IMG/VR virus record: IMGVR_UViG_3300036790_000767
Location: 1 to 24,673 of that record
Reading direction: 5' to 3' (one strand)
Length of the DNA: 24,673 bases
From: a virus
Shown here: positions 1 to 24,673 of the stretch, piece after piece
Layout: every line of letters starts with the position of its first letter
Numbering within the stretch: the first letter of the stretch is position 1
Program-made: the position numbers and the translations under genes
Notes under the pieces: generated by a model
What the model was told of the DNA's origin: nothing
Seen by the model: only the letters and a program-made list of their open reading frames with translations
Databases searched by the model: none

Positions 1-2
1 GC

Positions 3-1790
3 TGCGACAACCCGGCCGCGGCCCTCAGCGGCCTGCAGTGGCTGCTTCCCCGCATCAGCGACGCCACGCCGCAGTCGTACAACTGCGCCTCGGTGGTGAC
101 GTCGTCGGCGGTGATGGGCGGCGACCCCTCGACGACCTACGCTGCTACCCTGCGCTTCAGGGGCGTCGTGGAGCAGAAGACCTACCTGGGCGGCACCAGC
201 GACGGCGCCTACTTCCAGGTGGGCGGCGCCCCCGCCGCGGACGACTGGAACATCTACCAGCTGCTGGTCAGCAGCCCGTCGAGCAGCTACTACCTCAACC
301 GCGGCACCAGCGGGCAGGTCGTCGTCTACCAGTTCGACTACACCCAGACGATCCCGATCGACGGGGGCGCCACGGTGACGCTGGTGGCCAACAGCGTAGA
401 CAGCGTGGAGATCGCCAACAACAGCAACACAGGCGGCCCGCTCAGCGTCGCAGGCCTGGCCTCGCCGGCGCAGCCCTACGTGGGCCAGTTCATCCGGATG
501 GACTTCGTCACCGCGTCTGGGACCGACTGCGGGGGAACCAGCGGCCTCTTCTTCCAGCAGGGCGGCCAGCTGGTGCTGGGCAGCCCGTACCCCATCGCTG
601 ACCTCACCACTGGGCTCCTGGTCTCCGGTCTGACGGGAACGCATGTCGCCACGCTGCGGATCGACGACAGCGTCGTGGCCACGCTGTCGGGCTCGACGTT
701 CAGCGGCCCTGTCATCGCCTCGTCGCAGCACGGCTTCACAGGCAGCCTGACGCAGGTCAGCGCAGGGGTGCCCTACATCGTCGGGGTCGGGACCGTAACG
801 GCTACTACCAACAGCCTTGGCCAGGTCATCCTGAGCGGCTCGGGTGGGTCGGGTGGGGGCGCCATCAGCCTGGTGGCCGGGGCAGGAGGGACGACGGTCA
901 CGGGAGGCTCGGGTCCGACGGTCACCGTCTCGTCGTCGATCGGCGCAGACCCGAGCGGGTCGTACGTCCTGGCAGCAGCAGACGCTGGCCTGCCGAAGTC
1001 GAGGACGATCGCGGCGGGTGCCAACATCAGCATCACGGACGGTGGGCCCGGAAGCACCCTCACCATCAACTCCACGGGCGGCGGCACCGCGGGCATCGCA
1101 GGAGGGCCCTACTCCTCGCGTCCCTCCCCAGGCGCTGGCACCTACTACGTCTGCACCGACGGTCCGATCGCCTACTTCAGCAACGGATCCTCTTGGCTGC
1201 CCGTCATCCCGGGCTGCGGGGCACAGGGCACGGAGCCATGCTCTGGCAGCGTCAGCCCGTTCAGGTTCTTCTCCAGCAACGGGCACGGGCAGTCAGCCAT
1301 CAGCGGCGGCACCTTCACCGGCTACGTGACCAGCAGCAACGGCTCGGCGCAGAACATCCAGTGCTGGGAGGTCAGCTCCTCGGCGGGCCAGGGGGTGACG
1401 GCCTTCCTGGAGGGCTGGGGCTTCAACGTCAGCTTCTTCGGCATCCACGTCCGGGACAACGTGGGCGGCAAGCTGGCCTGCATCGGCATCGACAACAACA
1501 CCTCGCCCGCGCAGCTGTTCGTCGACTACTACACCAACACCACGACCTTCTCTTCGACGCCGGCCGGCGAGTTCGCCCTCGGCGTCAAGCAGCCCATCGG
1601 CCTGCGCATCAGGAACACGGGCACCAGCTACGCCTACGAGTACAGCATCGACGGCTTCCTGTGGAACACCCTGCTGACGGCAACGACGTCGAGCTTCGTG
1701 CCCAATGGCGGCAACTGCTTCGGCTTCGACGTCAATGCCTACAGCGGGGCGCAGGCGGGGGCGACGCTGCTGTCGTGGAAAGTGGCGTGA
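3..1790 (+). CDS. Tail fibre / receptor-binding protein, 5' end outside window
   Basis: The reading frame is open from the first bases of the window, so the N-terminus is missing and about 595 residues are visible. The protein is rich in Gly, Ser, Thr, Val and Asn, with long beta-prone repeats and a flexible Gly-Ser stretch around base 840-870, as in trimeric phage fibres. The last 170 residues look like a compact jelly-roll or concanavalin-type domain (alternating aromatic beta-strands, ending in a Leu-Ser-Trp-Lys-Val strand). That is where fibres usually bind the host. The glycosyltransferase gene follows directly, so a link to surface glycans or virion glycosylation is possible. Fibre identity is inferred from composition and architecture, not from a recognised family motif. 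Confidence 0.72.
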   Translation, partial: CDNPAAALSGLQWLLPRISDATPQSYNCASVVTSSAVMGGDPSTTYAATLRFRGVVEQKTYLGGTSDGAYFQVGGAPAADDWNIYQLLVSSPSSSYYLNRGTSGQVVVYQFDYTQTIPIDGGATVTLVANSVDSVEIANNSNTGGPLSVAGLASPAQPYVGQFIRMDFVTASGTDCGGTSGLFFQQGGQLVLGSPYPIADLTTGLLVSGLTGTHVATLRIDDSVVATLSGSTFSGPVIASSQHGFTGSLTQVSAGVPYIVGVGTVTATTNSLGQVILSGSGGSGGGAISLVAGAGGTTVTGGSGPTVTVSSSIGADPSGSYVLAAADAGLPKSRTIAAGANISITDGGPGSTLTINSTGGGTAGIAGGPYSSRPSPGAGTYYVCTDGPIAYFSNGSSWLPVIPGCGAQGTEPCSGSVSPFRFFSSNGHGQSAISGGTFTGYVTSSNGSAQNIQCWEVSSSAGQGVTAFLEGWGFNVSFFGIHVRDNVGGKLACIGIDNNTSPAQLFVDYYTNTTTFSSTPAGEFALGVKQPIGLRIRNTGTSYAYEYSIDGFLWNTLLTATTSSFVPNGGNCFGFDVNAYSGAQAGATLLSWKVA

Positions 1791-1796
1791 GGCGTC

Positions 1797-1859
1797 GTGG
1801 CGCTGTTCAACGACACCGTGCAGGCCGCGCTGGTCTCCTTCTACGTGGGGACGACGTGA
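1797..1859 (+). CDS. Possible 20-residue leader peptide
   Basis: A GTG-started 20-codon frame fills the gap between the fibre gene and the glycosyltransferase gene. Its TGA stop overlaps the GTG start of the glycosyltransferase (GTGA). It could be a coupling leader that brings ribosomes to the next start. There is no clear Shine-Dalgarno sequence and no similarity I recognise, so it may be chance. Confidence 0.2.
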   Translation: MALFNDTVQAALVSFYVGTT

Positions 1860-2626
1860 CGGGAGGCCCCGCCCTCGCCTGCTACGCCAGGGACGAGGCG
1901 CTCATCTTCTCGAAGTGGTGCAGCTACTACGCACAGCACTTCGACCCGGGCTGCGTCTACCTCTTCGACGACGGCAGCCTGGACGGCACCCCCGACATCG
2001 CTCGCTCCTTCGGCTTCAACGTCGAACGGGTGCCTGGCGATGGCAGCTACCGCCTGGGCCAGCCTGCTGGCTTCGGATGGACCAAGGCGAGGTGCACCAG
2101 GCTCCTGGACGACCACGCGTGCTTCCTGCTGGCAGATGCCGATGACTTCCTTGTCCCGCGAGAGGGAACGCTGCGTGGGCACCTCGATGCCTTCTGCAAT
2201 GGAACATCATCCTTCGCCTGCGTCCGGGGACTCGAGGCCGTGCAGGACCTGGACGGAGAGCCCGCCCTCGACCCAACCCTGCCCTGGATGCAGCAGAGGC
2301 GGCACCTGGTGCACGTGCCGAAGTTCGACAACCCGACGCTGTGGAAGGTGGCGCCTCGGTGGGAGGGCAGCTTCCACAGGCTCGACCTCCCACGTCCGCC
2401 GAGCAACGGGTCGCTGGCCTGCGTCAGCACCCACCACATCGACATTGGCATCTGCGAACGGCGCCACTCGACCAGGAACGCCTGGAAGGAGAGGGGATTC
2501 GACCTCCACTACCCGGTGGGCGAGGAGCTGCGCCGCTTCTTCAGGATGAAGCTGGCCTGCGACCCGCTCATCTACCGCGATGCCACGGCGCACGTCGTGC
2601 CGGACTACGTGAAGACCGCCTTCTGA
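1856..2626 (+). CDS. Family 2-type glycosyltransferase (GT-A fold)
   Basis: A 256-residue protein whose start resembles the Glyco_tranf_2_4 / GT92-like group: an Arg-Asp-Glu near residue 12, a Lys-Trp-Cys helix, then the nucleotide-sugar motif FDDGSLDGT near residue 40. A second acidic motif (LADADDF, near residue 95) fits the metal-binding DxD. The C-terminal half contains a conserved-looking HHIDIG segment. GTG at 1856 is chosen because the family N-terminus begins a few residues later; the frame upstream is only the shadow of the fibre gene. Some phages encode such enzymes to glycosylate host surface polymers or virion proteins, and adjacency to the fibre gene suits either role. The sugar and acceptor cannot be told. 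Confidence 0.72.
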   Translation: MTGGPALACYARDEALIFSKWCSYYAQHFDPGCVYLFDDGSLDGTPDIARSFGFNVERVPGDGSYRLGQPAGFGWTKARCTRLLDDHACFLLADADDFLVPREGTLRGHLDAFCNGTSSFACVRGLEAVQDLDGEPALDPTLPWMQQRRHLVHVPKFDNPTLWKVAPRWEGSFHRLDLPRPPSNGSLACVSTHHIDIGICERRHSTRNAWKERGFDLHYPVGEELRRFFRMKLACDPLIYRDATAHVVPDYVKTAF

Positions 2627-2630
2627 TCGA

Positions 2631-3500
2631 TCACTGGATGCCGACGTAGCAGCCGAAGCTGCCGCTGAACCCGCTGCCACTGCCGCCGACGAACAACAGC
2701 TGGTCAGCGTAGGCGCTGCCCTTCCTGCAGTAGACCTCCGAGACCTGGCCGATGCCTGCGATGCGGGTCGTCGGCACCGAGGCGGGCACCACGGGCGACC
2801 CGGGCAGGTCGTTGTCCGGGCCCAGCAAGTAGAAGGGAGCGGCAGTCGCCGACACGGCGTCCAGCGCCTCCAGGCCGCTGATGACCTGCAGCATGCCATC
2901 GCCGGCGAAGGAGACGACGACGTCAGGAGCGAAGGCCGCCAGCTGCTGCGCCACCTGCGCTGGGGTGAAGACCGAGGCGTCCGTCGCCAAGTAGCAACCC
3001 GAGTTCTGCGCGATGCCCTTGCCGCCGTTCCACCCCAGCGCAGGCTCTGCGGCCGCCGCGAGGGCCGCCGAGGCAGCAGTGCCGTCCGTCACCGTCGCCA
3101 CCCGCATGGGGGCCGTCGGGCCGAGGGTGCCGCTCCGCAGGTACGCTTCGACCATCGGCAGGAAGTCGTGGTAGGCAGCGCTGGGATCGACGACGGGAGC
3201 AGGGGAGCCAGCGTCGGGGAGGGGGATGCTGCCTGCATCGACCGCCTGTGCGCCTGCATCGGGCAGGGGTGCAGGGGATGCCGCCTCGGGCCCACTGTCC
3301 GTCCCAGGAGTGACGGTCGTGGCCGGGGTGGGTTCCACTACCTGCTGCGGGTCACCGGCGTCCGGGGCCAAGGTGGGGGCATCAGCCTGTGGAGCGGCTG
3401 CCATGGAAGTCTGGCCAGGGTCGTACTCGAAGGGCGCCCCTCCACACGCCGCCAGCGACATTGCCGAAGCGCCCACCAGGATCGTCAATGACTTCATCAT
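2631..3500 (-). CDS. Secreted lipoprotein, periplasmic-binding-protein-like
   Basis: A protein of about 289 residues. It starts at one of two adjacent ATGs followed by a textbook lipoprotein signal peptide: a Lys, a hydrophobic core, and the lipobox SLAACGG near residue 20. About 75 residues of Pro/Ala/Asp-rich linker follow, with repeated Pro-Asp-Ala-Gly. The C-terminal 170 residues contain a PDVVVSFAGDG strand-turn and a PFYLLGPDND segment, reminiscent of substrate-binding proteins of branched-chain amino-acid ABC transporters, but too short for a complete bilobed one. No transporter genes are nearby. In a prophage such a gene could be a lysogenic-conversion or superinfection-exclusion lipoprotein, or a captured host gene. 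The longer frame starting at 3539 adds a basic stretch before the signal peptide and is rejected. It lies 5 bases from the convergent glycosyltransferase gene. Confidence 0.68.
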   Translation of the reverse strand: MMKSLTILVGASAMSLAACGGAPFEYDPGQTSMAAAPQADAPTLAPDAGDPQQVVEPTPATTVTPGTDSGPEAASPAPLPDAGAQAVDAGSIPLPDAGSPAPVVDPSAAYHDFLPMVEAYLRSGTLGPTAPMRVATVTDGTAASAALAAAAEPALGWNGGKGIAQNSGCYLATDASVFTPAQVAQQLAAFAPDVVVSFAGDGMLQVISGLEALDAVSATAAPFYLLGPDNDLPGSPVVPASVPTTRIAGIGQVSEVYCRKGSAYADQLLFVGGSGSGFSGSFGCYVGIQ

Positions 3501-3504
3501 GATA

Positions 3505-3516
3505 CATGGTACCATG
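3505..3516. promoter_or_regulatory. Palindrome centred on GGTACC, before lipoprotein start
   Basis: A perfect 12-bp palindrome, CATGGTACCATG, lies 5 bases upstream of the lipoprotein start. It contains TGGTACC, which recurs at nine other intergenic sites here. Its position would let a bound protein block transcription or ribosome access. Function is inferred. Confidence 0.4.
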
Positions 3517-3594
3517 GTGGGTCGTCGCCTTACACCCACGGGCGCACATGAGTGGTTGGCCAGGGACTACCTGGATCCTGCTGTGGTCAGAGCG

Positions 3595-4209
3595 TTACCA
3601 GAGCTGGCAGCTGTTCGAGGCAACCCACTCGACCATGTAGCGCTCGGCGTCCTCACGTGAGGCGTAGCGAACTGGGATCGACTTCATCTTCCGCTTCATG
3701 CTGGCGTCTGTGTACGGGCCTTGCCAGATGCCGAAGCGAGCATTCCAGTAGACTCGCGGAGTCGTTCGAGGGGGACGAGGACCACGTTCTTGTCGGCGCC
3801 TCTTCCTGGTCTCCTGCGATCTACGGTGGGACTCTGGAGTGAGCTTCCAGCCCGGCGTCCAACCTCGCATGTTGGCCTTTTGCTTCGCCTTCGTGGCCTC
3901 GCTGTGCTTCTTGCCTCGTCCTCCACGGCCGCCCTCGTCGAGGTTGTAGAGGCGTACGCCGAGGAAGCGTAAGTAGACGATGTAGAAGGTCTCGGCATCG
4001 TAAGCCTCCTCGTCTGTGTTGAACTCCTCGACGACTTCGAAGGAGAAGCGCTCAGCGCCATACGAGCGAATCGCCTTGTACAAGGGCTGCACACCGCCCA
4101 TCACCGCCGCCTTGAGGTGACCCTGCCAGCGGGAGTCAGGGTGCTTCGTCTTGCCGACGTAGATCGTCCCCGACTCGAGGTTGGTCACCAAGTAGACGGA
4201 GGGCCGCAC
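3595..4209 (-). CDS. GIY-YIG family endonuclease (homing-type)
   Basis: A 204-residue protein with an N-terminal GIY-YIG nuclease core: VYLVTN at residue 5, then IYVGKTKHPDSRWQGH with the catalytic-type Tyr and Arg, a helix containing Tyr-Gly-Ala-Glu-Arg-Phe, and a Glu in DEEAYDAE. After residue 90 a basic NUMOD3-like stretch (GRGGRGKKHSEATKAKQKANM) is typical of DNA-binding tails of phage homing endonucleases. The middle is very basic, and the C-terminus may be a second small domain. Free-standing genes of this type often spread between phages. This one sits beside the attP-like site and the lipoprotein gene, in a strip of accessory genes. Confidence 0.82.
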   Translation of the reverse strand: MRPSVYLVTNLESGTIYVGKTKHPDSRWQGHLKAAVMGGVQPLYKAIRSYGAERFSFEVVEEFNTDEEAYDAETFYIVYLRFLGVRLYNLDEGGRGGRGKKHSEATKAKQKANMRGWTPGWKLTPESHRRSQETRKRRRQERGPRPPRTTPRVYWNARFGIWQGPYTDASMKRKMKSIPVRYASREDAERYMVEWVASNSCQLW

Positions 4210-4218
4210 CTTCCCAAA

Positions 4219-4243
4219 GTAAGCGGTCCGAGCCGTGGCTTAC
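4219..4243. promoter_or_regulatory. Inverted repeat before the GIY-YIG gene
   Basis: GTAAGC (4219-4224) and GCTTAC (4238-4243) are perfect inverted arms 13 bases apart, just upstream of the endonuclease start. This is a candidate operator or leader hairpin. Confidence 0.3.
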
Positions 4244-4246
4244 ACA

Positions 4247-4290
4247 GCTTGGTACCTCGTCACCCGCAGGTACCAAAACTGAGGTACCAC
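4247..4290. repeat. Triple TGGTACC cluster, left of attP core
   Basis: Three GGTACC sites (4251-4256, 4269-4274, 4283-4288) lie within 40 bases. The first two are inverted copies of TTGGTACCT. The 13-mer GCTTGGTACCTCG here recurs exactly at 19473-19485. Together with the cluster at 4475-4516 they flank the tRNA-Cys-like segment, as arm-type integrase or excisionase sites flank an attachment core. That role is inferred. Confidence 0.45.
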
Positions 4291-4314
4291 GCATACGTAA
4301 GTGTTTGATTTGAT

Positions 4315-4358
4315 TGAGGCGTGGAGGAGGATCGAACTCCCGTATGACGGTTTTGCAA
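4315..4358 (-). other. Probable attP core: 3' half of host tRNA-Cys
   Basis: tRNA-targeting phages carry the 3' half of the target tRNA, usually from the anticodon loop to the gene end, so that integration rebuilds it. Exactly that portion of a tRNA-Cys is intact here, while the upstream half is unrelated. The segment is flanked by three TGGTACC sites on each side, and an excisionase-like gene and an integrase gene lie within 3.5 kb. The crossover point cannot be fixed from one sequence. Confidence 0.55.
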
Positions 4359-4386
4359 CAAGAGGACAGACCCCTCACCACGTGCC
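4317..4386 (-). tRNA. tRNA-Cys(GCA)-like sequence, 5' half does not fold
   Basis: On the minus strand the 3' half is a good tRNA-Cys: anticodon loop TTGCAAA, 3' anticodon-stem strand ACCGT, a five-base variable loop, a T-stem/loop with GGGAG, TTCGATC and CTCCT, an acceptor strand CCACGCC and a U discriminator, which is a cysteine identity base. CCA is not encoded (CAA follows). The 5' half fails. The expected 5' anticodon strand is absent, the D-arm is short, and the acceptor strand GGC-ac-GTGG has two extra bases. It is therefore probably not a functional tRNA but the part of a host gene carried in attP. A low-scoring tRNA-finder hit would be expected. Confidence 0.4.
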
Positions 4387-4474
4387 GTCAGGCCCCATTC
4401 AGCCTTCTACGAGAGGCACCGTGCTGATCATCAAGGGACGTGAGGGGACAACAGGTGACCGCTGAGGACAGCCC

Positions 4475-4516
4475 CTGGTACCGGTACCAAGGCCTTCGAA
4501 GGGTCGAAGGGTACCA
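4475..4516. repeat. TGGTACC cluster with CCTTCGAAGG palindrome, right of attP
   Basis: Two abutting GGTACC sites (4477-4482, 4483-4488) make a 14-bp palindrome at 4476-4489. The palindrome CCTTCGAAGG (4493-4502) and a third GGTACC (4510-4515) follow. The same pairing, two GGTACC sites followed by CCTTCGAAGG, recurs at 19464-19509. The rest of 4210-4523 holds no gene that I can support. Confidence 0.45.
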
Positions 4517-4523
4517 GGCAAGT

Positions 4524-4925
4524 TCACTGCGATGACTTGGTCGCCGCCTTCTTGGCTACCTTCTTCGCCTTCGTAGCCGGACCGCCCTTGAGGGGGTCCA
4601 GCATCCGGGCTCCCTTGCCCATGCCCTTGGCCACCTCGAAGTAATCGGGCTTCGTCCTCAGCATGGTGTGCACCTGCTCCCGGATCGTCGCGAAGGACGC
4701 CGGGCTGGGCTTCAGCCTGACGACTGAGAACGACAGGACGAACTCCAGCGGCAGCCACTTGCCGCCCGGCGCGTAGCTCTTGAAGACGCTCACCAGCGCC
4801 TCGGAGATGCGCTGCTGCACCTTGGCCTGGTCCTTGTGGGTCGACTGCCTCTGCTGCTTGGCCCAGGCCAGCAGCTGCTCGTCGGTCATCTGGGAGAGAT
4901 CAGGTGCCTTCTTGGTCGATGCCAT
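4524..4925 (-). CDS. Hypothetical basic protein with Lys/Ala-rich tail
   Basis: 133 residues, not recognised. The N-terminal half is helical (an MTDEQLLAWAKQQRQ helix). A central ordered segment contains GGKWLPLEFVLSF. The last 30 residues are a Lys-Ala-Lys-Lys repeat ending in Ser-Gln, resembling histone-like DNA-binding tails. Its start is 12 bases downstream of the next gene's stop, so the two are probably co-transcribed toward attP. Its position between attP and the integrase allows a nucleoid-like or accessory recombination role, but nothing in the sequence proves it. No clear Shine-Dalgarno sequence precedes the ATG. Confidence 0.62.
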   Translation of the reverse strand: MASTKKAPDLSQMTDEQLLAWAKQQRQSTHKDQAKVQQRISEALVSVFKSYAPGGKWLPLEFVLSFSVVRLKPSPASFATIREQVHTMLRTKPDYFEVAKGMGKGARMLDPLKGGPATKAKKVAKKAATKSSQ

Positions 4926-4937
4926 GGGGCGATGCTG

Positions 4938-5624
4938 TCACCCGCGTTCGGGCACGTCAAGCAGTTGCCTGGACGCTGTGCCCAGCCTCATGGCCAGGTC
5001 GATCATCCCATTGGCGATCTCAGCTCGGGCATGGTCCAGGCGCGGCTTCCAGTCGAAGGGCTGGAAGACGGGATCTGACCCCGTGTCGAAGGCAGCCCTC
5101 ATGGCGCCAGGCCAGGCGTCGCAGAAGGGTTGTCGGTAACCAGTGTCGTATTCGATGATGACGCGTGGCTTCACCGAATCGAAGGCTGCCTCGGCAAGCC
5201 GGACAACCCTGTCGTCATCGTCTGCGATGAGTTGCACGCCGCCTTCTTCTGTCGCCAACAGGACTGACTCGGGCAGACGACAGTATTTGTCACGCCACTT
5301 GCTGTCATCGACGAATGCTTGCCTGGCCGGCTTGCCGAGACCACACGTGCCTGGGTGCAGGTAGAGCCTGTGCCCGGGCCATCCCTTCACCGAAGTCCTC
5401 AGTCGCTCTGCCAGCTCGCCGTTGAAGTACCTCTCCGTAAGCTGGCCTCCGAGGCGGAAGGTGTAGAGGGCGTGGCGGCCCTTACGCTCTCCCGTGGTGT
5501 CGATGGTGATGGGCTTCGTCTTCCTCCCGCTGAGCGGGAACGGGTTGCCATCGCTCACCAGTGAGTCTGCGAAGGCATCGATGGTCGTCCCCTCAGGTGC
5601 CACTGCCAGTGCCATCCCCATCAT
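4938..5624 (-). CDS. Hypothetical protein, lysogeny region
   Basis: 228 residues, not recognised. It is a mixed alpha/beta, soluble sequence without signal peptide or membrane segment. Notable points are a GERKGRHALYTFRLGGQLTERYF segment near residue 47, an acidic ADDDDRVVRLAEAAFD stretch near residue 134, and DTGYRQPFCDAWPGAMRAAFDTG further on. The start lies among closely spaced Met codons (MMGMA), so the exact N-terminus is uncertain. It is divergent from the excisionase-like gene, with a 71-base gap holding an inverted repeat, so the two may share one operator. Confidence 0.58.
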   Translation of the reverse strand: MMGMALAVAPEGTTIDAFADSLVSDGNPFPLSGRKTKPITIDTTGERKGRHALYTFRLGGQLTERYFNGELAERLRTSVKGWPGHRLYLHPGTCGLGKPARQAFVDDSKWRDKYCRLPESVLLATEEGGVQLIADDDDRVVRLAEAAFDSVKPRVIIEYDTGYRQPFCDAWPGAMRAAFDTGSDPVFQPFDWKPRLDHARAEIANGMIDLAMRLGTASRQLLDVPERG

Positions 5625-5628
5625 CCAA

Positions 5629-5666
5629 GTTCATCGCCGATGTGGCTCGTCGGTCAAGCGATGAAC
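5629..5666. promoter_or_regulatory. Inverted repeat in the divergent promoter region
   Basis: GTTCATCG (5629-5636) and CGATGAAC (5659-5666) are perfect 8-bp inverted arms, 22 bases apart. A further CGATG half-site at 5638-5642 makes CATCG-C-CGATG with the left arm. They lie between two divergent genes, a typical operator position. The right arm overlaps a TGAACAT heptamer that recurs in other control regions. Confidence 0.42.
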
Positions 5667-5695
5667 ATGGGGACACGAGGGGCCTACATTGGACA

Positions 5696-5857
5696 ATGGC
5701 CGCAGACATCGACACCACGGAGCGATTCGCACAGAGAACGCAGGTCTCAACGAAGACAGTGAAGCGCTGGATCAAGTTGGGCCTCCCCAGCTTCAAGGCC
5801 GGCCGGGTGCGGCGCATCCTGGTCGATGAGGCGCTGGCGTGGCTGCAGCGACAGTGA
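5696..5857 (+). CDS. Excisionase-like MerR/HTH_17 DNA-binding protein
   Basis: A 53-residue protein made almost entirely of one winged-helix unit of the excisionase/HTH_17 type. The helix-turn-helix STKTVKRWIKLGLPSF is followed by a short wing (KAGRVRRILVDEALAWLQ). This is the classic pattern of phage excision factors and small MerR-like regulators. The ATG at 5696 is chosen because the family begins a few residues before its first helix; the frame upstream is antisense to the divergent gene. With the integrase and attP-like site nearby, a role in prophage excision or in repressing the divergent gene is likely. Its TGA abuts the stop of the next, convergent gene with no gap. Confidence 0.68.
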   Translation: MAADIDTTERFAQRTQVSTKTVKRWIKLGLPSFKAGRVRRILVDEALAWLQRQ

Positions 5858-6124
5858 TCAGTAGTCTTCAGGCAGCAGGGCCGTCGTCGATGAGCGGTCA
5901 GCTTCCTCGATGATCCACAGGCGCAGGTCGCCCAGCGTGTAGACGCTCAGCAACCGTCCCCCGTGGGCAAGGGCCTCGTCGTTGGCCTTCTTGTCCGCCT
6001 CGCAGGCGTCCCCCCAGTCGGCCCTGCGGTGGCGGGCCAGGCAGCCGAGGATGAACGGCAGCTCGAACTCCCGCAGGGCCCCAGGCGTGGCGTAGACCTG
6101 GAGCCCGATGTGCCGGGTCCTCAC
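5858..6124 (-). CDS. Small conserved protein often misnamed 'type I restriction subunit M'
   Basis: 88 residues matching a small family I recognise from plasmids and phages, often mislabelled as a restriction enzyme subunit. Its hallmarks are present in order: ATPGALRE near residue 13, an RHRRADWGD motif near residue 32, a polar KKANDEAL stretch, GGRLLSVYTL, and the C-terminal LWIIEEADRSSTTALLPEDY. There is no methylase motif, so it is not a methyltransferase. Function is unknown in the family as I know it. GTG at 6124 overlaps the stop of the upstream gene (GTGA), so it is translated by coupling. The longer frame reaching 6574 only shadows that gene. Confidence 0.78.
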   Translation of the reverse strand: MRTRHIGLQVYATPGALREFELPFILGCLARHRRADWGDACEADKKANDEALAHGGRLLSVYTLGDLRLWIIEEADRSSTTALLPEDY

Positions 6125-6513
6125 GCCTTCTCGATGTCGCCGTGGAGGACGTAGAGGACGCTGTCGCCCAGCTTGACGAAGGACCGGGTCGCCTTGGAGG
6201 CGATCACGGTGCCATCCTTCCCCGCCCACCTCACCATCGGCTTCGAGGGCGAGGCCACGATGCGGACCGCGGTGCCGGGCTGGGGACGCTTGGCCCTCGC
6301 CGCCGCCGACCGCCTCTTCTTCTCCTCGCCCAGGGCCTTCTCCAGCGCCCTGATGTCGGCGTCCGTCACCAGCTGCGGGTTGCCCATCACCTTCATGATC
6401 GCCGAGGTCACCTGCTCCCTGGGATCCACGTCGGGGTGCAGGCTGCTGTCGATGATGGGCTTGGTCTCCACGAGTTGCACTGCCTTGGCACTGTTCTTCT
6501 GCATGGTCGTCAT
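6121..6513 (-). CDS. Hypothetical protein, possible SH3-like C-terminus
   Basis: 130 residues. The ATG at 6513 is supported by a good AGGAG seven bases upstream, and a second ATG lies three codons in. The N-terminal half is helical and acidic (DADIRALEKALGEEKKRR). The C-terminal 55 residues look like a small beta-barrel, with alternating hydrophobics in AVRIVASPSKPMVRWAGKDG and a FVKLGDSVLYVLHGD ending. Not a family I can name. It overlaps the DWGD-motif gene by four bases and forms a two-gene unit with it, between the integrase and the excisionase-like gene. Confidence 0.6.
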   Translation of the reverse strand: MTTMQKNSAKAVQLVETKPIIDSSLHPDVDPREQVTSAIMKVMGNPQLVTDADIRALEKALGEEKKRRSAAARAKRPQPGTAVRIVASPSKPMVRWAGKDGTVIASKATRSFVKLGDSVLYVLHGDIEKA

Positions 6514-6626
6514 GGTCGTTCTCCTGGCGTGGGGCGATGTGCGCCGCCATGAGATCGTTGTACCAGGAGTGCATGCAGAGTACATGGAATCGTCGCTGAT
6601 CTTGGCGAATGAGTGGTCAGCTGAGT

Positions 6627-7871
6627 TCAGAACGGCAACGCATTGATCGCCTCCCGCAGCCTGGGCAGGTTGCGCTTGATGTAGTGGGCCGAGGTCACCC
6701 CCTGCTGCGAGTGGCCGGCCAGGTACCTGATCCGCTCCATGTCGATGCCGGCGTTCGACAGGCACGTCATGAAGGTCCTGCGGGCCGCGTGGAAGGTGAA
6801 GGCCACCGCCTGGCCCTCGTCGGTCGCCATCGACGACGGGACGCCGGCTGCGACCAGGTCGTCACGGAAGGTCCGGGCGCCGGTCACGTGTCCGTACTCG
6901 CCTGAGGGCGTCGGGAACACCGCATCCTGCCCACCGGGTGCCCTCGAGAATGCCTTCGCCCAGCCGACGGTGTTCCATGCCTTCATTGCCTCGATCGCTC
7001 GAGGGTGCAGCGGGATGACACGCTTGCTGTCCTTCTTCGGCGGGCGGAAGCCGTCGGGCTTCCACTGGCGGACGACCCTGACGAGGCCCTCCTGCAGATC
7101 CAGGTGCTCCCAGGCCAGGCCGGCGATCTCGGCCGCCCGCATCCCCGTCGACAGGGCCAGCAGGTTGAGGGCACGGCGAGCTGGTGGGACGAGGGGCCCG
7201 TCGTAGGAAGCCACCGCCCTGACGTGCTGCTCGTCGAGGGCGACGATGACGCCCCGCCCGGCCAGCGGCTGCATCCAGTTGCGCAGCCGGGCCTTGACGT
7301 AGGGGTCCAGCATCGGGTTGTCGGGCCGCCTGACCCAGCCCTGCCCCCTGCAGTCGGTGACCAGCTGGCGGAAGCACTGCACCACGTTGCGGACGCTGTA
7401 TGGGGCCAGGCCGCTCTTCGTCCGCATCTCGTCGACCCAGGCCGAGCACAGCGGCACGTCGAGGCCTCGCTCCAGGTCGCAGCGCCACAGTCGAGGGAAG
7501 AACTCCTCGACCCAGCGGCGCAGGGCGCATGCCGAGGCATTGACCTCGCGGTCGCGGGCCTTGGGCAGCAGCTTGCGGTAGGCGACCCAGCGGTCGATGA
7601 CGGAGGCCATGGTGACGACCTCCAGCGGCGAGCGGCGCTTGGGGGTGGGCCCCGTCGCTGGTTCCTCCCCCGTCTGCAGGTAGCGGGCGACCCAGTCGTC
7701 GGACCAGGCCTGCGCCTGGCCGCGGTCCTGGACGGAATTGGGGACGACCTTGTTGCGCCACTTGCCAGTCGATGGGTCACGTAGCTTGATGACCCATGCC
7801 TTCTTGGAAGGGGCGTAGTTGAGACGATACTGTTGTAATGGGCTGTCTTGATCGGCTGTGAGGGACGGCAT
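6627..7871 (-). CDS. int: Tyrosine recombinase (phage integrase)
   Basis: 414 residues with an N-terminal arm-binding region (a three-strand pattern ending KLRDPSTGKWR), a SAM-like core-binding domain around residues 85-190, and a C-terminal catalytic domain. The catalytic set is visible: Arg in STGMRAAE (about 245), Lys in DSKRVIPL (about 283), HxxR in FHAARRTF (His 361, Arg 364), His in YLAGHSQ (387) and the nucleophile Tyr in SAHYIKR (397). Length is normal for the family. ATG at 7871 is preferred to 7967 because the longer form would put the palindromic control region inside coding sequence. It should integrate the phage at attB, probably a tRNA-Cys gene, with the excisionase-like protein helping reversal. 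It reads away from the early operon. Confidence 0.93.
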   Translation of the reverse strand: MPSLTADQDSPLQQYRLNYAPSKKAWVIKLRDPSTGKWRNKVVPNSVQDRGQAQAWSDDWVARYLQTGEEPATGPTPKRRSPLEVVTMASVIDRWVAYRKLLPKARDREVNASACALRRWVEEFFPRLWRCDLERGLDVPLCSAWVDEMRTKSGLAPYSVRNVVQCFRQLVTDCRGQGWVRRPDNPMLDPYVKARLRNWMQPLAGRGVIVALDEQHVRAVASYDGPLVPPARRALNLLALSTGMRAAEIAGLAWEHLDLQEGLVRVVRQWKPDGFRPPKKDSKRVIPLHPRAIEAMKAWNTVGWAKAFSRAPGGQDAVFPTPSGEYGHVTGARTFRDDLVAAGVPSSMATDEGQAVAFTFHAARRTFMTCLSNAGIDMERIRYLAGHSQQGVTSAHYIKRNLPRLREAINALPF

Positions 7872-7926
7872 GATCTCGAACGGTACCAAGCGAGATCGCG
7901 GTGTACACGGGGACAGGGAACTGTCC
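7872..7926. promoter_or_regulatory. Three adjacent palindromes in the int/early-operon control region
   Basis: Directly at the integrase start are arms GATCTCG (7872-7878) and CGAGATC (7891-7897), symmetric around a central GGTACC (7882-7887). Next come GTGTACAC (7901-7908) and then GGACAG-ggaa-CTGTCC (7911-7926). The gap separates divergent genes (integrase minus, early operon plus). Three different operator-like palindromes in 55 bases suggest a lysis-lysogeny switch. The remainder to 8025 holds a TGAACAT element and the Shine-Dalgarno sequence of the next gene. Confidence 0.5.
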
Positions 7927-8025
7927 AAGATCGGAGCTGAATTCAGTCGAGTGAACATCGAGTCCATCGTCGCCCAAACTCTGACTTACCCAGGACTGAC
8001 CCTGGCAGGAAGACGGAGTGACACA

Positions 8026-8328
8026 ATGAAGAAGCGAACGAAGAAGGCGAAGGCGACTGGCATCTACAACTGTCGGGCCGGTGCGTCGACTACGAGGCGA
8101 AGGCCGGGAGCTGACTGCAGTGACTACATGGTGACTGTCATCCTCAAGAAGCAGATGCTGATCGCAGCGACCGACGAGGATGCTGCGCGGCAGGAAGCGC
8201 TGTGGGCGCTGCGTGAGATGGGACTCGAGGACGAGTTCGATCTGGTGAAGAGGGACGAGGACGGAGAGTGGGAGGCCGACGGAGACGATGTCATCGGGAT
8301 CAGGGCTGATCTGGTCTGCAATGATTGA
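8026..8328 (+). CDS. Hypothetical early protein
   Basis: 100 residues. ATG at 8026 has a GGAG seven bases upstream, which decides the start over the longer frame running back through the control region. The first 30 residues are basic (KKRTKKAKA). The rest is a compact, acidic domain: MVTVILKKQMLIAATDEDAARQEAL reads as a beta-strand followed by a helix, then an Asp/Glu-rich end. The pattern of a short strand plus a helix starting DEDAARQEAL is common in small phage proteins of unknown role. First gene of the plus-strand early operon, 39 bases before the polymerase-like gene. Confidence 0.62.
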   Translation: MKKRTKKAKATGIYNCRAGASTTRRRPGADCSDYMVTVILKKQMLIAATDEDAARQEALWALREMGLEDEFDLVKRDEDGEWEADGDDVIGIRADLVCND

Positions 8329-8355
8329 CAAGTAAACATCGTCGCGGTCTCGTTG

Positions 8356-8361
8356 TAGATT
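8356..8361 (+). promoter_or_regulatory. Possible -10 element for a leaderless GTG start
   Basis: TAGATT within TTGTAGATT ends six bases before the GTG at 8368, and no Shine-Dalgarno sequence precedes that GTG. TAnnnT at this distance is the arrangement of leaderless promoters. The same arrangement (TTGTAG, then GTG eight bases on) is seen at 11536-11550. Confidence 0.3.
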
Positions 8362-8367
8362 GAGATC

Positions 8368-9678
8368 GTGGCCAGGCATCCACAGACCAAGACGTCGCGT
8401 GAGTCGCCTGGCCACGCGTCCGCTGCCTCGGGGGGCAACCCTCGGGGCAGTGCCACATTTGGGCTGCGGAAGTTCCTGGCTGAAGCCATCGAGCAGGTGG
8501 CCACTGCCAGGCCATGGGCCATCAGGCTGCCCATCGACCCACGGGAGCGGCGGCTGGCTGTGGCTGAGGCGACCCACTGGTGGGAGCTGCAGCGGAAGCA
8601 CCCCGTCGTCTTCGTCAGCCACAAGAAGCGGGTGAAGCTGCCGGGCAACAGGTGGTTTAACCCGCCTGCCTTCGCCAAGCAGCAGCCTGCGGCCCTCTTC
8701 CAGGTCAGGAAGCACAGCAAGGGCCAGCGGCCCACCTCGGTCAGGATTGAGCCTGACTTCCACAGGCAGGTGCTGCAGCTCGCCTGCAGGCGCCTGCGAC
8801 AGGCGTCGGTGCTGGGTGCATGCTCGAGCGGGTCCACGTCGTCCACGTCGTCCACGTCGTCCACGTCGTCCACGTCGTCCACGTCGTCCACGTCGTCCAC
8901 GTCGTCCACGTCGTCCGCTGGTATGTGCGCCAGTACAGGTACGAGCGCTGGTCCACGTCCGTCCGCTGGTACGAGAGAGCCCAGCCACCCCAGCCCCCCG
9001 TTGTATGTTGTACCGGTAAACACTCGTTCAGGTATCCGCCACCCGCGGACCTGGCGAGTGGCCGACGCAGCGCAGCAATTGACGAGGTACGAGCGTGGGG
9101 TCGTGTATCGGGGGATGTGGGACAACGACATGCGGAAGGCCCACCCGTCGGTCGTCTGCTCCCTCGCCGGGGAGGCCGTCCCGGCCCTCAGGAGCCTCGT
9201 AGACAATCCCGAGCAGTACCTGGGGCATGGCACTGCCTCACAATTGCCGGTGGCCTTGGTGAAGCTCTACGTCAACCAGCGGTGCATCGGCAGCCCGTGC
9301 ACCGCTTCCCCCAGGCAGAGCTTCGTCCGGACGGCGAAGGAGCTGGGGGTGGGCTACGAGGACGCGGTGTGGGGACTCCGTGCGCTTGACCGACGTCTGG
9401 CCACAGTGTGTGCAGAGATCGACGCCTGGCTGCTGAAGGAGTTCGGGCGCTGCAGGGGACGGGGGTTGCCTCGGACGGCGTCCTGCCTGCTGATGCGGCA
9501 CGAGTCCGTCTTCATCGCAGCCTGCGAGCGGGAGTGTCGGGCACTGGGCATCAGGACGTGGAACCTGCACGATGGCTTCATCAGCGACAAGCAGGTGCCT
9601 GACTACGTCTTCGAGGCCGCCCGGCTGGAGACTGACCTGGTCGACGTCACGATGCGCAGCGAAGTGGTGTCCAAGTGA
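8368..9678 (+). CDS. Putative polymerase-like protein with Ser-Ser-Thr repeat linker
   Basis: 436 residues in three parts. Residues 1-155 form a basic N-terminal domain that I do not recognise. Residues 156-182 are nine Ser-Thr-Ser units, followed by a low-complexity linker to about 225. The C-terminal domain has palm-polymerase-like motifs in the right order: WDNDMRKAHPSV (Asp 252/254; motif A-like), VKLYVNQRCIG (Lys 299, Asn 303, Gly 308; motif B-like) and NLHDGFISD (His 401, Asp 402; motif C-like). A motif C of the HD type belongs to family-A DNA polymerases, T7-type RNA polymerases and the related TV-Pol family of mobile elements. I infer a divergent member of that superfamily, possibly the phage replicative or priming enzyme. 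It is much smaller than family-A polymerases and shows no exonuclease. An unrelated function remains possible. Confidence 0.5.
   Translation: MARHPQTKTSRESPGHASAASGGNPRGSATFGLRKFLAEAIEQVATARPWAIRLPIDPRERRLAVAEATHWWELQRKHPVVFVSHKKRVKLPGNRWFNPPAFAKQQPAALFQVRKHSKGQRPTSVRIEPDFHRQVLQLACRRLRQASVLGACSSGSTSSTSSTSSTSSTSSTSSTSSTSSTSSAGMCASTGTSAGPRPSAGTREPSHPSPPLYVVPVNTRSGIRHPRTWRVADAAQQLTRYERGVVYRGMWDNDMRKAHPSVVCSLAGEAVPALRSLVDNPEQYLGHGTASQLPVALVKLYVNQRCIGSPCTASPRQSFVRTAKELGVGYEDAVWGLRALDRRLATVCAEIDAWLLKEFGRCRGRGLPRTASCLLMRHESVFIAACERECRALGIRTWNLHDGFISDKQVPDYVFEAARLETDLVDVTMRSEVVSK
8833..8913 (+). repeat. Nine perfect 9-bp tandem repeats (coding)
   Basis: TCCACGTCG is repeated nine times without a mismatch, in frame, encoding (Ser-Thr-Ser)9. 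The unit is a multiple of three, so copy-number change alters linker length without frameshift. A degenerate copy of its right edge (TCCACGTC then GTCCGCTGGTA) lies at about 8953-8972. Confidence 0.95.
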
Positions 9679-9749
9679 ACATCAACGCTCGTATCGTTAC
9701 CATCTCTACTTACTTGGCCAACTCGGCTTAGACAGGGAGGTTGGGGATC

Positions 9750-10145
9750 ATGGACATTGAGAAGATCAGGGACGCCATCTCGACGCTGAAGGACAACAAG
9801 CCGACGCACTCCTGGACGTTCAGGTTCAAGGATGGCGCAGACGCCACGGCTGCGGTGCACCGCGAGGTCCGCGAAGGCGTCGCCTACGCCGTCTGCTCAT
9901 GCAACGGCAAGCCGGGCATGGTCTTCAGGGCCGACCGGCTGGTCGAGGGGATCGTGGCCATCGTCACGCAGTTCAGGGCGCCCAATGCGGTGCAGGACGA
10001 GGCGAAGGGGCTGTGGGCCCAGGTGCAGCTGGGGACGGAAGCCATCTGGCTCAACACCACCAGCCGCGGCGGCAAGGTCAATGGCTTCTGCGTCCCCTTG
10101 GAGCAAGTGGAAGGGGTGCTGAAGCTCTTCGAGGACGTGGCGTGA
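9750..10145 (+). CDS. Hypothetical early protein
   Basis: 131 residues, not recognised. ATG at 9750 has a strong GGGAGG nine bases upstream (9735-9740), so the in-frame TTG at 9741 is rejected. A helical N-terminus (DIEKIRDAISTLKD) is followed by beta-strands with a single Cys pair (VCSCNGKPG) and an amphipathic C-terminal helix (LEQVEGVLKLFEDV). The next gene's ATG shares the last A of its TGA stop. The 71-base gap before it carries a TGAACAT element at 9676-9682. Confidence 0.6.
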   Translation: MDIEKIRDAISTLKDNKPTHSWTFRFKDGADATAAVHREVREGVAYAVCSCNGKPGMVFRADRLVEGIVAIVTQFRAPNAVQDEAKGLWAQVQLGTEAIWLNTTSRGGKVNGFCVPLEQVEGVLKLFEDVA

Positions 10146-10777
10146 TGGACGACATCGACATTGCGGCCTACGAGGCACGGCTTGCTCAGAGCATCAAGGA
10201 CTACGCCTTCATCATCCCCCGCCTGCAGGGAACGAAGTTTGTCAGGGGTAACCTCGTCCAAGGGAACATCCAGGAAGACATGGGACGCTGCGCCGACCTG
10301 GTCGATGAAGCTGACCACATCTTCAGCCTGCGAGGGCTGCCCTTCACGGACATCAAGTACTACGGGATGTGGACAGTCAGGCTGTGCCGGTCCGAATGCA
10401 AGGCGACGCCGTACTGCATCGGCCCTGAGAAGACAGTCAAAGACTGCAGGCGACAGGTCGCCAAAGCCAACAGGTGCGACGGATCGATGTCAGGTCATCG
10501 GGGGAACGAGTGGACGAAGCTACGTCTCCATGCTGATTGGCACCTACACTACTGGCGCAATCGGGCTGACAACGACTTCGCGGCGCTCGCCATCATCGAC
10601 GTGAAGAAGTTCTTCGAATACGTCGACACCTGCGATCGCCTCAGCGACTGGTGCTACGAGGACATGGGGGTGAAGCCCGGCAAGGATGGCTGGACCCCCT
10701 TTGTCAATGCCAGGATGTTTGAGGACGACGGGAAGACCAAGAAGCCTTACGTACTTACGTGTTGGCTGGACAAATGA
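10145..10777 (+). CDS. Hypothetical Cys-rich early protein
   Basis: 210 residues, not recognised. Start and stop overlap the neighbours by one and four bases, so it is translated by coupling. The middle has six cysteines within about 50 residues (LCRSEC, PYC, KDC, NRC), with a nearby His in SGHRG and HADWHLHYW. These could bind zinc, iron-sulfur or a metal in a nuclease-like site, but the spacing fits no motif that I know. The C-terminal third (FAALAIIDVKKFFEYVDTC) is helical. Third-position GC is as high as in neighbours, so it does not look recently acquired. Confidence 0.6.
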   Translation: MDDIDIAAYEARLAQSIKDYAFIIPRLQGTKFVRGNLVQGNIQEDMGRCADLVDEADHIFSLRGLPFTDIKYYGMWTVRLCRSECKATPYCIGPEKTVKDCRRQVAKANRCDGSMSGHRGNEWTKLRLHADWHLHYWRNRADNDFAALAIIDVKKFFEYVDTCDRLSDWCYEDMGVKPGKDGWTPFVNARMFEDDGKTKKPYVLTCWLDK

Positions 10778-11265
10778 CCCAGCACTCGCCCTACCGCCGC
10801 ATCGCTGATGAACTGGGCGACCGCATCGCGGAGCTGTACGCCAGCTGTGGGTCGCTGACGAGGACAGCCGAGCTGCTGACCGAGGAAGGCCATCCCGAGG
10901 TGACCCGCTACTACGCCTTCCTGGTGCTGCAGGAGCGGGGCATCCAGGTCGAGCGGCGCAAGCTGCGCAGGAGGGCGGGCTTCCGCATCTTCAACGTCAG
11001 GCTGACGGAGGAGCAGGGCCAGATGATGAACGAGCTGTGCACCCGGCACCCGACGCTGACGACGAGCGACGTGGGTGCGCTGGCCATCAGGCTGCTGCAC
11101 GTCTGGGAGAGGGCACGCGACAGGATGATGCAGCGGGAGGGTCGGCGCCCGGCCAGGGAGGAGCTGCACCGGGTCGTCGAGGAGTTCTTCGCATGCGACC
11201 CCGACCTGGCCCGTCCGACGATGCCTTGTCCCCCGCCCGAGGGGTGTTGTTCTGTGGAGGGATGA
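10774..11265 (+). CDS. Helix-turn-helix DNA-binding protein
   Basis: 163 residues. The first 60 form a resolvase/terminase-type HTH: GDRIAELYASCGSLTRTAELL followed by VTRYYAFLVLQERGI. A basic hinge (VERRKLRRRAGF) and a helical domain with many Arg and Glu residues follow. The tail is Pro/Cys-rich and probably flexible. It overlaps genes on both sides by four bases (ATGA). Position inside the early operon suggests a regulator of phage transcription or replication; a small-terminase role is less likely because the large terminase lies far away on the other strand. Confidence 0.55.
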   Translation: MTQHSPYRRIADELGDRIAELYASCGSLTRTAELLTEEGHPEVTRYYAFLVLQERGIQVERRKLRRRAGFRIFNVRLTEEQGQMMNELCTRHPTLTTSDVGALAIRLLHVWERARDRMMQREGRRPAREELHRVVEEFFACDPDLARPTMPCPPPEGCCSVEG

Positions 11266-11507
11266 GCAACGCGATCGTCGAGGGCAAGACGTGCTTCTCG
11301 GTGACCGACCAGTTCGACGTGCCCTGCGAGCGACGACGCTGCCATCAGTGGCTGGACAAGGCCGAGTGCCACTGCGTCCTGGTCCACGCGGCCAGGAACC
11401 CCGAAGGCACCCACGACTGCGACATCGCCGAGCTGTTCGCCACCAGCCGGTCTGCCGTCTGCGCCGTGAAGCAGCGCGTCTTCCTCAGGCTGCAGCTGCT
11501 GCAGTGA
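11262..11507 (+). CDS. Sigma-70 region 4-like small regulator
   Basis: 81 residues. ATG at 11262 follows a GGAGG and overlaps the previous stop (ATGA). The order of elements resembles the C-terminal part of small sigma-like proteins: a CERRRCHQWLD start, a cysteine in THDC, then a helix-turn-helix in which DIAELFATSRSAVCAVKQRVF parallels the region 4.2 pattern of DIA-E-LG-SR-RV-Q-E. Cysteines (CERRRC and ECHC) could make a small zinc site. It may bind a -35-like element or act as anti-sigma or appropriator. Similarity is to pattern only, so this call is moderate. Confidence 0.5.
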   Translation: MSNAIVEGKTCFSVTDQFDVPCERRRCHQWLDKAECHCVLVHAARNPEGTHDCDIAELFATSRSAVCAVKQRVFLRLQLLQ

Positions 11508-11513
11508 TGCGAT

Positions 11514-11544
11514 CGGTGTACACCGCGCCGGTGCCTTGTAGGGT
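11514..11544 (+). promoter_or_regulatory. CGGTGTACACCG palindrome with possible -10 element
   Basis: A perfect 12-bp palindrome (11514-11525) shares CGGTGTACAC with 7899-7908 in the integrase control region. It is followed by TTGTAGGGT (11536-11544), whose TAGGGT ends five bases before the GTG start at 11550. This reads as a promoter for the second half of the early operon, with an operator over its upstream half. Confidence 0.4.
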
Positions 11545-11549
11545 CTGGC

Positions 11550-12140
11550 GTGGTAGACGAGCTCGCCTTCGAGGCACAGCCTGAGCCTGAGCGTGCTCCC
11601 TCCTCGCGGGTGGCCACCAGGCCGCTGACGGAGGCAATGAGGCGCATCGCCCTGTGTCCGTCCAACGAGTGGCAGGCCCGACACGCCAAGGCCGACGCTG
11701 ACTACCGGCTGGAGAAGGAAGCCGACAGGCGTGGGCGGGCCAGGAAGAAGAGCGAGCTGCTGATGGCCCGCGATTGGGACAACGAGCAGGCTGCCCGAGG
11801 CAGGGGCGTCAGCGGCCTGCAGGACCTCGAGGTGTTGGCAGCTTACGAGGAACTGCAGCAGAAGCTCGGCAACATGAAGGTCGAGGAGAAGATCAAGCAC
11901 CGATCGGAGTCGGAGGCCGCACGGGTCGCCCAGGTGATGTCGTCGAGCGACAGCGCAGAGCAGAAGGCTGTCTCCCTGTACCGCAAGGGCCTGGGCCTGG
12001 CGGCGGCGGCGAGGGCCCTTGCGGGGCAGTGCTCCGGCAAGGAGTACGGGAAGGCCTACGCGCTGGTCCGGGCGGCCGTGGTGGCCGCAGGCATCAAGCC
12101 GCAGCGGGGGCCGAAGAAGATGGAAGGGAATCGAACATGA
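11550..12140 (+). CDS. Hypothetical helical protein, possible C-terminal HTH
   Basis: 196 residues, mostly helical and charged, not recognised. The centre (ADADYRLEKEADRRGRARKKSELLMARD and onward to a KVEEKIKHRSESEAARVAQ helix) looks like a coiled coil. The last 60 residues contain a helix-loop-helix with SLYRKGLGLAAAARAL and YALVRAAVVAAGI, possibly an HTH. The GTG start has no Shine-Dalgarno sequence and sits five bases after a possible -10 element. It is the only gene in this stretch with a gap (42 bases) before it, and so probably starts a new transcript. Confidence 0.58.
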   Translation: MVDELAFEAQPEPERAPSSRVATRPLTEAMRRIALCPSNEWQARHAKADADYRLEKEADRRGRARKKSELLMARDWDNEQAARGRGVSGLQDLEVLAAYEELQQKLGNMKVEEKIKHRSESEAARVAQVMSSSDSAEQKAVSLYRKGLGLAAAARALAGQCSGKEYGKAYALVRAAVVAAGIKPQRGPKKMEGNRT

Positions 12141-12394
12141 GCACACACAGCGACGACCCGAAGGCTGACCTCGAGCTCCTCAAGCGTGAGCTCGCAGAAG
12201 CTGCCCAACTACCACCTACGCACTTCTGCATCGCGGTGACATTGCCGCCTGGATCGAAGGCCTTCGTCACCCAGGGCGAAGGCGTGATGTTCCAGGTTCC
12301 GATGTCAGAGGCGAGGTCGTTCGCCTTGGCACTGCGCGATGCGGGCGCGACTGCGGCGCACCGGCTGGATGAGGAAGCGAAGGCTGACAAGTGA
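12137..12394 (+). CDS. Hypothetical small protein
   Basis: 85 residues, not recognised. The ATGA overlap with the previous gene, plus a GGAAGGGA upstream, supports the start. A helical N-terminus (ADLELLKRELAEAAQ) precedes a small alpha/beta unit (HFCIAVTLPPGSKAFV, then MSEARSFALALRDAG). The next gene has the same strand-then-helix order, so the two may be distant relatives. Confidence 0.58.
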   Translation: MSTHSDDPKADLELLKRELAEAAQLPPTHFCIAVTLPPGSKAFVTQGEGVMFQVPMSEARSFALALRDAGATAAHRLDEEAKADK

Positions 12395-12585
12395 GCATCG
12401 AGCGGAGGGACGTCCTCGTCGTCGAGGCCCACGGGCTGGAGGCGTGCAGGGCGATGGCCTACGTCAAGTGGGACACTGACGGCAAGCAGCGCTTCTGCGT
12501 GCAGTGCGACGCAGCCGACGCGGCCCTGATGGCGGCCGAGCTGCGGATGATGGCCGACGAGCTGGAGCAAGGCTGCAAGGAATGA
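12391..12585 (+). CDS. Hypothetical small protein
   Basis: 64 residues with a GTG start in a GTGA overlap. A strand region (VLVVEAHG, then YVKWDTDGKQRFCVQC) leads into a helix (ADAALMAAELRMMADELEQG). CVQC could be half of a metal site. Function unknown. It belongs to a run of seven genes in which each start overlaps the previous stop. Confidence 0.55.
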   Translation: MSIERRDVLVVEAHGLEACRAMAYVKWDTDGKQRFCVQCDAADAALMAAELRMMADELEQGCKE

Positions 12586-12761
12586 AGTACTTCAGCATGC
12601 AGAAGCTCGATGACGACATCGAGCAGCGCCACGTCGAGGCCGAGCGGGACCGCCGCGCCTTCCTGGGGCCCAAGCGCAAGCTGATCCTGGAGTTCATCGA
12701 CGGCACCCTGGCGGAGGAGAAGCTGTGGGAAGCCTGCGACGGGCGGAGCGACGATCCGTGA
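12582..12761 (+). CDS. KYFSM mini-protein, copy 1
   Basis: 59 residues. The N-terminal half (KYFSMQKLDDDIEQRHVEAE) is closely matched by the 40-residue product at 13980-14102: 18 of about 26 positions agree, including Lys-Tyr-Phe-Ser-Met and Arg-His-Val-Glu-Ala-Glu-Arg-Asp-Arg-Arg. The charged helix suggests a protein-binding peptide. The C-terminal half (KRKLILEFIDGTLAEEKLWE) is present only in this copy. ATGA overlap with the previous gene and GTGA with the next fix its ends. Confidence 0.6.
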   Translation: MKYFSMQKLDDDIEQRHVEAERDRRAFLGPKRKLILEFIDGTLAEEKLWEACDGRSDDP

Positions 12762-12949
12762 CTGCCAAGGTCATCGACATCGCCGACAGGGACGCCCCCT
12801 GGCTGACGGGCGACGCCGTCTGCGGGGCCTGCGCCCACTACTGCGTCGTGGTGAAGCCTGCCAGCGCACCCGCCCAGTCGCAGTGCCCCAGGTGCAGGCG
12901 AATGTCGCTGCAGTTGATCGACAACGACACGTGGGGGAGCCCGCAGTGA
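12758..12949 (+). CDS. Zinc-ribbon-like small protein
   Basis: 63 residues with two Cys pairs, CGAC near residue 22 and CPRC near residue 43, spaced as in a rubredoxin-type zinc ribbon. A strand-rich segment with His and Cys (HYCVVV) lies between them, and the start region is MTAKVIDIADRDAPWL. Such ribbons are frequent in small phage proteins and can bind nucleic acid or protein. Overlaps on both sides (GTGA) place it in the coupled run. Confidence 0.62.
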   Translation: MTAKVIDIADRDAPWLTGDAVCGACAHYCVVVKPASAPAQSQCPRCRRMSLQLIDNDTWGSPQ

Positions 12950-13983
12950 AGTGCTTCATCCTGGCCCCCAACGAGGGGTGGGTCGTCGATGTGATGGGCC
13001 AAGAGGCCGCCCACGGCCTGCAGCGCCAGGTCACTGCAACAGGTGCAGTGCCCTTCGAGATCACCGCAGACCCCGCTGAAGCCGATGTCATCTGGTTGCT
13101 GGCCTCATGGTGCTGGAAGCAGCTTCCCATCGACCTCCTCCGCCGCAAGCCCGTCCTCAGCACCTTCCACCACATCGTGCCGTGGAAGTGGGACGAGGCC
13201 GCGAAGGACGACTTCAAGGCCCTGACGCAGGTGACCGACTGCTGGTCGTCCTTCGGCGGCGAGGGGTCCAACCAGCTGGCCGCCGCCCTGGGCGCCCTCG
13301 AGCTGAAGCGAGGGCATTGCACGACGAGCTGCAATGCCCCCATGCAGGCCCTGATCCCCTACTGGGAGCGTGAGGCACTGCAGCGACTTGCACGACCCCA
13401 GCCTTCCCTCGAGGCGTTCAGGAAGGCGCACGGCTTGCCAGATGCAGCCTCAGCCTTCTTGGTGGGTTCCTTCCAGAGGGACGGTGAGGGCGTAGACCCC
13501 CTCATCGGCAAGTGGGAGAAGGGCCCAGATCTCCTGTGCGACTTCCTCATCGAGAGATGGAAGCGGTCGCACGATGTGATGGCTGTGCTGGCTGGCTACC
13601 GCCGCGACTACGTGGTGCAGCGACTGACGGAAGCGGGCGTCCCCTTCAAATACTTCGAGAGCTGCAACCAGGAGACGCTCATCACGCTGTACGGGTGCAT
13701 CGACGTCTACGCAGTCAGCTCTCGCTTCGAGGGGGGCCCGCAGGCCCTGGTGGAGTGTGCACAGCTGCGGGTGCCTGCCATCTGTGCCACCCACGTCGGC
13801 ATTGCCTCCCTGGTGCTGCCGCTGGCCAGCATCGGCCCGTCGCTGGGCCAGGCCGTCCCCGCAGTGCCGCTGCTGCCCATCATGATGCGTGGCGAGGTGC
13901 CCTTCCAGCTGGCGGCCCACGTGCTGGAGCAGACGGTGCTGGAGCACGCGCGACGTTGCGACGCGAGGAGGGTAACGACATGA
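12946..13983 (+). CDS. Family 4-type glycosyltransferase (GT-B fold)
   Basis: 345 residues. The C-terminal domain has the hallmarks of glycosyltransferase group 1: FLVGSFQRDGEGVD (loop before the donor site), KGPDLLCDFL, a YFESCNQETLITLYGCIDVYAVSSRFEGGPQALVECAQ-type segment containing the EGGPQ..E donor-binding motif, and VPAICATHVGIA after it. The N-terminal domain is divergent (FILAPNEGWVVD start). The predicted reaction is transfer of a sugar from an NDP donor to an unknown acceptor. It is the second, unrelated glycosyltransferase in the window and sits inside the early operon, so it acts early, perhaps on host surface or nucleic-acid targets, unlike the one next to the fibre. GTG start in a GTGA overlap. 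Confidence 0.78.
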   Translation: MKCFILAPNEGWVVDVMGQEAAHGLQRQVTATGAVPFEITADPAEADVIWLLASWCWKQLPIDLLRRKPVLSTFHHIVPWKWDEAAKDDFKALTQVTDCWSSFGGEGSNQLAAALGALELKRGHCTTSCNAPMQALIPYWEREALQRLARPQPSLEAFRKAHGLPDAASAFLVGSFQRDGEGVDPLIGKWEKGPDLLCDFLIERWKRSHDVMAVLAGYRRDYVVQRLTEAGVPFKYFESCNQETLITLYGCIDVYAVSSRFEGGPQALVECAQLRVPAICATHVGIASLVLPLASIGPSLGQAVPAVPLLPIMMRGEVPFQLAAHVLEQTVLEHARRCDARRVTT

Positions 13984-14102
13984 GCGTGAAGTACTTCAGC
14001 ATGGCTGAACTGGATGCCCGCATCGTGGCGCGGCATGTCGAGGCTGAGAGGGATCGCCGCGTCAGGTGCCTGCTGGACAATGGGGAGAATCCCCGCGGAT
14101 GA
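13980..14102 (+). CDS. KYFSM mini-protein, copy 2
   Basis: 40 residues, starting four bases inside the glycosyltransferase stop (ATGA). It is a shortened paralogue of the product at 12582-12761: KYFSMAELDARIVARHVEAE and the following Arg-Asp-Arg-Arg match, while the C-terminal extension is missing. A GGGGA-gaa-TCCCC hairpin (14082-14094) at its end has no T-run. Last gene of the plus operon, 18 bases from the convergent adaptor gene. Confidence 0.55.
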   Translation: MSVKYFSMAELDARIVARHVEAERDRRVRCLLDNGENPRG

Positions 14103-14120
14103 ACCAAGGCTTCTCGGTCG

Positions 14121-14834
14121 TCAGTACCCGTAGCCGCCGCCGTACAGCGTCGGCACCACGATCAGGTTGCCCGCCTCGGGCCCCACGTAGCCGTAGGACG
14201 GTGCTGCCCAGGTGGCCCCGCCCGGCGACAGGCCGAAGGGCGCCAGCCCAGCGAAGCCCGCCTGCCTGCCCCGCCACGGGTCGAGGATGAGGCCCTGGTC
14301 GACGTTGCGGTTGGGGGAGGCGTGGTCGATGCGCTCTTGCACCCGCTGCCGCTGCGCGGCGAAGGGCGAGCTGTCGAGGCCCAGCATGTCCATGACGGTG
14401 CACGACACGTCGAGGCTGATCCACTCCCACCAGCCCGAGCCGTCGAAGAACTCCGGCAGCGGGTCCGACAGCTGCTGCACCGCCGGCATGTTGGGGTAGT
14501 AGCGCAGCCGGTACGTCCCGTTGACGGGCCCGACGGCGCCGTTGCGCTGGCTGTATGGCAGCTTGTCGACGTTCGTCCAGAAGCTGCTGTTCTGCCGCTC
14601 GAAGCCCCTCAACCTGTTGAAGTCCGAAGGAAGGGGGAAGAGGTTGGTGCTGCCGGCCAGCGAGGCCGTCGAGTAGCTGACCGTGTAGATCTCGCGGTCG
14701 ATGACCATGTCGTAGAGGTGCAGCGCGGAGCTGTTGATCCAGCTGACCAGCGTGGCGTCGCTCGGGTTCTGGGCGTTGCCCTTGTTGGTCCTCGCCCTGA
14801 CGTCGGCGGCGACGGTGCCTGCTGTCAGTGCCAT
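14121..14834 (-). CDS. Head-tail adaptor-like structural protein
   Basis: 237 residues. The opening pattern (a helix with DVRARTNKG, then SDATLVSWINSSALHLYDMVI, then a PLPSDFNRLRGFE segment) resembles gp4/gp6-type adaptors and head-completion proteins that sit under the portal. The centre is strand-rich (YRLRYYPNMPAVQQ) and the end is Gly/Tyr-rich. Place in the late operon, after capsid and accessory genes, agrees with a connector function. It could instead be a minor tail protein. Confidence 0.55.
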   Translation of the reverse strand: MALTAGTVAADVRARTNKGNAQNPSDATLVSWINSSALHLYDMVIDREIYTVSYSTASLAGSTNLFPLPSDFNRLRGFERQNSSFWTNVDKLPYSQRNGAVGPVNGTYRLRYYPNMPAVQQLSDPLPEFFDGSGWWEWISLDVSCTVMDMLGLDSSPFAAQRQRVQERIDHASPNRNVDQGLILDPWRGRQAGFAGLAPFGLSPGGATWAAPSYGYVGPEAGNLIVVPTLYGGGYGY

Positions 14835-14838
14835 GGCC

Positions 14839-15018
14839 TCAGGCCGCCTTCTTGGCGAAGGCCTTGTTCCACAGCCAGGTGCACAGCTTGACCGTCGCCC
14901 ACGAGGCGACGGCGGAGATCGCGCTCAGCAGCGCCTTCTCCACCTCGTCGGTGCCGGGCAGGGCCTGCATCATGACGAGCGACGCAGCGATGGGATGGAT
15001 GTGGTCGTGCAGCGTCAT
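14839..15018 (-). CDS. Small late protein, possible membrane helix
   Basis: 59 residues, easily missed. ATG at 15018 has a GAGG eight bases upstream. A polar N-terminus with His (TLHDHIHP) is followed by a helix KALLSAISAVASWATVKLCTWLW that could span or lie on a membrane, and a basic end (NKAFAKKAA). A short hydrophobic segment and a positive tail recall small holins, but the N-terminal part is unlike them and no lysin gene adjoins. It ends four bases before the adaptor start, so it is probably co-translated. Confidence 0.5.
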   Translation of the reverse strand: MTLHDHIHPIAASLVMMQALPGTDEVEKALLSAISAVASWATVKLCTWLWNKAFAKKAA

Positions 15019-15074
15019 TGGTAATCCTCATCCACGCGGCGCGGGATTGTCTGGGGACAACGTGGGTGACCCTG

Positions 15075-15284
15075 TCAGCCCTCGTCCGGCTCCATGCAGC
15101 CACACAGGTCCTTGAAGGCCTGGCACGCTGCCTCGGCGTCGTCGTCCGACAGCTTGAGGCCCAGGGCGGCGGCGAACCGGTGCATGTGCTCCACGGCTTC
15201 CGCGGGCGGCGCCTCGGGCGGGGGCTCGCTGCCTTTGCCCTTCAGCCTCCCCATGGCGATGACCATGGCCGGGCTGGGGGGCAT
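15075..15284 (-). CDS. Hypothetical small late protein
   Basis: 69 residues, starting at the ATG whose A is also the last base of the upstream TGA (TGATG). A basic, Pro-rich first half (MGRLKGKGSEPPPEAPP) leads to a helical acidic second half (EHMHRFAAALGLKLSDDDAEAACQAF) and a CGCMEPDEG end. No recognised family. A minor structural or chaperone-like role is plausible from position only. The 56 bases to the next gene contain nothing else that I recognise. Confidence 0.52.
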   Translation of the reverse strand: MPPSPAMVIAMGRLKGKGSEPPPEAPPAEAVEHMHRFAAALGLKLSDDDAEAACQAFKDLCGCMEPDEG

Positions 15285-15898
15285 CACCAGCTCCCGTCGT
15301 CGCTGGTGAAGACGCTCATCAGCGGCAGCCACAGGTCGTTGGTGACGGGGTCAGTCGGCGAGAAGCTGCCGCTGGAGGCCAGCTCCAGGACGAAGGTCTG
15401 GACGGTGACCGGGATGGTCCCAGCGTAGGCCGGGCTCGACGCGGTGACGAAGGTGCCCAGGTTGGTGACCCGGTACTGGGTGCCGCCGTCGTACAGGGCC
15501 GACAGCGCAGTGGTGATGCTGCCCGAGGTGCCGGCCACGTAGCCCGTGGCGCCGGGCGCCGAGCTGTTGTAGCCGCCGACGGAGTTGGACAGCGGGTTCT
15601 GCGATCCCGACATCAGCACCAGGGGCTGCCCCACCGGGTCGATGCGCAGGCTGTTGCCCATCAGCTGGTCGAAGCAGACGTTGTAGACGCCCTTGGCCTC
15701 CTGCCAGCAGAGGGTGTTGGAGGTGCCGCCGCCGCGGATGACGGTGCCGGCTGCGCTGACGTGGCTGCCGCTGACGACGTCGCCCCGGGGGGTGACGAAG
15801 GGCGGCTGCGCGTTGGCCGTCAGCTTGATCCAGCCTTCGGTCCTGACGGTGTCGGGCCAGGCCTCTTGCAGGTCCTGGAAGTTGAACGAGTTGGGCAT
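15284..15898 (-). CDS. Probable virion protein next to capsid gene
   Basis: 204 residues, rich in Ser, Thr, Gly, Val and Asn with strand-like alternation, typical of a head decoration or head-fibre protein. The start is backed by an AGGAGG ten bases upstream. Recognisable segments are MPNSFNFQDLQEAW, a GVYNVCFDQLMGNSLRIDP core, and a C-terminal PVTVQTFVLEL. It follows the capsid gene by 55 bases with a hairpin in between. The role is inferred from composition and place. Confidence 0.55.
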   Translation of the reverse strand: MPNSFNFQDLQEAWPDTVRTEGWIKLTANAQPPFVTPRGDVVSGSHVSAAGTVIRGGGTSNTLCWQEAKGVYNVCFDQLMGNSLRIDPVGQPLVLMSGSQNPLSNSVGGYNSSAPGATGYVAGTSGSITTALSALYDGGTQYRVTNLGTFVTASSPAYAGTIPVTVQTFVLELASSGSFSPTDPVTNDLWLPLMSVFTSDDGSW

Positions 15899-15934
15899 CT
15901 GGTGTGTTCCTCCTGTGGGTCAGTCAAGCGTGTG

Positions 15935-15953
15935 TGCGGCGGTCATCGCCGCA
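15935..15953. terminator. Stem-loop right after the capsid stop codon
   Basis: TGCGGCG (15935-15941) and CGCCGCA (15947-15953) form a perfect 7-bp stem with a 5-base loop, touching the capsid stop. No T-run follows in either direction, so it is more likely an mRNA-stabilising or attenuating hairpin than a full terminator. Confidence 0.4.
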
Positions 15954-17270
15954 TCACCCGTTGCTGGCGTTGACCTTGATGTTGAGGAGGTTCTTCGGGT
16001 TCTTGACGAAGGTGTTGTGGTACGCGGCGAACGCAAACTCCACCGTGTCCCTGCCGGCGATCGGGCCAGGCATCGCGGCGCTGCCGGCGAAGTCCCAGGG
16101 CACCAGGCCGTCGTTCAGCATGTTGTAGTCGAGGTCCTCCTGCATGAAGCCCCAGCAGCGGGTCGCCGGGACGGTGACGTCCTCGTAGGCGATGGCCCCG
16201 CCGATGTCGATGCCGGAGATGGTCTCCTCCTGCAGGTCGCTGTAGCCGGTGACCGGGGACACGATGATGTCCTTGGTGGTGTAGCGGTTCTGCGTCATCA
16301 GCTGCTTGCGCATCTTGTTGAATGTCTGCGGGTTGAGGGCGAAGAGGTCCTGCTCGCCCTGGACCACCGACTTGCTGCGGGTCCGGGCGTTGTTGATCAT
16401 CTGCACCACGTCGCTGTCGTTGCTGCCGTCGTAGCTGACGCCGTACAGCAGGTTGCTGACGCTGCGGTTGACGTTGTAGAAGCTGTCGGACTGGTTGGTG
16501 ACGCCGCCGAAGGGGCAGATGGCCTCGAGGCCGATGAGGCCCGACAGGCCCACCGAGGTGTCGTCGGTGGCGTTGAAGAGGGTGTCCCCCACGCTGAGGC
16601 CGGTGAGGACGGAAGTGACGTTTTGCGCGGCGAAGAACAGCTTGCCGGCGACCCGGTCGACGCCGGTGACCTGCAGCGGCACCGAGGCCGAGGCCCGGCT
16701 GCGGTAGTTGCCGCTGTTGGGCGAGGCCGCAGCGTCGAGGAAGGATGTCTGCTCGTAGAACTTGTAGCCGTCCAGGTTGGTCGTCAGGGTGATGGTGTCG
16801 TTGGTCGTGGTCGTCGTCGAGATGGCGGCGATGGTGCCGATTCCCAGCGCTCCAGCCCCGAAGACCTGCGGGGCGATGTCCTGCATCATCCTGGCGGTGG
16901 CGTCCTTCATCGACTTGTCGAATGCCGTGATGAAGGAGTACTCGTCGTCGGCGGCCTGGGCCCAGGTCATGGCCGGGATGCTGGCGTAGCCGTAGTAGCT
17001 GATGGGCGGCACCTGGTAGACCGGGCTGTTGCCGTACTGGTTGATGATGGCGTTCTGCTGGGCCCGGGCGAAGGTGGGGCCCGATCCGACGCCGGGGGAG
17101 CTCTCCACCGAGTACAGCTTGTAGCGGCCTCCTTCGGACCCTGAGAAGGCACGGGCCCTCTTGTGGAGGATGCGGAAGGTCGGGAACTTGCGGAACAGCT
17201 GGGGGCGGTAGACCTTGTCTCCCGGGTTCTCAAGCAGCCAGCCGTTGGCCAGCGTCGATGCAGCGCTCAT
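15954..17270 (-). CDS. Major capsid protein
   Basis: 438 residues, the usual size for coat proteins without a cleaved prohead domain. Strand-rich, with low Cys, many Asn/Thr/Ser, a helical SMKDATARMMQDIAP segment near residue 118 and a beta region of the inserted-domain kind (VPLQVTGVDR.. GKLFFAAQNV.. VGDTLFN). The end has a FAFAAYHNTFVKNPKNLL helix. Good GAGGAG 11 bases upstream of ATG. It comes after portal and scaffold in the transcript, as coat genes do, although the large terminase is inserted between scaffold and coat. No HK97-type protease gene is seen; the separate scaffold gene agrees with a P22/T7-like assembly route. Confidence 0.82.
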   Translation of the reverse strand: MSAASTLANGWLLENPGDKVYRPQLFRKFPTFRILHKRARAFSGSEGGRYKLYSVESSPGVGSGPTFARAQQNAIINQYGNSPVYQVPPISYYGYASIPAMTWAQAADDEYSFITAFDKSMKDATARMMQDIAPQVFGAGALGIGTIAAISTTTTTNDTITLTTNLDGYKFYEQTSFLDAAASPNSGNYRSRASASVPLQVTGVDRVAGKLFFAAQNVTSVLTGLSVGDTLFNATDDTSVGLSGLIGLEAICPFGGVTNQSDSFYNVNRSVSNLLYGVSYDGSNDSDVVQMINNARTRSKSVVQGEQDLFALNPQTFNKMRKQLMTQNRYTTKDIIVSPVTGYSDLQEETISGIDIGGAIAYEDVTVPATRCWGFMQEDLDYNMLNDGLVPWDFAGSAAMPGPIAGRDTVEFAFAAYHNTFVKNPKNLLNIKVNASNG

Positions 17271-17335
17271 GTCAGGGTGATCTCCTCGGAGAGTGCAGGT
17301 GCTGCATTCCCCTGGCGAGTAGGTATCGGGGACGC

Positions 17336-17351
17336 TGCAGTCGTGACTGCA
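17336..17351. promoter_or_regulatory. Palindrome in capsid leader
   Basis: TGCAGTC-gt-GACTGCA (17336-17351) lies in the 113-base gap between the terminase stop and the capsid start. It may be an operator or an RNA hairpin in the capsid leader. The same gap has the minus-strand string ATACCTACTC (17317-17326), repeated before the gene at 23770. Confidence 0.35.
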
Positions 17352-17383
17352 CTGCTCTGGAGCACGGCCTCAGGGCGCTGCCG

Positions 17384-18832
17384 TCACCCTCTCCAGGACC
17401 AGCCATCGCTGTCAGCCTTGTCCCTGGCGTGGGCCTCGGCGACGGCCTGCCGCAGGCGAGGGTCCCGGATCCGCAGGTGGGGGGCCCACTGCTCCTCGCC
17501 CAGCAGCCCAGCGTCGGTGGCCAGGGCGTGCTGGCTGCGGCGCCAGGCGTAGAGGAGGGCGTCGCAGAGGTGGTTGTCCTGGCCCGAGGCCTCCTTGCGG
17601 GCGCCGCTGCTGTCCCGCTCCTCGTCCCAGCTGAGGGCGCGGAGCTCCTGCTGCAGGTCGTCGGTCCCGGGGCACAGCAGCAGGCGCTTCGACCGCATGT
17701 CCTCGGCCATCAGGCCCATGGCCCGGGCCTTGTCGGGCTTGTCGGCGTTGTCCCACGGGATGCCCATCTGCTTCCGCATCGTCTCCACGATCATCCGGGA
17801 GGCCGGGTCGCAGACGTAGGCCTCGAAGCTGTAGGTCCTCTCCAGCTGCCTGACGCGGTCGACCAGGTCGCCGATGGTGGCGCCCCGCTGCTTCCAGGCC
17901 TCGTTGACGAAGCAGGCCTTCTGCTTCCGGGACCAGGCGACGACGACCAGGGCCGAGACGTCGCCGGTGTCGCAGCCCAGGGCGAAGGACCAGCGGTCGC
18001 CAGGCCCGAGCTGGGGGAGCCCGTCGGGTGAGACGCCCCAGGAGGGGTAGCAGAGGAGCCGCTCGTCGAAGCGCCACTCCCCGAAGCGCCGCTGGCGGAA
18101 GCCGGCCGTCCCCTCGACGGAAGGATCGAGGGCAAGCTCGTAGGCGATCTCGCCGGCCCAATCGATGTGCGGGTTGCGGTGCGCCGTCCACCGGTGGACG
18201 GACCAGCCGGGCACCTTGCCTTCCTTGCCGCCCGGGGACAGGCCCTCGGAGGCGCTGCCGGTGACCCGCCAGAAGAAGCCCCGCCGGTTGGAGGGGGTGC
18301 CCAGCAGGCAGACAGTGCCCTGGTGGTCGGCCATGGCGGGCCACAGGTCGTCGCGGACGAAGGCCTGCAGGTCGTTGTGGAACTTCTGCGCCTCGTCGAT
18401 GTAGACGAGGGCGTACTTCTGGCCGACGACCTTGCTGCGCTGCTCGCTGGTGGCGTCAGCGCCGAAGAGCCTGACGGTGCTGCCGTTGTCGAACCTGAGG
18501 GTGAGGTCGGCCTCGTTGAACCTGCAGGGCACCTCGCACTCGGCGACGATCCGCTTCAGGACGTCGTCCCACATGATGAGCTCTGCCTCGGCCCGGGTGC
18601 CGGCGGCGTAGAGGCACTTGCAGCCTGGGTTCCGCAGGGCAGCGGCGACCAGGTCGCAGCCGGCCATCAGCGACTTGCCGACCCGACGGGAGCCGCAGGC
18701 CGCCTTGAGGCGGTGTGGGTCCTCGATGAAGCTGAGCTGCTCCGGGTAGGCCATGGCCAGTACTGCGCCAGCCAGCTGCTCGTCCCGGTAGCGGGACAGG
18801 GCGGCAACGCGTTGCTCTGGGGTCAGCGGCAC
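17384..18832 (-). CDS. terL: Large terminase subunit (DNA-packaging ATPase/nuclease)
   Basis: 482 residues from GTG 18832. The ATPase domain has Walker A in ACGSRRVGKS (about 45-54), an adenine-motif-like YPEQLSFIEDP just before it, Walker B in ALVYIDEAQ (Asp 146, Glu 147) and a coupling motif-like LLGTPSN. The C-terminal RNase H-type nuclease shows GCDTGDVSAL with the first catalytic Asp, VCDPASR, and a final DNHLCDALLYAWR. The packaging motor cuts concatemers and drives DNA into the prohead. The start is uncertain: the frame is open to 19123, but the extra residues run through the CGACG repeats and one inverted-repeat arm and look non-coding; GTG 18928 is an alternative. It overlaps no neighbour. 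Confidence 0.9.
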   Translation of the reverse strand: MPLTPEQRVAALSRYRDEQLAGAVLAMAYPEQLSFIEDPHRLKAACGSRRVGKSLMAGCDLVAAALRNPGCKCLYAAGTRAEAELIMWDDVLKRIVAECEVPCRFNEADLTLRFDNGSTVRLFGADATSEQRSKVVGQKYALVYIDEAQKFHNDLQAFVRDDLWPAMADHQGTVCLLGTPSNRRGFFWRVTGSASEGLSPGGKEGKVPGWSVHRWTAHRNPHIDWAGEIAYELALDPSVEGTAGFRQRRFGEWRFDERLLCYPSWGVSPDGLPQLGPGDRWSFALGCDTGDVSALVVVAWSRKQKACFVNEAWKQRGATIGDLVDRVRQLERTYSFEAYVCDPASRMIVETMRKQMGIPWDNADKPDKARAMGLMAEDMRSKRLLLCPGTDDLQQELRALSWDEERDSSGARKEASGQDNHLCDALLYAWRRSQHALATDAGLLGEEQWAPHLRIRDPRLRQAVAEAHARDKADSDGWSWRG

Positions 18833-18907
18833 CGAGTAGGTAGGCTTCTGCTCGTAGCGAGCTTCAGCCGCTACCAGGCTCGGCCCGAAGCAAGGACAGT
18901 GCAGCAG

Positions 18908-19006
18908 ACGACGTAACGACGCTTGCACTGCCCGGGGGACGCTGCAGCCGACGACGAAGCGACGCTCCGTCGCACGGCGACCGACGGCAAGCGACGTAGC
19001 GACGCT
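18908..19006 (+). repeat. Three 16-bp direct repeats at 40-43-base spacing
   Basis: ACGACGTAACGACGCT (18908-18923), ACGACGAAGCGACGCT (18951-18966) and GCGACGTAGCGACGCT (18991-19006) differ by two or three bases. A fourth copy is inverted at 19802-19817, inside the right arm of the inverted repeat. Beside the large terminase gene they recall cosB-type terminase-binding repeats; this is inference. Confidence 0.7.
18949..18987 (+). repeat. 39-bp inverted repeat, left arm
   Basis: Perfectly complementary to 19781-19819, 793 bases away. It begins CGACGACGAAGC and ends GACCGACGG. It lies just upstream of the terminase start and covers the second 16-bp repeat. Confidence 0.93.
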
Positions 19007-19633
19007 GCATCGAACTGCATTGCCTTGAGGACGCTCAAGACACGGGGGCGTCGGGATGCCCAGGACCGCCGAGCGTCGGGCGACGACGTCCAGGGGCGAC
19101 ACGTCGCAAACTGGCAGTCCCACTCCTTCACTCCCGGTCTACGCCCTGGGCCGCCCGTCCGCGGAACGGGTGTCGCACTGGGCGAGCGACGAGAAGGGAG
19201 AACAATGCCTTGAACTCCGGGGGTCATGGGAGCGCAGGCGTCGGTGGCCTCAGTGGTATGGGGGGCGGCGCCGATCCACGGCCCTGCCCGGCCCGACGTG
19301 CCCTCTGGTGTGGCCCGCGCTGCCGCCGAGGTAGGGTGCTGCCGACGGACAGTGCGGCCCTCCACGAAGGACGGAGACGCTGCACGGTCACGCTGCAGCG
19401 CTCTGAACATGTTCCAAAACCGTGTGCGGCCGAACGATTGCAGGAGGTTGAGCCGCAGTACGTGGTACCGAGGCTTGGTACCTCGGCGGCGCAGTGCCCT
19501 TCGAAGGGCTGAGCTGGGGCTGAAGCAGAGCGTCGATTGAGGCTCGATTGCCCCTGCGAATGCGCCGTGAGGTGGGCGGGCGGCCCAGCGGTGATGGGGG
19601 AGTCGAGCCTTACCGCGTCCGACTGTGCGGCCA

Positions 19634-19655
19634 GTGAGTGCAGGTCAGCACTCAC
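19634..19655. repeat. Hairpin element, copy 1 (GTGAGTGC / GCACTCAC)
   Basis: A perfect 8-bp stem with loop aggtca, within GGCCAGTGAGTG..TCAGCACTCACC. A second copy at 19874-19892 differs by a compensatory T-A to C-G change in the stem and a shorter loop. Confidence 0.6.
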
Positions 19656-19748
19656 CTGATCCGGGATGCCGTCGCCGGTGAGTCCCAGCACCAGCCACAT
19701 GGTGCCGTCCTGTTCGAGGTCGAGCATCTGGCCAGGCTGCAGCCGAGG

Positions 19749-19776
19749 ACCCATCCCATGGGATGGGTGTTTTTTG
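19749..19776 (+). terminator. Intrinsic terminator reading on the plus strand
   Basis: A perfect 20-bp palindrome (ACCCATCCCA and its complement, 19749-19768) followed by GTTTTTT. It can stop plus-strand transcripts only, since the minus strand has the A-run before the stem. The neighbouring genes are all on the minus strand, so it must end either a plus-strand RNA made inside this gap or read-through from the early operon. It ends four bases before the right inverted-repeat arm. Confidence 0.72.
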
Positions 19777-19780
19777 TCTC

Positions 19781-19819
19781 CCGTCGGTCGCCGTGCGACG
19801 GAGCGTCGCTTCGTCGTCG
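19781..19819 (-). repeat. 39-bp inverted repeat, right arm
   Basis: Perfect reverse complement of 18949-18987. It starts one base after the stop codon of the upstream late gene (19821 on the minus strand), so the two arms mark the borders of the gene-free interval almost exactly. Confidence 0.93.
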
Positions 19820-19820
19820 C

Positions 19821-20255
19821 TCATGCCGTCACCCGCTTGCGCTTGATCGTCGTTGATTCAGCGTCGTCGGCCAGCGAGTGATCAGCACTCGCCAGCATCT
19901 CCTCGGCCCGCTGCTCCGCCTTCTTCTCTGCCCAGTCCCGCTGCTGCGAGATGCGGGCCGCCTTCCGGGCCGCCATGTCGTCGATCATCTTCTCCAGCTC
20001 GATGTCGGCCACCCGATCGATGGCCACGTCCATCCGCTCCATGTCCCGCTCGTTGCGGAGGGTGTCGTTCAGCCGGGCCGTGTAGTCGTTCAGGGCCTTG
20101 GCCAGCGACGTCTCCAGCGGCTTCTCCGAGTCCTCACTCAGCCTCTTCAGCTTCAGCACCTCCCGCTCCATCGTCTCGAAGGCGGCGCCCCGGGCCAGGT
20201 GCACCCTCTCCAGCTGCTCCGGCGGGGAGGCAGCGACCTTGCCTGTCCGGCTCAT
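19821..20255 (-). CDS. Helical late protein, candidate small terminase subunit
   Basis: 144 residues, almost all charged helix (MEREVLKLKRLSEDSEKPLE, then RNERDMERMDVAIDRVADIE and a KKAEQRAEEML coil), with a basic end (IKRKRV). Length and helical content fit a small terminase oligomerisation core, and it is the gene preceding the large terminase in transcription order. There is no clear HTH, so this is a guess from place. The start follows a hairpin (20259-20277). Its 3' end encodes the second copy of the hairpin element, and the 39-bp arm begins right after its stop. Confidence 0.5.
   Translation of the reverse strand: MSRTGKVAASPPEQLERVHLARGAAFETMEREVLKLKRLSEDSEKPLETSLAKALNDYTARLNDTLRNERDMERMDVAIDRVADIELEKMIDDMAARKAARISQQRDWAEKKAEQRAEEMLASADHSLADDAESTTIKRKRVTA
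19874..19892. repeat. Hairpin element, copy 2 (GCGAGTG / CACTCGC)
   Basis: A perfect 7-bp stem with loop atcag inside the 3' end of the coding region. It matches copy 1 at 19634-19655, including flanking GGCCAG and TCAGCACTC. The stem pair T-A in copy 1 is C-G here, so pairing is kept although the bases differ. Confidence 0.55.
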
Positions 20256-20258
20256 GTG

Positions 20259-20277
20259 TGATGCACCCGCTGCATCA
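20259..20277. promoter_or_regulatory. Hairpin in a 22-base gap before a start codon
   Basis: TGATGCA-cccgc-TGCATCA fills the whole gap between the genes at 20278 and 20255. No Shine-Dalgarno sequence precedes the downstream ATG, so this hairpin occupies the ribosome-binding region and may control translation. Confidence 0.42.
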
Positions 20278-20724
20278 TCACGCCTCGATGCCGAAGCGGA
20301 AGTCCTTGTCGGAGGCGATCCACGCCTTCTCCCCGCCCAGCCAGATGCGGACGAAGGTGCCGTCGTGGGTGATCCTCGTCACCCCTTCGGTGCCGACGGC
20401 GTACCAGTTGCGGAAGAGGTGGTTGATCTCCAGCTCGTTGTTGAAGACGGCCTTGCGCAGCTCCACCGGTCGTGGCTGCAGCGGTGGCGGTGCTCGTAAG
20501 CCAGACGTCATCTGGATGTCTTCTCCCACCGAGTTGATGGCGTACAGTTCGCCTCCGACCTCATGGACGGTGACCAGCGTCTCTTCGAACGTGGGGTGTA
20601 GGTCTGGAGCTGCGGCCTGCTGTGCCTGCCCGAACGTGTTGGCGAATGCTCCCTGGGGGACTGCGGTGACTGCCCCTTCGATGGCGGCCTTGGCGGCCGC
20701 CGCTGCTTCGTGCTTCTTGCTCAT
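20278..20724 (-). CDS. Hypothetical late protein
   Basis: 148 residues, not recognised. An Ala-rich helical N-terminus (HEAAAAAKAAIEGAVTAV) precedes a strand-rich domain (ETLVTVHEVGGELYAINSVG, later GVTRITHDGTFVRIWLGGEKAWI). Start and stop of the scaffold gene overlap by four bases (ATGA), so translation is coupled to the scaffold. A minor head protein or chaperone would fit the place. Codon use is like that of its neighbours. Confidence 0.55.
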   Translation of the reverse strand: MSKKHEAAAAAKAAIEGAVTAVPQGAFANTFGQAQQAAAPDLHPTFEETLVTVHEVGGELYAINSVGEDIQMTSGLRAPPPLQPRPVELRKAVFNNELEINHLFRNWYAVGTEGVTRITHDGTFVRIWLGGEKAWIASDKDFRFGIEA

Positions 20725-21599
20725 GTGTTGTTCCCCTGTGCGGCCTTGCCGTACTTGCGAATGATGTCTGCCAGCGGGTCGTCCTTGGGCAGCGGGCGAG
20801 GCGGCCTGCTGGCCGCTGCGCCGGGTTGGACCGGGACGGGCTTCTTCAGCGCCGTCCCATCAGCTGCCTTGGGCACTGTCCCCGCTTCGTCGTCAGCGAG
20901 GTAGCGCTTGCGGCGCTCCTGGTGCCGGGCCTCGACCCTGTCGGCCGCCGTCTGGAAGACCTGCGTCGTCAGCTCCTCGTACTCCTCGGTGGTCAGCTTC
21001 AGGTCGCTGAGCGACTGCTCCGCCCAGATCCTCTCGCCCTCGGCCTTGACCTCGTCGTAGGCCTCCAGCTTCTGCACCAGCTTCGCCCTGTCGCCCGCCT
21101 TCAGGACCAGGTCCTTGGCCTTGGCCAGCAGCTTCCTCTCCTCCGCGGCCAGGGCCTCGTTCTGCCTCTCGCTCCGCAGCCTCTGCAGCTCCTGCTTGAT
21201 GCCCGTCAGCTCCTCGTTGGGCTGGGGCGGTGCACTCGCTGCAGCGCCCTGGGGCTGCGTCCACTTCATCCCGGACCGCTCCACGTAGTCCTTGGCGATG
21301 TCGGCCTCGCTGTAGCCGATGCGCTTCAGGAAGGCGGACCTGTCCTTCTGCGCCAGGTTCGTCAGCTCGTCGAACTGCCTCGCCTTGTCGGCCAGCGCCC
21401 TCCGTTCCTCGTCCCGCTTCCGCTGCTGGGCGGCCTGCACCACCCGCATCTGCTCGGGGGACGCTCCGCGACCCTTGGGTGCCTCGGCCGAATTGTCAGG
21501 GGTGGTACTGCCATCGGCGGGCTTGGGATTGTCTGCGGGCTTGGTGGGGGCACCGTTGGCGGCTGCCGTGGGGTTGGGGGTCGTCTGTTGCTCGGGCAT
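20721..21599 (-). CDS. Scaffolding protein
   Basis: 292 residues with the composition of phage scaffolds: Pro/Ala/Thr-rich disordered N-terminus (first 45), long charged helical middle (ARQFDELTNLAQKDRSAFL, later LRSERQNEALAAEERKLLAK and VQKLEAYDEVKAEGERIW), no Cys, and a basic C-terminal region (ERRKRYLADDE) ending in a short helix (LADIIRKYGKA). Such basic ends bind coat protein in P22-like systems. It lies between portal and capsid as is usual, three bases after the portal stop. It would template prohead assembly and then leave. Confidence 0.72.
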   Translation of the reverse strand: MPEQQTTPNPTAAANGAPTKPADNPKPADGSTTPDNSAEAPKGRGASPEQMRVVQAAQQRKRDEERRALADKARQFDELTNLAQKDRSAFLKRIGYSEADIAKDYVERSGMKWTQPQGAAASAPPQPNEELTGIKQELQRLRSERQNEALAAEERKLLAKAKDLVLKAGDRAKLVQKLEAYDEVKAEGERIWAEQSLSDLKLTTEEYEELTTQVFQTAADRVEARHQERRKRYLADDEAGTVPKAADGTALKKPVPVQPGAAASRPPRPLPKDDPLADIIRKYGKAAQGNNT

Positions 21600-21602
21600 G
21601 GG

Positions 21603-23525
21603 TCAGGTTCCGGGGGCATTGGGAAGGGCAGGCGACTGGGGCGCTGCCATGGGCTGGCCGAGGGGCGAGCCCTGCGGCGAAGTGGGCGCTCCCGGGGCCT
21701 GTCCTGGGCCCATCGTCGGCGCTGAGTACTCCAGCATCTTGGCCTGGAGGGACCGGTAGAACTGGTCGAGGAGGGCCAGCGCCTCCTCATCCCGCTCCTC
21801 GTCGCACAGCATCATGTTGTACTCCTGGCGGGTCACCGTCAGCACCTGCTGGCACTGGGCCGGGTCGTCCTTGGGCAGCAGGTACTCGTCCGGGGCGCAG
21901 AGGACGGGGTCGCGCTGGTGGTCGTAGAAGCCCTCGATGGCCCGGTCGAGGCGCTCCCACCAGCTGAGGATGCGGCGCTCGTTGGCCTCCACGTCAGGCT
22001 GGTCGTAGACCCTGAGGAGGGTCATCCGGTCGAGGATGCCGGCCTGCGCCAGCTCCGTTGCGTACTCCTTGCGGCCCGCCGGGGTGCGGGGCAGGTCGTT
22101 GGTGGCGAAGCTGGCGACTGTGTACTGGTCCCTGTCGAGGGAGCAGTCGGACCACTTGATCGACTTCAGGAACTTGGCGCCCTTGGCGCTGGGGCTGACG
22201 CCCTCCCTGGCGACCCGCATCCGGGTCAGCTCGATGACGGACCGGGCGACCTGCTCGTAGAACCTGTCCCTGCGGTTGCCGAACTGGGAGAGCCTGATCG
22301 ACTGGTTGTCCCGGTACTCCTGCAGCGCAGTGCCGCTGGTGACGCCGGCAGGCTTGGTGGCGTTGACGGCCCCCTCGTTGACGCCGACGTACTGGTAGGC
22401 CCACTGCTTCCAGCCTTCCAGCATGGTGTAGAAGGCGCCGTCGCCCATGATGGGCAGGTTGAGGGACTCGGGCTTGCCGCCGCCGGCACTCGCCTTGTAG
22501 GTCAGGATGTTGCGCCCGCTGCTGAACTGGCTCTCGCTGATCATGGCCCCCTCCGGCATGGCCACGCGGGGGATGGCCGTCATCCGGTAGCTGGTCACCC
22601 AGGTGCGGACCATGTCGTCGACCAGCTGCTGCTGGCGGAAGAGCATCTGCGCCACGCCGACGCCCCACCACGACAGCGGGTCCTCCTGGAAGCGCAGCTC
22701 CACGACGGGGAAGAAGTCGAGCTTCCACTCCTCTTCGAAGAGGATGCCTCCTGAGACGCAGACGACGTGCTTGCCGTCTTCGGTGGCCGGGCCCGACGGC
22801 AGCCGCCAGGCCTCGATGACGCCCCGGGTCTGGCCCAGGGTGACGGTGGGGGAGCGGGCGCTGACGGCGCGGCCGATGGGCTCCGACGATGACCCCTCGA
22901 TGACGTCGGCCTTGTCCGGGTAGGCTTCCTTCAGCTGCTGCAGGTCGGCCCGGTAGGTGTGGGCCAGCTCCCTGGGGCGCTTCATCATCCCCCACTGGGG
23001 GTCGACGAGGATGTCCGACGGGAAGACGCGCTCCACCACGATGTCGCCCGACAGGTCCTCCATGACCTTGACGTAGCCGGTGCCTGCGTAGACGGCGTCG
23101 ACCTCGGCACGAGGGGCCTCGCTGCTGATGCGGGCCCCGTCGATCTCGCCGTCGTAGTACTGCGTCAGCTTCCTGGCCCGGCGCTGCGTCTTGCTCCTGG
23201 CGTCGGTGCTGGCGAAGGTGATGCGAGGCATGTCCTTCAGCGTCTGGCTGGCGACGGCCTCAGTGCAGCTGTTGACGAGGTTGTAGGTGGCGCCTGCCCC
23301 GTAGCTGGAGGCCAGCATGGCCACGTTGGGCCCAGTGGAGCCGAGGAGCGACGACGACAGGTCGATGTAGCGCTGCCGCCACATGAAGAATGCCAGCCGC
23401 TGGCTGCTGATGAGGTCAGCGACCCGGACGTAGAACGACCAGCACTGCTTGCCGCAGTCGTCGCCCTCCCGCTTCCACCACGGTTCGTTCAGCGCGGTGA
23501 CCTTGTTGTTCGGCTTCTTGGCCAT
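21603..23525 (-). CDS. Portal protein
   Basis: 640 residues, the size of P22/T7-type portals. Recognisable portal features are a helical start with RLAFFMWRQRYIDLSSSLLG, a TYNLVNSCTEAVASQTLKD helix, a KVMEDLSGDIVVERVFPSDI-type strand pair followed by LVDPQWGMMKRPRELA, a long central helix (LFRQQQLVDDMVRTWVTSYR), TSGTALQEYRDNQSIRLSQF and a C-terminal helical barrel-like region with Asp/Glu-rich coils. It forms the dodecameric vertex through which terminase packs DNA. The tail (Pro/Gln/Gly-rich) is probably disordered. The start overlaps the upstream gene's TGA (TGATG). Confidence 0.82.
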   Translation of the reverse strand: MAKKPNNKVTALNEPWWKREGDDCGKQCWSFYVRVADLISSQRLAFFMWRQRYIDLSSSLLGSTGPNVAMLASSYGAGATYNLVNSCTEAVASQTLKDMPRITFASTDARSKTQRRARKLTQYYDGEIDGARISSEAPRAEVDAVYAGTGYVKVMEDLSGDIVVERVFPSDILVDPQWGMMKRPRELAHTYRADLQQLKEAYPDKADVIEGSSSEPIGRAVSARSPTVTLGQTRGVIEAWRLPSGPATEDGKHVVCVSGGILFEEEWKLDFFPVVELRFQEDPLSWWGVGVAQMLFRQQQLVDDMVRTWVTSYRMTAIPRVAMPEGAMISESQFSSGRNILTYKASAGGGKPESLNLPIMGDGAFYTMLEGWKQWAYQYVGVNEGAVNATKPAGVTSGTALQEYRDNQSIRLSQFGNRRDRFYEQVARSVIELTRMRVAREGVSPSAKGAKFLKSIKWSDCSLDRDQYTVASFATNDLPRTPAGRKEYATELAQAGILDRMTLLRVYDQPDVEANERRILSWWERLDRAIEGFYDHQRDPVLCAPDEYLLPKDDPAQCQQVLTVTRQEYNMMLCDEERDEEALALLDQFYRSLQAKMLEYSAPTMGPGQAPGAPTSPQGSPLGQPMAAPQSPALPNAPGT

Positions 23526-23770
23526 CAGCCCGCCCCGATGTGGCCGTCGAAGGCTTCAGCCGCTCGGCGGAAGAGGTCCTCTGGAGAGCCAGGATGGTAG
23601 GGGTCAGGCGCCTTGGGCTTCTGCAGCTGCACCGTCAGGCCGCCGTCCGCTGAGACGACGACGCTGCTGACGCTGTAGCCGAAGTTGCCCGCCGTCCTGA
23701 GGACGCCCTCCAGCGAGGAGACTGCGTCCTTCTTCTTGTCTGCCTTGGGCTGTTCCGGCGCTCCGCTCAT
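23525..23770 (-). CDS. Hypothetical small protein before portal
   Basis: 81 residues, not recognised. A Lys/Asp-rich start (PKADKKKDAVSS) is followed by a small alpha/beta unit: LEGVLRTAGNFGYSVSSVVV reads as helix then strand, then GGLTVQLQKPKAP. The order resembles small phage proteins of unknown function found upstream of portal genes. The ATG overlaps a TGA (ATGA) closing a 14-codon frame that starts at 23811, so coupling from a short leader is possible. Confidence 0.55.
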   Translation of the reverse strand: MSGAPEQPKADKKKDAVSSLEGVLRTAGNFGYSVSSVVVSADGGLTVQLQKPKAPDPYHPGSPEDLFRRAAEAFDGHIGAG

Positions 23771-23819
23771 GCGGAGTAGGTATTGGTCCCAACCTGAGGA
23801 TGGGCGCCCATGGCGTGGA

Positions 23820-24053
23820 TCAGCGCCGCCCCAGCACCATCTCCCGTCGCTGGGCCCCCGTCAGCAGGTTGGCCCTGCGTGGGTGGCCCGAATTGTCCAT
23901 TGGTGTTCCTCCGTCAGCGGCGCTTGGGATTGTCGTGGGGGCAGCGGTGGGCACCGCTCGGGCCCCTGAGCGCTTCCTGCGGTCCCACAGGCTCCAGGAC
24001 AGCGAGGCCAGGCCTCCCATGCACAGCAATGCGTCGAGGGCGTGGAACATCAC
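23820..24053 (-). CDS. Small membrane-anchored protein
   Basis: 77 residues. ATGA overlap with the tail-fibre stop. A hydrophobic segment (ALDALLCMGGLASLSWSLW) near the N-terminus is followed by a basic RRKR, as in an anchor with the C-terminus in the cytoplasm. The rest is Ala/Pro-rich, then basic (HPRRANLLTGAQRREMVLGRR). An internal ATG at 23900, behind a strong GGAGG, could start a separate 26-residue product in the same frame. The segment could be a lysis helper, but no other lysis gene is seen. Confidence 0.48.
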   Translation of the reverse strand: MMFHALDALLCMGGLASLSWSLWDRRKRSGARAVPTAAPTTIPSAADGGTPMDNSGHPRRANLLTGAQRREMVLGRR

Positions 24054-24673
24054 TGCACCCAGCTCACTGTCAGCCGGCCCGATCCGCCGGCGCCGCCGCC
24101 CCCGCCCGTCGTGGCATTGCCGCCGCCGCCGCCGCCGGCCCCGGTGTTGGCCGAGGCGCTGCTGCCGCTGCCCGCTGTCGAGACGCCGCCTGTCCCGCCA
24201 GCGCCGCCCGCGCCGTACGGCCCCGCTCCGCCGCCGCCGCCGCCTGCGTTGGTGACGACCGCGCCCGCGGCGCCGCCGGAGAAGCCGCCCGTGGCGTTCA
24301 TGGCGCCGGGCTGTCCCAGCACCGCGATGGCGATGCCGCCTGAGCCGGGGTGCCCGACGGGAAGCGCTGAAGTCGTAGGCGAGGTGTCGTAGCAGTAGAG
24401 GTTGGCGCCGGTGCTGCTCTTCGTCGCCGCGCCGCCGGGAGAGAACGTGGCGGTGCTCGTGACGTTGGCTCCCGATGCGCCGCCGAACGTCGCCAGCGAG
24501 CCGAAGGTGGTGTCAGCGCCGAAGTTGCCGTCGACGCCCACTGCACCGGCGGCGCCGCCTGCCCCGATCGTCACTGAGTACGAGGTGCCCGGCACCACGG
24601 CCACGACGACCGTCGACAGCAGCGCTCCCCCGCCGCCGCCTCCCGGCGCCCGTGACCCCGTGGAGTTGCCGCC
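24050..24673 (-). CDS. Gly-rich tail fibre protein, 5' end outside window
   Basis: At least 207 residues; the frame is open to the window edge. Composition is dominated by Gly, Ala, Ser and Thr, with poly-Gly runs and the motif PGTSYSVTIGAGG early and GSGRLTVSWVQ at the end. This is the pattern of the Gly-rich domain found in phage tail fibres and receptor-binding tips (strand, Gly sheet, closing RLTV-type strand). The GTG at 24604 is not taken as the start because coding character goes on upstream. This gene and the partial fibre at the left end suggest that the tail module lies outside the window. Confidence 0.68.
   Translation of the reverse strand, partial: GGNSTGSRAPGGGGGGALLSTVVVAVVPGTSYSVTIGAGGAAGAVGVDGNFGADTTFGSLATFGGASGANVTSTATFSPGGAATKSSTGANLYCYDTSPTTSALPVGHPGSGGIAIAVLGQPGAMNATGGFSGGAAGAVVTNAGGGGGGAGPYGAGGAGGTGGVSTAGSGSSASANTGAGGGGGGNATTGGGGGAGGSGRLTVSWVQ

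Follow-up and report, generated by a model that had tools for sequence, protein, structure and literature searches.

In this study, we found that an open reading frame on the plus strand of a 24,673-bp virus record (the window, that is, the whole stretch of DNA analysed) encodes a protein whose C-terminal domain (about residues 217-436), from its sequence and a predicted model, most plausibly represents a family A palm of the TV-Pol kind that has diverged greatly. The explanation that we favour, and hold to be probable, is a stand-alone phage polymerase of this kind which would use two-metal catalysis for primer making or extension in phage replication. Judged by its sequence, the protein is most likely a TV-Pol-like primase/polymerase with predicted activity, which would work like the TV-Pols and descend from or beside them; canonical membership is not assigned. 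This reading is based on the order and spacing of the sequence blocks, the block score and conditional p values, a BLASTP match to the viral protein L099, the palm predicted by AF2, the matches found by Foldseek and VIA, and the priming activity of CcPol. Against it stand the missing motif B lysine, the weak Foldseek match in the PDB, the lack of a helicase in the window, and the lack of a relative among plasmids and reference phages. The features of the gene and of two neighbours are as follows.

8368-9678, plus strand: gene of the TV-Pol-like protein, 436 aa, GTG start (translation, coding-frame scan, TV-Pol block score)
8455-8817, plus strand: N-terminal domain, residues about 30-150, without recognised family
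8821-9012, plus strand: Ser/Thr-rich and then Pro-rich linker, residues 152-215 (translation)
8832-8916, plus strand: perfect 9-bp tandem repeat, GTCCACGTC x 9.4, frame-preserving, encoding the first part of the linker (Tandem Repeats Finder)
9073-9096, plus strand: hairpin block Q236-x6-R243, at the template-contact Arg position of TV-Pols (Q and R invariant in alignments A1 and A3)
9121-9150, plus strand: motif A, D252-N-D254-MRKAHPS (alignments A1, A3 and A5; model strand 35-39)
9262-9291, plus strand: K299-LYVN303-QRCI-G308, motif B of the first-pass annotation; equivalent helix without the invariant TV-Pol lysine
9484-9531, plus strand: E379 block LLMRHESVFI, counterpart of TV-Pol LLQGVES (E invariant in A1, A3 and A5; long model helix)
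9568-9579, plus strand: motif C, H401-D402-G403-F404 (DG invariant in A1, A3 and A5; turn of a beta hairpin)
6627-7967, minus strand: tyrosine integrase adjoining the polymerase-like gene (Pfam PF00589, 4e-20; PHROG integrase, 1e-42)
9741-10145, plus strand: 134-aa downstream gene, a candidate partner only (no significant family match)

The codon-usage scan preferred the frame of this gene to the five other frames on both sides of the linker, the linker itself being uninformative because it is repeat-encoded. Thus, the translation and the scan agree with the first-pass annotation, made from the sequence alone, that the ORF is truly coding and carries D252/D254 with AHP (252-260), K299xxxN303xxxxG308 and H401-D402-G403. 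The Ser-Thr repeat linker that it described is likewise real, being encoded by the GTCCACGTC repeat, which is the sole tandem array detected in the window by Tandem Repeats Finder. The length of the linker could vary by slippage of this frame-preserving repeat; alternatively, the number of copies may reflect faulty assembly. The N-domain gave no family match outside the low-complexity linker in Pfam, PHROG and PDB-sequence searches, as expected from its description as a fused, unrecognised domain, and no profile match to the N-terminal regions of known TV-Pols. Before the hairpin, where TV-Pols carry a thumb module of two antiparallel helices, the protein has the Ser-Thr/Pro linker.

Described in 2008 by Iyer, Abhiman and Aravind, the TV-Pol family includes a member in Microcystis phage Ma-LMM01 (PMC2579912). 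From its position beside two transposases and its YDVVKCH, K-x7-NG and HDG motifs, we take gp030 to be the putative TV-Pol of that phage. A tblastn chain in which our ORF protein was not used led from gp030 to two Polaromonas plasmid proteins, first H8N and, through it, W9N. Five viral relatives (L010, L099, L107, L109 and L110) were obtained with two DNA patterns, one for the motif A of the window and then one for a relative so found; L112 was added by a conserved-block search, and a protein of Desulfovibrio phage SRB7757 was reached through L099. L010 carries a fused D5-type helicase domain (DUF5906), as would be expected for a TV-Pol, and an HMM of the five pattern-derived proteins matches gp030 at 7e-4; therefore, the sets belong together. 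Motif A is partly selected, since four of the six relatives used for modelling were fetched by patterns with the same motif A letters, whereas the hairpin and E blocks are not. The viral proteins at L107:5732-7933 (-), L109:4216-6711 (-), L110:6200-8461 (+) and L112:4803-7040 (+) are 734-832 aa long with a TV-Pol-like N-terminal half.

The key residues of the protein are Q236, R243, D252, D254, H259, K299, N303, E379, H401, D402 and G403. In the alignments with TV-Pol relatives, Q236, R243, D254, H259, E379, D402 and G403 are all invariant, as is D252 in two sets. D254 and D402 align to invariant Asp columns of ten TV-Pols and lie on neighbouring strands of the model, and D254 is the predicted metal ligand of motif A. 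Of the aspartates to which the first-pass annotation had assigned catalysis, Asp254 and Asp402 are upheld; Asp252 is probably not catalytic, because relatives substitute it (NYD in Ma-LMM01, SVD in phage SRB7757). The spacing also follows that of the ten TV-Pols, with 18 residues from Q to D (18-20 in the family), 147 from D to H (125-190) and 22 from E to H (16-24); only the distance from D254 to N303, 49 residues, falls outside the family range (50-59).

A five-block TV-Pol model gave the protein 40.7 bits, as compared to -4.7 for the second-ranked ORF in the window, 17.4 for the best of 1,293 unrelated ORFs from the fetched viral loci, and a maximum of 12.0 in 4,000 shuffles of its own C-domain, so the motif ensemble does exceed chance. 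TV-Pols withheld from the model scored 42-124, one phage TV-Pol among them reaching 42.1. Because the first-pass annotation and the initial pattern had pre-selected motif A and HDG, a conditional test was performed in which both were held fixed and the remainder was shuffled. With all ten members, the hairpin (p = 0.0027) and the E block (p = 0.0025) were significant, with a joint p of about 5e-5. With only the independently found TV-Pols (Ma-LMM01, Polaromonas H8N and W9N), the joint p was 1.5e-3 and the signal was carried by the E block, the hairpin alone giving p = 0.10. The upstream TV-Pol element 'GR.[YF]' was not significant in the protein (R227-T-W229, p 0.36).

When the protein was aligned locally to each of the ten TV-Pol cores, seven of them gave z values of 4.4-7.9 against shuffled controls and the other three about -0.2 to 2.9. 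BLASTP against L099 alone gave a pairwise 6e-4 over the hairpin and motif A. Sequence identity to the relatives is 16-21% and the family libraries are blank, consistent with great divergence. Profile-profile comparison, the check that had been proposed, is favourable in its E value (0.0019, hhalign against a five-member profile over the full length) but weak in its probability (just 14.5). Taken as an ensemble, these sequence comparisons make the kinship with TV-Pols well supported, and no single search suffices for it.

Searches for homologues, from which records very near the window were possibly excluded, were otherwise negative. The whole protein gave only low-complexity or non-significant matches in Pfam, PHROGs and PDB sequences, tblastn gave nothing credible among 50,697 phage and 72,556 plasmid records, and direct scans of viral contigs and genome contigs yielded no relative. 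The best tblastn match lay in Caulobacter phage CcrPW (E 3), across the end of a hypothetical gene of 273 bp, and was dropped; the matches of a motif C pattern scan were chance ORFs only. A search with the capsid protein found no sister phages.

The assignment of KxxxNxxxxG as motif B did not survive comparison. A lysine eight residues ahead of the N/Y position is present in 10 of 10 TV-Pol relatives, and the protein has Val there; K299 sits four residues ahead of N303. Within the RxxxK form of the motif, R occurs in just two of the ten relatives and K in all of them. Neither RxxxK nor K-x6-8-[NYF] occurs between motif A and E379 of the protein, the family A (Pol I type) motif B R-x3-K-x6-YG is absent from it, and in the conditional test block B was at chance level (p = 0.61). 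In the Klenow and T7 enzymes, the motif B lysine grips the triphosphate. Thus, K299xxxN303 is present as letters but is not the TV-Pol motif B, and may represent either decay or a lysine that has moved. Another candidate for motif B, V320-R343 (KELGVGYEDAVWGL), was rejected; it likewise has no lysine and needs about 30 additional residues past motif A.

AF2 from the single sequence was unusable (pLDDT 38). When given six viral relatives it predicted a palm (mean pLDDT 67, pTM 0.62), with 85-95 in the C-terminal palm part and fingers below 50-60. The order of elements is the motif A strand, helices, the long E379 helix, a beta hairpin with HDG at its turn between strands 181-184 and 187-190, a helix and a strand; the Q236-R243 region is drawn as helices, not as a hairpin. 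The top Foldseek match in the viral library is the DNA replication protein of Zamilon virophage (E 1.9e-5), followed by a 400-aa phage protein (9.7e-5). In the PDB, family A polymerases come first, although the best E value is weak (5e-3). VIA placed KlenTaq first (Z 9.9, 201 residues, 4.3 A), then T7 DNA polymerase, Pol theta and mitochondrial RNA polymerases; middling Z values are common with VIA, and helical fingers inflate them. The model thus has a family A palm fold in the C-terminal domain, and together with the block tests it agrees with the first-pass proposal of a family A/TV-Pol type palm polymerase at residues 225-436. It is not independent proof, because its alignment contains TV-Pols and the single-sequence prediction failed.

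The gene is carried by a temperate phage, whose genes include the adjoining integrase, a terminase, an SU10-like portal and a weak match to the SU10 adaptor. The contig may be incomplete, since genes run off the record at either end. In the window we recognised no further polymerase, primase or helicase, which accords with the expectation of no second replicative polymerase as far as a possibly incomplete contig can tell, and among window ORFs of at least 60 codons the only recognised ATPase with a Walker A motif is the terminase. The neighbouring genes of 134 aa (9741-10145) and 212 aa (10139-10777) have no family match, nor has the capsid protein. Elsewhere in the window lie a group 1 glycosyltransferase-like gene (12883-13983, plus strand; Pfam PF00534, 1.4e-6) and a GIY-YIG homing endonuclease-like gene (3595-4209, minus strand; PHROG 2e-27), and the genes at 14121-14834 and 21603-23525 (both minus strand) account for the SU10-like portal (Pfam 3e-8) and the sub-threshold SU10 adaptor match.

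Among known systems, the protein shares with TV-Pols such as Ma-LMM01 gp030 and the Sputnik/Zamilon replication protein the hairpin Q-x6-R, motif A D-x4-H, the E block, (H/F)DG and their spacing, as well as a family A palm model, an uncharacterised N-terminal region and a mobile-element setting with an integrase gene close by. TV-Pols are associated with D5-like helicases, or with resolvases, integrases or transposases. Unlike them, it has neither the motif B lysine nor a fused or nearby D5 helicase, and its N-domain is not detectably related. The L099 protein (13033-14202, minus strand, of IMG/VR 3300036985_007718), an unannotated, stand-alone TV-Pol-like protein of 389 aa, resembles it in being unfused, of similar size and on a tailed-phage contig, but has an RKAAK-x7-YG motif B (the RxxxK-x7-YG form) and FDG; no other gene of its phage matches the window phage at 1e-3. 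L099 is the better bench subject. Given its length, the 430 aa of divPolA2 AUR84708 and the 400-600 aa of published TV-Pols (PMC2579912), 436 residues is not unusually small, contrary to the first impression. The CcPol-MP primase of SCC elements (Bebel 2020; Rice 2023), counted among TV-Pols, also combines a family A catalytic domain with a mobile element; its primase activity has been shown biochemically and requires the OB-fold partner MP (PMC10061031). It is likened to our protein by description, and no MP-type partner was identified in the window.

A TV-Pol descendant with a degenerate palm, catalytically dead or nearly so and now used to bind DNA or as a scaffold when the phage replicates or controls its replication, would account for the loss of the invariant fingers lysine and for block B at chance level, and mobile-element Pols cut to little beyond the RRM core have been considered possibly vestigial (Rice 2023, PMC10061031). 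Nevertheless, at an identity of 16-21% the protein retains the two catalytic aspartates together with the hairpin Arg, the E block and HDG, which suggests selection on the active site, and K299, one helical turn from the expected place, might substitute for the lysine; we therefore regard such decay as unlikely, if still worth considering. The opposite view of the fingers is a separate branch of small phage primase-polymerases in which the O-helix lysine has moved by one helical turn (K299), the thumb has been replaced by the Ser-Thr-tethered N-domain, and slippage of the 9-bp repeat varies the linker. A new branch, as had been suggested, is possible; in this elaborate form it is speculative, and we would give it only a modest chance.

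A quite improbable reading is a repair polymerase or an RNA polymerase, as proposed for divPolA2 of Barba and Vibrio phages (Virol J 2024, PMC11348598), instead of a replication primase. divPolA2 is likewise stand-alone and of similar size, with an uncharacterised N-terminal domain and a palm without a normal thumb, and Barba-phage divPolA2-like proteins are among the viral-library fold matches, as are mitochondrial RNA polymerases among those of VIA. However, the similarity of the protein to AUR84708 is not significant (z 1.1), divPolA2 has a block score of 10.0, has VFDE where HDG is expected and retains a K-x7-Y helix, and a regular PolB accompanies it in barbaviruses. In our contig, which may be incomplete, we found no second polymerase to take the replication role. 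That motif A, K..N and HDG are a chance coincidence in an unrelated phage orphan is very unlikely too: the protein escapes every family library and sequence search, motif B fails and the full-length profile comparison is weak, but the block score and conditional tests, the palm model and seven of ten alignments above 4 SD argue otherwise. A family B-like palm is hardly credible. The motif A resembles DxxSLYPS, Foldseek also lists some family B polymerases, and the family B motif B, KxxxNSxYG, is similar in letters and spacing to K299xxxN303; yet HDG stands where the DTD motif C would be expected, TV-Pols share the same motif A, and family A heads every structural list, with family B rows at rmsd 11-17 A in Foldseek.

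For the favoured TV-Pol-like polymerase, we infer catalysis, priming, a role in phage replication and a job for the N-domain along the following lines. By homology, D254 of motif A and D402 of HDG in the C-terminal palm would hold two metal ions for two-metal nucleotidyl transfer, and the hairpin Arg243 would steady the template. By analogy with TV-Pols, which have been predicted to be primase-polymerases (PMC2579912), and with CcPol, a TV-Pol that needs its partner MP to prime DNA and is otherwise limited to primer extension (PMC10061031), primers would probably be made or extended at the origin of the phage, leaving the host replisome to complete the copying. The N-domain, on its flexible Ser-Thr linker, may bind DNA or a partner and substitute for the thumb.

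In summary, the TV-Pol kind would be extended to a phage that has an integrase and an SU10-like portal, with a degree of divergence beyond the reach of family libraries and of sequence searches in phages, plasmids, viral contigs and genomes. If the protein is inactive, it would be an example of the decay of a phage palm. If it is active, the lysine found in all ten compared relatives would be dispensable for a working family A palm, and the protein would be a minimal stand-alone primase/polymerase to study.
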